Part shown: piece by piece, positions 1 to 64,000 of the stretch
Numbering within the stretch: position 1 is the stretch's first letter
Layout of the letters: each line of letters begins with the position of its first letter
Source of the DNA: Gammaproteobacteria bacterium
Lineage (GTDB): Bacteria > Pseudomonadota > Gammaproteobacteria > Pseudomonadales > IMCC2047
Direction: 5' to 3'
NCBI GenBank assembly: GCA_021773395.1
Contig: JAJFKB010000024.1
Location: 248,001-312,000, forward strand
DNA length: 64,000 nt
Made by a program: the position numbers and the translations under genes
The notes under the pieces: model-generated
The model's input: the letters and a program-made list of their open reading frames with translations, nothing else
Told to the model about the DNA's origin: nothing
Database searches by the model: none

Positions 1-672
1 TTGAAGGATAAAGAAAAGGAAATTGTTAAGTCCTGGCACAAAAACGCTGCGGCCTGGGTCCGGGCAATTCAGAATAGCGAAATTGAGAGTCGTAATTTAG
101 TCACTAATCAGGCAATTATTAAAACGCTTCTGTCTCTACCCATTAAAAACGCCATCGATTTGGGGTGTGGTGAAGGATGGTTAAGCAATGAATTACAAAG
201 CACAGGTATCGACATACTCGGCGTCGATGTGGTTCCCGAATTAATAGGCCAAGCTGCCAATAACGGCCATGCTGATTTTAAGGCCACCTCTTACGAAGCA
301 TTTTCGCGCCAATTACTCGAAGATAAATTTGATGCAGCAATCTGCAATTTTTCGTTGTTCGGAAAAGCGCCTGTTGAAGAACTTTTAAACAATCTGCACA
401 ACCTGATAAAAGACGCCGGATTCCTGGTCATCCAGACGCTTCATCCTAAGCAGCTGCAAACAATCGCCTCCTCTGATGGCTGGCAAAAAGGCTCATGGAG
501 CGGGTTTAACGAGCGCTTCACAAACCCTCCGCCCTGGTATTACAGAACCTTGGACAGCTGGCTGAGTCTCCTTAAAAGCAACAATCTGGAACTGCTTAAC
601 ACCTACGAACCCAGACATCCAGCAACTGGAAAAACGGCCTCTATTATCTTCGTTGCCCGTTTGCAAAGCTGA
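1..672 (+). CDS. Class I SAM-dependent methyltransferase
   Basis: A 223-residue protein that reads open from the first base of the window with a TTG codon, so the true start may lie upstream. It carries the glycine-rich SAM-binding motif I (DLGCGEGWLS, about residues 53-62), followed by an acidic strand end (GVDVV) and a later NFSLFG segment where motif IV is expected. This is the Rossmann-fold arrangement of class I methyltransferases. The C-terminal part is rich in Trp and Tyr (WYYRTLDSWL), as is common in family members acting on small molecules. The substrate cannot be told from sequence. It converges with nfuA, 21 bp away. Family assignment is sure; function is unknown. Confidence 0.8.
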   Translation: MKDKEKEIVKSWHKNAAAWVRAIQNSEIESRNLVTNQAIIKTLLSLPIKNAIDLGCGEGWLSNELQSTGIDILGVDVVPELIGQAANNGHADFKATSYEAFSRQLLEDKFDAAICNFSLFGKAPVEELLNNLHNLIKDAGFLVIQTLHPKQLQTIASSDGWQKGSWSGFNERFTNPPPWYYRTLDSWLSLLKSNNLELLNTYEPRHPATGKTASIIFVARLQS

Positions 673-693
673 CGGCCGGCATTGCTCTCCCGC

Positions 694-1281
694 TTAATAA
701 AATGCCTGACTTTTATCCGTATGATCAGTAATATCGCGTACCCCGGTTAACTCTGGAACATGCTCCAACAGTGTCTTCTCCACACCATCCTTCAGGGTCA
801 TATCGACTGCACTGCAACCCTGACAGCCCCCGCCAAACTGCAACACGGCAACATTATCTTCAACTAAATCGATAAGACTTACCTCGCCACCATGCGAGGC
901 GAGCATGGGATTAACTTCCGTCCAAAGGACATAGTTTATCTTTTCCTCTATGGTACTGTTTTCGTTAACCTTGGGTAATTTTGAGTTTGGTGCCTTTATC
1001 GTTAACTGGCCACCCATACGGTCTTCGCTGTAGTCAATGACCGCCTCTTCCAGAAAGGGAATGCTTTTTTCTTCGAGATATACAGCAAACGGCATACCAT
1101 CTATCTGTATATCTCCTTCCTGCTCTTCACCTGGACGACAATAAGCCAGACATGTTTCCGCTTGCGGAGTCCCAGGCTGCTGAACAAATACTCTGACACC
1201 AATACTTTCAGTTTCCTGTTTTGCCAGCAGATCAACCAAATAGTCGCTGGCACCGGGGGTAATCTCAATAATTTTATCCAT
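694..1281 (-). CDS. nfuA: Fe/S biogenesis protein NfuA
   Basis: A 195-residue protein with the two-part NfuA layout: an N-terminal degenerate A-type scaffold domain (about 1-100) and a C-terminal Nfu domain. The Nfu domain carries the C-x2-C motif in GGGCQGCS, with cysteines near residues 153 and 156, which bridges a [4Fe-4S] cluster between two monomers. In the family it delivers clusters to client enzymes under oxidative stress or iron limitation. The length matches E. coli NfuA (191 residues). It is transcribed away from metH and the two share a 278-bp upstream region. Nothing looks disrupted. Confidence 0.95.
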
Positions 1282-1366
1282 TACAATCTCTCAAAATGAT
1301 AACCACTCTCAATTGTACGACATGCGCCCAGCCGAATAAATCCCTAAACTGAATCTATATAAAAAA

Positions 1367-1408
1367 ATATCAAACCTATATCAAAATATTTTGATATAGG
1401 TTTGATAT
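1367..1408. promoter_or_regulatory. Perfect 42-bp palindrome upstream of metH (candidate operator)
   Basis: Bases 1367-1387 are the exact reverse complement of 1388-1408. The left arm reads ATATCAAACCTATATCAAAA plus one T. Each arm contains two ATATCAAA-type words, so the site looks like a nested double operator: a 22-bp inner palindrome flanked by outer half-sites. It lies about 150 bp before metH and 86 bp before divergent nfuA. AT-rich palindromes of this kind are bound by ArsR-type regulators; SahR of that family controls methionine-cycle genes in Proteobacteria. That assignment is inference. A DNA cruciform or RNA hairpin is the alternative. Confidence 0.6.
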
Positions 1409-1559
1409 ACATTAGCGATAGTGCTATAAAGTCTGCTTCGATTGGCGCGATCCTGCAGTTTTCTGCCGCTTAGTGCTGACGATTGTACCAGCGAAGCTCA
1501 CTTGATAACGACCAGCAATAGCCTTCTATTCCTCTAATTTTATCAGTAAGGAATTTTTC

Positions 1560-4500
1560 ATGACCGTGAACAACCAACGAGAAGCCTCCCTAAAGCAAGC
1601 ATTAGAGAATCGAATTTTGGTTCTCGACGGCGGGATGGGCACGATGATTCAAAGTTATGAGCTACAGGAGCAGGATTATCGAGGAGAGCGCTTTTCTGCT
1701 TTCTCCCAATCACTCAAGGGCAACAATGACCTGCTCTCTATTACCCAACCACAGATCATTCAGGCTATTCATGAAGCCTATCTGGAGGCCGGGGCAGATA
1801 TTCTGGAAACCAACACTTTCAATGCCAACAGAATATCCCAAGCAGACTATGGACTAGAGGACAGTGTTTACGAACTAAATCTTGTTGGCGCAAAATTAGC
1901 ACGCGCCGCAGCCGACAAGATAACGGCTATGCAACCAGATAAACCCAGATTCGTTGCTGGGGTTCTGGGGCCAACCAATCGAACAGCAACTTTATCTCCG
2001 GATGTTAATAATCCAGGGTTCCGTAATATCTCTTTTGACGAACTGGCCGACAATTATAGCGAAGCGATAACCGCTTTAGTGGAAGGCGGTGTTGATCTCA
2101 TTTTAATTGAAACCGTATTTGATACATTGAATGCGAAAGCCGCTATTTACGCGGTGCAGGAATATTTCGAAAGGCAACAGATAGAATTACCCATTATGAT
2201 TTCAGGCACCATTACTGATGCCAGTGGACGCACACTGTCAGGACAGACTACCGAAGCATTTTGGAACTCAGTTGCTCACGCCAAACCACTATCAATTGGC
2301 CTTAACTGTGCTCTGGGAGCAGAGGATTTAAGGCCCTATCTGGAAGAGTTGGCTAACAAAGCAGACACCTATGTCAGTGCACACCCCAACGCAGGCCTAC
2401 CCAACGAGTTTGGCGAGTATGAGCAATCTCCCGAGCAGATGGCAGCTATTATTGATGAGTTTGCAGACTCTGGTTTTATCAATATTGTCGGTGGGTGCTG
2501 TGGGACAACACCAGAACATATTCGGGCGATCGCCAATGTAGTGGCTGGATACAGCCCAAGAATCATTCCCGAGCTGCCTGTAGAATGTCGACTCAGCGGG
2601 CTGGAGGCCTTTAACTTTGGCGAAAACTCACTCTTCGTCAATGTTGGTGAACGAACCAACATTACTGGTTCTGCCCGATTTAAGCGGCTGATCCTGGAAG
2701 AAGACTATGACACCGCGTTGGAAGTCGCCCGTGAGCAGGTAGAAAGCGGCGCGCAGATAATTGATATTAATATGGATGAAGGAATGCTCGATTCGCAGAA
2801 GGCGATGGTGACTTTTCTGCACCTGATCGCTGCGGAGCCGGATATATCCAAAGTCCCTATTATGATTGATTCCTCTAAATGGGAAATTATTGAAGCTGGC
2901 CTCAAATGCGTTCAAGGGAAATCTATTGTTAACTCCATCAGCCTGAAGGAAGGCGAACAGGTATTTCTAGAGCATGCCAGGAAATGCCAACGCTATGGTG
3001 CAGCCGTAATTGTGATGGCATTTGATGAAAACGGACAAGCGGATAGCGCAGCTCGTAAAACGGCCATTTGTAAAAGGTCCTACGATCTTCTGCTTAATCA
3101 AATCGGCTTTGCTCCCCAGGACATCATTTTTGACCCCAATATTTTTGCCGTAGCAACGGGAATTGAGGAACATAATAACTACGCGCAGGATTTTATCGAA
3201 GCAACTCAATGGATTAAACAGCACCTGCCTCACGCCTTCATTTCTGGCGGGGTAAGTAATGTTTCCTTTTCATTCAGAGGCAACAACCCAGTACGTGAAG
3301 CGATACATTCCGTGTTTTTATATCATGCAATCCGCCAGGGTATGAGCATGGGTATCGTCAATGCAGGGCAACTGGCCGTATATGATGATCTGCCGATAGA
3401 ACTCAGAAATTGCGTCGAGGATGTCGTCCTTAACCGCACTGATGAGGCAACAGAAAATCTGCTGAACATAGCTGAAAATTATAGGGGCGATGGTACTACG
3501 AAGGAAGTCCAGAGCGAAGAGTGGCGCAGCTGGCCGGTCAACCAAAGACTGGAGCACGCACTGGTTAAAGGTATCACCACCCACATTGATGAGGACACAG
3601 AGGAGGCGCGTCAATTTGCCAATAATCCGATCGAGGTCATTGAAGGCCCATTGATGGACGGTATGAATCGGGTGGGGGATCTGTTCGGATCGGGAAAAAT
3701 GTTTCTACCGCAGGTAGTTAAAAGTGCGCGAGTCATGAAAAAGGCTGTCGCCTACCTGCTGCCTTTCATTGAAGCCGAAAAAGATGGTGCCAAAGCAAGC
3801 AGCAATGGCAAGATACTAATGGCTACAGTCAAGGGTGATGTGCATGATATCGGGAAGAACATTGTAGGTGTCGTTCTGCAGTGCAACAACTATGAAATCA
3901 TAGACCTGGGAGTCATGGTGCCTTGCGAAAAAATTCTTAAGATCGCGCGAGAAGAAAATGTTGACATCATTGGGCTCAGTGGGCTGATTACTCCCTCACT
4001 TGACGAAATGGTGCATGTCGCTAAGGAGATGCAGCGCCTGGAATTCAATATCCCACTTATGATTGGGGGCGCTACAACTTCAAAAGCACATACTGCCGTT
4101 AAAATTACGCCTCAATACCAGAACGATGTCGCTGTTTATGTGGCCGATGCATCACGCAGCGTGGGTGTTGCCGGAAAACTACTGAGTGAGGCAAACAAGC
4201 CGACCTTTATTGCCGCCCAAAGAGAGGAATACGATAAAATCAGAGAGCGTAACAAAAACAGGCGGCCAAAAACCAAACCCCTTTCGTATCAGGAAGCCTG
4301 TGAGAATGCCCCTAAAATTGACTGGAGCGGTTACCAACCACCGCGCCCTTCATTTACGGGAATTCGCAAATTCGAGAACTATCCGCTCGAGGAGTTAGTA
4401 GAGTATATTGACTGGACACCACTGTTTATCACTTGGGAGCTCTCAGGCAAATATCCAAAAATACTACAAGATAAAAAACTCGGCGAGCAGGCCACGCAAC

Positions 4501-5264
4501 TTTTCCAGGATGCACAGACTTTACTGAAACGTATTATTAAAGAAAAGAAATTTCAGGCAAACGCAGTTATAGGATTTTGGCCTGCAAACAGTACGCCATC
4601 CAATGATATAGAGCTTTACACCGACAATACTCGGCAACAGCAAAAAACCACACTCCACCATTTGCGCCAGCAAGCAAAGAAACCGGATGAAAAACCAAAT
4701 TATTCATTAGCCGATTTCGTCGCGCCCAGGAGCTCAGATATTGAAGACTACATCGGGGGTTTTGTCGTCACTACGGGCATCGGTGCTAAAGAGTTTTCCG
4801 AGGAGTTTGCGCGCGCTCACGATGATTACAACGCCATTATGGTCAAAGCTCTGGCCGATCGACTCGCAGAAGCCTTTGCCGAAAGAATGCATGAACGTGT
4901 GCGCAAAGAGTTCTGGAGCTATGGGCAAACAGAAAACTTAACTAACGAGCAACTCATTGGTGAAAAATACCAGGGAATAAGACCGGCTCCTGGGTACCCA
5001 GCTTGCCCAGATCATACGGAAAAAACCACACTTTTCAAGCTACTTGATGCAGAAAAGAAAAGCGGTGTTCAATTAACCGATAGTTTCGCTATGCTGCCCG
5101 CCGCATCTGTCAGTGGTTGGTATTTTTCACACCCGGAATCGCGTTACTTTGGTGTCGGCAAAATTGACCGGGACCAGGTTCATGATTTGGCGAAACGCAA
5201 AGGAATGACCGCTGCAGAAATGGAACGTTGGTTAAGCTCAAATCTGGCCTATGAACCCTCGTGA
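1560..5264 (+). CDS. metH: Cobalamin-dependent methionine synthase MetH
   Basis: A 1234-residue protein, close to E. coli MetH (1227). It transfers the methyl group of 5-methyltetrahydrofolate to homocysteine through methylcobalamin. Domains are in the usual order: homocysteine-binding barrel (about 1-340, with the zinc-ligand motif [11 protein letters not shown]), pterin-binding barrel (about 350-640, starting at VGERTN), a helical cap, the B12 Rossmann domain with the cobalt-ligating DVHDIGKN (Asp-x-His-x-x-Gly), and the C-terminal reactivation domain with [12 protein letters not shown] for SAM binding. A TAAGGA Shine-Dalgarno precedes the ATG by about 5 bases. A 42-bp palindrome lies upstream, and a structured repeat begins 4 bp after the stop codon. 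No defect is seen. Confidence 0.98.
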
Positions 5265-5268
5265 TCTA

Positions 5269-5512
5269 GCCCGGATTTTTCGCCAGGCGCCGGAATTTTA
5301 ACGCGGAGCTGTGTTGAATTGAGTGTGCTCGCGACCGCAAGCGCAGTTATTCTGCGGTGCAGGGAGCATCTGCGTTCAATTCAGCACAGAACAAGTTAAA
5401 AACTGGCCAGCCACATACCGGTGACAAATCGTCACCGCGGCGATTTTAGATCAAAACCAATATGCATAGAGGCTTCAGAGCTGTTTTAGGCATACTGGTG
5501 AAATATTTGGGC
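5269..5512 (+). repeat. Structured TA-flanked repeat element, copy 1 (MITE-like)
   Basis: A 244-bp element with no ORF, lying between TA dinucleotides at 5267-5268 and 5513-5514. Its ends are imperfect inverted repeats: left GCCCGGATTTTT, and right end read inward GCCCAAATATTT. Inside, 5311-5322 pairs with 5376-5387 (12 bp, one G-U), and 5419-5425 pairs with 5431-5437 (CGGTGAC/GTCACCG, loop AAATC). A second copy at 63564-63804 matches along the full length at roughly 88-90% by hand alignment. It fills most of the 328-bp gap between metH and the next gene. TA flanks are typical of IS630/Tc1-mariner-mobilised elements; a structured RNA role is the alternative. Confidence 0.8.
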
Positions 5513-5592
5513 TAGCGCGAGGTCTAGATTCATATGACGCCGAAAAAGGCTCAGGAAAGACAATAGTTCAGCGAATGTAGAGTGGTATCAGC

Positions 5593-5814
5593 ATGATCGA
5601 AAACAAAAAACATAAAAGAGAAAAATTATCATTATGGCAAATTATATCGAGCGTATTCGCAGCCGCCATAGGAGTGCAAAGCAATAAGAATCGAGAGCGG
5701 GATTTTAATCAAGCAAAACCAACCACCTACATCATTGCCGGGGCCGTCTTTACGCTGCTATTTATAATATCCCTAGTCATTCTGGTAAAAATAATTTTAA
5801 ATAATGCCATTTAA
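5593..5814 (+). CDS. DUF2970 family small membrane protein
   Basis: A 73-residue protein. The N-terminal half is basic and contains the recognisable family block SVFAAAIGVQSNKNRERDF; the C-terminal half is one long transmembrane helix (about residues 47-68). This is the layout of DUF2970 proteins, small inner-membrane proteins of unknown function common in gamma- and betaproteobacteria. It starts 78 bp after the structured repeat and is followed by 167 bp before cysI, so it is probably a single-gene transcript. The family match rests on the conserved block and length. Confidence 0.85.
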   Translation: MIENKKHKREKLSLWQIISSVFAAAIGVQSNKNRERDFNQAKPTTYIIAGAVFTLLFIISLVILVKIILNNAI

Positions 5815-5849
5815 AATATCTACAAAACCATATTTCCCAGATCCTAAAA

Positions 5850-5863
5850 TTGATTTAGATCAT
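5850..5863. promoter_or_regulatory. Candidate FNR/ANR-like box upstream of cysI
   Basis: TTGATTTAGATCAT matches the FNR/ANR consensus TTGAT-N4-ATCAA in nine of ten fixed positions. It lies about 120 bp before the cysI ATG, in the gap after the DUF2970 gene. A short AT-rich match can occur by chance, and sulfite reductase genes are usually under CysB rather than FNR control, so this is weak. Confidence 0.25.
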
Positions 5864-5981
5864 GGCTAAACTTTATGATTCAAACTGGTTCTAACCATAT
5901 AAGAATTTGATGTTTTATCGAATTGGCAGAATTCAGTATGATGCGCCCCCTGTCTATTTATAATGAGATATAACCAAGAAC

Positions 5982-7640
5982 ATGTACGTTTACGATGATT
6001 ACGATCAGCAGATAGTAAATGATCGTGTCGCACAATTCCGCGACCAGACTCAGCGATTTCTAGCTGGAAAGATCAGCGACGATGAATTTCTGCCCTTGCG
6101 ACTACAAAATGGCCTTTATATTCAGAGGCATGCACCCATGCTACGCATTGCTATTCCCTATGGCATGCTCGCATCGCGGCAACTCAGAAAGTTAGCTGAT
6201 GTATCCAGAAAGTTCGATAAGGGATACGGCCATTTTAGCACTCGGCAGAATATGCAACTGCACTGGCCTAAGCTGGAACAGGTGCCTGACATACTGGCCG
6301 AGCTGGCAACCGTACAGATGCACTCTATTCAAACCAGTGGCAACTGTATCCGAAACACCACTACAGACCAGTTTGCTGGTGTCGCCAGAGATGAGCTGGA
6401 AGACCCTCGCCCCTATTGTGAACTGATACGTCAATGGTCGACATTCCACCCGGAATTTGCCTACTTGCCACGCAAATTCAAGATTGCAGTCAACGCAAAC
6501 CCTACAGCCGACAGAGCAGCAACGCTGGTCCACGATATAGGCATACACATAGTACAGAATGAATCGGGAGAAAACGGGTTTAAAGTATTTGTCGGAGGCG
6601 GACTAGGTAGAACCCCTGTGATCGCCAGCCTGGTAAGGGAATTTTTACCTAAAAAGCACCTGTTGACCTATTTGGAAGCTATTCTGCGCGTGTATAACCG
6701 GCTCGGACGAAGAGATAACAAGCATAAAGCGCGAATTAAAATTCTGGTAAGAGCCATGACGCCGGAAAAATTCACCGAACTGGTAGAACAGGAATGGCTG
6801 CAACTAAAAGATGGGCCAAACACAGTAACAGCAGAAGAGTTCGAGCGCCTTAAAACATTTTTCACTGAACCTGAGTACCAATCACTGCCGCAACAGGATG
6901 AACATTTTCTGGCGCTGCAAACTGAGAATAATTTTTTCGCCAACTGGGTCAAACGCAACGTCACCCCCCATAAGAAACCCGGGTATGCTGCCGTAACGCT
7001 GAGCCTGAAAAAGACTGGTATCGCTCCCGGTGATGCAACTCATGAGCAAATGGATGCCATGGCAGACTTGGCTGACAATTATAGTTTCGGCGAGCTACGC
7101 GTCAGCCATGAGCAAAATATTGTATTGGCCGATGTCAAACAATCAGATCTGCATTCACTTTGGCGGGATGCCAAACAGCACGGTTTCGCCACACCAACAC
7201 TCGGCTTACTAAACGACATGATATGTTGTCCCGGAGGCGATTTCTGCTCGCTGGCAAATGCTAAATCGATACCCATCGCCCAGCAGATACAAGAACGCTT
7301 CCAGGATCTGGATTACCTTTACGACATTGGTGATCTGGATCTCAATATATCAGGATGCATGAATGCCTGCGGCCACCACCATGTAGGCAATATCGGTATC
7401 CTGGGTGTCGATAAGAAAGGAGCCGAATTTTATCAGGTCTCGCTAGGAGGTGCCTCAGGCGTTGATGCTTCGCTCGGAAAGATCCTTGGGCCATCATTTA
7501 GCGAAAAAGAGGTCGCTAACGTCATCGAAAAAATTATAGACGTTTATATTGATAAAAGAACCGAAGAGGAACGTTTTATCGATACCTACCGGCGCATTGG
7601 TATCGATCCATTCAAACAGCAGGTATACGCCAATGTCTAA
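5982..7640 (+). CDS. cysI: Sulfite reductase hemoprotein subunit CysI
   Basis: A 552-residue siroheme/[4Fe-4S] sulfite reductase, which makes sulfide from sulfite in assimilatory sulfate reduction. The N-terminus (MYVYDDYDQQIVNDRV) and length match the Pseudomonas-type enzyme. The first ferredoxin-like half carries GHFSTRQNMQLHW. Cluster and siroheme ligands appear as C-x5-C (CPGGDFC) and C-x3-C (SGCMNACGHH) near residues 417-470. No cysJ flavoprotein is adjacent, so electrons probably come from ferredoxin or an unlinked reductase. The downstream DUF934 gene overlaps the stop codon, a pairing typical of Pseudomonas-like genomes. Confidence 0.95.
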   Translation: MYVYDDYDQQIVNDRVAQFRDQTQRFLAGKISDDEFLPLRLQNGLYIQRHAPMLRIAIPYGMLASRQLRKLADVSRKFDKGYGHFSTRQNMQLHWPKLEQVPDILAELATVQMHSIQTSGNCIRNTTTDQFAGVARDELEDPRPYCELIRQWSTFHPEFAYLPRKFKIAVNANPTADRAATLVHDIGIHIVQNESGENGFKVFVGGGLGRTPVIASLVREFLPKKHLLTYLEAILRVYNRLGRRDNKHKARIKILVRAMTPEKFTELVEQEWLQLKDGPNTVTAEEFERLKTFFTEPEYQSLPQQDEHFLALQTENNFFANWVKRNVTPHKKPGYAAVTLSLKKTGIAPGDATHEQMDAMADLADNYSFGELRVSHEQNIVLADVKQSDLHSLWRDAKQHGFATPTLGLLNDMICCPGGDFCSLANAKSIPIAQQIQERFQDLDYLYDIGDLDLNISGCMNACGHHHVGNIGILGVDKKGAEFYQVSLGGASGVDASLGKILGPSFSEKEVANVIEKIIDVYIDKRTEEERFIDTYRRIGIDPFKQQVYANV

Positions 7641-8136
7641 CAAAAAGATTATTAGAAATGGGCAGATCGAGTCGGACACCTGGCTAGTCATAAAAGCTGA
7701 CTCAGAGGGTCGCAGTATTTTACCCGATGACGGTGACATTATCGTGCCATTAAGCCTCTGGCAGGAGCAGGCTCAAACTTTAAAACAAAGAGCCGGTAAA
7801 CTCGGGATCTGGCTCAATAGTGATGAGTCGCCTGAATCGATCGCGACTGATCTGGAAAATTTTCAGATCATCGCTATTAATTTTCCGGTCTTTATGGATG
7901 GGCGCGGTTATTCTTACGCCCGCTTGCTGCGAGAAAGGTTTGGTTACAAGGGTGAGATTCGCGCCATAGGCGATGTCATGCAGGATCAATTGTTTTACAT
8001 GCGTCGTTGCGGTATTGATAGCTTCACCATTAAAGAGGGTAAGGATATCGAAGAAGCAATTAGTGGTCTTTATCCCATCAACCAGAGCTACCAAGCTGCG
8101 GCAGACCAGCCTCAACCACTTTTCAGACGTCGTTAG
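7633..8136 (+). CDS. DUF934 family protein (CysI-linked)
   Basis: A 167-residue protein starting at an ATG that overlaps the end of cysI by 8 bp (ATGTCTAA), which implies translational coupling. The reading frame stays open upstream to 7549, but that stretch lies inside cysI and the family N-terminus fits the internal ATG. The central block GYSYARLLRERFGYKGEIRAIGD is characteristic of DUF934 proteins. These are found next to sulfite reductase genes and are thought to help the enzyme assemble or work, but have no proven activity. No catalytic motif stands out. Confidence 0.9.
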   Translation: MSNKKIIRNGQIESDTWLVIKADSEGRSILPDDGDIIVPLSLWQEQAQTLKQRAGKLGIWLNSDESPESIATDLENFQIIAINFPVFMDGRGYSYARLLRERFGYKGEIRAIGDVMQDQLFYMRRCGIDSFTIKEGKDIEEAISGLYPINQSYQAAADQPQPLFRRR

Positions 8137-8261
8137 GCTTCCCACCAATCTCAAAATATTTGGCCGGTTCACTCCGGCCAGATTCATGCAGTACCTCTTG
8201 AAAAGCCCGCCACGCTACTTATACTGCTAGGTGATCGTTCGCTTACCAAAAGGACTGCACT

Positions 8262-8519
8262 ATGAAAATCAATATTGATCTTGATCTGTCGCCTAAAGAA
8301 GCGCGACAAATGCTGGGACTCCCAGACCTTGAACCTATGCAAAATGAGATGATGAAGAAAATCCAGGAAAAAATGGATCAAAGTATCGCTGAAATGAGTG
8401 ATCCGGAGTTACTGCTCAAACGTTACCTGCCCATGGGTATTCAGGGTATCGAACAATTCCAGCAATTTATGTCAATGGCAGCAAAGGCAGCGGGTGGCAA
8501 ATCAAACAAAGAAGAATAG
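8262..8519 (+). CDS. DUF6489 family small acidic protein
   Basis: An 85-residue soluble protein starting MKINIDLDLSPKEARQMLGL. It has the N-terminal strand and the 'xPxEARxxLGLPDxxPMQ' block of DUF6489 proteins, then an amphipathic Met- and Glu-rich helix (about 25-50). These proteins are widespread in Proteobacteria and uncharacterised; the helices suggest oligomerisation. It sits between the cysI operon and fadH, 125 bp after DUF934 and 80 bp before fadH. There is no sign of membrane segments or export signals. Confidence 0.8.
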   Translation: MKINIDLDLSPKEARQMLGLPDLEPMQNEMMKKIQEKMDQSIAEMSDPELLLKRYLPMGIQGIEQFQQFMSMAAKAAGGKSNKEE

Positions 8520-8581
8520 AACCTCAAGCGCAGACATGTTTGAACCCGGCTTTAAATCGGCTTTCGCTCTGCTGCCTGTAA

Positions 8582-10624
<2,043 letters not shown>

Positions 10625-10637
10625 TCTCCTCCCTGAA

Positions 10638-10654
10638 GCTCTTGGCCCAAGAGC
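10638..10654. terminator. Inverted repeat between fadH and msrA
   Basis: GCTCTTGG-C-CCAAGAGC is a perfect inverted repeat 13 bp after the fadH stop. A second hairpin (GTTAGCT at 10681-10687 with AGCTAAC at 10701-10707) reaches into the end of msrA. Both lie between convergent genes, as terminators do, but neither is followed by a clear T tract, so termination is only suggested. Confidence 0.35.
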
Positions 10655-10698
10655 ACTTCGCCGTATGGCCGAGCGCAGCAGTTAGCTATGGGCAGCTC

Positions 10699-11349
10699 TC
10701 AGCTAACCATTCCCTGCTCGTAGGCCACACCCGTGCCACCCAGACCACAATATCCTCCGAGATTTTTTGCCAGATACTGCTGGTGATAGTTTTCAGCATA
10801 ATAAAATTCACCGGCTGCTTTAATCTCAGTGGTAATTTCACCATAACCCTCCGCAGTCAGCTGGGTCTGATAAGCCTGCTTTGATGCTAACGCCATTTCC
10901 AATTGGTCTGGCGAGCAGGTATAAATCGCCGACCGATACTGTGTACCCACATCATTACTCTGTCGCATCCCCTGTGTCGGATTATGTGCTTCCCAAAACA
11001 TTTTCAGAATCATAGAAAAATCCACTAGCTGCGGATTATATACCACCAACACAACCTCGGTATGGCCTGTGCGCCCGGAACAGACTTCTTCATAAGTTGG
11101 GTTCGGTGTATAGCCACCCGCATAGCCAACCGCAGTTGTGTAAACCCCCGCTGCTTGCCAAAAACGGCGCTCCGCGCCCCAAAAACAGCCAAGTCCTAAC
11201 TGAACCAATTCCATTCCATCTTCAAAGGGCGGCTGTATAGGGTGCCCATTTACGAAATGACGGTTTTTGACCTGCATGGTTTCTACTCTGCCTGACAGCG
11301 CCTGCTCGGGAGCCACCATCTGAGGCTCTTCTGAATAATGACTAAACAT
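10699..11349 (-). CDS. msrA: Peptide-methionine (S)-S-oxide reductase MsrA
   Basis: A 216-residue enzyme that reduces methionine-S-sulfoxide in proteins and free methionine. The catalytic motif GCFWGAE is present, as are the downstream GYAGG and HTEVV blocks. The C-terminal [10 protein letters not shown] holds a likely resolving cysteine. The ATG at 11349 has GGAG about 10 bases upstream and overlaps the end of amrA by 8 bp (ATGTTTAG), so msrA is translationally coupled to the AmmeMemoRadiSam genes; an in-frame TTG 6 bp further upstream is less likely. Methionine repair beside a radical-SAM/Memo system is the notable context. Confidence 0.95.
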
Positions 11350-11917
11350 CTGCAAAAGTCTCCGTTCTATACAAAAAACAGCTTACCGCGTCGCTCCAAA
11401 AATCTTCAGCCAAGCCGGCCTTTATTTTCAGTTGCTTCACAAAATCATCTACATTGGGCAACGACTGCCAAACCTTGGGCAAAAAAGTGGCCCTCGCACC
11501 AGGTGCCTCAATCAGCAGTCCATCTTTATGGGCAATCAATCGTTGCTTTAGTTCCGCTTCACTTTGTACAACGATCGGCTCCAATGGAGAGAGCAAAGCA
11601 ATTTCAATTCCCAGCCTTGTAAGATCTTGTGTTTGAATCCCTTGAAATCGATGATCGCTAAAAGCCGCTGAGTAAGCGTTAGCTGCAACATCTTCAACCA
11701 ATGGCCGTGCTGCCTCCAACGAACCAATACAACCCGCTAACTCTCCACTAAGATAAAGGGTAACAAAGGTCGCTACCGGTTCGCTCAACGAAGCGTCGTA
11801 GTCTTCCAGATCAATTTCCAACCTGGCTCCTGTTTCAGCTCCTTTTCGAATAGTATCCCTGGCTACTTTAAGCAAAATCTCTTTTTTCTGCTTATTCATA
11901 GAGTGCATAAGCCCCAT
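11342..11917 (-). CDS. amrA: AmmeMemoRadiSam system protein A (AMMECR1 domain)
   Basis: A 191-residue AMMECR1-domain protein. The family core is visible: [17 protein letters not shown] and [10 protein letters not shown], then LSPLEPI and a C-terminal FLPKVW segment. The AMMECR1 fold is ancient and conserved to humans; its biochemical role is unresolved. The start overlaps the end of amrB by 26 bp. Alternative Met codons at 11908 and 11899 would shorten it slightly and cannot be ruled out, since ribosome sites are weak. It is part of an amrB-amrA-msrA overlapping transcript. Confidence 0.92.
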
Positions 11918-12668
11918 AACCTACAACCCGCCCCTTATCACCCGCCGTATCCCCTGAATTACAGCGTGCAAGTTCACTGGTATTCAGACAATATTTTTTG
12001 GCACTGTGCATTAGACCGTTTATGGCTTTACAACCACAGGCCTGCTCACCGGCCAACGCTTCGCTCATGCGACAAATATCCTCACTGGTACTGCGATCAA
12101 TCTCCTGTGCTTCACGATAGGTATGGAAATGGCTTAAATCTGAGCTAACCACCAACAACGTTTCCTCTCCACCCCATAATTTGTCAATGACCTCAGCAGT
12201 TTGCTGAGCGGTGGCATTCCCCACCAAAATGGGCACCAGCCTAAATTCTCCCAATACCTGCTGAAGAAATGGCAATTGCACTTCCAGGCTATGCTCTGGA
12301 GTATGAGCTGCATCCGAAATCTGAACCTGAGGCAACGATAGAATTTCACGGTTAAGCTCCGTCGCAATAGCCACGCTTCCCAACGGAGTGATAAAGTGCG
12401 TTGCGGACGAAAGCGCTAATCCTTCCAGGTAAACATGATGAGCTGGGCCTAACAACACTACTCTATCAATCTTTGAATGATTACGAAGCAAACGATAAGC
12501 TTGCACCGCCACTTCTCCTGAATAGATATAGCCCGCATGCGGGACGATGAGTGCCTTGGCGTTAAATGCAGCCCCTGCACACTCCCCAAACGCAGATTGA
12601 ATAAAGGATTCCAGTTGCCCAGGATCAGCCGGATAAAAGCTGCCGGCAACAGCTGGCGGTCGGATCAT
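11892..12668 (-). CDS. amrB: AmmeMemoRadiSam system protein B (Memo-like)
   Basis: A 258-residue Memo-family protein. The N-terminus MIRPPAVAGSFYPADP is the family signature, and this sets the start at 12668, with GAGG about 9 bases upstream, rather than at an upstream ATG. HAGY, GPAHH, EHSLEVQLPFL and SSDLSHF are the conserved His-containing blocks that resemble the metal site of extradiol dioxygenases. Human MEMO1 has been linked to copper and iron, but the bacterial protein has no assigned reaction. It is divergent from amrS, with 83 bp between their starts. Confidence 0.92.
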   Translation of the reverse strand: MIRPPAVAGSFYPADPGQLESFIQSAFGECAGAAFNAKALIVPHAGYIYSGEVAVQAYRLLRNHSKIDRVVLLGPAHHVYLEGLALSSATHFITPLGSVAIATELNREILSLPQVQISDAAHTPEHSLEVQLPFLQQVLGEFRLVPILVGNATAQQTAEVIDKLWGGEETLLVVSSDLSHFHTYREAQEIDRSTSEDICRMSEALAGEQACGCKAINGLMHSAKKYCLNTSELARCNSGDTAGDKGRVVGYGAYALYE

Positions 12669-12751
12669 CTTGAAAAACCTCATTTGACCCCAATTATTCT
12701 ATACTATCACAGGAATCCTCTGATTAATTCCCTATTGTTTCGAGGCAATCA

Positions 12752-13831
12752 ATGACTCCCCTGCGAACGGTCGATACTCAGTACTGGCATAGGCTTGAAG
12801 ACAACCGCATTCAATGCGATCTGTGCCCTCGATTTTGCAAATTACGCGAGTGGCAACGGGGGCTTTGCTTTATTCGCGGTTGCGAAAACGGACAAATCAA
12901 GCTATTCAGCTATGGCCGCTCCAGCGGCTTTTGCATTGACCCTATCGAGAAAAAACCACTCAATCATTTTTATCCTGGCACGCCGGTGCTTTCATTTGGT
13001 ACTGCAGGCTGCAATCTCGCCTGCAAGTTCTGTCAAAATTGGGATATGAGTAAATCACGCGAAATGGATACACTGGCCGACCAGGCAAGTCCTGAACAGC
13101 TGGCAATTACAGCACGAGATACGGGGTGCAGGAGTATCGCTTTCACCTACAATGACCCCGTCATATTTCTCGAGTACGCACTGGATGTCGCCGCGGCCAG
13201 CCACGCCGCGAATATTAAAACTGTAGCGGTATCCGCCGGTTATATATGCCCAGAACCTCGTGCTGTTTTTTTTAATCATATGGATGCGGCAAACATTGAT
13301 TTGAAGGCCTTTACTGACCGCTTCTACCATAAAATTTGTGGTGCCCATTTAGCCCCGGTACTAGATACTCTGCAATATCTGAAACATGAAACAAACGTCT
13401 GGTTTGAACTGACCACCCTGCTGATACCCGATGAAAACGACTCGTCAAAGGAACTCGAAACCATGACGGCCTGGGTAGCTGAAAATCTCGGATGCGACGT
13501 ACCCATGCATTTCACCGCTTTTCACCCTGACTGGAAAATGCGGGAAAAAACGGCCACCAGTCATGAAACCCTGACTCGGGCACGACAAATCGCTATCTCT
13601 AATGGTGTTCGCTACGCCTACACTGGCAATGTACATGATAGTGAAGGCAGCAGTACCTATTGCCATCAGTGCGGTATTCGCTTAATTGAAAGGGACTGGT
13701 ACCGACTCGGAGAATGGCAGCTCGATGGTAATGGCTGCTGTAAAGATTGCGGCACACCGCTTGCTGGCCGCTTTGATTCCCAGCCGGGAAAATGGGATGC
13801 GCAGCGTCAACTCATAAGAATGGCAAAATAA
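12752..13831 (+). CDS. amrS: AmmeMemoRadiSam system radical SAM enzyme
   Basis: A 359-residue radical SAM protein with the cluster motif C-x3-C-x2-C at residues 87-94 (CNLACKFC). An N-terminal Cys block (C22, C25, C29, C39, C44) and a C-terminal zinc-ribbon-like pair (CHQC and CKDC, about 305-335) flank the barrel. The layout resembles pyruvate formate-lyase activase relatives and matches the radical SAM member of the AmmeMemoRadiSam trio. GAGG precedes the ATG. It is divergently transcribed from amrB-amrA-msrA, so the shared 83-bp gap probably holds both promoters. The substrate is unknown for the whole family. Confidence 0.92.
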   Translation: MTPLRTVDTQYWHRLEDNRIQCDLCPRFCKLREWQRGLCFIRGCENGQIKLFSYGRSSGFCIDPIEKKPLNHFYPGTPVLSFGTAGCNLACKFCQNWDMSKSREMDTLADQASPEQLAITARDTGCRSIAFTYNDPVIFLEYALDVAAASHAANIKTVAVSAGYICPEPRAVFFNHMDAANIDLKAFTDRFYHKICGAHLAPVLDTLQYLKHETNVWFELTTLLIPDENDSSKELETMTAWVAENLGCDVPMHFTAFHPDWKMREKTATSHETLTRARQIAISNGVRYAYTGNVHDSEGSSTYCHQCGIRLIERDWYRLGEWQLDGNGCCKDCGTPLAGRFDSQPGKWDAQRQLIRMAK

Positions 13832-13841
13832 CCGAAGCTCG

Positions 13842-14747
13842 TTAACTGACTCGATGCTGTCTTATAAACTCGGCCATGCGTGTCAAAGCGACTCGGCCTT
13901 CTGGCAGAAATCGGGCAAATACCGGCCAGGCATGCGGCAAACGTTTACCCTGATGCAAATTAACCTCAACACCAGAACTCTGCATTCGCTCGACAATGCG
14001 CAACGTATCATCAATTAACACTTCGGAATCACTGGCCATAATCATTGATGGTGGAAAGCCTTTAAAGTCACCAAATAACGGCGACACATACGGATGATCT
14101 AAAGCATGGACACCGGCATACTGACTGGCTAGTTCCGACAAAAGGTGCTCTGGCACCATCACCTCTGTATGCCGATTGGAGATCATCGAATCACCACTGC
14201 AGGTTAAATCCGTCCAGGGTGAGAACACCACAACTACTGCCGGTAACGGCAGGCCCTCATCTTTTAACCTTAGCACCAGCGATAAGGCCAGTCCTCCTCC
14301 CGCTGAATCACCAGCAATACTTATAGTCTGTGGTGCATGCTCTTCGAGCAAATGCAGGTATACCTGATAAGCGTCATCCAAAGCTGCAGGAAAGGGGTGG
14401 CGAGGTAGCTTTCGATAAGCCACCGCCCAAACTCTACAGTCTGAAAACTTCGCTACACGCCAAAGATAATCCCGGTGACTGGTGTTGGGCGACCCTGCAA
14501 TAAAACCACCACCATGGAAATAAAGCAAAGGATGGCTAAATTCTGATTGCACAACGGATAATCGCTGAACAGGCACCTCCCCGACTTCCAGATTGTCAAC
14601 GAATATCGCGTTTGGTATTTGAGGTATCCAACGGTACAATTGCTCTTCTCTTTGGGCAATAGCTTCAGGCTCCAAGGACGCTATATCCTTCCAATAGCCC
14701 TTATTAAGATGTAATACCTGGTTTAACAATCGTGACTGAAAGCTCAT
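13842..14747 (-). CDS. Alpha/beta hydrolase (HSL-type esterase/lipase)
   Basis: A 301-residue esterase of the hormone-sensitive lipase family. The oxyanion-hole motif HGGGFIAGS (about residue 78) and the nucleophile elbow GDSAGGG (about residue 145) are both present; the catalytic Asp and His are expected near SDSEVLID and LPHAWPVF. Such enzymes hydrolyse short-chain acyl esters in the cytoplasm. It ends 10 bp from the convergent amrS stop and follows nudC on the same strand by 24 bp, so the two may be cotranscribed. The natural substrate is unknown. Confidence 0.88.
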   Translation of the reverse strand: MSFQSRLLNQVLHLNKGYWKDIASLEPEAIAQREEQLYRWIPQIPNAIFVDNLEVGEVPVQRLSVVQSEFSHPLLYFHGGGFIAGSPNTSHRDYLWRVAKFSDCRVWAVAYRKLPRHPFPAALDDAYQVYLHLLEEHAPQTISIAGDSAGGGLALSLVLRLKDEGLPLPAVVVVFSPWTDLTCSGDSMISNRHTEVMVPEHLLSELASQYAGVHALDHPYVSPLFGDFKGFPPSMIMASDSEVLIDDTLRIVERMQSSGVEVNLHQGKRLPHAWPVFARFLPEGRVALTRMAEFIRQHRVS

Positions 14748-14771
14748 TGTATTCTCACTTGGTTGACAACA

Positions 14772-15608
14772 TCAGGCTTCCAATTGCACCAGATAATCGC
14801 GAATTAACTTACCGGAAATGGTTGAATCCGGTGGAATATTTGGCAGATCTTTATAGTGCCACCATTGAGCTTCCTCGATTTCCTCTTCCTCCAGCACCAA
14901 ATCACCGGACTTATACTCCGCATAAAAACCCAGCATAAGCTGGTGAGGAAAGGGCCAGGGCTGGCTACCCCAATACTGCAACCGCTGCACATTAATACCC
15001 ACTTCTTCTTTAACTTCTCTGTGAACCGCTTGCTCAACTGTTTCTCCCGGCTCAATGAAACCAGCCAATGTACTGTACATTCCCTCCGGATGGCGTACCC
15101 CACGGGCAAGCAATAGCTCCTCCCCCCGGGTCACCAGAACAATAATACAGGGTGACAAACGGGGATAAAAAGTGCGTCTGCAATTCTCACATATCCTTGC
15201 CCGATCGGTTTGATGCGCTTGCAATAGATCACCACAACGACCACAGAACTGATGCGTCAGGTGCCACTCAATTATTTGCATGCCACGGCCCGCAAGGGCA
15301 AACAATGATTCATCTGGATAATGTATAAAGTGGCGCAGGTTAAGCCACTCATAACCTAACGGTGCATCAATGCCAGCTTGCAGTTCAATCGCATGACAGG
15401 CGGCATCATTCAAAACACCGGTACTCGCGAATCCTATATAGTGCACAGAATTAGCACTCAACGGCAGATCTTTCCACTCCTGCTCTAACAGAGGAGTCCA
15501 AAGGTTTTCACTGATTCTCCCCAGAACGGAGTAGCCGCTATAAACAAAATAATAATGTTGCGAAACGCTTGCGGGGGGCTTTAAACCCAGATCAAAATGC
15601 TCTAGCAT
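14772..15608 (-). CDS. nudC: NAD(+) diphosphatase / RNA deNADding enzyme NudC
   Basis: A 278-residue Nudix hydrolase that cleaves NADH and can remove NAD caps from RNA. Four zinc-ligand cysteines (CGRC and CENC) precede the Nudix box GFIEPGETVEQAVHREVKEE, and SQPWPFPHQLMLGF is the family SQPWPFPxS-like motif. I prefer the ATG at 15608 because AAAGAGA lies just upstream and the domain begins there. A longer start at 15659 would share two bases with the divergent yceF start codon (CATG) and leave no room for promoters. Function is sure; the exact start is not. Confidence 0.9.
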   Translation of the reverse strand: MLEHFDLGLKPPASVSQHYYFVYSGYSVLGRISENLWTPLLEQEWKDLPLSANSVHYIGFASTGVLNDAACHAIELQAGIDAPLGYEWLNLRHFIHYPDESLFALAGRGMQIIEWHLTHQFCGRCGDLLQAHQTDRARICENCRRTFYPRLSPCIIVLVTRGEELLLARGVRHPEGMYSTLAGFIEPGETVEQAVHREVKEEVGINVQRLQYWGSQPWPFPHQLMLGFYAEYKSGDLVLEEEEIEEAQWWHYKDLPNIPPDSTISGKLIRDYLVQLEA

Positions 15609-15657
15609 CTTTGTCTCTTTTAATGATCCAAACCGGTTAATCAATATCGTATCTTCC

Positions 15658-16233
15658 ATGCAAATCATTCTTGCTTCAAGCTCTATCTATAGAAAGGCTC
15701 TGCTCGAGCGGCTTCCAATAAAGTTTTTAACCGCAACACCTGCCATTAATGAAGCAGCTCTTCCCGCCGAGGAACCTAAAGCGCTCGCCGCAAGGCTGGC
15801 GTTTGAGAAGGCACATTGTGTTGCAAACCAGCACCCCGGGGCCTGGGTAATCGGCAGCGACCAGGTGGCCGTTTTAGAAGGGAAGATTTTAGGAAAACCA
15901 GGCACCAGTGAGAACGCAAAACAACAATTACAAATGGCGAGCGGAAAATCCGTCGAATTTTTAACAGGTCTATGCCTTTTAAACGGCCTCGACAACAGCT
16001 ATCAACTCGATGTCATCACCTTTAAAGTGTTTTTCAGAGAGCTTTCACAATCAAATATTTCTAAATATGTAGAGCTCGAGCAACCTTTCGATTGCGCAGG
16101 AAGCTTTAAGTGGGAAAAGCTAGGGATAGCGCTCTTTAGAAAAATGGAGGGCGAGGACGTCACTGCCCTGGAAGGACTACCCCTGATACGCCTGATTGAT
16201 ATGTTTAGTCAGGCTGGACTCTCAATACTCTAA
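15658..16233 (+). CDS. yceF: Maf-family 7-methyl-GTP pyrophosphatase YceF
   Basis: A 191-residue Maf-superfamily nucleotide pyrophosphatase. The N-terminal ASSSIYRKALLERL, the catalytic GSDQVAV and the C-terminal CAGSFKWEKLGIALF and GLPLIRLI follow the YceF subfamily, which hydrolyses m7GTP in E. coli, rather than the dTTP-specific Maf. It probably removes modified nucleotides from the pool. No clear Shine-Dalgarno is visible before the ATG. It is divergent from nudC. In Pseudomonas a Maf gene also lies near sppA and rluC, as here. Confidence 0.92.
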   Translation: MQIILASSSIYRKALLERLPIKFLTATPAINEAALPAEEPKALAARLAFEKAHCVANQHPGAWVIGSDQVAVLEGKILGKPGTSENAKQQLQMASGKSVEFLTGLCLLNGLDNSYQLDVITFKVFFRELSQSNISKYVELEQPFDCAGSFKWEKLGIALFRKMEGEDVTALEGLPLIRLIDMFSQAGLSIL

Positions 16234-16247
16234 ACGTTTAATCGGTA

Positions 16248-16571
16248 TTAATTATTACCCGCTTTTGCGCATCTCCCAGGAGCATTAACCATAAACATAC
16301 CCGCAGCCATAATATCTTCAATGGGCATTTCGTTCTTTAGTTTTTTAGTCTTAGCTTCATCCTGGTTGAGGCTCGCCACAACAAATTCGAAACTTACAGG
16401 TGACAGCTCATGTTTAGCCAGATTGGCGGTACAGGAGCAAATAGCCTCGCCCATGTTAGTTCTATCCAGACAAGATTACACCAACTCGTTGACATCAACT
16501 TCCTCACTACAACCTACCAACATGATTTGGGTTATCGCCAACAAGATAATTGCTTTATTGTTAGATCGCAT
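16248..16571 (-). pseudogene. Small Cys-containing lipoprotein gene with an in-frame stop
   Basis: Reading from the ATG at 16571 gives a lipoprotein signal (MRSNNKAIILLAITQIMLVGC, with lipobox LVGC and Cys21), then SEEVDVNELV and a TAA at 16476-16478. The same frame continues without another stop for 75 codons: SCLDRTNMGEAICSC, a conserved-looking Cys/Glu-rich body and the true stop at 16248. The continuity of frame and composition argues for one 106-residue gene broken by a single nonsense change (CAA or GAA to TAA), or for readthrough. The body resembles small secreted proteins with a CxC motif, but I do not recognise the family. Confidence 0.65.
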
Positions 16572-16746
16572 ATTCCGTGCCCCCTCGTGTTATTATTCAA
16601 ACAACAGCTCAAAACCCGCAGGCAGCATGCATTTCAATCCCATTCACATCGTATACAGTGCGGGTGATGAGGCCCAGTTAGCCACAAATTCAGGTACGGG
16701 AAAACAACGGAAACACTTTTTATTGATGCAGGTCACCTTTAGATAT

Positions 16747-16772
16747 GTATGCATTATGTATATTATGCATAC
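16747..16772. promoter_or_regulatory. Inverted repeat upstream of the flavodiiron gene
   Basis: GTATGCAT-N10-ATGCATAC is a perfect 8-bp inverted repeat, 29 bp before the ATG at 16802. A third ATGTAT word lies in the centre. ATGCAT-type half-sites occur in NsrR (nitric oxide sensor) operators, but NsrR sites have a shorter spacer, so the regulator is not identified. Its position suggests an operator overlapping the promoter. Confidence 0.45.
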
Positions 16773-16801
16773 CCTACAAATAGCAATTTTCAGTTGGCAA
16801 T

Positions 16802-18268
16802 ATGGCTCTAGCGATTAAAAACAACCTGGTATGGGTTGGCAAAAAGGATGGCGATCTCCAGCATTTTCATGGTCTGGACTACCCAACTAATGAGGGATTC
16901 AGCCATAACAGCTACCTAATTAAGGAACAAAAGAACGCCTTAATCGATACTGTTTGGAGTCCTTACGCGCAGCAATACGTCGATGATCTGGCTAGAGTTA
17001 TTGCGCTCGACCAACTCAATTATATTGTTGTCAATCATACCGAAGTTGATCGCAGCGGAGCGCTTCCCGCACTGATGGAGGCCATTCCCGACACACCCAT
17101 ATACTGCACCGCTATGGGTGCAGAGTCGCTCAAAGGGCATTACCATAAGGACTGGAACTTCCAGATTGTCAGAACCGGCGATACACTGGATTTAGGAAAT
17201 AATAAGCAATTGGTTTTTCTTGAAACACCTATGCTGCACTGGCCCGATAGCATGATGAGCTACCTGACAGGTGACGGTATCCTCTTCAGTAACGATATAT
17301 TCGGACAAAACTATTCCAGCAAACAAATTTTCAACGACCTGGTCGATCCAGAAGCACTTTACCATGAGTCAATGAAATACTATGCCAACACGCTGACTCC
17401 CTTTAACCGCGTTGTTACCGATAAGATTCAGGAACTCCTGGACTCTGAGCTTGAGGTGAAAATGATCTGCCCCGCCAACGGTGTCGTCTGGCGCGACCAC
17501 CCTTCGCAGATTATTAATCGCTACCTGAAGTGGGCCAATAATTATCGAGAAAACCAGATAACCATGGTTTTTGACACATTACGCAACAGCACCCGCGAAA
17601 TGGCGCAGGCAATTGCAGAAGGGATCGAGCAGGCTGATGCCAGCGTCGCCTTTCGGTATTTTGATTTAAGCGAGGCGAACAGCGAAGAGGTGCTAACACA
17701 GATCTTTCGGTCCAAAGGACTGCTGGTAGGTTCGCCCACTGTGAACGTCGGCATGATGCCAAGGGTGGCTGCTTTAATCGAATCCATCAGCGGCTTACGT
17801 TTTACCAATAAAAGAGCTGCAGCTTTTGGCTCTTATGGCTGGAGTGGCGAAGCCGTTGACAAAATCAGCGAGCGGCTCGCTGAGGCAGGATTCATTATCG
17901 ACAGTGGTTTACAAATCTCCTGGAAACCAACTCCTGAAGCATTGCAGGAATGTCAAAAATTTGGGCGCGACATCGCCAAGCTATGGTATTTAGATGAGCA
18001 AGAGCTGTCGGTGCCTAGCAGCCAGGAAGATCCCACCAAAGATATACAGACCGATGCTTCTACTCCATATAAATGTTGGGCCTGTGGTTGGGTCTACGAC
18101 CCTGCCAAAGGTATACCCGAACAAGGCATACCACCCGGCACGCCCTGGGAAGAAGTGCCGGATGATATGCAGTGTCCGGTTTGTTTTTTAAATAAATCCG
18201 GCTTTGACCCGATTGACGCTGCAGAGGCACAGAGTCGTATCCAGGATTCTTCTGACATGTGGGATTAA
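16802..18268 (+). CDS. Flavodiiron protein with C-terminal rubredoxin and altered diiron site
   Basis: A 488-residue protein built like E. coli flavorubredoxin NorV (479): a metallo-beta-lactamase-like domain (about 1-250), flavodoxin domain (about 253-400, TLRNSTREMA) and rubredoxin (about 422-475, CWAC and CPVC). NorV reduces NO; relatives reduce O2. Family numbering aligns exactly: H79, E81, D83, H146 and D165 are present. However, position 84 is Arg (VNHTEVDR) and position 226 is Asn (ICPANGVVW, where the family has PSHG). His226 is normally an iron ligand, so the diiron site is incomplete and classical NO/O2 reduction is uncertain. No reductase partner (norW) is adjacent. Confidence 0.9.
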   Translation: MALAIKNNLVWVGKKDGDLQHFHGLDYPTNEGFSHNSYLIKEQKNALIDTVWSPYAQQYVDDLARVIALDQLNYIVVNHTEVDRSGALPALMEAIPDTPIYCTAMGAESLKGHYHKDWNFQIVRTGDTLDLGNNKQLVFLETPMLHWPDSMMSYLTGDGILFSNDIFGQNYSSKQIFNDLVDPEALYHESMKYYANTLTPFNRVVTDKIQELLDSELEVKMICPANGVVWRDHPSQIINRYLKWANNYRENQITMVFDTLRNSTREMAQAIAEGIEQADASVAFRYFDLSEANSEEVLTQIFRSKGLLVGSPTVNVGMMPRVAALIESISGLRFTNKRAAAFGSYGWSGEAVDKISERLAEAGFIIDSGLQISWKPTPEALQECQKFGRDIAKLWYLDEQELSVPSSQEDPTKDIQTDASTPYKCWACGWVYDPAKGIPEQGIPPGTPWEEVPDDMQCPVCFLNKSGFDPIDAAEAQSRIQDSSDMWD

Positions 18269-18284
18269 GTGCTATTTGAGCACT
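18268..18284. terminator. Hairpin between convergent flavodiiron gene and sppA
   Basis: AGTGCT-ATTTG-AGCACT forms a 6-bp stem that begins at the last base of the flavodiiron stop codon and ends 4 bp before the sppA stop codon. It is followed by CTGTTT. The position between convergent genes fits a short shared terminator, but the stem is weak. Confidence 0.4.
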
Positions 18285-18288
18285 CTGT

Positions 18289-19293
18289 TTAGCGGTACTC
18301 CAGCTGACGCTCTGCGCCAAAATAATTTGCCATTGTGCGGCCAATCGACATACCCAGCCGATCTGTAAACTGCTCAAAAGGCGATAGTTTAGGTGTGTAA
18401 TCGATAATATTTTCCTCGCCAATAATATCCCTGGCTACATAACCAGTACTCCCCAAACCGTCAATCAAGCCCAATTCCAACGCCTGTTCACCACTCCAAA
18501 TCAGCCCACTAAACAGCTTGGAATCTTCCTGCAAGCGATCCCCTCTACCCTGCTTGACCTGAGCAATGAACTGGCGATGAGTCACATCCAATACCGATTG
18601 CCAAAATTCCGTGTCAGCCTCTTTCATCGGAGAAAAAGGATCCAGAAAGGCCTTGCTTTCGCCAGCGGTAAACACTCGCCGCTCGACTCCCATTCGCTTC
18701 ATCGCATCAGAAAAACCAAAGCTGGATGAAATAACACCAATAGAACCAACCAGGCTGGCCTTATCTGCGTAAATCTCATCGGCCGCAGCGGCTATATAGT
18801 AACCACCTGAAGCACCCAAATCGCTGATCACTGCATACAGGCGCTTCTTAGGATGAAGCTCGCGCAAACGCTTAATTTCATCGTATACGTAGCCGGCCTG
18901 AACCGGCGACCCGCCAGGGCTGTTAATTCGAAGAATCACCGCCTTACTGTGTTTATTCTCAAAAGCAGCTCTTAGTCCCTGTACAATCTGATCCGCCGCT
19001 GCCATTTCACCCTCAGCTATCACTCCGCGAACATCCACCAATCCGGTATGACTCGCTTTGACGCCCACAGAACCTTCCATTTTCAGCGTTGGCGTTAACA
19101 AAAAAAGCAGCGCAAAAAGGTAAACGAATGTCAGGAGTTTAAACGCAATACCCCAACGTCTCGCGCGGCGCTGCTCTTTGCCTGAAGCCAGCAACAGTTT
19201 TTCAATTAGCTTCCATTCTTTCTGCTGATCCTGCCTCCCTTGCGTTGGCTGCGTACTATTGTCATCTGGTGCATTCCAGGAATTTTCGCTCAT
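18289..19293 (-). CDS. sppA: S49 family signal peptide peptidase (SppA-type)
   Basis: A 334-residue membrane-anchored serine protease that degrades cleaved signal peptides. After a charged N-terminus comes one transmembrane helix (about 50-68), then the S49 domain. The general-base lysine is expected in ADKASLVGSIGVI, and the nucleophile Ser in DLGASGGYYIAAAAD. LRINSPGGSPVQAG is the typical substrate-groove block. The length matches the short, single-domain SppA form. It lies downstream of the HAD gene and rluC in the order seen in Pseudomonas; the 127-bp gap to the HAD gene contains an unassigned short open frame. Confidence 0.93.
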   Translation of the reverse strand: MSENSWNAPDDNSTQPTQGRQDQQKEWKLIEKLLLASGKEQRRARRWGIAFKLLTFVYLFALLFLLTPTLKMEGSVGVKASHTGLVDVRGVIAEGEMAAADQIVQGLRAAFENKHSKAVILRINSPGGSPVQAGYVYDEIKRLRELHPKKRLYAVISDLGASGGYYIAAAADEIYADKASLVGSIGVISSSFGFSDAMKRMGVERRVFTAGESKAFLDPFSPMKEADTEFWQSVLDVTHRQFIAQVKQGRGDRLQEDSKLFSGLIWSGEQALELGLIDGLGSTGYVARDIIGEENIIDYTPKLSPFEQFTDRLGMSIGRTMANYFGAERQLEYR

Positions 19294-19420
19294 TCAACTC
19301 TCCATAGATTCAAACTAACCCTTGTGGCCGGGCAATTCACATTCTACCAACGTTCTGGCCCAGAGTGTGCCATTTTCAAACCAAACCGGCACCTCCTGAC
19401 CTAAGTAAACAGCTTCTACT

Positions 19421-20074
19421 TCACCTTTGCTGCCGCAATAACCAATCTCGCAAATCTGTAATCTGATCAGCTATCAACACCGGCTGATACTTTTCCAACC
19501 GATCAGTTTTGTGCACTCCGTAGCTCACTGCCACTCGGTCGACACCCGCTCTTTCGGCCATTTCCATATCAAACTCAGTATCGCCGATCATTAACGCTTC
19601 TTCTTTGGCAGTTCCAGTCTCCTCCAACAACTCAAATATCATTTGTGGATCTGGTTTTGATCGTGTTTCATCGGCGCACCGGCTGACTGAAAACAGATGA
19701 CCAAAGGATGTTTCCTTGATTACTCGATTTAATCCTTTCCTGCTCTTGCCTGTGGCAACAGCTAAAGTAAAGTCTCGCTCATGCAGAAATGATAAGGTCT
19801 CTGGCACCCCTTGAAAGAACTGGGAGGGCGGAATATTACTACTCACAAAGTGCTGCGCATAATATTCCCGAATCAGCTCCATTTCCGGCTGACCGAGACT
19901 TGGATACAGTTCCGCAAAAGCTTCTGGTAACCCCAACCCAATAATATTGCGTATTTCATCATCACTGCGAACTGGTAAACCGACCTCTCGCATCGCGATT
20001 TGCATACAGGTCACAATCCGCTCCGCCGAGTCAATCAGCGTACCGTCCCAATCAAATATAATTAATGAATACAA
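19421..20074 (-). CDS. HAD family hydrolase (phosphoglycolate-phosphatase-like)
   Basis: A 217-residue HAD phosphatase starting at TTG (20074) with AAGGTG six bases upstream. A longer frame reaches 20149 but would run 35 bp into rluC, and the family N-terminus (YSLIIFDWDGTLIDS) fits the TTG. Motif I (DWDGT), motif II/III region (TGKSRKGL) and motif IV (GDTEFDME) are intact. Members remove phosphate from small metabolites; the substrate is not predictable. It is located between rluC and sppA as in Pseudomonas, 40 bp after rluC. Confidence 0.88.
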   Translation of the reverse strand: MYSLIIFDWDGTLIDSAERIVTCMQIAMREVGLPVRSDDEIRNIIGLGLPEAFAELYPSLGQPEMELIREYYAQHFVSSNIPPSQFFQGVPETLSFLHERDFTLAVATGKSRKGLNRVIKETSFGHLFSVSRCADETRSKPDPQMIFELLEETGTAKEEALMIGDTEFDMEMAERAGVDRVAVSYGVHKTDRLEKYQPVLIADQITDLRDWLLRQQR

Positions 20075-20114
20075 ACACTTACACCTTGCTAATCTGCTAA
20101 TCCCATGCCCACAG

Positions 20115-21068
20115 CTACACCAACGTTTCCAAAAAAGAGACCAGCTCACGATCTAGTGGAGCCGTCACCCTAAGCGGTGGCCCGCCATCGGGGTTTGGAA
20201 TTTCGAGCCTCTCGGCATGCAGAAATAACCGCCTTAGCCCCGACCGCCTGGCACCCGCGTTCGCCTCATCCTCCGCGTACTTGGAATCACCGGCAATAGG
20301 AAAGCCTGCATGTCGGCAGTGTACTCTTATCTGATGCGTGCGTCCGGTAATGGGCTTTGCCTCTAGCAGACTGTAACCGTTGTATCGCGAACAGAGCCGG
20401 AATTCAGTTCTGGATTTTTTGCCCTCATCATCCACATTAACAATACGCTCGCCTGATTTGAGCACATTTTTGCGCAGTGGCGCATCAACAACTTTTTTCC
20501 TGCTAGGCCAGCGCCCAAACACCAACGCCTTGTAATATTTATTAACCGCACCATCTCTAAGCTGCTGGTGCAAAGACTTCAACACGCTGCGCTTTTTGGC
20601 CACCATCACACAACCCGATGTTTCCTTATCCAGGCGATGTACTAATTCCAACATCCTCTGATCCGGCCTGATTTTTCGTAATGCCTCAATCAACCCAAAA
20701 CTCACTCCGCTTCCACCATGCACTGCCAAACCGGAAGGTTTATTAATAACAATTAGCCCACTGTCTTCATAGACAACCGCCTTTTCAAGTCTTTGCGCAA
20801 AACCTGCTTCAATAGCTGGCTCTTCGCCTTTTTCGCTGACTCGCACTGGCGGAATCCTTACCAGATCGCCGCATTTAAGTTTATATTCAGGCTTAATACG
20901 CCCTTTATTAACCCTTACTTCTCCTTTGCGAATAATTCGATAAATATGATTCTTGGGAACGCCTTTGAGGTGCGTACGTAAAAAATTATCAAGTCTTTGT
21001 CCGACTACAGTCTCATCTACCATTATCTGGCGGACTTTGAGTCTGTCACCACTTTTTTCATTTACCAT
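20115..21068 (-). CDS. rluC: 23S rRNA pseudouridine synthase RluC
   Basis: A 317-residue RluA-family enzyme that makes pseudouridines in domain V of 23S rRNA (positions 955, 2504 and 2580 in E. coli). An N-terminal S4 RNA-binding domain (about 18-80, RLDNFLRTHLKGVPKNHIYRI) is followed by the catalytic domain with HRLDKETSG, where the Asp is catalytic, and GRTHQIRVH. It is divergent from rne, as in E. coli and Pseudomonas, which supports the RluC rather than the RluA or RluD assignment. Confidence 0.94.
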   Translation of the reverse strand: MVNEKSGDRLKVRQIMVDETVVGQRLDNFLRTHLKGVPKNHIYRIIRKGEVRVNKGRIKPEYKLKCGDLVRIPPVRVSEKGEEPAIEAGFAQRLEKAVVYEDSGLIVINKPSGLAVHGGSGVSFGLIEALRKIRPDQRMLELVHRLDKETSGCVMVAKKRSVLKSLHQQLRDGAVNKYYKALVFGRWPSRKKVVDAPLRKNVLKSGERIVNVDDEGKKSRTEFRLCSRYNGYSLLEAKPITGRTHQIRVHCRHAGFPIAGDSKYAEDEANAGARRSGLRRLFLHAERLEIPNPDGGPPLRVTAPLDRELVSFLETLV

Positions 21069-21128
21069 ATTGTAAGATTCTGATGCCGCTTTAATACAGC
21101 CACCTATCTAATTGATGTTAATGTATAT

Positions 21129-21157
21129 TTGATGTAGCAGCCGTTTATTGCTATATT
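21129..21157 (+). promoter_or_regulatory. Candidate sigma-70 promoter of rne
   Basis: TTGATG (21129-21134), a 17-bp spacer and TATATT (21152-21157) form a good sigma-70 match pointing toward rne. Transcription from here would start near 21164 and give a leader of about 750 bases, in line with the long autoregulatory rne leaders of enterobacteria (361 nt in E. coli). It lies in the 844-bp divergent gap with rluC. Confidence 0.5.
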
Positions 21158-21303
21158 GGCGTGCGCTTTTCCATCTGCGCGTCCTGATTTGTACTCACTT
21201 AGGTACCGGACGATCGCATTGTACAGGCTAAGCGAGACAATTTACATTAACCTAGAAGCATCACGGCAAAAGCGCCGTAGTATGCACAAACAAAATTCAG
21301 GTG

Positions 21304-21359
21304 CCCAATGAAATCATTGGGTGGGTAGTATAACCGCGTGACCGAGACAACGCGCTACC
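21304..21359 (+). promoter_or_regulatory. Paired hairpins in the rne 5' leader
   Basis: Two stem-loops are adjacent in the leader. CCCAATG-AAAT-CATTGGG (21304-21321) is perfect. The second nests GGTAG...CTACC around CGCGT...ACGCG (21324-21359) with a six-base bulge on the left and a ten-base loop. In E. coli, RNase E binds leader hairpins of its own mRNA to control its level; these are candidates for that role by position only. A third small hairpin (AAACTG-TAAA-CAGTTT) lies at 21837-21852. I see no gene in the rest of the 844-bp gap 21069-21912. Confidence 0.45.
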
Positions 21360-21912
21360 AATCAATATTAAGTGCAATAAGTAAACTTGATAAAAGGAAA
21401 GTAATAGAAGTCAGATAATTAATCAGCAGCAATTGGCAATTCTCCCGGAGGTCAGTAGTCGAATATTGTCAGTTAGGTCCATGAAGTCCAGTGGAGATTA
21501 TCGAAAACCATTGCTCTGATTTAGTTGAATTATGAAAATTTCGATCGATTTATTTTGTTTTTCCACCGGCGCATAACAGCCTGTGTGAGGGCTAAATAAG
21601 GGATAAATCGAATTTGAATCGGCAAAATTAAGCGTAACGCCTAATCAATGGGCAGATAGATTTTTCAAACGCTGCAGTTCTGTCTGATTATGACAATATC
21701 TTTCCTGATTGAAGATAAAAGTAGCTCCAGATTTTAACGTAACAAACTGTTTTAGAAGGTTTTAATATTATTAATTGCTTAAATAGCATTTTAAACCCAC
21801 AACGGTAAAGCTTGCTGTAGTTAGTTTATTCACAGCAAACTGTAAACAGTTTCTTAGCTGATAGATCTGGTTCTGTTGTCGTAAGGTCCCGCCTAACGAG
21901 CAATAGAGTCAC

Positions 21913-25269
<3,357 letters not shown>

Positions 25270-25280
25270 TAAAAAACAGT

Positions 25281-25309
25281 GCCATCCGTGTCTGATTGAT
25301 GCGGATGGC
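25281..25309 (+). terminator. Terminator-like hairpin after rne
   Basis: GCCATCCG and CGGATGGC form a perfect 8-bp stem with a 13-base loop, 11 bp after the rne stop, followed by TACTCTTTGGTT. The T tract is broken, so it may work as a weak intrinsic terminator. The rest of the 204-bp gap to murB shows nothing I can name. Confidence 0.55.
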
Positions 25310-25473
25310 TACTCTTTGGTTACAGTTATTTTCTTCAATTTCATATTTTTAATAAGCTTAAACGCTACTTGGCGGGCACCAGTATCTGCAAATAATTGTT
25401 CAAGCTAGTCTGCAACAAATTTCGCAGCCTCCAAAGACAGGGTATCCCTTCAGAATTTTCCAACAATCAACCT

Positions 25474-26502
25474 TTATCTAACGCCCACCCCATAAACTCG
25501 CGGCTCAACTTCCAATTCAAGATCAAATGAGTCCCTGACAGAACTACAGATTTTTTGTGCAATATCTAATATCTGCCGGGCATCGGCGTTGCCATAATTT
25601 ACCAATACCAATGACTGCTGATCATGTACCCCGGCATCATTCGATCGATATCCTTTCCAGCCACATTGCTCTATCAACCAGCCAGCAGCAATCTTCACCA
25701 GATCACCCTCGGCATAACCAATGATATTCGGGTACTTTACCTGAATCTGAGCAAATTTTTCATGACTAATAATCGGATTTTTGAAGAAGCTTCCCGCATT
25801 GCCGATTACCTCGGGATCGGGCAGCTTACGTTGCCGTATTCGCGCCACTGCTTCGGCAACCGATTTTGCATCCGCCACCACCACGCCCATCGATACCAGC
25901 TCGGTTTTAATATCACCATAATCTGTCTTTAGATCAGGCGTTTTAGCCAGACACAAGGTTACGTGAGAAATAATATAGCGATCACGCAAGGCCCCCTTGA
26001 AAACACTGTCTCGATAGCCAAAATCACACTCATCTTTGTTGAAACGAACCAGCTCTCCGGTTTCTCGGCAAACGGCATCCAGGCTATAGAAACTCGCTTG
26101 GAGTTCTACCCCATAGGCACCGATATTTTGAATAGGTGCGGCACCAACGGTACCGGGTATTAATGCCAAATTTTCCAGACCATAAAGGTCATTGTCGAGA
26201 GTCCATTGAACCAGTGAGTGCCAGTGCTCACCGGCACCGACTTTAAGCCAAACTTTCGCCTCGTCCGCTTTAATGATTGCCTTCCCCTGAATAGCAATCT
26301 TCAAGACCAGGCCAGGATAATTCTCGACAAGCACCACGTTACTACCCTCCCCCAGCACCAGCAAAGGTAGCGAGTTTTCCTGACAAAACCGCTGTGCATC
26401 TCGAATATCATCAATCGATTGTGCACTCGCCCAAAAGCTGGCTTTCACGTCAAAGCCAAAGCTGTTGTGAGGTTTCAGGGAATATTCGGTTTCAAATTGC
26501 AT
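25474..26502 (-). CDS. murB: UDP-N-acetylenolpyruvoylglucosamine reductase MurB
   Basis: A 342-residue FAD enzyme that reduces UDP-GlcNAc-enolpyruvate to UDP-MurNAc in peptidoglycan synthesis. The N-terminus (LKPHNSFGFDVKA) and GEGSNVVL are the FAD-binding blocks. GYRDSVFK and GNAGSFFKNP (catalytic Ser) mark the type I enzyme, as does its length, near E. coli MurB (342). It is the last gene of the envelope block exbB to murB and converges with rne. It starts 20 bp after the phosphatase gene. Confidence 0.96.
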   Translation of the reverse strand: MQFETEYSLKPHNSFGFDVKASFWASAQSIDDIRDAQRFCQENSLPLLVLGEGSNVVLVENYPGLVLKIAIQGKAIIKADEAKVWLKVGAGEHWHSLVQWTLDNDLYGLENLALIPGTVGAAPIQNIGAYGVELQASFYSLDAVCRETGELVRFNKDECDFGYRDSVFKGALRDRYIISHVTLCLAKTPDLKTDYGDIKTELVSMGVVVADAKSVAEAVARIRQRKLPDPEVIGNAGSFFKNPIISHEKFAQIQVKYPNIIGYAEGDLVKIAAGWLIEQCGWKGYRSNDAGVHDQQSLVLVNYGNADARQILDIAQKICSSVRDSFDLELEVEPRVYGVGVR

Positions 26503-26522
26503 GTTAGGCAGAGGGAATGTAA

Positions 26523-26993
26523 CTAGCGATGCTGATTTAGCTGATTCAATAAACCAGCAGCAGCCGATTCAACCAGATCCAACACATGATCAAAGCTATC
26601 CTCACCACCGTAGTAAGGGTCAGGCACGTCGGTAAGTCCTGCCTCGGGTGCATAGTCCAAAAACAATCGAACCTTCTCATTTCGACCCGGTGGGCACATG
26701 GCATTCAGATCGGCAAGATTTTGCGCATCCATCGCTAGAATATGGTCAAATTGAGAGAAATCTTCCTTCACGATTTGGCGGGCTCGCAGGAGTGAGAGGT
26801 CATAGCCCCTTTGTGCAGCGGCAACAGTGGCTCGCCGATCGGGTGGATGCCCGATATGCCAACTGCCAGTTCCAGCGGAGTCCACGCTGATTAAGTCCTC
26901 AAGACCTGCTTCAGCCACCATTTTTTTAAAAACAGCATCGGCCGTCGGTGAGCGACAGATATTTCCCAAACACACAAAAAGCACTTTAGTCAT
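26523..26993 (-). CDS. Low molecular weight protein-tyrosine phosphatase
   Basis: A 156-residue phosphatase. The P-loop CLGNICRS (C-x5-R-S) sits at the N-terminus and the general-acid Asp lies in DVPDPYYGG near residue 125, so the active site is complete. The start at ATG 26993 places MTKVLFVCLGN at the N-terminus; the upstream TTG is less likely. In Pseudomonas-like genomes this gene lies between kdsB and murB, as here. Family members often act on bacterial tyrosine kinases of polysaccharide export, but the target here is unknown. Confidence 0.93.
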   Translation of the reverse strand: MTKVLFVCLGNICRSPTADAVFKKMVAEAGLEDLISVDSAGTGSWHIGHPPDRRATVAAAQRGYDLSLLRARQIVKEDFSQFDHILAMDAQNLADLNAMCPPGRNEKVRLFLDYAPEAGLTDVPDPYYGGEDSFDHVLDLVESAAAGLLNQLNQHR

Positions 26994-27041
26994 AATCAAT
27001 AGAACAAACTCATTAAATTAAGGTTTTCCGGTATGCCTTAA

Positions 27042-27818
27042 TTACGGCGCGGACAATAGTTCCCGAACCCTGGCTAGATCCTGCTCGGTATCAACGCCCG
27101 CCGGCGGCGGCTCAATTGCAGGGACCAGTTTGATGCGCACACCATTCCAGATGGCCCGTAACTGCTCCAACGACTCGGCAGCTTCGATGGGTGCCTGCGG
27201 CCACTGCACAAACTGATGCAGGAATCCAACCCGATAAGCGTAAATACCGATATGGCGTTGGTATTCTTGATCCGGCAGTCGGGCCAGCTTATTTTCCAAG
27301 TTTTGTCCGTCACCAAAGCCTTCCCTTGCCCAGGGAATGGGGGCACGACTGAAATAGATCGCATATCCCTGTTTATCGGACACCACCTTTACTGCATTGG
27401 GATTCAGCAATTCCTGAAGATCTGCTATCGGTTCACTCAGTGTCGCCATCCCGGCTTCAGCATCCGCAGCAAGCAACTGCGCAACCTGCTCAATATTTCC
27501 AGGCGGAATTAAAGGCTCATCGCCCTGCACATTAACGATAATATCTTGCTCGTTAAAGGCATACTTAGTTACCACTTCCTGCACACGATCCGTTCCCGAA
27601 ACATGAGTATTGGAAGTCATACATACTTCAGCGCCGAAACCCTCGGCAGCAGATTTGATACGCTCATCATCGGTAGCGATGATAACTCGCGCAGCACCAC
27701 TTAGGCAGGCCTGTTCATAAACATGTTGTAGCATTGGTTTGCCGGCAATATCCAGTAACGGCTTGCCTGGAAGGCGTGACGATGCGTATCGTGCCGGTAT
27801 AATTACATTAAATGACAT
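27042..27818 (-). CDS. kdsB: 3-deoxy-manno-octulosonate cytidylyltransferase KdsB
   Basis: A 258-residue cytidylyltransferase that makes CMP-Kdo for lipopolysaccharide. The N-terminal nucleotide loop [15 protein letters not shown], the VQGDEPL block and the C-terminal AAESLEQLR are all typical. The length matches E. coli KdsB (248) with a small extension. It lies 8 bp downstream of the ycaR-type gene and close to lpxK, so Kdo activation and lipid A phosphorylation are in one transcript. Confidence 0.96.
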
Positions 27819-27826
27819 TAGCTGGG

Positions 27827-28012
27827 TTATTTATCCAATCGTTCATCGGTGGAGAGCGTGCGCGCTTCCTGCTCCAGCATGACGGGAACATCGTCTCGTA
27901 TCGGGAAAGCCAACCCATCAAACTTGCAGATCAACTCACTTTTTTCTTTATCCAGCTTGAGCTCACCCTTGCAAATTGGGCAGGCCAGTATATTCAGCAA
28001 TCGCATATCCAT
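27827..28012 (-). CDS. ycaR: Trm112/YcaR family zinc-ribbon-like protein
   Basis: A 61-residue protein with [10 protein letters not shown] near the N-terminus and [11 protein letters not shown] near the C-terminus, the signature of the UPF0434/Trm112 family. E. coli YcaR sits in the same place, between lpxK and kdsB. Eukaryotic Trm112 is a cofactor for methyltransferases; the bacterial role is not settled. Only one Cys pair (CPIC) plus one later Cys is present, so the zinc site is incomplete, as in many bacterial members. Confidence 0.93.
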
Positions 28013-28031
28013 GGATTATCCTAATGGTTAT

Positions 28032-29048
28032 CTATCTATTCTTATCGACTAAGCCAATCGATTCAACCAGCTTGTCTTGAAAGTCGTCTGACAGCTCTGC
28101 CCTGACGGCGAGATACCAGCATTGTTTGTGGGCCATTGATCTGCATTTTACAGCATCCTTCTCGGTCATAATAACCGGCAAAGCATCATTATAAATAAAA
28201 TCGGATGCCTTGAAGGCGTAATGATCAGGAAAAGCAGATTTTTGAATGTTGTACCCCAGAGAAATCAGTGTTTCAAAAAATCTATCGGGATTTCCAATTC
28301 CCGCAACTGCATGCACCTGATGTTGCTCAACCAGCGCGTCAACCGGCAGTACTTCCTCTGTAACCAGATTCCTTAGCTCGCAAGGAATCAGATTCATGGA
28401 ATAGCCGGGTATCTCTAGCGCTTCGCAAGCACCGTTAAATACCACAAAATCAACCGTACTGAGCCTATCCGGGGGTTCCCTTAGGGGGCCGGCCGGTAGA
28501 CACAGAGCATTTCCCAAACCGCGCCTCCCATCCACCACAGCCACTTCAATGTCTCGGGCTAATGCGTAGTGCTGCATGCCATCATCACTCAGTATCAGGT
28601 CGCAGTCGCAGTTTTTTAGCAGATATTGCGCGGCAGCCACCCGGTTGGCATCAATGACCACAGGACAGAGGGTAGCGCGCGCCAGCATCAACGGCTCATC
28701 ACCACTGGCAACGGGATTAGAATCCGCCTCCACCAAGTAGGGGTAACAAGGCGCCTGACTGGCATAACCCCGACTTACGATTCCTGGCTTATAGCCCTTT
28801 TCCTTCAATATTTCCGCCAAACGAGCAACTAACGGTGATTTACCGACACCGCCCACCGTGATATTACCCACTACAACCACTGGCACTGGCGCTTGCCAGG
28901 ATTGCTTTATACCATTTAAATATGCCGCCCGACGCTTTGTGGCTTGCCGACGAAAAATAGCCGAGAGCGGCTTAAGCAGACATAACCACGGACTCCCCTT
29001 ATACCAAGCCTGTACCAGCTTATCTGCTATTTCCGATTTCCTACTCAA
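28032..29048 (-). CDS. lpxK: Tetraacyldisaccharide 4'-kinase LpxK
   Basis: A 338-residue kinase that phosphorylates the 4' position of the lipid A precursor at the inner membrane. It has the Walker A-like GNITVGGVGKSPLV, GIVSRGY, the LSDDGMQH block and EKDAVK near the C-terminus. The start appears to be TTG (29048), 14 bp after the exbD stop; no ATG is available nearby and the family N-terminal AWYKGSPWLCLL follows shortly. It is cotranscribed with exbB-exbD. Confidence 0.95.
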   Translation of the reverse strand: MSRKSEIADKLVQAWYKGSPWLCLLKPLSAIFRRQATKRRAAYLNGIKQSWQAPVPVVVVGNITVGGVGKSPLVARLAEILKEKGYKPGIVSRGYASQAPCYPYLVEADSNPVASGDEPLMLARATLCPVVIDANRVAAAQYLLKNCDCDLILSDDGMQHYALARDIEVAVVDGRRGLGNALCLPAGPLREPPDRLSTVDFVVFNGACEALEIPGYSMNLIPCELRNLVTEEVLPVDALVEQHQVHAVAGIGNPDRFFETLISLGYNIQKSAFPDHYAFKASDFIYNDALPVIMTEKDAVKCRSMAHKQCWYLAVRAELSDDFQDKLVESIGLVDKNR

Positions 29049-29062
29049 AAGAATGCCGTGGG

Positions 29063-29485
29063 TTATTCCGAGATCTCAGGTTGACGGGTGGTAATACTCA
29101 AGCTAACAAAGCCCAACTGCCCCGCAGCATCCATTGCGGTGACTACAGACTGATGGGGCGAGATGGCATCTGCTGAAATGATGAGCGGAAGGCTAGTATC
29201 GCCCCTTGCTACCGCGTTAATCGCAGCTCTCAGCGTTTCGATATTATTGTTAACCAGCATCTGATCATTAACGGCATATTCTCCTTTGGCATTAATGATG
29301 ATTTCAACCTGATTGTCCTTTTCAGCAATCGCCTCACCACTCGCCTCAGGCAAATTCAAACTGATATGAGACTCTTTTTTAAAGGTCGTTGATACCATAA
29401 AGAAGATGAGCAGTAAAAAAACCACATCAATCAATGGCGTCAGGTTAACCCCAACTTCCTCGCGCCGCTGGCGACGAAATATCAT
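29063..29485 (-). CDS. exbD: ExbD/TolR family biopolymer transport protein
   Basis: A 140-residue protein with one N-terminal transmembrane helix containing the essential Asp in LTPLIDVVFLLLIFF, followed by a periplasmic domain. With ExbB it forms the proton-driven motor for TonB-type energy transfer. No tonB gene is present; the pair sits beside lpxK and was historically next to comEC, as in Pseudomonas and relatives where it is thought to serve envelope functions. It starts 5 bp after exbB. Confidence 0.93.
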   Translation of the reverse strand: MIFRRQRREEVGVNLTPLIDVVFLLLIFFMVSTTFKKESHISLNLPEASGEAIAEKDNQVEIIINAKGEYAVNDQMLVNNNIETLRAAINAVARGDTSLPLIISADAISPHQSVVTAMDAAGQLGFVSLSITTRQPEISE

Positions 29486-29490
29486 TGCGA

Positions 29491-30129
29491 CTAATCCCCG
29501 CTCGTTCCTGCCGGTTCTTCTTTACCACGATCACCATGAAATACATCCACGAGCTTGACCGCCTCCTGTTCCATATGGATCACCAGTTCGTCTATTTTTC
29601 TTTGAAATAACCGATGAAAGATGAGTGTTGGAATTGCCACACTCAGTCCGGCAGCCGTTGTAATAAGCGCCTCAGAAATCCCCCCGGCAAGCACGCTGGC
29701 ATTACCCGTTCCTTGAATCATAATCGCAGTGAACACTTTGATCATCCCAATCACCGTGCCCAGCAAGCCTAATAATGGAGTAATCAGGGCTATCGTTCCC
29801 AGGGTATTCAGATAGCGCTCCATTTCATGAATAACGTGACTCGCCACCTCTTGAATACTTTCCTTCATGATGTCACGGCCATACTTGGAGTTTGACAGCC
29901 CCGCTGCCAATATTTTTCCAAGTGGTGTGGTCGTTCGCAACTGCTTCATCCGCTCCGCAGTCAATTCATTGCCGCGAATCCAGGCCCATACTTCCGCCAG
30001 CAGATTCTTGGGTGCAATACGGTTAGGTCTCAGCGTCCAGAAGCGTTCCAGCACAATAGCTAAAGCCAACACAGAACAAAGAATAATGGGCAGCATCAGC
30101 CAGCCGCCGGATTTAATCATTTCTAACAC
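29491..30129 (-). CDS. exbB: MotA/TolQ/ExbB proton channel family protein
   Basis: A 212-residue membrane protein with three helices: about 10-30, 110-135 and 150-175. The conserved TPLLGLLGTVIGMIKVF and GISEALITTAAGLSVAIPTLI segments form the proton channel that drives ExbD. The start is probably GTG at 30129, with GGGG eight bases upstream; ATG at 30120 is an alternative. It is the first gene of the exbB-exbD-lpxK-ycaR-kdsB-PTP-murB run, all on one strand with gaps of 50 bp or less. Confidence 0.93.
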   Translation of the reverse strand: MLEMIKSGGWLMLPIILCSVLALAIVLERFWTLRPNRIAPKNLLAEVWAWIRGNELTAERMKQLRTTTPLGKILAAGLSNSKYGRDIMKESIQEVASHVIHEMERYLNTLGTIALITPLLGLLGTVIGMIKVFTAIMIQGTGNASVLAGGISEALITTAAGLSVAIPTLIFHRLFQRKIDELVIHMEQEAVKLVDVFHGDRGKEEPAGTSGD

Positions 30130-30276
30130 AATTGGTGCCCCTGAATATTGTTAGATGGTCTATCAGAATAACCCCTGGATTAAAGCTGCGAGCTTACCGT
30201 AAAAATTCGGTGGATGATAGCCTCCACGATTTGCGACTATAGTAATGAACAGGCTCAATTACTTAAGACTGCTATG

Positions 30277-31110
30277 CTAGGCTTTTCTTTCCCAAACCAA
30301 TGGGAAAACATTATCATCTCGCGCCAGTTCGCCGGGGTTAACCGAAACATCCTTTTGTGTCACAGTAGGATCAGCACCCGGATGTGGGAACCAGATTGCA
30401 TCATCACCTAGCCAGCGTGTTGATAGGGCCGCCCGCCGCTTAGTTGCCGAGCTATTGCCCGGTGCCCAGTGCAGCAACCAGGCTGAGAAAAGCACCGCGT
30501 CGCCAGCCTTCATATCCCACCCCACAATATCGAACGCTGACCTGTCGGCTTCTATATCCGGCACTTCCTCCCCTGCAGCTTGCTTTGCCCAACTCCCTGG
30601 ATGATTTTCTCTATCACCAAATACCTTCGGCATATAATACTGGCCATCGCTATGCGAACCCCTGACAAACTCCATAGCACTTTGCTCAACCGTCACGTCA
30701 GTCAGTGCCAACCAGACAGAGCAAATTTGTGTCCCTTTGAAAGGCCAATAGGGTACATCCTGGTGCCAGGGAGTCGGGGTGATGGTACCCGGCTCTTTAA
30801 CCAGCAAGTGATCAAAATAAAAACGTGCCTGATTGCTCTGCATCGCCTGCCCGGCAAGACCGGCAACGCCGGATTCAAAGAGGTAAGATTTTATCTCCTG
30901 ATTACTACGCCACTGATAACGATCCGTGAACAATCTGTTCTCTTTATTGTCAGGATTGGCGTCATTGGCCCACTCACTGGGATGCGCCATTTGATGCTCA
31001 ACCACCGCCAGCAATCGCTCCACCCATGAAGGGGCAACTGCATTTTTTATACGTATCACGCCATCTTTATTATAAGTATTTATCTCCTGCTGTGATAATT
31101 CCCTCATCAT
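30277..31110 (-). CDS. Phytanoyl-CoA dioxygenase (PhyH) family protein
   Basis: A 277-residue Fe(II)/2-oxoglutarate-dependent dioxygenase. The iron-binding HxD is in TPWHQDVPYW, the distal His in LLHWAPGNSS, and the 2-oxoglutarate Arg in the RRAALSTRW segment. AAGGGG precedes the chosen ATG (31110). Members hydroxylate varied small molecules, so the substrate is open. It is one of four genes lying between comEC and exbB, which are adjacent in many relatives, and so may be accessory. It is 147 bp from exbB. Confidence 0.88.
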   Translation of the reverse strand: MMRELSQQEINTYNKDGVIRIKNAVAPSWVERLLAVVEHQMAHPSEWANDANPDNKENRLFTDRYQWRSNQEIKSYLFESGVAGLAGQAMQSNQARFYFDHLLVKEPGTITPTPWHQDVPYWPFKGTQICSVWLALTDVTVEQSAMEFVRGSHSDGQYYMPKVFGDRENHPGSWAKQAAGEEVPDIEADRSAFDIVGWDMKAGDAVLFSAWLLHWAPGNSSATKRRAALSTRWLGDDAIWFPHPGADPTVTQKDVSVNPGELARDDNVFPLVWERKA

Positions 31111-31159
31111 CAATACCCCTTATTTCTGTCTCGCAACCACACCATGCCTCAGGCTTGAA

Positions 31160-31480
31160 CTAATTGTCAGCTCTTATACATTGCGAATACTCGCCTCTTT
31201 CGCAACCGCCTAGACACTTTATCATACCCAAACTATCTTTTGCTGCGCCACCGGCTTCGACTTTAGAGCAGTAAACCGATCCGATATTATCTCTAAGGCA
31301 TTCGCCTTTGCCACATTTTACGTTTCCGGTGCTATCTGTCTCAATGCCGCCTGCTGGAAATTCTGAACACCAGACATAGCCAACGGAATCCTGTTTACAT
31401 TTGGCTTGAATTAATGTTGGCATGCCTAAAAGCAGCGTCAGCAAAAGCACAATATCCAACCAGGAACGATTATTTTTCAT
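31160..31480 (-). CDS. Secreted Cys-rich two-repeat protein
   Basis: A 106-residue protein with a signal peptide (about 1-27, LLLTLLLGMPTLIQA). The mature part is two tandem units of about 33 residues with the pattern C-x2-D-(S/N)-x-G-x-V-x-C-S, then AGG, then D-S-x-G-x-(V/I)-K-C. Nine cysteines suggest disulfide bonds or metal binding in the periplasm. A very strong AGGAGGT ribosome site fixes the ATG at 31480. I do not recognise a named family; similar short repeat proteins occur in gammaproteobacteria. It is likely expressed strongly. Confidence 0.75.
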   Translation of the reverse strand: MKNNRSWLDIVLLLTLLLGMPTLIQAKCKQDSVGYVWCSEFPAGGIETDSTGNVKCGKGECLRDNIGSVYCSKVEAGGAAKDSLGMIKCLGGCERGEYSQCIRADN

Positions 31481-31541
31481 GCACACCTCCTTTGCTAATT
31501 AATAGAACAACAGTAAACCAAGAATCCGACAAATTAAAGCC

Positions 31542-32486
31542 TTATCCATCTGAGCAGCTATCCCCCTGAAAACAACCCTCGATTTCCATTTTTTTCTCAA
31601 TATAGAGCAAAGGCTGCATCTTTTCCCGCGTCCACTGCGGAGCAACTAGTTCATCCCAGCGATTGGCCACGGCAGCCAGCCTTTGAACCGCTACTCTCGG
31701 AGACAGATGGCGTAAAAACAACACCACTTTGCGGGCGTACTCTTCCAGCTCTACCGCTTCAAACTCGCCCCTGCGGTACAGGTCTGCCAAAGGAGTACCC
31801 TCAAGTACATGTAAATTATGTAATTTGACATTGTCGATGGGTAGTTCGTTTATACGCCTTGCCGTCTCAATCAATTGTCCGTCTGTTTCCCCTGGCAAGC
31901 CAAAAATCAGATGTATCCCTATATCCGCCTGAGTTCGCTGATGCAGCATGTTTATCGCATTGACAGCACTTTCAACATCGTGTCCACGGCGTAAAAATCT
32001 TAGTTGTTCATCATAGAAACTCTGTACCCCTAACTCAACCATGAGATAACTCTGTTCAGCTGTATCTCTAAATAGAGGGTAGATTCTTTCCGGCAGGCAA
32101 TCCGGCCGGGTCCCTACCACAACTCCCTCAACATCGGGCTCAGATAGTGCGGTCGCGAACCGTTCCTGCAACGCCGATATCCGGCCCAGCGTATTGGTAT
32201 ATGCCTGAAAATAGACTAGAAATTTTTTTGCTCGCAAACGCCGTTTAACGTGTTTGCGATTACTCGCTATCTGTTCCTGCAGAGAAAGTTCTCTTTCCCG
32301 AGGATAGGCAGCCGAACCCCATTCATCACAAAAAATACAGGCTTCCATTTTAGAGCTTTGCCGGTTGGGACAGGTCTCCGCAACACTAACGGAAATTTTA
32401 CCAACTTTTTCTCCAAACCTAGACTTGAAGTACTGACTGATCGGGTAATAGCGTCGTTCGTTCCAGCTTGTCAACTTATCGCTCAT
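31542..32486 (-). CDS. TIGR01212 family radical SAM protein (YhcC-like)
   Basis: A 314-residue radical SAM enzyme. The cluster cysteines are in ETCPNRQSSKMEACIFCD, the wide-spaced motif of the YhcC/TIGR01212 family, with the expected GSAAYP next. Further blocks (VGTRPDCLP, ELGVQSF, HLIFGLPGE, LHNLHVLEGTPL) follow the Elp3-like barrel. The function is unknown in the family. The ATG at 32486 is chosen over an upstream TTG. It is one of the four genes between comEC and exbB. Confidence 0.92.
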   Translation of the reverse strand: MSDKLTSWNERRYYPISQYFKSRFGEKVGKISVSVAETCPNRQSSKMEACIFCDEWGSAAYPRERELSLQEQIASNRKHVKRRLRAKKFLVYFQAYTNTLGRISALQERFATALSEPDVEGVVVGTRPDCLPERIYPLFRDTAEQSYLMVELGVQSFYDEQLRFLRRGHDVESAVNAINMLHQRTQADIGIHLIFGLPGETDGQLIETARRINELPIDNVKLHNLHVLEGTPLADLYRRGEFEAVELEEYARKVVLFLRHLSPRVAVQRLAAVANRWDELVAPQWTREKMQPLLYIEKKMEIEGCFQGDSCSDG

Positions 32487-32591
32487 GTTCAAATGAATAA
32501 TTACAGGAGATTAGTAATTCATCCCGTGCCTGGTGATAATGCTCGTAATCTCTGTCTGACTTTTGTATAAAAGAGTCATTAACCAGGCTCG

Positions 32592-33047
32592 TTAGAATTC
32601 GATTTGACGACCAGCTTCATCCAGTCGATTAATCGTCACTCCGCGCACCTTTGCCTCTCCGGACTGTTCATGTACAGTGATCTTTATGAGAACATCTTCT
32701 CGATCGAATCTGCCATTCATAATAAATTCGCCAAGCGTGCCGTCACTCCCGGAAAAATACTTACCAATAATCAGATTATTTATTTCGATGATTGAACCCA
32801 AAACGCTAAATTTTTCCAGCTGCGCTAGCCCTTCCTCACTCTGCGCCTGCTCCTTAAACTCATCGCTTAAACGATCCGTAAAGTCATCCAGCTCCCAGGA
32901 TTTAGACATATCTTTCACAAAAGACCTGACGAAGCTTTCGTGGTAATTCTTAAACTTTTGCGATTCCTGGGATATATAGATACCCGTGACCACAATAACG
33001 CCAAATATCAGAGTACCTGCGATCAGTAGTTTGTCTCTAGATCTCAT
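32592..33047 (-). CDS. Hypothetical single-pass membrane protein
   Basis: A 151-residue protein with an N-terminal basic stretch, one transmembrane helix (about 7-26, LLIAGTLIFGVIVVTGIYI) and a periplasmic, charged domain. The ATG at 33047 has AGGA nine bases upstream; a further upstream ATG (33065) lacks a ribosome site. A Lys/Glu-rich segment (about 45-80) looks helical, followed by strands (EINNLIIGKYF, DVLIKITVHE). I do not recognise the family. It lies between comEC and the radical SAM gene with 105 bp before the latter. Confidence 0.7.
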   Translation of the reverse strand: MRSRDKLLIAGTLIFGVIVVTGIYISQESQKFKNYHESFVRSFVKDMSKSWELDDFTDRLSDEFKEQAQSEEGLAQLEKFSVLGSIIEINNLIIGKYFSGSDGTLGEFIMNGRFDREDVLIKITVHEQSGEAKVRGVTINRLDEAGRQIEF

Positions 33048-33235
33048 GAAAAAATTTCCTACCATTAATGATGTAATTCAAGACTTACATTAAGCCAATT
33101 CAAAGTGGCCACAAGTTTACATGATTGACTGGAACAAGCCTGAATTAATTCAACAGGTTCATTGATCCGAATCAAAGGAATTTAAACCTGCCCGGGTGCA
33201 GGACCAGTCAACTGAAAACTGTTTACTCACTAATA

Positions 33236-35557
33236 TTAATACCAGTATCCCCACCTTTCATTACGGTATAACCGATAGGTTACAACACCCTGCTGTTGCG
33301 CCGTCAAACTGATCGCTCCCGTATCAACTGTGCTCAACGTTATGGCACCCAAAGATCGGTATCGTTCGACTATATCCGGCTTGGGATGACCAAATCGATT
33401 TCTATAACCAGCAGCAAAGACAACCTGATCTGGCCTGACTTTATGGATAAATGGGTCACTTGAAGAGGTTCGGCTGCCATGATGAGGGGCGATTAACAAA
33501 TTCGCCTTCAATTGTTCCGAAAACTGGTTGATCAGAGAGTTCTCTGCTTGCTGCTCAATGTCTCCGGCTAATAAAGTAGCAAAGGTGCCGTTATCAACCC
33601 TAAGCACACAGGAACGATTATTTTCGTTGTTCCAGACATCAGGCGTCGCCTGCATCAGCATAAACTCGATACCATCCCAATCCCATCTACGCCCCGAGCT
33701 ACAACCAGTTACCTGTTCGTAAAACAAAGCCGGAGGTTCTGAACCTGCGACAATATCACCAAATTCTACCTGAGCAGCCAAATCCGCTAATGCGCCCGCA
33801 TGATCGTTATCACTATGACTCAGTACAATTCGGTCAAGATAGCGGATATCTGTTCTCTGAAAATAGGGCAAAAGTACTGCATCTGCTGCATTAAAGGATT
33901 CGCTGTAGCGCGGACCTACATCATAAATCAATCTATGTCGAGCGGTTTCAACTAACACTGAAAGCCCCTGCCCTACATCAAACACGGTCAACTCATAGGT
34001 GCCGTTCTCATTGAGATCATCCTGTTTGGTAACTAGAGGCAGCAACATAAGAATCGCCAACCCTCTGCCGGGCAGACCCTTTGGCAACGCCAGTAAAATC
34101 ATGCCGACGAGTGCAATAGCAAGACTTAGGGGCTCTGGATTAAACTCCAATAGAGCAAATGGCCATTGCTCCAGAATCGCCAACCCCTTAAACACCAGCG
34201 CTACAATTTGATCTGCCAGAAACAGTAGTTTAGCGCTCAAATCCTCTGACAGCAGCAACAGCAGCCCCCCACTCAAACACAGAGGCACAACAGTCATGCC
34301 TACCAATGGAATAGCAAAACTATTCGCCAATGGCGAAATCAATGAGAATTGTCCAAAGAAAAAAAGCAACCCGGGAATAAATACAAGAAATACCAGCCAT
34401 TGCGGTCGTCCCCATCGCCACCAAAAACCCGGGGTTCCCGTGTAGCCCTTAAAGCCCAGAATCAGCGCTGCAACCGCCCCAAAGGATAACCAAAAACCGA
34501 CTGACCTAACCGCCAATGGATCCCAGAGCATAACAAAAAGTAACGCTGCCAAAAAACTGTCATAAATATCGGTGTGTCTTTTAAAGACTCTTCCCATCAA
34601 CATGATGGCAAGCATGATTAGTGCTCTTTGGGTGGGCAAAGAAAAGCCCGCTAACGCGCAGTATCCGGTACTACCGAGTAGCGCGGCGACGGAAGCAATC
34701 TGCTGTGCCGCTACCCTGGGCGCACCCAATAAAATAAAACGACTGGTGAAAATTATGATCGAGTAAAAGCAGAGTGATATGAATCCAACATGCAAACCGC
34801 TGATCACGAAAAGGTGATTGGTTCCGGTTCGGGTTACCGTGCGCCACAAATCCCCATCCATTTCAGATCGATCGCCAATGAGCAGGGCACGCAACACCTC
34901 CGGGTAAGATGTCTGCGCCCCCGACTGCGCCAATCTCTGCGCCAGAACATAGCGCGAGCGATCTGCAAGCGAATTCCATCCTGGCTCAGATAAAAGTCGA
35001 TTCTGCGAATCTGCTCGAACATAACCGGTCGCACCAATACCCTGCCGGAACAGATAGGTTTCGTAATCAAATGATCCGGGGTTTGCCAAGCCGTGAGGCC
35101 GTTTTAATCGGATCGTTAACCGCCAATACTCCCCTGGCTTTACCGGTTGATCTGTCTGATACCAGTTAAGACGTATTTTTTTAATCTGTTGATCGATTAC
35201 CGCTCCGTCGGAATCCCGCAATGAGCGAACATTCATTAAAAAGCGCTGCCGAGCTCTATTGTTTGTTATTACTGATACATCAGGAAGACCCACGACTTCA
35301 CCCTCAACGATGAGATCAATATTTTCATACTGATGGGGAATAATTTGATGCAAGCCAAGACAACCGTAAATGACACCCCATATCAAACCGAAACTTAATG
35401 CACCGAAAAGTTTTAATGGTTTATACTTCAATGAGACCACGACACAAAAAGTCAGTGGAAGCAGGATCAAAACAAGTGGCCAGCCCAATTCTGGCAATTT
35501 TGGAAAGAGGGTAACGACACTAATGCCGATACAGCAGCTAATTATCCATGAGCGCAT
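33236..35557 (-). CDS. comEC: DNA internalization competence protein ComEC/Rec2
   Basis: A 773-residue inner-membrane channel for taking up single-stranded DNA in natural transformation. An N-terminal OB-like DUF4131 region (about 1-190) is followed by the multi-helix competence domain (about 200-500, HLFVISGLHVG). The C-terminal metallo-beta-lactamase domain has the HSDNDHAG and APHHGSRTSS metal motifs. AAGGAA precedes the ATG. It shares an upstream gap of 40 bp with the divergent DUF2062 gene. An intact ComEC suggests competence, though pilus genes are not in view. Confidence 0.95.
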   Translation of the reverse strand: MRSWIISCCIGISVVTLFPKLPELGWPLVLILLPLTFCVVVSLKYKPLKLFGALSFGLIWGVIYGCLGLHQIIPHQYENIDLIVEGEVVGLPDVSVITNNRARQRFLMNVRSLRDSDGAVIDQQIKKIRLNWYQTDQPVKPGEYWRLTIRLKRPHGLANPGSFDYETYLFRQGIGATGYVRADSQNRLLSEPGWNSLADRSRYVLAQRLAQSGAQTSYPEVLRALLIGDRSEMDGDLWRTVTRTGTNHLFVISGLHVGFISLCFYSIIIFTSRFILLGAPRVAAQQIASVAALLGSTGYCALAGFSLPTQRALIMLAIMLMGRVFKRHTDIYDSFLAALLFVMLWDPLAVRSVGFWLSFGAVAALILGFKGYTGTPGFWWRWGRPQWLVFLVFIPGLLFFFGQFSLISPLANSFAIPLVGMTVVPLCLSGGLLLLLSEDLSAKLLFLADQIVALVFKGLAILEQWPFALLEFNPEPLSLAIALVGMILLALPKGLPGRGLAILMLLPLVTKQDDLNENGTYELTVFDVGQGLSVLVETARHRLIYDVGPRYSESFNAADAVLLPYFQRTDIRYLDRIVLSHSDNDHAGALADLAAQVEFGDIVAGSEPPALFYEQVTGCSSGRRWDWDGIEFMLMQATPDVWNNENNRSCVLRVDNGTFATLLAGDIEQQAENSLINQFSEQLKANLLIAPHHGSRTSSSDPFIHKVRPDQVVFAAGYRNRFGHPKPDIVERYRSLGAITLSTVDTGAISLTAQQQGVVTYRLYRNERWGYWY

Positions 35558-35597
35558 AAAGAGTTCCTTCTCCTAGCGGATTACTATATTTTAATGT

Positions 35598-36173
35598 ATG
35601 CCACGTAAATTTTTTAAGCGAATTCTCCCAGATCCCGTCAAGATAAAAGAAAACCGATATCTGGCGTTACTTGGTGACAGTATTCACGAGTCTGAACTCT
35701 GGCACCTAACCAAGCGTTCCGTAGCCGGTGCTTTTTTTATCGGCATATTCTGCGCATTTCTGCCAATACCCTTCCAATCACTGCTTGCTGCAACTCTGGC
35801 AATTTTATTTAAACGCAATTTAGCACTATCAGTAGCACTGGTGTTTATCACCAATCCAATAACAATGCCGCCTATTTTCTATTTTAATTACTGGATTGGC
35901 AGCCTGCTACTCAGCGATCCCGCAGTTTATCAGCAAGCCCACATAAATGACATTTGGGGATGGCTGACAAAAAATTTCGACACCATAGGTAAGCCGTTAA
36001 TTCTAGGCTCTTTAATCAGCGGCCTGGTATTTGGTTACCTCAGCTACCTCGCCATTCACTGGTTTTGGGTTTGGAAAGTGACTACACGTTGGAAAATCCG
36101 CAAACAACTGCGTAGAAGTAAAATAAGACAGCTAGGCCGATCAAAAGCACTGTTCACGAAAAGCTCTAAATAG
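35598..36173 (+). CDS. DUF2062 domain membrane protein
   Basis: A 191-residue inner-membrane protein. The DUF2062 core is seen in SVAGAFFIGIFCAFLPIPFQ and ITNPITMPPIFYFNYWIG, with three or four hydrophobic segments between residues 45 and 160 and a basic C-terminus. In Pseudomonas-type genomes this gene is next to comEC and lolCDE, as here. No function has been established. It is divergent from comEC and convergent with lolD over 103 bp. Confidence 0.9.
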   Translation: MPRKFFKRILPDPVKIKENRYLALLGDSIHESELWHLTKRSVAGAFFIGIFCAFLPIPFQSLLAATLAILFKRNLALSVALVFITNPITMPPIFYFNYWIGSLLLSDPAVYQQAHINDIWGWLTKNFDTIGKPLILGSLISGLVFGYLSYLAIHWFWVWKVTTRWKIRKQLRRSKIRQLGRSKALFTKSSK

Positions 36174-36276
36174 TTTCCAGTTCCATTCGGCTTAGCAAAA
36201 TATGCAATCAATTAAATTGCAGATGCTATGTCGTCTTCGCCTCTAACAAAGAGCTAAGGAGAGTCTGATTAATTCC

Positions 36277-36990
36277 TTAAGCAATAAAAGACTCGCGCGC
36301 AAGCGTCAAGGCTCCATCTTCCAATAGATAGGTGCAGTCCATTCTGTCCGCCAACTGAGTATCATGCGTGACCATGATAAAACTTATCGCAAATTCACGA
36401 TTTAACTCCGTCATAAGATCATGAATCGACTCTGCCGTTTTACGATCCAGATTACCTGTAGGCTCATCCAGCAGCACACAATCCGGTCTCATAACCAGAG
36501 CCCGGGCGATAGCCACTCTCTGCCTTTCTCCCCCTGACAATTCCGGTGGTTTGTGATCTGCTCGGGATTTCAACCCTACCTTTTCCAGTAACTCCATCGC
36601 CGCTTCAGCCGCTTCTTTGTGGCTTTTTCCACCTATCAAAAGGGGCATGCCTACATTTTCAAGCGCGGTAAACTCCGGTAACAAATGATGAAACTGGTAC
36701 ACAAATCCGAGCTTTTTATTTCTTAGGTTTCCTCGCTCTCTTTCCGAAATTTTCGCTAGATCCTGTCCACCTAGACAAACAGAACCTCGGTCGGGATTAT
36801 CAACTCCACCCAGCAGGTTAAGTAGTGTTGACTTACCTGACCCCGAAGCACCCACTATGGCGATTCGTTCACCGCGTTTAACTGACAAATTGATGCTATT
36901 GAGTACCGCCAAATCTCTCGGCCCTTCATGGTAACTTTTACATAGGTCTTCACAGCGTAATACGATATCGCCCGCGTCCAAACTACTCAT
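36277..36990 (-). CDS. lolD: Lipoprotein-releasing ABC transporter ATPase LolD
   Basis: A 237-residue ABC ATPase with Walker [11 protein letters not shown]-loop [10 protein letters not shown], signature [15 protein letters not shown] and Walker [13 protein letters not shown]. This is the LolD subfamily that powers release of lipoproteins from the inner membrane to LolA. It overlaps the upstream permease gene by 8 bp. No second permease gene follows it; the next 103 bp lead to the convergent DUF2062 gene. Confidence 0.95.
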
Positions 36991-38224
36991 ACCTTAGTGC
37001 CTCCGCCGGCTGTATTTTCGCGGCCCTCAACGAAGGGTACAGGGTTGCAAGGAAGCTCAATCCTAATGCAGAAGACGCTACTATAAGAATATCCTCCAGT
37101 AGAAGTTGTGATGGGATATAACTAATAAAATAAACATCCGAACTCAAAAACTGAATATTGAGTGTGCGCTCCAGCCATGCTACAACATCACTGACCGACA
37201 GGGCTAAGATAGTACCCAGCAATGTACCCAGTAATGTACCAATGACACCAATAACAGCACCTTGAACCATGAAAGTTGCCATAATGGTTCCGGGGCTTGC
37301 CCCCATCGTCCTCAGGATCGCGATATCCGCTCGCTTATCGGTGACTACCATTACCAACGTGGAAATTATATTAAAGGCTGCCACGGCAACAATCATCAAT
37401 AACAATAAGCCAATCATTGTCTTTTCCAGCTTTATCGCCTGAAACAAATTACCCTGACTGCGGGTCCAGTCACTTGCCCAGTATCGCCCAGGCAACGCAG
37501 AAGCGATGCGCCAACCGACTTCTCCTGCTTTAAATAAATCTTTGAGTTTTAAGCGAATACCATGTACACCCTCCCCCAATCGATATAGCTTGGCAGCATC
37601 AGTAAGGTGAACCAGCGCCATATTACTATCCAGCTGAGCGCCAACTTTAAAAATACCCTGTATCTTAAAGCGCTTTAATCTGGGCAGTATACCCGCCGGC
37701 GAAGCCGTTGCCTCCGGTAAAACCAGCGTGACCTTATCGCCCTTGCTAACCCGTAAGCTTCGAGCCAGCAACTCGCCTAGAATGATCCCGAATTCGCCCG
37801 CTTGCAGGTCCTCCAATTCGCCTTCAAGCATGTGTTGCCCAATAATAGATACTCCATGTTCCCATTCAGGAAGGATGCCGCTGACCAGAACACCATGCAC
37901 AGTCCCGGCATGGGTTAACATACCCTGCCCCTGTATAAACGGAGCCGCAGCCACTACCTCACTGTCTTGGCTCGCCGCTTCTGTCACTGACTTCCAATCT
38001 TGAATCGACCCATTGCTATGGAGGGATACATGCGGAACCATACCCAATATTCGTTCTCGTAACTCTCTGTCAAAACCATTCATTACCGAAAGTACAAGAA
38101 TCAACACTGCAACGCCCAGTATCATGCCCAGCATGGCCGTCATTGAGATGAAAGAAATAAAGTGGTTTCTGCGTTTAGCGCGGGTATAACGCAATCCAAT
38201 GAAGAAAGGCAGCATTCGATACAT
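36983..38224 (-). CDS. lolC: Lipoprotein-releasing ABC transporter permease (LolC/E/F type)
   Basis: A 413-residue permease with the MacB-like fold: an N-terminal helix (about 25-50), a large periplasmic domain (about 55-265) and three C-terminal helices (about 270-400, ending at [20 protein letters not shown]). The start [22 protein letters not shown] is typical of LolC. Enterobacteria have lolC-lolD-lolE; here only one permease precedes lolD and no lolE follows. It could therefore be a LolF that works as a homodimer (LolDF), or lolE could lie elsewhere. It is divergent from the PilZ gene. Confidence 0.9.
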
Positions 38225-38374
38225 GACTAGCCCAAAACTTTAGTGTTAGCAAATATTTCCATGTAGCTGAAAGAATCCATTAAACTGTTATACTTATAAG
38301 GGTTTTAGAATAAAGTTCTCTATGACCAATCAGTCAGATAAGCAATAGATTACGAATTAGCGGATTTTAACTGA

Positions 38375-38974
38375 ATGACAACAGGTGTACAGGATAATAG
38401 GGATTTTTATCGTATTCAGGACGTGGCGTTTCTGGAATTCGAGGAAATCGATCCCGAACAGATAAAATCGGGCAGGGTTATCTTTCCTCTTGAGGTTTCC
38501 CCCCAATTTCAGCTGTTAAACAAATTGCATACCATTGATTCTGAACACAGCGCTTTGCTAAAGGTCATTGGAGGCAATAACCGAGATATTGCCGCATACC
38601 TTAAAAGCATCAACGAGAAAATTGAATTATTAGCGCATAGCGTTGTTGAATATAGCGAGGCTATCGATAATTTAGCGCTGCAGGAAATTACGCTCAGTGA
38701 GGGTGGCTTGTCATTCACAAGTGCCAGAGCGCTGAGTTTAGACACTTATCTCGCACTAAAAGTAGTATTGCTACCTTCCTATGTTGGTCTATTATTAATC
38801 GGACGCGTAGTGAACTGTAACGAGCATATCAGCGGTGATTTTTTAATTAATCTTATTTTTGAAAACCTCTTGGACAATGATCGACAGCTGATTGCCAGAC
38901 ACGTTTTGCAACACCAGGCCAAACAACGCCGAGAAAGTATCACCGGCAAAGACAAGGAGACAGATCAACCATGA
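38375..38974 (+). CDS. Atypical PilZ domain protein
   Basis: A 199-residue protein. The c-di-GMP-binding RxxxR motif is present as RDFYR (near residue 9). The second motif, normally (D/N)-x-S-x-x-G, appears as TLSEGGL, so the first acidic or amide residue is replaced by Thr. About 90 residues lie between the two, including a long helix (about 65-100) with heptad-like hydrophobics. Tetrameric PilZ proteins such as XCC6012 have a similar inserted helix. A PilZ gene next to lolCDE is also seen in Pseudomonas. Binding of c-di-GMP is uncertain. Confidence 0.8.
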   Translation: MTTGVQDNRDFYRIQDVAFLEFEEIDPEQIKSGRVIFPLEVSPQFQLLNKLHTIDSEHSALLKVIGGNNRDIAAYLKSINEKIELLAHSVVEYSEAIDNLALQEITLSEGGLSFTSARALSLDTYLALKVVLLPSYVGLLLIGRVVNCNEHISGDFLINLIFENLLDNDRQLIARHVLQHQAKQRRESITGKDKETDQP

Positions 38975-39267
38975 ACAAACAAGCCATGCTGTTCGTCATC
39001 ACACTATTCTGCAGCACCACTGCTCTATCACAAGCTCTGGAAATCAGCGTATCCAAACAGGCACCGGGTTTGCAGAATATCGAGCGTCCTGTTAATGGGA
39101 TGGATAAGAATAGCGTCGAAAACCGCTTTGGCCCACCCACAGAAATGACTACACCAGTGGGCGACCCACCCATTAGCAAATGGATTTACAACGACTTTAC
39201 CGTGTACTTCGAATACAACACTGTGCTCCACTCTGTGCTTCGACACCAGGCCAAAGGAACAGAATAG
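38971..39267 (+). CDS. Small periplasmic protein of unknown function
   Basis: A 98-residue protein with a signal peptide (about 1-22, cleaved after LSQA). The mature part has GMDKNSVENRFGPPTEMTTPVG and ISKWIYNDFTVYFEY, a small helix-plus-sheet pattern reminiscent of BamE/SmpA-like folds. Its ATGA start overlaps the PilZ stop, so the two are coupled. Similar proteins occur next to PilZ/lol genes in gammaproteobacteria, but no function is known to me. Confidence 0.82.
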   Translation: MNKQAMLFVITLFCSTTALSQALEISVSKQAPGLQNIERPVNGMDKNSVENRFGPPTEMTTPVGDPPISKWIYNDFTVYFEYNTVLHSVLRHQAKGTE

Positions 39268-39288
39268 AGCTGTCAATTACTGCGCAAT

Positions 39289-40410
39289 TCAGGGTTCAGA
39301 GGCATCAATTTCGGTCATCTCGAATTTCTGGGATCCTGTATTCCATTTAAAGATCACATCGTAGCTTTTACCCTCAACGGATAACCCTTTAATTTTAAAA
39401 CTGTTTTGGGAAGTTTTTTCGTATCCGCCATCCAGTGAAACCTGATTCGAATCAGAAACAAAGGCCGCATCAAAGGCCTCTACATTAAAGGTATGGGTGA
39501 CCTCGGTGGTACGGAAAAACCAATCCATTACGCGAACCGTCAGTGTATGCTCACCCGGTTCCAAAAGGCTCCAGGCCATTGCCATGGAAAAACCTGCGCT
39601 CTCCGATCCCGGTCGATCTTTGTAGAGTTTCTTAACATCCTCTCGCGTGCCACCTCGGGGCACACGTGTAAAGGTTTCACCATCGAGTAACAGATCGATC
39701 CGCAAAATATCGGCGTTTCCTACTGCCCACCCTCTGATATTACTGATTCCGCTGACGGTGGCACTTTCCCCCGGCTCCTCTAACACGACCTCTATCCCAT
39801 CATCGGTAAAAGCCGGATTTGAATAGAGCACCTCGACACCTTTAATATCATCAGCAGTCGGCTCATCAATACTGTCGATAAAGCTCGCCATTATCGCGGG
39901 TACATCGTCTTCGTGATTGAGACCGATTACATGGCCAAGCTCATGGATTAAAACTCGCTTAAAGTCCATGGTAAACGGGCGCAGAGGCCCATCATATACA
40001 TCCCAATCAACATTATTATTGATAACGACATCCGACTCCAGGGTATAAATGTCGTCGGTAATGATAGCTACCGAAAATGTAATAGCCAAAGTATCCTCGT
40101 CAAAAGGCACACCACAGGCATCATCGGCAAAAGCAACTGTATTTCTATCATCCCCGAAAAAGTTGGGTGGGAAAACACTACAGGGATCAACCTTTACCGA
40201 AATCAGATTAAACTCAAACTCGGTATTCTCCCCCCATGTATTAAGTGCCTCAACTGCTGCTGCATGCCAGGTGGTACCCGAACCGCTAGAACCGGACAAA
40301 TTGATATAAATGGGTAGTGGTTCCTGTATGGTGCGAAAAGCCAACTCATAGGCGTACACCGTATGACAAAATAGACTGAGCAAAAGCAGCGTCGCTATTT
40401 TCCTACACAT
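39289..40410 (-). CDS. Secreted matrixin-type metalloprotease
   Basis: A 373-residue exported protease. The signal peptide is about 1-20 (CRKIATLLLLSLFCHTVYA), starting at an ATG with GGAG seven bases upstream; a longer frame is less likely. The zinc motif HELGHVIGLNHED (H-E-x-x-H-x-x-G-x-x-H) is followed by the Met-turn PAIMASF, as in M10A matrixins. The C-terminal half (about 215-373) is a strand-rich Ig-like domain (GISNIRGWAVGN). It forms a two-gene unit with the secreted protein upstream, 11 bp apart. Targets are unknown. Confidence 0.9.
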   Translation of the reverse strand: MCRKIATLLLLSLFCHTVYAYELAFRTIQEPLPIYINLSGSSGSGTTWHAAAVEALNTWGENTEFEFNLISVKVDPCSVFPPNFFGDDRNTVAFADDACGVPFDEDTLAITFSVAIITDDIYTLESDVVINNNVDWDVYDGPLRPFTMDFKRVLIHELGHVIGLNHEDDVPAIMASFIDSIDEPTADDIKGVEVLYSNPAFTDDGIEVVLEEPGESATVSGISNIRGWAVGNADILRIDLLLDGETFTRVPRGGTREDVKKLYKDRPGSESAGFSMAMAWSLLEPGEHTLTVRVMDWFFRTTEVTHTFNVEAFDAAFVSDSNQVSLDGGYEKTSQNSFKIKGLSVEGKSYDVIFKWNTGSQKFEMTEIDASEP

Positions 40411-40421
40411 TGCGGGTCTCC

Positions 40422-41027
40422 TTACCTTGATTTGATCCAATTCTTAAACTGTTGCGTACTCACGTGTGAAGTGGATTGGCTTTTTAGCTTCAGCCCTTTC
40501 GCCACCCTTCCTCCAATCACACTGACGCCGCCAGGCTCCGCTGATGTGGCACCCGGCAACTCTACCAAATAACGTCCGTCAGCTGCTTTGACTCTCGCTT
40601 CATCAGAACTCTTCTCATCAATAATGAAGTGTCCCTGACTCCAACCTTTAAGTGGATGTACAGAGGTCTTTTGGGGGTCACGCACAAAATAGATGCCACG
40701 TTCACCCAGCAATGGAATCTGCATATTGTCAATTTTGAGCTGACGGCCTGTTACACGACCGCCCAAAAAGTGAAGGCTGATCTGATCATCACCCCACTCA
40801 CCTTTGACAACTTCATTGATCTGAAAGGTGACCCTGGTCATAATCGCCCTCCCCTTACTCGCCGGTTCAGCGGTCACTTCTATCACAGTAGCATCAACAA
40901 CCAGATTGGCACCACTAACCACCTGCTCCATATCAAGCTGCCGGACACTGGACGCCCACGCAGATAATGGAAAAATTGCCGTAGAAATTAAAAACAGATA
41001 CTTTGCGAACATAAATATGCGATTCAT
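40422..41027 (-). CDS. Secreted protein paired with the matrixin-type protease
   Basis: A 201-residue exported protein. The ATG at 41027 has a strong AGGAGGTGA site and starts a signal peptide (about 1-25, ending SAWA). The mature part has the recurring pattern VVDATVIEVTAEPASKG...TRVTFQINEVVKG...LHFLGG, seen in secreted proteins that often accompany matrixin proteases in Gram-negative bacteria. I know no assigned function; a chaperone, inhibitor or partner role for the protease is only a guess from the operon. Confidence 0.75.
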   Translation of the reverse strand: MNRIFMFAKYLFLISTAIFPLSAWASSVRQLDMEQVVSGANLVVDATVIEVTAEPASKGRAIMTRVTFQINEVVKGEWGDDQISLHFLGGRVTGRQLKIDNMQIPLLGERGIYFVRDPQKTSVHPLKGWSQGHFIIDEKSSDEARVKAADGRYLVELPGATSAEPGGVSVIGGRVAKGLKLKSQSTSHVSTQQFKNWIKSR

Positions 41028-41308
41028 ACCAGTCACCTCCTGTCTCTCGCCATTCCCATTTAGAGATGTCTGGCATCTCATTTATTGTGGTCTCAATCGA
41101 AATCCAATGTACCCTGTCAGGCTACTCATCAGCAAGAAAAATTTAGAATCTCAACAAAATTGAATGATCACTTACAGCCCAACAGACATATCTCTGAAAG
41201 AGATTCAGATTATCTATACCAAAGTCTAATTTTCTTTATTATTCGATCAGGTAGCCTAATAGGTTTTAATGCAACATTACCATTTGATAACCGACCAGGA
41301 CCATCGCG

Positions 41309-43246
41309 ATGCTCGAGATCACCAGTCACCCCATACCCGAAAAATTTAAAGAAGCCGCTTACATAAACGAACAGCAATACCAGCAAATGTATCAGGTATC
41401 TATCGATAACCCGGAAACGTTTTGGGCTCAGCAGGCCAGCGAATTCCTTGATTGGCAGCGTCACTGGGATGCTGTTTGTTCCTTCGATTTCACTAAAGGA
41501 GAAACAGCATGGTTTAGTGGTGGCCAGCTTAACGTCAGTTATAACTGTATTGACCGCCATCTGGACAAACGTTCCCGGCAAACCGCTATTATCTGGGAGG
41601 GGGACAACCCTGAAGATTCAAGAAAAATCAGCTATAAGGAGCTGCACCAGCAGGTTTGCCGGTTTGCCAATGTATTGAAGCAACGAGGTGTGGGAAAAGG
41701 TGACCGGGTTTGTATCTATATGCCGATGATACCGGAAGCAACTTACGCAATGTTGGCCTGCGCACGTATTGGCGCTGTCCATTCGGTGGTTTTCGGTGGT
41801 TTTTCTCCCGAAGCGCTTAAAGACCGTATTCTTAACTCCGATTGCCGCACCCTGATAACCGCTGACGAAAGTGTTCGAGGAGGCAAAAACATTCCACTCA
41901 AAGCGAATGCCGATAAAGCATTGGCAGATTGCCCGAATGTATCGACTTGTATTGTTGTTCAGCGCACTGGAAATGAAGTTGAATGGGACGAGACAAGAGA
42001 TCTTTGGCTCCACGAAGCAATCGCAGAGGTGAGTGACCAGTGCGATCCAGAGCCTATGGACGCTGAAGACCCACTCTTTATCCTGTATACCTCTGGATCG
42101 ACTGGAAAACCAAAAGGTGTACTGCACACCACCGCTGGCTACCTATTGCAGTCAGCCATGACGCATAAGTATATATTTGATTATCAGGATGGGGACATCT
42201 ATTGGTGTACCGCTGATGTAGGTTGGATAACCGGCCACTCCTACATTGTTTACGGACCTTTGGCGAATGGCGCAACCACTCTGGTTTTCGAGGGTGTGCC
42301 GACCTACCCTGATGCCTCCCGTTTTTGGCAGGTAATTGACAAACACCAGGTCAATATTTTTTATACCGCGCCGACTGCAATCCGCGCACTCATGGGAGCA
42401 GGAGACCAGTATGTCAATCGCTCCTCCAGATCATCGTTAAAATTACTCGGAACCGTAGGTGAGCCCATCAACCCCGAAGCCTGGGAGTGGTACTATCAGA
42501 TCGTAGGAGACAAAAAATGTCCCATTGTAGACACTTGGTGGCAGACAGAAACCGGAGCGGTAATGATTACACCATTACCTGGCGCAACAGATCTTAAACC
42601 AGGCTCAGCAACCCGCCCATTCTTTGGCGTCAAGCCAGAGTTACTGGATACTGACGGCAATATCATTAAGGGACCGGGCGAAGGCAATCTGGTTATTTCT
42701 CAATCATGGCCCAGCCAGATTCGAAGTATTTATGGTGACCATCAGCGAATGATCGACACCTACTTTTCCACCTATCCGGGATACTACTTCACTGGCGACG
42801 GAGCACGCAGGGACGAAGATGGTTACTACTGGATAACCGGGCGGGTTGACGATGTGCTAAATGTCTCCGGTCACCGCATGGGAACGGCAGAGATAGAAAG
42901 TGCACTAGTGCTGCACGACGCAGTTGCCGAAGCTGCAGTGGTTGGCTATCCACACGACATTAAAGGTCAAGGGATCTATGCTTATGTGACCCTGATGCAT
43001 GACTGCGAGCCATCAAATGCATTACAGGCGGAATTAGTGGGCATGGTAAATCAGGAAATAGGCCCCATTGCCAAACCTGACGTCATACAATGGTCGCCTG
43101 GCTTGCCAAAAACACGTTCTGGTAAAATCATGCGACGGATCTTGCGCAAAGTGGCCGCCAATGAGTTGGATAATCTGGGCGATATCAGTACGCTGGCCGA
43201 TCCTTCAGTGGTTCAGGAGATTATTAGCAACCGACCTGCCTTATAA
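41309..43246 (+). CDS. acs: Acetyl-CoA synthetase Acs
   Basis: A 645-residue AMP-forming ligase that converts acetate, ATP and CoA to acetyl-CoA. Motifs in order: [12 protein letters not shown] (phosphate loop), WWQTETGA (substrate/adenine), [23 protein letters not shown] (hinge), and [11 protein letters not shown], whose Lys is the regulatory acetylation site in this family. The length matches E. coli Acs (652). It heads a locus with prpE, a solute symporter and CrbS/CrbR. CrbS/CrbR control acs in Vibrio and Pseudomonas. The 281-bp upstream gap should contain its promoter; I could not pick out a certain one. Confidence 0.97.
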
Positions 43247-43250
43247 AATA

Positions 43251-43280
43251 AAAGCCCGAAGCTTCCCTGCTTCGGGCTTT
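43251..43280. terminator. Strong bidirectional terminator between acs and prpE
   Basis: AAAGCCCGAAGC pairs perfectly with GCTTCGGGCTTT around a six-base loop (TTCCCT), a 12-bp GC-rich stem with A's on one side and T's on the other. It is 4 bp after the acs stop and 50 bp from the convergent prpE stop, so it can end both transcripts. Confidence 0.92.
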
Positions 43281-43330
43281 TCTCATTAGCATTTTACTCT
43301 CCGGGCAACCACCGATTAACGCGCGTCAGT

Positions 43331-45232
43331 TTATGCAGATTGTTGTAATAACCCTTTAGCCTGGAACAACGTCTCTATCTCCCGCAAACTTTCCGGGTCA
43401 TCGATCGTAGAGGGGGTGGTATAGGATTCGCCCGCGGCAATCTTGCGAATCACTTTTCTCAGAATCTTCCCAGAACGTGTTTTCGGCAGCCTTTTAACCT
43501 GATAAACCTGATGCAGACAGACCACGGCTCCAATATCACGACGCACCATAGCCACCATCTCCTGCTGCAAAGTGTCCTCGTCGATCGTTTCACCATCCTT
43601 GAGCAATACCAGCGCAATCGGCACCTGTCCCTTGAGATCATTATGTATACCAATCACCGCACATTCAGCAACCCCTGAATGCGAAGCCACCACTTCCTCA
43701 ATCTGACCGGTTGAAAAACGGTGGCCTGCTACGTTCATCACATCATCGGTCCGGCCCATAACAAACAGGTACCCCTCCTCATCCAGGTATCCCCCGTCAC
43801 CCGAAAGATAAAACCCCGGAAAATCCGCCAGGTAACCCGCCTGAAAACGATCAAAATTTCTCCATACGGTCGGCAAACAGCCTGGCGGCATTGGCCGCTT
43901 CAGTACAATATTGCCCTGGACTCCAGCCGCCACAGGATGTCCAGTATCATCCAGTATCTGCACATGATAACCCGGCACAGGAAATGTGGCCGAGCCAGGC
44001 TTCGTGGGTTTCGGCTCGACACCCATCATATTGGCTGCAATTGCCCAACCGGTTTCTGTCTGCCACCAGTGATCGACCACTGGCACCTGAAATGTTTCCT
44101 GCAGCCAGTGATACGTAGGTGGATCCAGACGTTCGCCCGCCAGGTAAATCACTTCAAGGGAGGATAGATCGTATTGTCGCGCCAACTCCGCTTGAGGATC
44201 CTCCTTTTTGATAGCGCGAAAAGCAGTCGGAGCAGAGAAGATCGCTTTGACAGCATATTCCGAGATAACCCGCCAAAATGCTCCCGCATCCGGGGTCCGC
44301 ACCGGCTTACCTTCGTATAAGACCGTGGTACAACCGCTGATCAACGGCGCATAAACAATATAGGAATGCCCGACAACCCATCCCACATCTGAAGCTGCCC
44401 AGAACACTTCGCCCGGCTGGATATCATAAATAGCCGACATACTATACTTCATTGCCACAGCATGGCCTCCATTATCTCGGACAATACCCTTTGGCGTTCC
44501 TGTAGTGCCAGAGGTGTAGAGAATGTAGAGGGGATCGGTAGCCTTCACCGGCGTACAGGCAACGGGTTCGGAAATTGAGACCAGTTTGTGCCAGTCATAA
44601 TCTCTGCCCTGCAGCAGCGATGCCTGACACTGTTCACGTTGCAGAATGACGCAATGCTGCGGTGGACACTGTGCCACCTCGATGGCCTTGTCCAGCAATG
44701 GTTTATATTCAATGATCTTGTCCATTTCAATACCACAGGACGCCGAGAGTACCACTTTTGGTTGGGCATCATCGATACGCACTGCAAGCTCATGGGCTGC
44801 GAAGCCTCCAAAGACCACTGAATGAATGGCTCCGATCCGTGCGCAGGCCAGCATGGCAACCGCAGCTTCAGGCACCATCGGCATATAAATAAGTACCCGA
44901 TCACCTTTATTGACGCCAAGTTTTTTCAGCCCACCTGCCAGGGTGGCCACCTGGGAGGTCAATTCTCTGTAACTAATCGCTCGCTTTGTACCTGTAACCG
45001 GAGAATCATATAGAACCGCAGTTTGATCTCCCCGTCCCTGCTCCACGTGATAATCCAGAGCCAGATAAGCTGTATTCAGCTCGCCATCAGCAAACCAGCG
45101 ATCGATCCCATTTTCATCCTGGCTGAGGATCTGTTGGGGAAACTTAAACCAAGACAAAGCCTGCGCCTTATCCAGCCAAAAGCTTTCCGGGTCTGATACG
45201 GATTGACCGTATTCTTCTGCATAATTACTCAT
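43331..45232 (-). CDS. prpE: Propionyl-CoA synthetase PrpE
   Basis: A 633-residue AMP-forming ligase of the acetyl-CoA synthetase family. YTSGTTGTPKGIVRDNGGH, DHWWQTETGW and [11 protein letters not shown] give the full set of motifs, including the regulatory Lys. The RDNGGH block and the length match PrpE (E. coli 628) rather than Acs. It activates propionate for the methylcitrate cycle, but no prpBCD genes are here. It converges with acs, so the locus handles both C2 and C3 acids. It starts 13 bp from the stop codon of the exonuclease gene upstream. Confidence 0.93.
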   Translation of the reverse strand: MSNYAEEYGQSVSDPESFWLDKAQALSWFKFPQQILSQDENGIDRWFADGELNTAYLALDYHVEQGRGDQTAVLYDSPVTGTKRAISYRELTSQVATLAGGLKKLGVNKGDRVLIYMPMVPEAAVAMLACARIGAIHSVVFGGFAAHELAVRIDDAQPKVVLSASCGIEMDKIIEYKPLLDKAIEVAQCPPQHCVILQREQCQASLLQGRDYDWHKLVSISEPVACTPVKATDPLYILYTSGTTGTPKGIVRDNGGHAVAMKYSMSAIYDIQPGEVFWAASDVGWVVGHSYIVYAPLISGCTTVLYEGKPVRTPDAGAFWRVISEYAVKAIFSAPTAFRAIKKEDPQAELARQYDLSSLEVIYLAGERLDPPTYHWLQETFQVPVVDHWWQTETGWAIAANMMGVEPKPTKPGSATFPVPGYHVQILDDTGHPVAAGVQGNIVLKRPMPPGCLPTVWRNFDRFQAGYLADFPGFYLSGDGGYLDEEGYLFVMGRTDDVMNVAGHRFSTGQIEEVVASHSGVAECAVIGIHNDLKGQVPIALVLLKDGETIDEDTLQQEMVAMVRRDIGAVVCLHQVYQVKRLPKTRSGKILRKVIRKIAAGESYTTPSTIDDPESLREIETLFQAKGLLQQSA

Positions 45233-45245
45233 ATGAAATCTCCAT

Positions 45246-45923
45246 TCAACCTGATTTCTTCAATAGTGTTTTAAGCGAAAGTACTTGATCACCTGCAATA
45301 TGTTCGGCCTGAGCTAGAAAAAGCTCGGCCGTAGCGACTGCATCTGAAAGAGCATCATGAGCCTTGTAAACAGGCAGGTGATAACGCTCACGACATTGAT
45401 AGAGTCTAAGCTTCGCCGACTCACCCTGGTGACCTCGCGCATACAGCCGACTTATCTCCAGCTTTAAAGTATCCACAATCCGCGCGATCAACGGCACCGC
45501 ATAAAGCTGTTTAAACGCAATATTCAAAAACTGCATATCCAGTGGTGCATGGTGTAACAACAACACCCTTCCCCTCAGGCTCTCTAGAAAGCGTTCAAGC
45601 GCATATTCAAGGGTTACCGCTTGCTCCAATTCACGATCGTGAATACCATGAATGGTGGCACTATCACCCACACTCGCACTGGTTTTGACCATCAACCGGG
45701 ATGCCTGGGACATCACCACCTTTCCTCCAATCACAGGCACGTAAGCCACACAGACAATCTCGCCTGATTGGGCATCCAGGCTGGTTAACTCCAGATCAGC
45801 CGCCAAAAACTCTATGTTTCTGTAATCTGAATTCCTATCCGGCAATCTATATTTCAGGTACTCACACATCGGTGTGTGCTGTGACTCACGTCGATACCAT
45901 TTCTGTTTGATTGCCGCCAACAT
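45246..45923 (-). CDS. DnaQ-like 3'-5' exonuclease
   Basis: A 225-residue DEDDh exonuclease. The Asp-x-Glu of ExoI is in AADLELTSL, ExoII Asp in HHAPLDMQFLN, and ExoIII His and Asp in AHDALSDA. The start ATG shares its A with the TGA stop of the CBS/DUF294 gene (TGATG), a reinitiation arrangement. A homologous exonuclease lies next to the CBS/DUF294 protein and symporter in Pseudomonas. It resembles Pol III epsilon but is too short and in the wrong context to be dnaQ; its substrate is not known. Confidence 0.9.
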   Translation of the reverse strand: MLAAIKQKWYRRESQHTPMCEYLKYRLPDRNSDYRNIEFLAADLELTSLDAQSGEIVCVAYVPVIGGKVVMSQASRLMVKTSASVGDSATIHGIHDRELEQAVTLEYALERFLESLRGRVLLLHHAPLDMQFLNIAFKQLYAVPLIARIVDTLKLEISRLYARGHQGESAKLRLYQCRERYHLPVYKAHDALSDAVATAELFLAQAEHIAGDQVLSLKTLLKKSG

Positions 45924-47782
45924 CACATAAACCCACGGGTAAATTTAAGACGTAACGCCGACTGCGCCTGGTTTACCACTTCAAAAGCATCCTTTAGCTG
46001 GTGTCGAACCAAGTCGGACATCTCGTCCGGTATAAGGTAATTATCGGGTTTTTCAGATCGAGCCAGCTTGTTCCCCTGATGGAGTAACCGTTGATGGGAA
46101 ATAAATTCATAGGCATCCAATAAATTCCGAGCATCTTTGCGCGTAATAACACGGTCTTCCGCCAAAGCCTGGAGTCTTTCAATGGTGTTCACTCGCTCCA
46201 TACCTACTGATAGCGCATACACCCTCGCCAAATCGATAATGGGTACAACTCCCCGGTGTTTTAGATCCAGCGTATTGATGTGATCACCATCCCGTTCAAG
46301 CACGAAGGTTTTAAAGAAACCCAGCGGCGGTGTCGTCTTGAGGGCATTTTGAGTTAAATAAGCCAAAAAAATGTCGTTGCCCTTTGCGCAATCACAAACA
46401 ACTTTATGCAATCGATCAAAAAGAGACTGTTCGCCATACACTCGGCGCATATCAAAAAAAATACTGGTGTGCATCAACGCTTTAGAATCCGGTTCGTTAA
46501 TCCAGCTTTGAAAACGATCTTTCCAAACCCGCAGTGACTGCCGCCAGCGCGGCGTTTTGGCCATGATTTCGCCAGGACAAAAGACATAACCGCAGGCATC
46601 CAGCCCGGTACAAACGTAATCCGCAAACTCTGAAAAATACTGATCATGTTCAGGCTTAGCTGAATCATCAATGAGCAGTGCATTATCCTGATCTGAAATT
46701 GCTGTTTGATCCTGTCGTCCCTGCGAACCAAATGCTAACCAGGCAAAAGGCACGGGTGCCTTGCCCAGTTTTTCCTGAGCCTGCAGAATTAATTGTTTGG
46801 TAAATGCATCACTGACACTGGTAATTATCCGTCCGATTTCATCGGCTTTGGCATCGGCTTCGATCAAGTTGCGTAGTAGCATGGGTATATCCCGGCTCAC
46901 TTCTTTGAGTCCCGAAATATCTTCTTGCCGACTTATTTCACTAATCAAGTAAACTGGATCTGATTTTTGCGCCTTTACCAGATCGGTTGTCGATAAAACG
47001 CCAAAGATCCTATCAGTGCTATCCGCAACAACCGGCAGGTAATGAATATTATGCTCTGTCATCAGCATTGTTGCTTCAAAAACAAAATCTTGGACTGATA
47101 CCGTAATTGGGTTGGGCGTCATTATTGCTGTTACCGGCGTATCACTCCCTTTCCCCTGTGCTAAGACCCGTGAGCGCATATCCCGGTCTGTTATGATACC
47201 GATCAGCTCCTCTTGATCCATGACCAATATTGAGGAGACACGCTGCTCGGTCATCATCCTGGCTGCATCAGCCACATTTGCCGACTTATCGATAGTAACG
47301 ACACCAGGAGTGATCACATCACGAACGCGTCGAGCCAACTGATGATCCTGGTTGCGAGTTAATACCGCCTGCTTTAATCTTTTGGCATGCGCCTGATGAA
47401 AGAAACGCTCAAAGGGCCGATTATGGCTACGCAAATAGCTAAAAGTTTCCTCGTCAATTTGATACAGCAGACCATCCTCGATCACAGCCACCCTGTTACT
47501 GATAGCATCGCCGGTCAGCAGCGAGGGATAACCAAAATAGCCACCTTCAGCAACTCGATCCACCAGGTCGCCCTCCTCACTTCGGACTTCAAATGCACCA
47601 GTACGAACAATATAAAGTTGTGGTTTTTGGTAATTTAGAACACTTGCCTGGGACCCTTTGCGGTAATAACTGATTTGTATACTTTTAGCGGCTTTGGCTA
47701 GCAGATTTTCTGGTAGCTGATCGAAGGGCACACAGGCTGCAAGGTAATCTTTGATTTCCTGAACCTCAACACTGATTGTCAC
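45923..47782 (-). CDS. CBS/cNMP-binding DUF294 nucleotidyltransferase-like protein
   Basis: A 619-residue cytoplasmic protein. The GTG at 47782 has AAGGGG seven bases upstream, so I prefer it to the longer frame to 47839. Domains: a cyclic-nucleotide-binding fold (about 10-130), a CBS pair (about 150-285, ITDRDMRSRV and LSTTDLVK), a DUF294 nucleotidyltransferase core with GSQGRQDQ and SDQDN (about 365-400), and a helical C-terminus. The family resembles GlnD-type regulators and is usually encoded with acetate-type symporters. It is probably a signal-responsive regulator of the uptake locus. Confidence 0.9.
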   Translation of the reverse strand: MTISVEVQEIKDYLAACVPFDQLPENLLAKAAKSIQISYYRKGSQASVLNYQKPQLYIVRTGAFEVRSEEGDLVDRVAEGGYFGYPSLLTGDAISNRVAVIEDGLLYQIDEETFSYLRSHNRPFERFFHQAHAKRLKQAVLTRNQDHQLARRVRDVITPGVVTIDKSANVADAARMMTEQRVSSILVMDQEELIGIITDRDMRSRVLAQGKGSDTPVTAIMTPNPITVSVQDFVFEATMLMTEHNIHYLPVVADSTDRIFGVLSTTDLVKAQKSDPVYLISEISRQEDISGLKEVSRDIPMLLRNLIEADAKADEIGRIITSVSDAFTKQLILQAQEKLGKAPVPFAWLAFGSQGRQDQTAISDQDNALLIDDSAKPEHDQYFSEFADYVCTGLDACGYVFCPGEIMAKTPRWRQSLRVWKDRFQSWINEPDSKALMHTSIFFDMRRVYGEQSLFDRLHKVVCDCAKGNDIFLAYLTQNALKTTPPLGFFKTFVLERDGDHINTLDLKHRGVVPIIDLARVYALSVGMERVNTIERLQALAEDRVITRKDARNLLDAYEFISHQRLLHQGNKLARSEKPDNYLIPDEMSDLVRHQLKDAFEVVNQAQSALRLKFTRGFM

Positions 47783-47882
47783 AATAACACCCCTTCGTTT
47801 CTTGCCTATTATCTGGAACGCAACAATCTCCCAGCCCAAGCTGGGCGGAGAGATTGTCTTTTAAGCTATATTGACTATCCGA

Positions 47883-49589
47883 TCAATGTGCCTGCGCAAC
47901 TCCAGACCCTTTGGGATAACGAATACCCTCCACCATCTCTTGAACCTCGACGGGAGCATCGTTAGTTAATTTATTGACCAGGAATGCCACTCCGAAATTC
48001 AGTAGCATACCCAAGGTGCCAATACCTTCCGGTGAAATCCCAAACAACCAGTTCTCAGGAGAGTTCGCTGCCGGATTGATAAATTTAAAGTAAACGATAT
48101 AGGCCGCTGTAAACAGGATACCGCTTAACATACCACTGATCGCTCCCTCTTTATTCATACGCTTGTAGAATATGCCCATAATAATCGCGGGGAAGAAGGA
48201 GGAAGCAGCCAAGCCGAAGGCAAAGGCGACCACCTGCGCCACAAATCCTGGTGGATGAATACCTAGATAGCCCGCCACAGTAATCCCCACCGCTGCTGCA
48301 ATTCGAGCAAACAGCAGCTCCTGCCGGTCAGTTATTCGAGGCATCAAGTTGCGCTTCAATAAATCGTGGGATATGGATGTGGATATCACCAGCAGTAGCC
48401 CTGCGGAGGTCGACAGAGCCGCAGCAATACCGCCTGCTGCCACCAGCGCTATCACCCAGTTTGGCAGGTTGGCAATTTCCGGATTAGCCAACACCATAAT
48501 ATCACGATCAATTTTCATCTCGTTACGCTCATCTGCCGCGTAAAACATCTTGCCGTCTTCGTTCTTATCTTCCCACTTGATCAGGCCGGTACGTTCCCAG
48601 TTTTTGATCCAGCTCGGGGCAGATTCATGGAACGTACCCTGCATGTCTTCACCATTAATGGTGTTGATCATATTAACTCGTGCAAAAGTAGCAACAGCAG
48701 GCGCTGTGGTATAGAGCAGTGCGATAAACAGCAGAGCCCAACCAGCAGATTTACGAGCATCGCGTACTTTGGGTACAGTAAAGAAACGCACAATCACATG
48801 GGGCAATCCTGCTGTTCCCACCATAAGAGCAGCCGTAATAAAGAATACATCGATGGTACTCTTTGTCCCCGATGTATAGGCCGTAAACCCTAGTTCCTGG
48901 GATAACCCATCAAGTTTATCCAGCAGAAACACACCCGACCCATCAGACATCGTACTACCAAATCCCAACTGAGGAATTGCGTGCCCGGTCATCATGATCG
49001 AAATAAAGATTGCCGGCACCAGATAGGCACAGATCAAAACACAGTACTGAGCGACCTGCGTGTAAGTAATTCCTTTCATTCCTCCCAATACGGCATAGAA
49101 GAAGACGATAGCCATACCAATGATAACGCCCATGGTAATGTCAACCTCGAGGAATCGGGAAAATACCACGCCAACGCCGCGCATCTGTCCCGCCACATAA
49201 GTGAAAGACACAAAAATCGCACAGATCACCGCAACTGTTCTAGCCGTTTGCGAGTAGTAACGATCACCAACAAAATCCGGTACAGTAAATTTACCAAACT
49301 TACGCAAATAGGGTGCTAGGCATAGAGCCAGCAACACATAGCCACCCGTCCAGCCCATCAAGTAAACTGCACCATCATATCCCATAAATGAGATCAGTCC
49401 AGCCATTGAAATAAAGGAAGCCGCTGACATCCAGTCCGCTGCTGTCGCCATCCCATTTGCGACCGGGTGAACGCCACCGCCAGCCACATAAAACTCTTGT
49501 GTGGAACCCGCTCTGGCCCATATCGCAATACCGATATATAGCGTAAAGCTAAGACCGATAAGAATAAAGGTAAGTGTTTGAATATCCAT
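47883..49589 (-). CDS. Sodium/solute symporter (ActP/VC_2705-type)
   Basis: A 568-residue symporter of the SSS family with about 13 helices. [26 protein letters not shown] is typical of the acetate-permease branch, split across positions about 33-60. A charged insert (about 315-365, [20 protein letters not shown]) separates the helices. It is the large subunit of the TIGR03648/VC_2705 group, which always pairs with a DUF4212 small protein, present here 9 bp upstream. Given acs, prpE and CrbS around it, short-chain carboxylates are the likely substrates. The exact specificity is inferred. Confidence 0.92.
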
Positions 49590-49598
49590 TATCGACTC

Positions 49599-49865
49599 CT
49601 AGTCTTCGTGCACATTGTGCTTTTGGTCAATTTTGTTCATCTTCGCCACGTAGAAAAAAATTAGCGCAACAAAAACGTAAATTGCTCCCTGCTGAGCAAA
49701 CCAAAAGCCCAGTTTGAAGCCGAAAAACTGGATCTGGTTTAGCTGATCGACAAATAAAATGCCGCAACCAAAGGAAACCAGAAACCAAACTAATAAAAGC
49801 TTTAACACGAGACCTATATTCTCGCGCCAATAGGCTTCATTGGATGAACTATCTTTATCGGTCAT
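49599..49865 (-). CDS. DUF4212 symporter small subunit
   Basis: An 88-residue membrane protein with two helices (about 20-40 and 54-74). The N-terminal EAYWRENIGLVLKLLLVWF and the FGFKLGFWFAQQGAIYVFV segment are the family signature (TIGR03647/DUF4212). It is paired with the sodium symporter, 9 bp upstream of it. Its role as an accessory subunit is inferred from strict gene pairing. It is divergent from crbS with 120 bp between the starts. Confidence 0.93.
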   Translation of the reverse strand: MTDKDSSSNEAYWRENIGLVLKLLLVWFLVSFGCGILFVDQLNQIQFFGFKLGFWFAQQGAIYVFVALIFFYVAKMNKIDQKHNVHED

Positions 49866-49985
49866 TGCCGCACCTCATACTTTCATGGGTTAATTGGATA
49901 CTGGGACGATAACAATCTAACAAGGCTGCCCTTATCAGGCACTTAGACCTTCGTCTATTTTTTTGCTGAGCCGAGTTGCTATACA

Positions 49986-52900
49986 ATGGCTTATCGTTGG
50001 CTTACCGGACGCAAACAACTTATGCTGCAACCTTGGCTATTGATTCTCTGCGCTCTCGCTTATATTGGCGCACTATTCGGTATCGCCTATTACAGTGACT
50101 TTCGCGTAAAAACCGGAAGGCCTCTGCCTCATCGTGCGTTAATTTTCAGTTTATCGTTAGCTGTGTATTGCACCTCTTGGACCTATTATGGTGCTGTCGG
50201 AAAGGCATCAAGCGATGGCTGGAGTTACCTGTCAATCTACATTGGCCCGATCATAACCTTTGTTTTTGGCTACCCTTTTTTGCGCCGGGTCACGACCATT
50301 TGTAAAGAACATAACATTACAACCATCGCCGACTTCATCTCTTCCCGATATGGAAAATCACAACTGTTAGCTGTATTAGTTGCTCTCATCGCAATCATGG
50401 GAACCCTTCCCTATATTGCTTTACAATTAAAAGCTGTAGCACTCAGCTATCAGGTTGTGACCTCAGAAATCGCTTCGCAAAGACAAATAGTGCCCGCTTT
50501 TTTCTGGGGCGAAAACGGATTGGATACGGGTCTGGTGGTAGCCTTGCTTATGGCCGTATTCAGCATCCTGTTCGGCACGCGCTACGTCAACGCATCTGAG
50601 CACCACGAAGGCATCATTGTAGCCATCGCATTCGAGTCTATTGTTAAGCTGTTAGCACTGATTGCTGTGGCGCTGTTTGCCGTATACAGCATTCATGGAG
50701 ACTGGGGAGCCTTTATACAGAGTGCTAATCAGTCACCGGAACTGATCAACCTTTGGCGGAATCCGTCACTAAGCGACCACCTATTTAATGCTGGCTTTAT
50801 TACACCCACAATTTTAGCGATGATGGCTATTTTTTTACTGCCCCGACAGTTCCATGTCACCTTTGTAGAAAGCACTGACAGGGAGCACTTGAAGACGGCT
50901 CGATGGCTATTCCCTCTGTATCTACTTATTACTTGCCTGGTAATCATTCCAATTACTATTACAGGATCAATGCTTTTTCAGGGCTTACCGATTAACCCGG
51001 ATATGTTTGTACTGACACTGCCCATGTCTGAGGGTAGCAACCTGTTAACACTGGCCGCTTTTATTGGTGGATTTTCAGCTGCTACCAGTATGGTGATTAT
51101 CGCGGTCATTACACTGAGTACCATGGTGTGTAATGACATAGTTATGCCCTGGCTGTTCAAAATCAATAAACTCAACCTTAAGGAGAAATCCGATCTAACC
51201 GGTTTGCTGCTAGGTATCAGGCGCTGTGCAATACTGGCCATCCTTCTATTGGGCTATGCTTACTACCGCTACATCAGCGAAATAGCAACCCTCGCATCCA
51301 TCGGCCTGGTCTCCTTTGTCGCTGCAGCTCAGTTTGCTCCTGCCGTTATCGGTGGCGTTTATTGGAAACAGGGACATCGAAAAGGCGCAACCTATGGCTT
51401 GATTGCCGGATTTTCAATCTGGTTTTATACACTCTTACTACCCACTTTAGTCGACACAGGTTGGCTGTCCGAAGTATTTGTCGAACAGGGTTTATGGGGA
51501 ATCAGCTGGCTTCGGCCATACGCACTGTTTGGTCTAGAGGGTTATGACCCTATCACGCACAGCCTGATATGGAGCATGGTTATCAACACCTGGTTTTATA
51601 TCTATTTTTCATTAGGTAGTACTGCGCGCCTAACCGATCGAATTCAAGCTGCTCATTTCACACAGACATTTCTGGCACAACAACCCAAACCACGAATTCC
51701 CTGGTGGAGCACATCCGAAGTTGGTGAATTACGCTTACTGGCCGAGCGCTATATTGGCAAAGCCAGCACCCAAAAAGCTTTTGCCGAATATGCCCGAGAG
51801 AAAGAGACCGATCTAAGCCCATCTGAACAGGCGGACAGCGAATTGGTACGTTTTACTGAACACCTACTCGCCGGAGCGATTGGTGCTTCGTCCGCCAGAC
51901 TCGTAATCACCTCAATGTTACGTAAGAAAAAGGACGTACCTATCGAGGATATCGTCAATATTGTCGACGAAGCATCACAGGCCATACAATTTAACCAGGA
52001 TCTGTTGCACACCACCATCGAACATATCGATCAAGGTATCAGTGTGGTTGATAAAAATCTTCAAATTGTTGCATGGAACAATCGCTATATAGAGCTCTTT
52101 GACTACCCTTCCGGTTTAATACAGGTTGGACGCCCGATTGCCGAAGTTATTCGCTATAACGCTGAAAATGGTGAATGTGGCCCTGGCGATATAGATGACC
52201 ATGTCAATAAGCGACTTCAATTTCTCGCTGCAGGCACTCCTCACTCTTTTCAACGCTTTAGGGATAACGGTACAGTGTTGGAAATGCACGGCAACCCCAT
52301 GCCAGGGGGCGGCTTTGTCACCAGTTTCAGTGACATTACAGAACATAAAAAAATTCAACAGGAGCTGGTTGAAATCAATGAAAATCTGGAACAAAGAGTA
52401 CAGGATAGAACTCAGGAACTCTCAGTTTTAAATCAAGAACTGCGTGCCGCAAATTCGAGCAAAACCCATTTTATTGCCGCAGTAAACCATGACCTGATGC
52501 AGCCATTAAACGCGGCGCGTCTTTTTACCTCATCTCTTATGCAAAAGACAGATTGTGAAGAGCAGCTGGTTAAGCGAATTGCGAAATCCTTGCAATCTGC
52601 GGAAGAAATACTCAACACACTGGTAGATATATCCAAACTGGACAGTGGTTCTTTGAAAGTAAATATAAAATCGTTCCCTGTGGCCGATATTCTGAAGACG
52701 CTGAGTGATGAGTTTTCAGTCGTAGCGGAGCAGCGCAACATACAGTTTGACACGTTACCCTGTTCACTCTTTATACAGAGTGACTCTCACCTGCTTCGCC
52801 GTATTTTGCAGAATTTTTTGTCTAATGCACTGCGATACACCAGAGAAGGTCGGGTATTGATCGGTTGCCGTCGCAGGCGGAGCTTATCGAATGAACCCAA

Positions 52901-53603
52901 ACTTTTGATTCAGGTTTGGGACACAGGTGTGGGAATTGCCGAAACTGATATCAGCAGAATGTTTAAAGAGTTTGAGCGCTTGGACAATCAGCGCTCAAAT
53001 CATGATAAAGGGGTTGGACTTGGGCTGGCCATTGCCAAACGGATTAGTCAAATTCTCGAGCATCCGATATCCGTTCAATCGCAGCTGGGCAGAGGTACCG
53101 TTTTCAGTCTGGAAGTCCCAGTTAGCACAAAATCACATATTCCAGCAACTGCAGATCGCCATTCAGTACCAGAAAAAGCATTAGAAGACCGGCTACCAGG
53201 AAGCTCAGATTTGAGTAACCTGAGGATTCTCTGTATTGATAATGATCCGGATGTGCTCGACGCTATGCAAGCCCTGCTACTTGGTTGGTCATGCCAGGTG
53301 GTGGCAGCCCTTTCTGAGACTGAAGCACTGAAAATACTGCGGGAAGGCTCTCTGAATATCGATATTATGCTCGTGGATTATCACCTGGATAAAGGACAAA
53401 CGGGTATTGAAGCTATGAAAGCAATCAAGGAATATCTTGGTAAGCTTATCCCCGGTATTCTCATCACAGCCGACTTTAGCGAAGAGGTGAAGGAACAGGC
53501 TATCGACGAAGGCTATCGCTACCTGCGTAAGCCAGTAAATCCGGGTGCATTAAGAAGCCTTATTTCCAAAATATCTCGACATTTACTGAATACGCGCGTG
53601 TAA
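49986..53603 (+). CDS. crbS: Hybrid histidine kinase with symporter-like sensor domain (CrbS/MxtR type)
   Basis: A 1205-residue sensor. The N-terminal SSS domain (about 1-560, 12-13 helices) resembles a solute symporter and senses or moves the ligand. A linker (about 570-660), a PAS domain (about 675-800) and a coiled coil follow. The HisKA box FIAAVNHDLMQPLNAARLF has the phosphorylated His at residue 835, then HATPase motifs DTGVGI and GVGLGLA. The C-terminal receiver domain carries Asp1131 in VDYHLDKG. This domain layout and the next-door LuxR-type regulator match CrbS/MxtR, which switches cells to acetate use. The start at 49986 is the longest; 50022 is possible. Confidence 0.88.
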   Translation: MAYRWLTGRKQLMLQPWLLILCALAYIGALFGIAYYSDFRVKTGRPLPHRALIFSLSLAVYCTSWTYYGAVGKASSDGWSYLSIYIGPIITFVFGYPFLRRVTTICKEHNITTIADFISSRYGKSQLLAVLVALIAIMGTLPYIALQLKAVALSYQVVTSEIASQRQIVPAFFWGENGLDTGLVVALLMAVFSILFGTRYVNASEHHEGIIVAIAFESIVKLLALIAVALFAVYSIHGDWGAFIQSANQSPELINLWRNPSLSDHLFNAGFITPTILAMMAIFLLPRQFHVTFVESTDREHLKTARWLFPLYLLITCLVIIPITITGSMLFQGLPINPDMFVLTLPMSEGSNLLTLAAFIGGFSAATSMVIIAVITLSTMVCNDIVMPWLFKINKLNLKEKSDLTGLLLGIRRCAILAILLLGYAYYRYISEIATLASIGLVSFVAAAQFAPAVIGGVYWKQGHRKGATYGLIAGFSIWFYTLLLPTLVDTGWLSEVFVEQGLWGISWLRPYALFGLEGYDPITHSLIWSMVINTWFYIYFSLGSTARLTDRIQAAHFTQTFLAQQPKPRIPWWSTSEVGELRLLAERYIGKASTQKAFAEYAREKETDLSPSEQADSELVRFTEHLLAGAIGASSARLVITSMLRKKKDVPIEDIVNIVDEASQAIQFNQDLLHTTIEHIDQGISVVDKNLQIVAWNNRYIELFDYPSGLIQVGRPIAEVIRYNAENGECGPGDIDDHVNKRLQFLAAGTPHSFQRFRDNGTVLEMHGNPMPGGGFVTSFSDITEHKKIQQELVEINENLEQRVQDRTQELSVLNQELRAANSSKTHFIAAVNHDLMQPLNAARLFTSSLMQKTDCEEQLVKRIAKSLQSAEEILNTLVDISKLDSGSLKVNIKSFPVADILKTLSDEFSVVAEQRNIQFDTLPCSLFIQSDSHLLRRILQNFLSNALRYTREGRVLIGCRRRRSLSNEPKLLIQVWDTGVGIAETDISRMFKEFERLDNQRSNHDKGVGLGLAIAKRISQILEHPISVQSQLGRGTVFSLEVPVSTKSHIPATADRHSVPEKALEDRLPGSSDLSNLRILCIDNDPDVLDAMQALLLGWSCQVVAALSETEALKILREGSLNIDIMLVDYHLDKGQTGIEAMKAIKEYLGKLIPGILITADFSEEVKEQAIDEGYRYLRKPVNPGALRSLISKISRHLLNTRV

Positions 53604-53641
53604 AAATGTGGCTAGCATGTTTCAAAACAACTTTTTAATTC

Positions 53642-54307
53642 TCAGTTCGCAGTATCCGACGACTCAACTTCCAGGTAGGTAGCCGCAACTGCCGCCGCCT
53701 GAGTACGATTACTGACTTCCAGTTTTTTGAAAATCTCGGTCAAATGAGCCTTGATGGTCGCTTCCGAAACACAAACTTCATCAGCGATTTGCTTGTTCAG
53801 GCGGCCATCTGTCAGCATCATCAAAATCCTGAATTGCTTAGGCGTCAACGTTGCCAGTCGATCAATAAAACCTGAATTGTCGCGAGTCACATCACTGATC
53901 TGCTCAGCCATCCCTTTAGGTAACCAGACTTCTCCCGCCAGCACCTGCTCAATGGCCTCTACGATAAGAGAGATCTGCGAGGACTTTGGAATAAAACCCG
54001 CTGCGCCAAACTCCATCGCACGTGCAATTGTTTCAACATCTTCACTGGCAGAGATCATAGTAACCGGTATCTGAGGACATTGTAGTCCTAAATAGCTAAG
54101 TGCAGAAAATCCAACAGCTCCGGGCATATGTAAATCCAGCATAATTAAATCACTATCATCATGATGGCGTATCACACGCTGTAGCGAAGAAAAACTATCA
54201 GCATCGATCACTTTAATATCGCCAAAAGACTGCTGAATCGCATGATGCAGTGCATCACGAAATAACGGATGATCATCCGCTATTATTATCTTGTTTGCTA
54301 CATACAT
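53642..54307 (-). CDS. crbR: LuxR-family response regulator (CrbR/ErdR type)
   Basis: A 221-residue regulator. The receiver domain has IIADDHPLFRDAL, phospho-acceptor Asp58 in LDLHMPG and a conserved Ser/Lys pair (SASEDV, PKSS). The C-terminal HTH (about 150-215) reads LTPKQFRILMMLTDGRLNKQIA. AAGGAAG precedes the ATG at 54307. It converges with crbS over 38 bp. In Vibrio and Pseudomonas CrbR/ErdR activates acs and symporter genes in response to CrbS/MxtR; direct control of the neighbouring acs and actP-like genes is therefore likely but inferred. Confidence 0.87.
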   Translation of the reverse strand: MYVANKIIIADDHPLFRDALHHAIQQSFGDIKVIDADSFSSLQRVIRHHDDSDLIMLDLHMPGAVGFSALSYLGLQCPQIPVTMISASEDVETIARAMEFGAAGFIPKSSQISLIVEAIEQVLAGEVWLPKGMAEQISDVTRDNSGFIDRLATLTPKQFRILMMLTDGRLNKQIADEVCVSEATIKAHLTEIFKKLEVSNRTQAAAVAATYLEVESSDTAN

Positions 54308-54540
54308 AAGGCTTCCTTTGTTCGGGAGCAAGCATTAAGCAATTGCTACAATCCTGTATTAATGTGCTATACCATCATACCAGACAAATTGTGCAACTAG
54401 ACGATGGTCGAGTTTTATAAACTATTTGCCGTGATTCCGGGTTAATTCAGACAAATTTATAGACTTTCCGCTAATACACTCATTCCGCCATTACACGCAA
54501 ACTATGCCCACAGTTTAATATAAAACAGTGGGGAATCGAA

Positions 54541-55857
54541 ATGACCAGTAAATGTCCAAAACGATTGGCACTTTACGTAGCAATCAGTTCATTACTTTTG
54601 GCAGCTAATTCCAACACCGCCACGGCTGCGGCAACAAGCGAGCAACTTGAATCCCGGATTGCACAACTGGAGGCACTTATTCAGAAACTTGAAGGTAAAG
54701 TTTCCGAACAGGACAAGGCAATTACCACGGTCAAAGAGTTTACCGTTGCGACTGATGCAAAAAAAGCTTCTGATTCCCAACCTGGTACAAAAGTTACTCT
54801 TGGCGGCTACATCAAAGCCGATACCACCTACAGCAGCTATAGCGGTGGCGATCTGGCGGCAGGCAGCGCTGGTCGCGATTTCTATATCCCAGGCACAATA
54901 CCCGTCGGTGGGCAGGATGAGAGCACTGACACCGATTATTCGGCCAAGGAGTCTAGATTCTTCCTAAAAACAGAATCTGACTTTAACGGTAAGGCGCTAA
55001 TCAGTTATATCGAGATGGACTTTCTACTGGCACCCGGTGGCAATGAACGAGTCAGTAACGGGTATCAGCCAAGATTGCGTCACGCTTTCCTCAAATATGG
55101 TAAATGGATGGCCGGACAAAGCTGGTCCACTTTCCAGGATGTTGGCGCGCTGGCAGAAAACCTCGACTTTGTCGGGCCAGCCGAAGGTACGGTTTTTGAG
55201 CGACAACCTCAGATTCGCTATACCCACGGGAACTGGCAAGTCGCGCTGGAAAACCCTGAAACCACAGTCACACCCTTTGGCGGAGGAGGCAGAATCGTAA
55301 CAGACGACAACGCCCTACCTGATGTGGTCATGCGTTATACATACAAGGAAGACTGGGGCTGGCTCAGCGTCGCAACCATCGCTCGACAACTCAGCTATGA
55401 AGACAAGGCTTCCGGTATCGATGATACCGAAAGTGGACTTGGTATCAGCCTGTCAGGTAAAGTAAAGATCGGCCGTGATGATATTCGATTTATGCTAACC
55501 CGCGGCAGTGGATTGGGTCGCTATGTGGGACTTAACACCGCAAACGGCGCTGTCGTTGATGCAAAAGGAGACCTGGAAGCTATCGACTCGACATCCGGCT
55601 TTGTTTCACTAAGGCATTTTTGGAATGAAAGCTGGCGCTCTAACTTGACCTTATCTGGTTTCTCAGCGGACAACGACACCGATCTGACTGGAAGTGGTGT
55701 TACCAAACAGGTGTATAGTGTCCACCTCAATCTGCTCTACTCGCCAACACCCAAAATAACCATTGGTGCAGAATATATGTTTGCCGAGCGCGAAATTGAA
55801 AGCGGTGCGGATGGCGACCTCGATAGATTCATATTCTCCATGAAATACGGCTTTTAA
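54541..55857 (+). CDS. DcaP-like trimeric outer-membrane porin
   Basis: A 438-residue outer-membrane protein. The signal peptide ends near residue 30 (TATA or AAA), a coiled-coil segment follows (about 32-65, SEQLESRIAQLEALIQKLE), and the rest is beta-barrel (GGYIKADTTYSS to the terminal Phe in FSMKYGF). This is the layout of DcaP proteins, which take up dicarboxylates and sulfonylated compounds in Acinetobacter. A coiled coil before the barrel makes the trimer. It is divergent from crbR and may be the outer-membrane entry for its regulon; substrate unknown. Confidence 0.85.
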   Translation: MTSKCPKRLALYVAISSLLLAANSNTATAAATSEQLESRIAQLEALIQKLEGKVSEQDKAITTVKEFTVATDAKKASDSQPGTKVTLGGYIKADTTYSSYSGGDLAAGSAGRDFYIPGTIPVGGQDESTDTDYSAKESRFFLKTESDFNGKALISYIEMDFLLAPGGNERVSNGYQPRLRHAFLKYGKWMAGQSWSTFQDVGALAENLDFVGPAEGTVFERQPQIRYTHGNWQVALENPETTVTPFGGGGRIVTDDNALPDVVMRYTYKEDWGWLSVATIARQLSYEDKASGIDDTESGLGISLSGKVKIGRDDIRFMLTRGSGLGRYVGLNTANGAVVDAKGDLEAIDSTSGFVSLRHFWNESWRSNLTLSGFSADNDTDLTGSGVTKQVYSVHLNLLYSPTPKITIGAEYMFAEREIESGADGDLDRFIFSMKYGF

Positions 55858-55893
55858 CTCATTATTATATAGATACTTTTTTGCGGCAGTACC

Positions 55894-55939
55894 AAGCCCT
55901 GGCTCCTTTCCCATCCCCTATTAAGCCAGGGCTTTTTTT
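55894..55939 (+). terminator. Intrinsic terminator of the porin gene
   Basis: AAGCCCTGGCT (55894-55904) pairs with AGCCAGGGCTT (55924-55934) around a 19-base loop and is followed by an unbroken T run to 55939. It is 36 bp after the porin stop and 14 bp before the convergent pepN stop, and works mainly for the porin. Confidence 0.92.
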
Positions 55940-55953
55940 ACCTCAAAATTTTC

Positions 55954-58581
55954 CTAAAGGCTCTTTGACGCTATCTCGAGTACATCTTTGGATAACTGGG
56001 GTTCAGCACGCACTCTTTGCATCTGTTCCTTCATCAAAAGACTAAGCTCAGGAACATATTTACGCCAACGCGTAAGTGGTATTAACAGTCTGGCGGCAAT
56101 AGAGGGGTTGATGGCATTCAGTTCAATCACCCGATCAGCCAAAAATTTATAACCTGTACCATCCCTGCGATGGAAACCTGTTGCATTCTGATTACAGAAT
56201 ACGCCAATCAATGACCGGACTTTGTTAGGGTTCTTGATGCTGAAAGCCGGGTGCGACAATAGGCGCATAACTTCTTCAAATGTTTCCTCCAGTGGGCTGG
56301 AAGCCTGCATCGCAAACCACTGATCAACCACCAGAGGATCATGCTGCCAATGCTGGTAGAATCCATCCAATGCGATAATCCGCTCCTCCTGATAATCAGA
56401 ATGGGCCAACGCAGTCAGTGCCGCGCTGGTATCCGTCATATTATCGCTATCCGCCAACTGTTTTTGGCAATACTTCAGCATATTGGGATGATGCAAAAGC
56501 ATCAGATAATGCAAGCAGATATTTTTTAAACTACGTTGTGCGCTGCCCTTTGCCTCAGGGACGTAAGCATCTGCCGTCAGATTCGCGTGATAGCAAGCTT
56601 CCAATTCGTCCTTCAACAAGCGAGCAATTTCGAAACGTACCTGTTGGCGTGCGATGTGAATCGCATGAGGATCAACCAGCTCCGACAGTTCGCTGAGATA
56701 GGCCTCAGAGGGCAACGCTAACATACGCGCCAGCATGGCCTTATCCAGACTCTGATCCAACAGCAACTGCCTATAGGCTTCTATCAAACAACTGGCCACG
56801 ACAGGCGTTTTCCCTGTCTGATTATCCCCTATCATCTCCCGAATAATATCGATAGCGAGTTTCTGCCCGGCATCCCAGCGATTGAAGCCGTCTTGGTCAT
56901 GTCGCATTAAAATTACCAATTCTTCACGCTGATAGGGGTAGTCAAGTTTAACCGGCGCAGAAAAGCCTCTTAGCAATGAGGGAATCGGTTTGGTATCAAT
57001 ATTCTTAAAGACAAAAGTCTGCTCCGATTCCGTAAAGTTCAGCACGGTATTTGTTAACTCAGTATCACCCATTTGCTCGCCTTCATTATTCAACAAGCCG
57101 ATATTCACCGGAATTTGCAGGGCGTGATAATCCACGTTAATAGCGGTTGCTGCTGCGGATTGGGTTAACATTAAACGATACTCGCGTTTTTGCTCATCGT
57201 ATTGATCTCTAATCTTCAATAGCGGCGTCCCGGCTTGCTCATACCAGCGCCTAAACTGCTTCAAGTCAACGCCACTTGCATCTTCCAGTGCCTTCACAAA
57301 ATCATCAGTGGTAACCGCTTGACCGTCATGGCGCTCAAAGTAGAGATCCGTTCCCTTGCGAAATTTTCCAGGGCCCAGTAACTGGTGCATCATACGCACC
57401 AACTCGGCCCCTTTTTCATAAATGGTTACCGTATAAAAATTGGAGATTTCCATGTATGATTCCGGTCGAACTGGATGTGCCATAGGCCCAGCATCTTCCG
57501 CAAACTGCATCGTTCTAAGCAGCGCGACATCATCGATGCGCTTCACCGTTCGCGAACTCATATCTGCTGAAAATTCCTGATCTCGAAAAACGGTAAAGCC
57601 CTCCTTGAGGCTTAACTGAAACCAGTCTCGACAAGTCACACGGTTACCAGACCAGTTATGGAAATACTCATGCGCCACGACACCTTCAACACGCTGATAC
57701 GCTGCATCAGTGGTCGTTTCAGGTTTCGCTAAAACACAGGACGAGTTGAAAATATTGAGTCCCTTGTTCTCCATCGCGCCCATATTAAAATCATTTACCG
57801 CGACAATCATAAATTTGTCCAGGTCATACTCGCGACCGTAAATCTCCTCATCCCATTTCATCGAGCGTTTCAGAGAATCCATGGCGAAATCACACTTCTC
57901 GATATTTTCCGGCTCTACAAAAATCTGTAGTTGTACCTCGCGGCCAGAACATGTCAAAAAACTGTCCTCAATAAACTCCAGATTACCTGCCACCAGGGCA
58001 AACAGGTAAGCGGGTTTTTTGAAGGGATCATGCCAGGTTACCCAGTGGCGCCCGTTATCCATCTCACCCCGTTCTATATCATTACCGTTCGACAGCAGAA
58101 CTGGATATTTGGATCTGTCCGCAACCAGTGTCGTGGTAAACACGGACATAACATCAGGACGATCCAGGTAATAGGTGATCTTGCGGAAACCCTCTGCTTC
58201 ACACTGGGTGCAGAACATTTTGTTAGATTTATATAGCCCCTCCAGCGATGTGTTTTTATCGGGCCTAATCAAAGTCACACATTCAAGTGCAAAGCTCTTT
58301 GGAACATTTTTCACCGTTAGGCTGTCTTCATCCACTTCATAAAGGGAAGCATCCAGATCAACCCCGTCCAGGGCAATACGTTTCAGCTCTAAATTAACAC
58401 CATTAAGCAACAGTGGCACAGTCCCTTTAATCTGGCATTCGGGATTGCGTCTGAACATTAGATTGGACTTAACCAAAGTCGCAGCCTCGCCCAATTCGAA
58501 ATGAAGCTGAGTGATGTCGATAAGATAGGGTGGCACCTGATAATCAGAAAGCTGGATTTCACGCGCTTGATTGTCTCTCAT
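55954..58581 (-). CDS. pepN: Aminopeptidase N PepN
   Basis: An 875-residue M1 metallopeptidase, close to E. coli PepN (870). The exopeptidase motif NMGAMENKGLN precedes the zinc site HEYFHNWSGNR and the third ligand Glu in LKEGFTVFRDQEF, about residues 260-330. The helical C-terminal half is complete. It removes N-terminal residues from peptides in the cytoplasm. It heads a conserved cluster with DUF2797, yeaC and rhomboid genes found in the same order in Pseudomonas. Confidence 0.97.
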   Translation of the reverse strand: MRDNQAREIQLSDYQVPPYLIDITQLHFELGEAATLVKSNLMFRRNPECQIKGTVPLLLNGVNLELKRIALDGVDLDASLYEVDEDSLTVKNVPKSFALECVTLIRPDKNTSLEGLYKSNKMFCTQCEAEGFRKITYYLDRPDVMSVFTTTLVADRSKYPVLLSNGNDIERGEMDNGRHWVTWHDPFKKPAYLFALVAGNLEFIEDSFLTCSGREVQLQIFVEPENIEKCDFAMDSLKRSMKWDEEIYGREYDLDKFMIVAVNDFNMGAMENKGLNIFNSSCVLAKPETTTDAAYQRVEGVVAHEYFHNWSGNRVTCRDWFQLSLKEGFTVFRDQEFSADMSSRTVKRIDDVALLRTMQFAEDAGPMAHPVRPESYMEISNFYTVTIYEKGAELVRMMHQLLGPGKFRKGTDLYFERHDGQAVTTDDFVKALEDASGVDLKQFRRWYEQAGTPLLKIRDQYDEQKREYRLMLTQSAAATAINVDYHALQIPVNIGLLNNEGEQMGDTELTNTVLNFTESEQTFVFKNIDTKPIPSLLRGFSAPVKLDYPYQREELVILMRHDQDGFNRWDAGQKLAIDIIREMIGDNQTGKTPVVASCLIEAYRQLLLDQSLDKAMLARMLALPSEAYLSELSELVDPHAIHIARQQVRFEIARLLKDELEACYHANLTADAYVPEAKGSAQRSLKNICLHYLMLLHHPNMLKYCQKQLADSDNMTDTSAALTALAHSDYQEERIIALDGFYQHWQHDPLVVDQWFAMQASSPLEETFEEVMRLLSHPAFSIKNPNKVRSLIGVFCNQNATGFHRRDGTGYKFLADRVIELNAINPSIAARLLIPLTRWRKYVPELSLLMKEQMQRVRAEPQLSKDVLEIASKSL

Positions 58582-58655
58582 ATTTGTATTTTATCAATGT
58601 GTTATGGATATTATTTAATGTAATTTCGATACTAGTGGTACTGAATAAAAAGTCG

Positions 58656-59486
58656 CTATACCGAAAACTCAACCTGATATCCGGCAAACTTTCTTACGTT
58701 CAACACCCCGATGTCCAATATCAAATATTGACCTTTAATACCCAGCAAGGTGCCCTCGATCTCTGGCGTTTTATCAAAATTTAATGAAACAATTTTATCC
58801 GGGTATTCGATCACCGGATATTCAATGTCGATAGTTTCTGCCTGCTCGCAAGACTGAACTGATTGAATTCCAAATTGATTCTGCATGTCGCTAATCTGAT
58901 CAGCCAGCAACCTGAGTAATTTCGTCCGGGCGCTGTATAAATCCAGCTTATCAACCTTACCTCTCAACATGACTCGCCAGTTTGTTTTGTCGGCTATATG
59001 TTGTTTAAATAGCACCTCTGCCATCCCGGACTGATATCTGGTTTGCACCGCGAGTACTGGAATCGCCTGTATCGCACCCTGATCAATCCATCTTGTGGGA
59101 ATATTCTCGCTTCGGGTAATACCGACCTTTAATCCAGAAGAGTTAGCCAGGTAAACAAAATGTGGCTGCATACAATGCTGCTCTCCCCATTCGGGTTCGC
59201 GACAGGTGCCTTGATGATAATGACATTTTTCCGGGCTGACGATACAGATATCACACTGCGCAAGCTTCTTCATGCAGGGATAACAATATCCCTGGCTAAA
59301 GCTCTTGTTTGTTTTTCGGCCACAGTGCACACAATGAATCTGTTGTTGATAAGCGAGTCGTATTCTTTGTCCCAGGTAAGTATTCAGCTTAAATAAACCA
59401 TCTGACAAGGGCAACTGATAGTCTACCGGAGCATCAAGCTGTACGTGCATTTTACGCAGACTCCCCTGCATCACCGAGTCGGACAT
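58656..59486 (-). CDS. DUF2797 zinc-finger-like protein
   Basis: A 276-residue protein of the DUF2797 family. Cys-rich motifs CVHCGRKTNKSFSQGYCYPC-type spacing are seen around residues 55-100 (CxxC twice, then CDIC and CREPEWGEQHC), suggesting zinc binding. The C-terminal part (VYLANSSGLKVGITR) resembles the GIY-YIG-like core reported for the family, but catalysis is not shown. The ATG at 59486 is preferred over a TTG. The gene lies between yeaC and pepN as in Pseudomonas. Confidence 0.85.
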   Translation of the reverse strand: MSDSVMQGSLRKMHVQLDAPVDYQLPLSDGLFKLNTYLGQRIRLAYQQQIHCVHCGRKTNKSFSQGYCYPCMKKLAQCDICIVSPEKCHYHQGTCREPEWGEQHCMQPHFVYLANSSGLKVGITRSENIPTRWIDQGAIQAIPVLAVQTRYQSGMAEVLFKQHIADKTNWRVMLRGKVDKLDLYSARTKLLRLLADQISDMQNQFGIQSVQSCEQAETIDIEYPVIEYPDKIVSLNFDKTPEIEGTLLGIKGQYLILDIGVLNVRKFAGYQVEFSV

Positions 59487-59527
59487 ACTCAAACTACACT
59501 CTCAATCGGATCATTATTTTGCAAGTA

Positions 59528-59818
59528 CTACTCACTCTGCTCGCCGTTTCCATAATAGTTAACTTCGCCATTGCCCACCACCGCATCAGAGGATGGCTCG
59601 CCAGCCTGACTTTTACAGGTCTGCCCTAAATACCCGGCACGATCCTCCTCCGCCACGTGCAGTGCTTCATAGCTGATGATTGCCTGCATGCAGGTCTCCC
59701 GCTGCTCCGGGGAAAGGGGTTTGCCATCCGGCCATTTACCCAACTCCAACGATTGCTTAAGGCTTTGATAAATCTCAGGACTTAAATTTTGTGAAAACTG
59801 AACGAAATCTTTTTCCAT
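59528..59818 (-). CDS. yeaC: YeaC family protein (DUF1315)
   Basis: A 96-residue protein. LSPEIYQSLKQSLELGKWPDGKPLS and EQRETCMQAIISYE are the family core (E. coli YeaC). The rest is a low-complexity tail (about 70-96). No function is known. It lies between the rhomboid and DUF2797 genes, 25 bp after the former. Confidence 0.9.
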   Translation of the reverse strand: MEKDFVQFSQNLSPEIYQSLKQSLELGKWPDGKPLSPEQRETCMQAIISYEALHVAEEDRAGYLGQTCKSQAGEPSSDAVVGNGEVNYYGNGEQSE

Positions 59819-59843
59819 ATACGTTATCTACCATACACTCTAA

Positions 59844-60677
59844 TCAAGGGGAACGTCTCAGCCAGGTAAAAACCCAAGCCAGTATCAACCCGATCAGCAA
59901 GCCGACCAGGTGCGCTGTATTGGCAACGGGGCCAAAACCAACTAATCGAAGAACATCTGTAAAGCCCAGCACCAACCAGAACATCATTAACCCCATCAAT
60001 GCTGCGGGGAAGTTATATGAGTTTTGAGGATTTAGCCGATCCCACATCCAGCAAAAGGCGAGAATTGCAAAAACCACTCCAGACATACCACCAAAACCGG
60101 AGCCAGAATCATAATACTGCGCAATATTCGATGCCGCTGCTGACACAAGTATCAGCAGCACTAGCCTCGCTGTTTCTCCACGCATTTCAATCTGGTGCCC
60201 GAATACCCACAACATCAGCAGGTTAAAGGCCAAGTGCATTACATTAAAATGTAAAAAAATTGGCGTTATCAGTCGCCAGTATTCTCCACTTTCAAGAATA
60301 TAGGCAGGGGAACCCATTCTAAGCAGAAGAAATACGGATTGTTCTGCACCATAAAGCAACAGCGTAACCAGCACACTAATTAGAATCAACAATGAAATAA
60401 TGGGGGATGCCAGCAAATACCGCCAAACCCTTTCAAAAAAAAGCCGAAAGTCTGCACGCGACGAATCCCTTATGGGCTGCGCAGCGTAATCTTCTAAATC
60501 TCCTGCCTGATATTGTTGGTATAGCTCTTTCACGAGCACCAAGTGTTTGTCGTTTGCGACCCAAACCACCTGCTGCCCGGCATGTTCACTGATGCGATGT
60601 TGAATATTTCTCGACCACAACAACCTGCTAAGAGGACGAATATCTTGAGCCAATGGAATAGTTAATGCTTTGATCAT
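59844..60677 (-). CDS. Rhomboid family intramembrane serine protease
   Basis: A 277-residue membrane protease. An N-terminal cytoplasmic region (about 1-90) precedes six helices. The catalytic Ser lies in FGGMSGVVFAI (GxSG) and the His in NTAHLVGLLIGLI, so the dyad is present; HFNVMHLAFNLLMLW is the L1-TM2 signature. It resembles GlpG (276) in size and architecture. The ATGA start overlaps the upstream metallophosphatase by 4 bp, in a tight operon from nadK. The substrate is unknown. Confidence 0.9.
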   Translation of the reverse strand: MIKALTIPLAQDIRPLSRLLWSRNIQHRISEHAGQQVVWVANDKHLVLVKELYQQYQAGDLEDYAAQPIRDSSRADFRLFFERVWRYLLASPIISLLILISVLVTLLLYGAEQSVFLLLRMGSPAYILESGEYWRLITPIFLHFNVMHLAFNLLMLWVFGHQIEMRGETARLVLLILVSAAASNIAQYYDSGSGFGGMSGVVFAILAFCWMWDRLNPQNSYNFPAALMGLMMFWLVLGFTDVLRLVGFGPVANTAHLVGLLIGLILAWVFTWLRRSP

Positions 60678-61669
60678 TCGATCAAATTTCCTTTGTTATC
60701 CAACTTGGAATGCTGTTCGACGTGAACAAAATTTTCGACGGCCAACTGTCCAGGTCCATTCATCTGATACGCTACCAACTTGCCCCCATACACTGCACTA
60801 TAGTCCAGACAGGCTATATTCTGGCTTATCAGGTCAGGTGTGCCTTGACGCCAGTAATGACCTACAAACAACGGAGGTTCTGATTCCGAATAATACACTA
60901 ACCTTTGTCTGTCCTCATCGCTAAGACGTCTATCATGTATCCTGTGAGGCAAAGGGTCGGGCTGAAATATGACCTCGCCATAGGTTCCCGGATTCTTCAA
61001 CCAAAATTTGGTACGAAAGTTTCGCCGCTGCAATCCATCACTACCCTGTATGCTTGCGTTGTCAGGTAATAACATGCTGGTGCCTCGCGTTAATCGATTG
61101 ACCAGCCGAAACTCTGTGCTACTAAGATCCATACTACGATGCAATACATCTTCATTGATTTGCGGCGACTGGTATTGTCCCAGATATTCCTCGATCAGAG
61201 GCTGATCCCAGCAAGCGTGTGCCACACGAAAGTCATTGAATGACAGAAATAAAGGCAACGTCTTAAACCAATCAATAAAATAGGCGAGTTCATCCTGATA
61301 ATCAGCAAACTGATCCAGCGTCTCTTTAATCTGGCTTGCGTGCCTTTGATTACGCTCTCTCAGGTAGCCTTTGCCACTTTCTCGGGATTCAGTATGGAAC
61401 TTGATGACGTTAAGCTCGTGGTTGCCCAGCACCACCCACGCATCACCTCGGGACACCATCTTATATACTAACTGTAAGGTTTCTCTGATCTTTGGGCCAC
61501 GATCGACCAGATCTCCAAGAAAAACCGCTTTTCGTTGTGGATGCCTGTAACTTCCTTGTTGAAACCGATAACCAAGCTTCTCCAACAGCTCAGTCAAAGC
61601 ATCATAACAACCGTGTACGTCGCCGATAATATCGTAACCCATCGACGCTTTTTCAACCACCGCCACCAC
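60674..61669 (-). CDS. ApaH-like metallophosphatase
   Basis: A 331-residue calcineurin-type phosphatase. Metal motifs are complete: GDVHGC, GDLVDRG, GNHE, and later ACWD and VGHYWRQG. The start is GTG at 61669, sharing one base with the nadK stop (TAGTG), with GGGGAAG eight bases upstream; ATG at 61642 would give a shorter N-terminus and is a fair alternative. The substrate could be a dinucleoside polyphosphate, but this longer family is not ApaH itself. It is conserved between nadK and the rhomboid gene in Pseudomonas. Confidence 0.88.
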   Translation of the reverse strand: MVAVVEKASMGYDIIGDVHGCYDALTELLEKLGYRFQQGSYRHPQRKAVFLGDLVDRGPKIRETLQLVYKMVSRGDAWVVLGNHELNVIKFHTESRESGKGYLRERNQRHASQIKETLDQFADYQDELAYFIDWFKTLPLFLSFNDFRVAHACWDQPLIEEYLGQYQSPQINEDVLHRSMDLSSTEFRLVNRLTRGTSMLLPDNASIQGSDGLQRRNFRTKFWLKNPGTYGEVIFQPDPLPHRIHDRRLSDEDRQRLVYYSESEPPLFVGHYWRQGTPDLISQNIACLDYSAVYGGKLVAYQMNGPGQLAVENFVHVEQHSKLDNKGNLIE

Positions 61670-62562
61670 TAATCCCCTAATCGACTTCCCCAGCTCAACT
61701 TACTGCGACAACTTTCATAAAAATCATGCGATAAAGGATGTACCAGCTTGAGCCTGTCCTCCATCTTTTTGATAAAGACTTCATCACCAGGAGCAATCGT
61801 AAAACTGTCATGCCCATCGCAACTTAACAGTGGATAGGTATCATGCAGACTACCTGGAACGATCTTAATGCGACTATTGCCATCCACGACTAATGGCCGA
61901 GCTGTCAGTGTATGGGGGAACATGGGAACCAACACAATGGCATCCAATGCCGGGTGCATGATAGGCCCACCCCCGGATAACGCATAAGCAGTCGAGCCCG
62001 TCGGCGTTGAAACAATAAGCCCGTTAGAACGTTGGCTATAGACAAACTGATCATCAATATATAATTCAAATTCAATCATACGAGCAGATTTACCAGAACT
62101 CAGCACAATATCATTAAGCGCCTGGCCATAGCCCTTTGACTGTTCACTCTCTTCATTCGCACGAATCTTTGTGCGCAGAAGAAATCTCTCCTCAGTCGTA
62201 TACTGTCCCGCCAGCACTTCATCCATGCGCAGTTCCAGCTCATCTGGTGATATATCGGTCAAAAACCCCAGTCCACCGCGATTAATACCGACCACAGGCA
62301 CATGATGTTTAGCCAAAGCCCTGGCAGCCGTTAGCATACTGCCGTCTCCTCCGACAACAATCGCCAAATCACATTTACTGCCAAGAGAATCATGACTATG
62401 TACTGTCAGCCGCTGATTCGGTAGTAACTGCGCAGCATACTCCTCCAGCACAACCTCACAGTTTCTCGACAAGAGATAGTCCACGAGCTGCGTCAGCGAA
62501 TCCGCAACGTCAGCATTGCCTTCACGACGACCGACTATTCCTATGGTATTAAATGGGTGCAT
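61669..62562 (-). CDS. nadK: NAD kinase NadK
   Basis: A 297-residue kinase that makes NADP from NAD. The GGDG motif is in AIVVGGDGSMLTAAR, followed by GINRGGLGFLTD and the STPTGSTAYALSGGGP segment for NAD binding. The length matches E. coli NadK (292). It is the first gene of the cluster running to pepN and shares a 108-bp upstream gap with the divergent DUF1853 gene. Confidence 0.96.
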   Translation of the reverse strand: MHPFNTIGIVGRREGNADVADSLTQLVDYLLSRNCEVVLEEYAAQLLPNQRLTVHSHDSLGSKCDLAIVVGGDGSMLTAARALAKHHVPVVGINRGGLGFLTDISPDELELRMDEVLAGQYTTEERFLLRTKIRANEESEQSKGYGQALNDIVLSSGKSARMIEFELYIDDQFVYSQRSNGLIVSTPTGSTAYALSGGGPIMHPALDAIVLVPMFPHTLTARPLVVDGNSRIKIVPGSLHDTYPLLSCDGHDSFTIAPGDEVFIKKMEDRLKLVHPLSHDFYESCRSKLSWGSRLGD

Positions 62563-62670
62563 TCGGGTTATCGCCTCGTCATGATATAAAAGCCTAAATT
62601 GGCTGGTTCGCCTGTATGATATAGTGATAATGCCGTTATCTCAAAACTATGACTGATCATAGAGAATATT

Positions 62671-63564
62671 GTGCCTTACCAATTATCCGCCGATAAATTG
62701 CACCAGGATTTGCAGTGGGCTCTCAGTAGCCCCGACCTAATGGCAGCTCCCGGAACGCTCTGCGAGATGACGGGTAACCTTGAGCTCGCACGCTGGGCTG
62801 CACTGGATAAGCACAAAGAGAAAATACCCGATTATACAGAGCAACGCAGCCCCAAGAAACTGGGCATCTATTTCGAAGTACTTTGGCAATATATTCTGGA
62901 GCAAAACGACCGCTTTGATCTAATTGCCTGTAATCTTCCGGTAAGATCTGACGGAGAAACACTGGGAGAGTTCGATTTTATCTATTACTGCCGTCAACGG
63001 CAGCAATATTATCATCTGGAGACCGCCGTTAAATTCTATCTGGGTATTCCCCATATGCGAGGGGGAAGCACTTCCTGGGACTGCTGGATCGGCCCAGGAG
63101 GCAAAGATCGGCTAGATTTAAAACTCAACAAAATGCTACACAGGCAATCTCAGCTTTCCAAAACGCCACAAGGTGCTTCTGTCATAGCCGAATTGGGTAT
63201 TACACAGGTACATCCAGCGATCTGCCTAAAGGGATACTTCTTTTACCCCTTAACTCAGCTTTGCAACGCACCGAAACAAGCGGGTAATAACCACCTGACC
63301 GGCTACTGGTTACGCATTAGCGAATTACAGCAACTTAATCATAAAAACTTTTGGCTGATATTATCAAAGGATGGTTGGCTGGCTCCAGCATCTGAAAAGG
63401 CAGACACAAAACTGCTCAACAAAGATGCTCTGGAAGAGAAATTACGCTGTTACTTTAGTCATTCCAAATTTCCAAAAATGGTTGCGCATTTAGCACCCTT
63501 TGCAGATGGCTACCGGGAAACCAACCGCTATTTCGTCACTCCGGACAACTGGTTTGGGAGCTAG
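62671..63564 (+). CDS. DUF1853 family protein
   Basis: A 297-residue protein starting at GTG. LGIYFEVLWQYIL, LGEFDFIYYC, YHLETAVKFYLG and GPGGKDRLDLKL are the DUF1853 blocks, which resemble a PD-(D/E)xK nuclease-like core (E-F-D, E-x-K). No biochemical role is known to me. In Pseudomonas the family member is also next to nadK. Its TAG stop is made from the left TA target of the second structured repeat, and the original stop would be restored if the element were removed. Confidence 0.88.
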   Translation: MPYQLSADKLHQDLQWALSSPDLMAAPGTLCEMTGNLELARWAALDKHKEKIPDYTEQRSPKKLGIYFEVLWQYILEQNDRFDLIACNLPVRSDGETLGEFDFIYYCRQRQQYYHLETAVKFYLGIPHMRGGSTSWDCWIGPGGKDRLDLKLNKMLHRQSQLSKTPQGASVIAELGITQVHPAICLKGYFFYPLTQLCNAPKQAGNNHLTGYWLRISELQQLNHKNFWLILSKDGWLAPASEKADTKLLNKDALEEKLRCYFSHSKFPKMVAHLAPFADGYRETNRYFVTPDNWFGS

Positions 63565-63804
63565 CCCGAATTTTTTGCCAAGTGCCAGGATTTTATCGCG
63601 GGCCGTGTTGAATTGAGTGTGCTCGCGACCGCAAGTGCTGTTATTCTGCGGTGCAGGGAGTATGTGCGTCCAATTCAGCACAGAACAAGTTAAAAACTGG
63701 CCAGCCACACGCCGGTGACAAATCTTCACCGAGGCGATTTTAGATCAAAGCCAATATGTGTAGGGGCTTCAGAGCTATTTTAGGCTTACTGGTGAAATAT
63801 TCGG
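63564..63804 (+). repeat. Structured TA-flanked repeat element, copy 2 (MITE-like)
   Basis: A 241-bp element between TA dinucleotides at 63562-63563 and 63805-63806. It aligns along its whole length to the copy at 5269-5512, with about 27-30 differences by eye. The left end is GCCCGAATTTTT; the right end read inward is CCGAATATTT, short of the outer GC pair. The CGGTGA/TCACCG hairpin stem (63713-63718 with 63726-63731) is kept although the loop-side bases differ. Removing the element and one TA leaves GGGAGCTAGCTACCGCGG, in which the stops of both convergent genes lie side by side, so this looks like an insertion into a former 0-bp gap. Confidence 0.82.
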
Positions 63805-63807
63805 TAG

Positions 63808-64000
63808 CTACCGCGGCACTTCTATTTGCCTGCGATATCGTTCCAGCTTTTCGCACATACCCCTTAAGCCCTGCAGCCCGCCAGTATGAATCGCAACGAT
63901 ACAGCTTCCCGGAAAAAAATAATTCTGCTCAATTAACTGGAATAAACCAAACATCATTTTGCCTGTATAAATCGGCTCCAGAGGGATATCCGAAAATTCC
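63808..64000 (-). CDS. ACC deaminase / D-cysteine desulfhydrase family protein (3' end)
   Basis: The C-terminal 63 residues of a gene that continues beyond the window. The frame reads EPIYTGKMMFGLFQLI, then GSCIVAIHTGGLQGLRGM and ends EVPR with a TAG at 63808-63810. PxYTGK and HTGGLQG are the C-terminal signature of the PLP-dependent 1-aminocyclopropane-1-carboxylate deaminase / D-cysteine desulfhydrase family. Which reaction it carries out cannot be judged from this piece. It converges with the DUF1853 gene across the structured repeat. Confidence 0.85.
   Translation of the reverse strand, partial: EFSDIPLEPIYTGKMMFGLFQLIEQNYFFPGSCIVAIHTGGLQGLRGMCEKLERYRRQIEVPR

Follow-up and report, generated by a model that had tools for sequence, protein, structure and literature searches.

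What is the sequence of about 245 bp that stands, in the same orientation, directly behind two genes of the window (by which we mean the whole stretch of 64,000 nucleotides analysed here), and how does it come to lie there? A preliminary description had placed it to within a base: the first copy occupies positions 5270..5511 of the plus strand (242 bp, in the orientation that puts its hairpin to the left), and the second, L003, positions 63565..63805, also plus strand and in the same orientation (241 bp). They are 89% identical by BLAST, in keeping with the 88-90% estimated earlier. The ends are indeed imperfect inverted repeats, and both match the 17-bp sequence CCCGRATWTTTCRCCAG, read inward: the left repeat of the first copy, CCCGGATTTTTCGCCAG (5270..5286, plus strand), has no mismatch to it and the right one (5495..5511, minus strand) has one. 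As also expected, there is no substantial open reading frame, the longest overlapping the first copy being of 33 amino acids; over the second it is of 79 amino acids and runs out of the element.

Both copies begin, as had been seen, within 4 bp of a stop codon, and the relation to that codon differs between them. The metH reading frame (a name taken over from the preliminary description; 1560..5264, plus strand, 1234 amino acids) ends in TGA at 5262-5264, one base before a CTAG (5266..5269), i.e. outside of it, and a second CTAG, likewise read from the sequence, follows the element at 5512..5515. Behind the DUF1853 gene (62671..63564, plus strand; complete to its C-terminus, PF08907 profile positions 2-284 of 285) the TAG of the left CTAG (63561..63564) is itself the stop codon, and the right flank has degenerated to AGCT. 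The TA previously reported to flank the element thus lies inside the target, the actual flank being a 4-bp CTAG duplication.

A search of the genome for further copies, which had been proposed as a test, returned 27 matches (BLASTN, E <= 1e-3; best non-self 1.3e-98), or 25 dispersed copies once the pieces of two of them were merged (L018/L023 and L022/L024), so that the element is far from being present only twice, and in 17 of the 25 the duplicated target holds no stop codon. Eight are near full length (233-248 bp, L008 with a badly decayed left end), six keep both ends with internal deletions (L015, L017, L020, L021, L022 and L025; 39-143 bp), L018 is an internally deleted copy starting at element position 16, eight are right halves (L009-L014, L016, L019) and two are lone left ends (L026, L027). 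The right halves start between element positions 119 and 150, near the foot (138) of the hairpin described below, and L015 lacks positions 36-133. Deletion of a long palindrome would explain both the right halves and L015; alternatively, the right halves may have come about by one-ended mobilisation, which the part of PMC9330008 available to us reports for the IS1380 elements ISEcp1 and ISPme1.

The target duplication has the form YTAR, often CTAG, with TA as the core of most targets. Flanks are identical in six of the 13 two-ended copies of this genome (CTAG three times, CTAA twice, TTAG once; the right end of L015 is shifted by one base in the script output) and differ in the remaining seven. 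A scan of reference genomes found the end pattern in at least 116 stretches, and identical 4-mers stand at 29 of 54 paired ends of these other loci, against a permutation mean of 11.1 and with none of 20,000 shuffles as high; the 54 rows were taken from among the matches listed, and some of them are false pairs or copies related to one another. Non-palindromic flanks such as the ATAA/ATAA of L045 and L149, and the matching TTAG and CTAA within this genome, indicate that the 4-mer is a duplication and not a part of the element. An Omnitrophota assembly holds two 35-bp elements (L044:638-678 and L097:257-297) which consist of little beyond two joined ends, with unequal 4-bp flanks, and are so short that it is hard to picture them as substrates of transposition.

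As for the transposase to which such ends could belong, a profile search of 23 genomes, all but two of them chosen for carrying the end, found the IS1380 family (PF13701) in 11. Ends of the CCCGRATWTTTCRCCAG type flank nine PF13701 copies of four element types in four genomes: L150 and L160 of a Rubrivivax assembly, L151, L161, L168, L173 and L177 of Halomonas socia, L154 of a Burkholderiales assembly and L149 of Nitrosomonas sp. Nm33. These elements measure 1.57-1.64 kb with CTAG or ATAA outside; eight fall at 1574-1599 bp, each 17-bp end showing 0-3 mismatches, and L149 is the weakest (about 1630 bp; a 20-bp test gave 4 mismatches at one end and 3 at the other; two stops in frame). In the genome studied here PF13358, the sole IS630 model searched, has no match. 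From ends shared with PF13701 elements, a 4-bp YTAR target and the absence of PF13358, we conclude with high confidence that this short sequence with its 17-bp inverted repeats, 25 dispersed copies and duplicated target is a non-autonomous miniature transposon (MITE) of the IS1380 family; having no DDE transposase of its own, it is a derivative of IS1380 and not an insertion sequence.

Twelve of the 23 genomes gave no PF13701 match, among them Microbulbifer litoralis, host of the closest relative of our element, an absence that may be due to loss or to repeats collapsed in draft assemblies. The genome studied here (a draft of 26 contigs, 98.9% complete) has one PF13701 frame, L155 (G000:C9:13791-16774), with an internal TAG. 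It was considered as the mobiliser and dropped, no matching ends being found at up to 5 mismatches. With its sole PF13701 frame broken and devoid of these ends, the element is probably immobile in this genome at present. By eye, the degenerate frame adjoins the start of an apparent IS3-type orfA, and the relative G001 has a stretch resembling the sequence upstream of that frame at about 600 bp from its element copy, L029.

That the element has moved, as was supposed from the start, is supported by its 25 copies, inverted ends and duplicated target, and also by the earlier proposed comparison of filled and empty sites. G001, the nearest relative and the only other genome of the genus among those searched, holds one copy, L029, its only match, on contig C66; its metH match lies on contig C29 and is closely followed by the same next reading frame, with no element. 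Of three relatives examined for five joined sites, two matched, at four places; besides metH, the places corresponding to the L005 and L017 sites (G001) and the L008 site (G002, a genome with no element match at all) are free of the element, these regions being read by eye with joints that cannot be aligned base by base, and the joined L003 site found no match in the three relatives. None of the 94 other genomes of the order holds a copy (2 of 96 match, one being this genome). With this genome included at every level, 5 of 391 genomes of the order carry exact ends, and for a narrower end pattern the figures are 3 of 369 in the class and 2 of 398 in the phylum; the searches at these three levels brought few new elements, a plasmid collection gave no element match and viral contigs no exact end. 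The ends are thus rare and patchily distributed, and the isolated end matches listed from other phyla may include chance ones.

Why, then, do copies stand behind stop codons? An in-frame stop closing a stretch open for 120 codons or more falls exactly in the duplication at 8 of 36 ends in this genome, so that in 8 of 25 copies the duplicated target is the stop codon, and at 25 of 117 ends elsewhere, where 25 of the 28 stop coincidences within 12 bp sit at offset 0. Seven of the eight proteins of this genome ending in the duplication (DUF1853, LysR, acetolactate synthase small subunit, fumarase C, AhpC/TSA, YceI and histidinol dehydrogenase) have a Pfam domain running to within 3 positions of the profile end, and the eighth, at L012, matches no Pfam family; the completeness of the seven C-termini means that their stops are natural ones and not truncations. 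Genes end at the left end of the element or at its right end, depending on the copy. The target accounts for the position behind stop codons, as YTAR contains TAA or TAG. By a greedy ORF model, YTAR occurs in the window at 585 coding, 128 intergenic and 21 stop-codon sites, and 8 of 25 copies at stops compare with a background of 21 of 149 for YTAR (P = 0.018) and 3 of 17 for CTAG (P = 0.06). The enrichment over surviving sites is modest, and target choice together with survival accounts for most of the pattern.

We propose that an IS1380 transposase acting in trans would bind the ends, as the shared ends suggest, excise the element and join it at YTAR; an insertion into a stop codon would leave the same stop at the junction, as YTAR contains TAA or TAG, so that the element could sit right behind genes without breaking them. 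Insertions at stops and between genes would survive, the mobilising transposase seems to be missing or broken in this genome, and the copies would decay, often with loss of the long hairpin. Mobility is inferred here from the sequence of copies, sites and ends.

The interior of the element raises a further question. The 12-bp stem noticed earlier proved to be part of a longer interrupted hairpin at 5289..5407 of the plus strand (element positions 20-138, 44 bp of stem), and the small hairpin CGGTGAC/GTCACCG was located by folding at 5419..5437, plus strand, in the right-hand domain. Stem length alone is unremarkable, stems of at least 30 bp arising in 57 of 450 dinucleotide shuffles (longest 69); the unusual feature is the shared place. 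The longest stem runs from 18-21 to 138-142 in 15 of 18 elements measuring 240-256 bp, many of which have interiors that do not align, and of the other three L062 and L140 are concentric with the common stem and L036 differs; the 18 rows are partly related, and each was turned to put the hairpin to the left. Shuffled interiors reach that place in 2 of 720 cases in one orientation, which free orientation would roughly double. Among 108 exact ends with at least 146 nt inward, many of which come from full insertion sequences, from halves, from elements of other size classes or from the side that lacks the hairpin, eight have the hairpin there; the two new ones, L084 and L134, come from genomes already in the set and therefore add no independent family.

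Elements with the same ends fall, among the matches listed, into a cluster of 240-246 bp (13 of 54 rows, all in records titled Proteobacteria or its subgroups, i.e. Pseudomonadota) and one of 174-175 bp (8 of 54 rows, Hydrogenedentota accounting for six). Among those of about 175 bp, L045, L054 and L070 (Hydrogenedentota) and L090 form one hairpin over their whole length, L063 has one at 26-147 and L079 has a 10-bp stem only. MITE interiors from different genera are homologous: 46 of 595 interior pairs, copies from one genome included, score above the top of 1,500 shuffled comparisons, and between the local element and those of Microbulbifer litoralis the homology extends from end to end (for L119, nhmmer gave E 8.4e-6 against a set of 35 sequences; three copies, in reverse orientation, reached z values of 5.2, 5.4 and 3.0). 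The 245-bp type of another gammaproteobacterial assembly measures 360 bp at L053:220-585, interrupted by about 115 bp which resemble a further inverted-repeat sequence.

That the hairpin keeps its place in elements whose interiors do not align is a sign, open to testing, that they share a lineage bound by structure. We tentatively suggest, as a possibility short of an even chance, an old and patchy MITE lineage, spanning at least Pseudomonadota and Hydrogenedentota, in which a hairpin of about 120 nt is under selection at a fixed distance from one end while its sequence has changed beyond recognition, so that the hairpin would serve the element. Within such a lineage, presence or absence of a second module of about 67 bp might, equally tentatively, give the 242- and 175-bp classes.

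A rival possibility, likewise well short of an even chance, is that the hairpin is only a relic of an IS1380 leader, similar MITEs having arisen repeatedly from different IS1380 elements. In each of six IS1380 leaders (L149, L153, L154, L161, L162 and L174) there is indeed a hairpin of about 70 nt with its end close to the start of the transposase, the starts (MTKCT/MPKCT-like) being judged by eye. However, that hairpin lies at about 20-103, against about 120 nt at 19-141 in the MITEs; the MITE L061 has no alignment above score 60 to four IS1380 loci of its own genome; and MITE interiors are homologous across genera. The right arm of the leader hairpin reaches the transposase start, as if restraining translation. 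A motif common to the transposase-start region and the MITE interior, sought by eye, was dropped for inconsistent orientation.

A functional RNA or 3'-end element (a terminator or stabiliser), kept by selection behind genes and with its mobility in the past, is improbable. The stability of the long hairpin (core z -2.7), its same place in distant elements and the several copies directly behind stops would suit such a role, and in the eight local copies with L029 helices 1 and 2 are paired to 88 and 93%, with 81.5% of alignment cells paired against 22-41% when slid (a third helix, entered out of register, was discounted). Yet covariation in this very alignment, the check proposed at the outset, is not above the control, 109 of 500 shuffles reaching its score; many copies are deleted derivatives or hairpin-free halves; and genes end at either end of the element, most copies having no stop in the duplication. 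The window has no Rfam family at gathering score, Rfam over 13 loci with relatives gave one match, a tRNA outside the element, and MAFFT with RNAalifold on 17 hairpins produced no usable consensus. As to an IS630/Tc1-type MITE inserting at TA, which the TA core of most targets had brought to mind, we give it hardly any credence: the duplications are of 4 bp, including ATAA/ATAA and TTAG/TTAG, and not a 2-bp TA, the search for an IS630 transposase proposed earlier, made with PF13358, found no match in this genome, and the same ends flank PF13701 transposases.

Among known systems, the IS1380-family MITE shares the 17-bp ends and 4-bp target of PF13701 insertion sequences, a family whose named members in the literature available to us include ISEcp1, ISPme1 and IS1247, and differs from them in its 242 bp, its lack of a transposase and its hairpin of about 120 nt, which was not seen at the ends of four folded IS1380 elements or in three leaders. 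The TTAA target of the piggyBac superfamily is likewise of 4 bp, TTAA is among the common targets here, and piggyBac duplications of TTAG and CTAA are reported in the portion of PMC10813416 at hand, on whose trees, with IS1380 transposases as outgroup, the kinship rests; unlike piggyBac, our element is bacterial and uses CTAG at least as often as TTAA. MITEAba12 is likewise a bacterial MITE, and CREE, TIMEs and MITEPye1, as the sections available of PMC4133298, PMC11578231 and PMC3542288 describe them, are also short, transposase-free, mostly intergenic sequences with inverted ends and stem-loops. In those sections TIMEs are tied to Tn3, MITEPye1 to IS1182, Anabaena MITEs to no insertion sequence and none to IS1380; the literature searched, as far as its text was available, described no IS1380-derived MITE, and had a 12-letter piece of the end, among the matches listed, in three unrelated papers only.

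A class of unannotated intergenic repeats is now tied to the IS1380 family, and repeats on stop codons receive a simple rule, namely that the duplicated target contains the stop. If the reading as an old, structure-bound lineage is true, the hairpin may, for example, aid transposition or prevent insertions that follow a stop codon from doing harm at the level of RNA.
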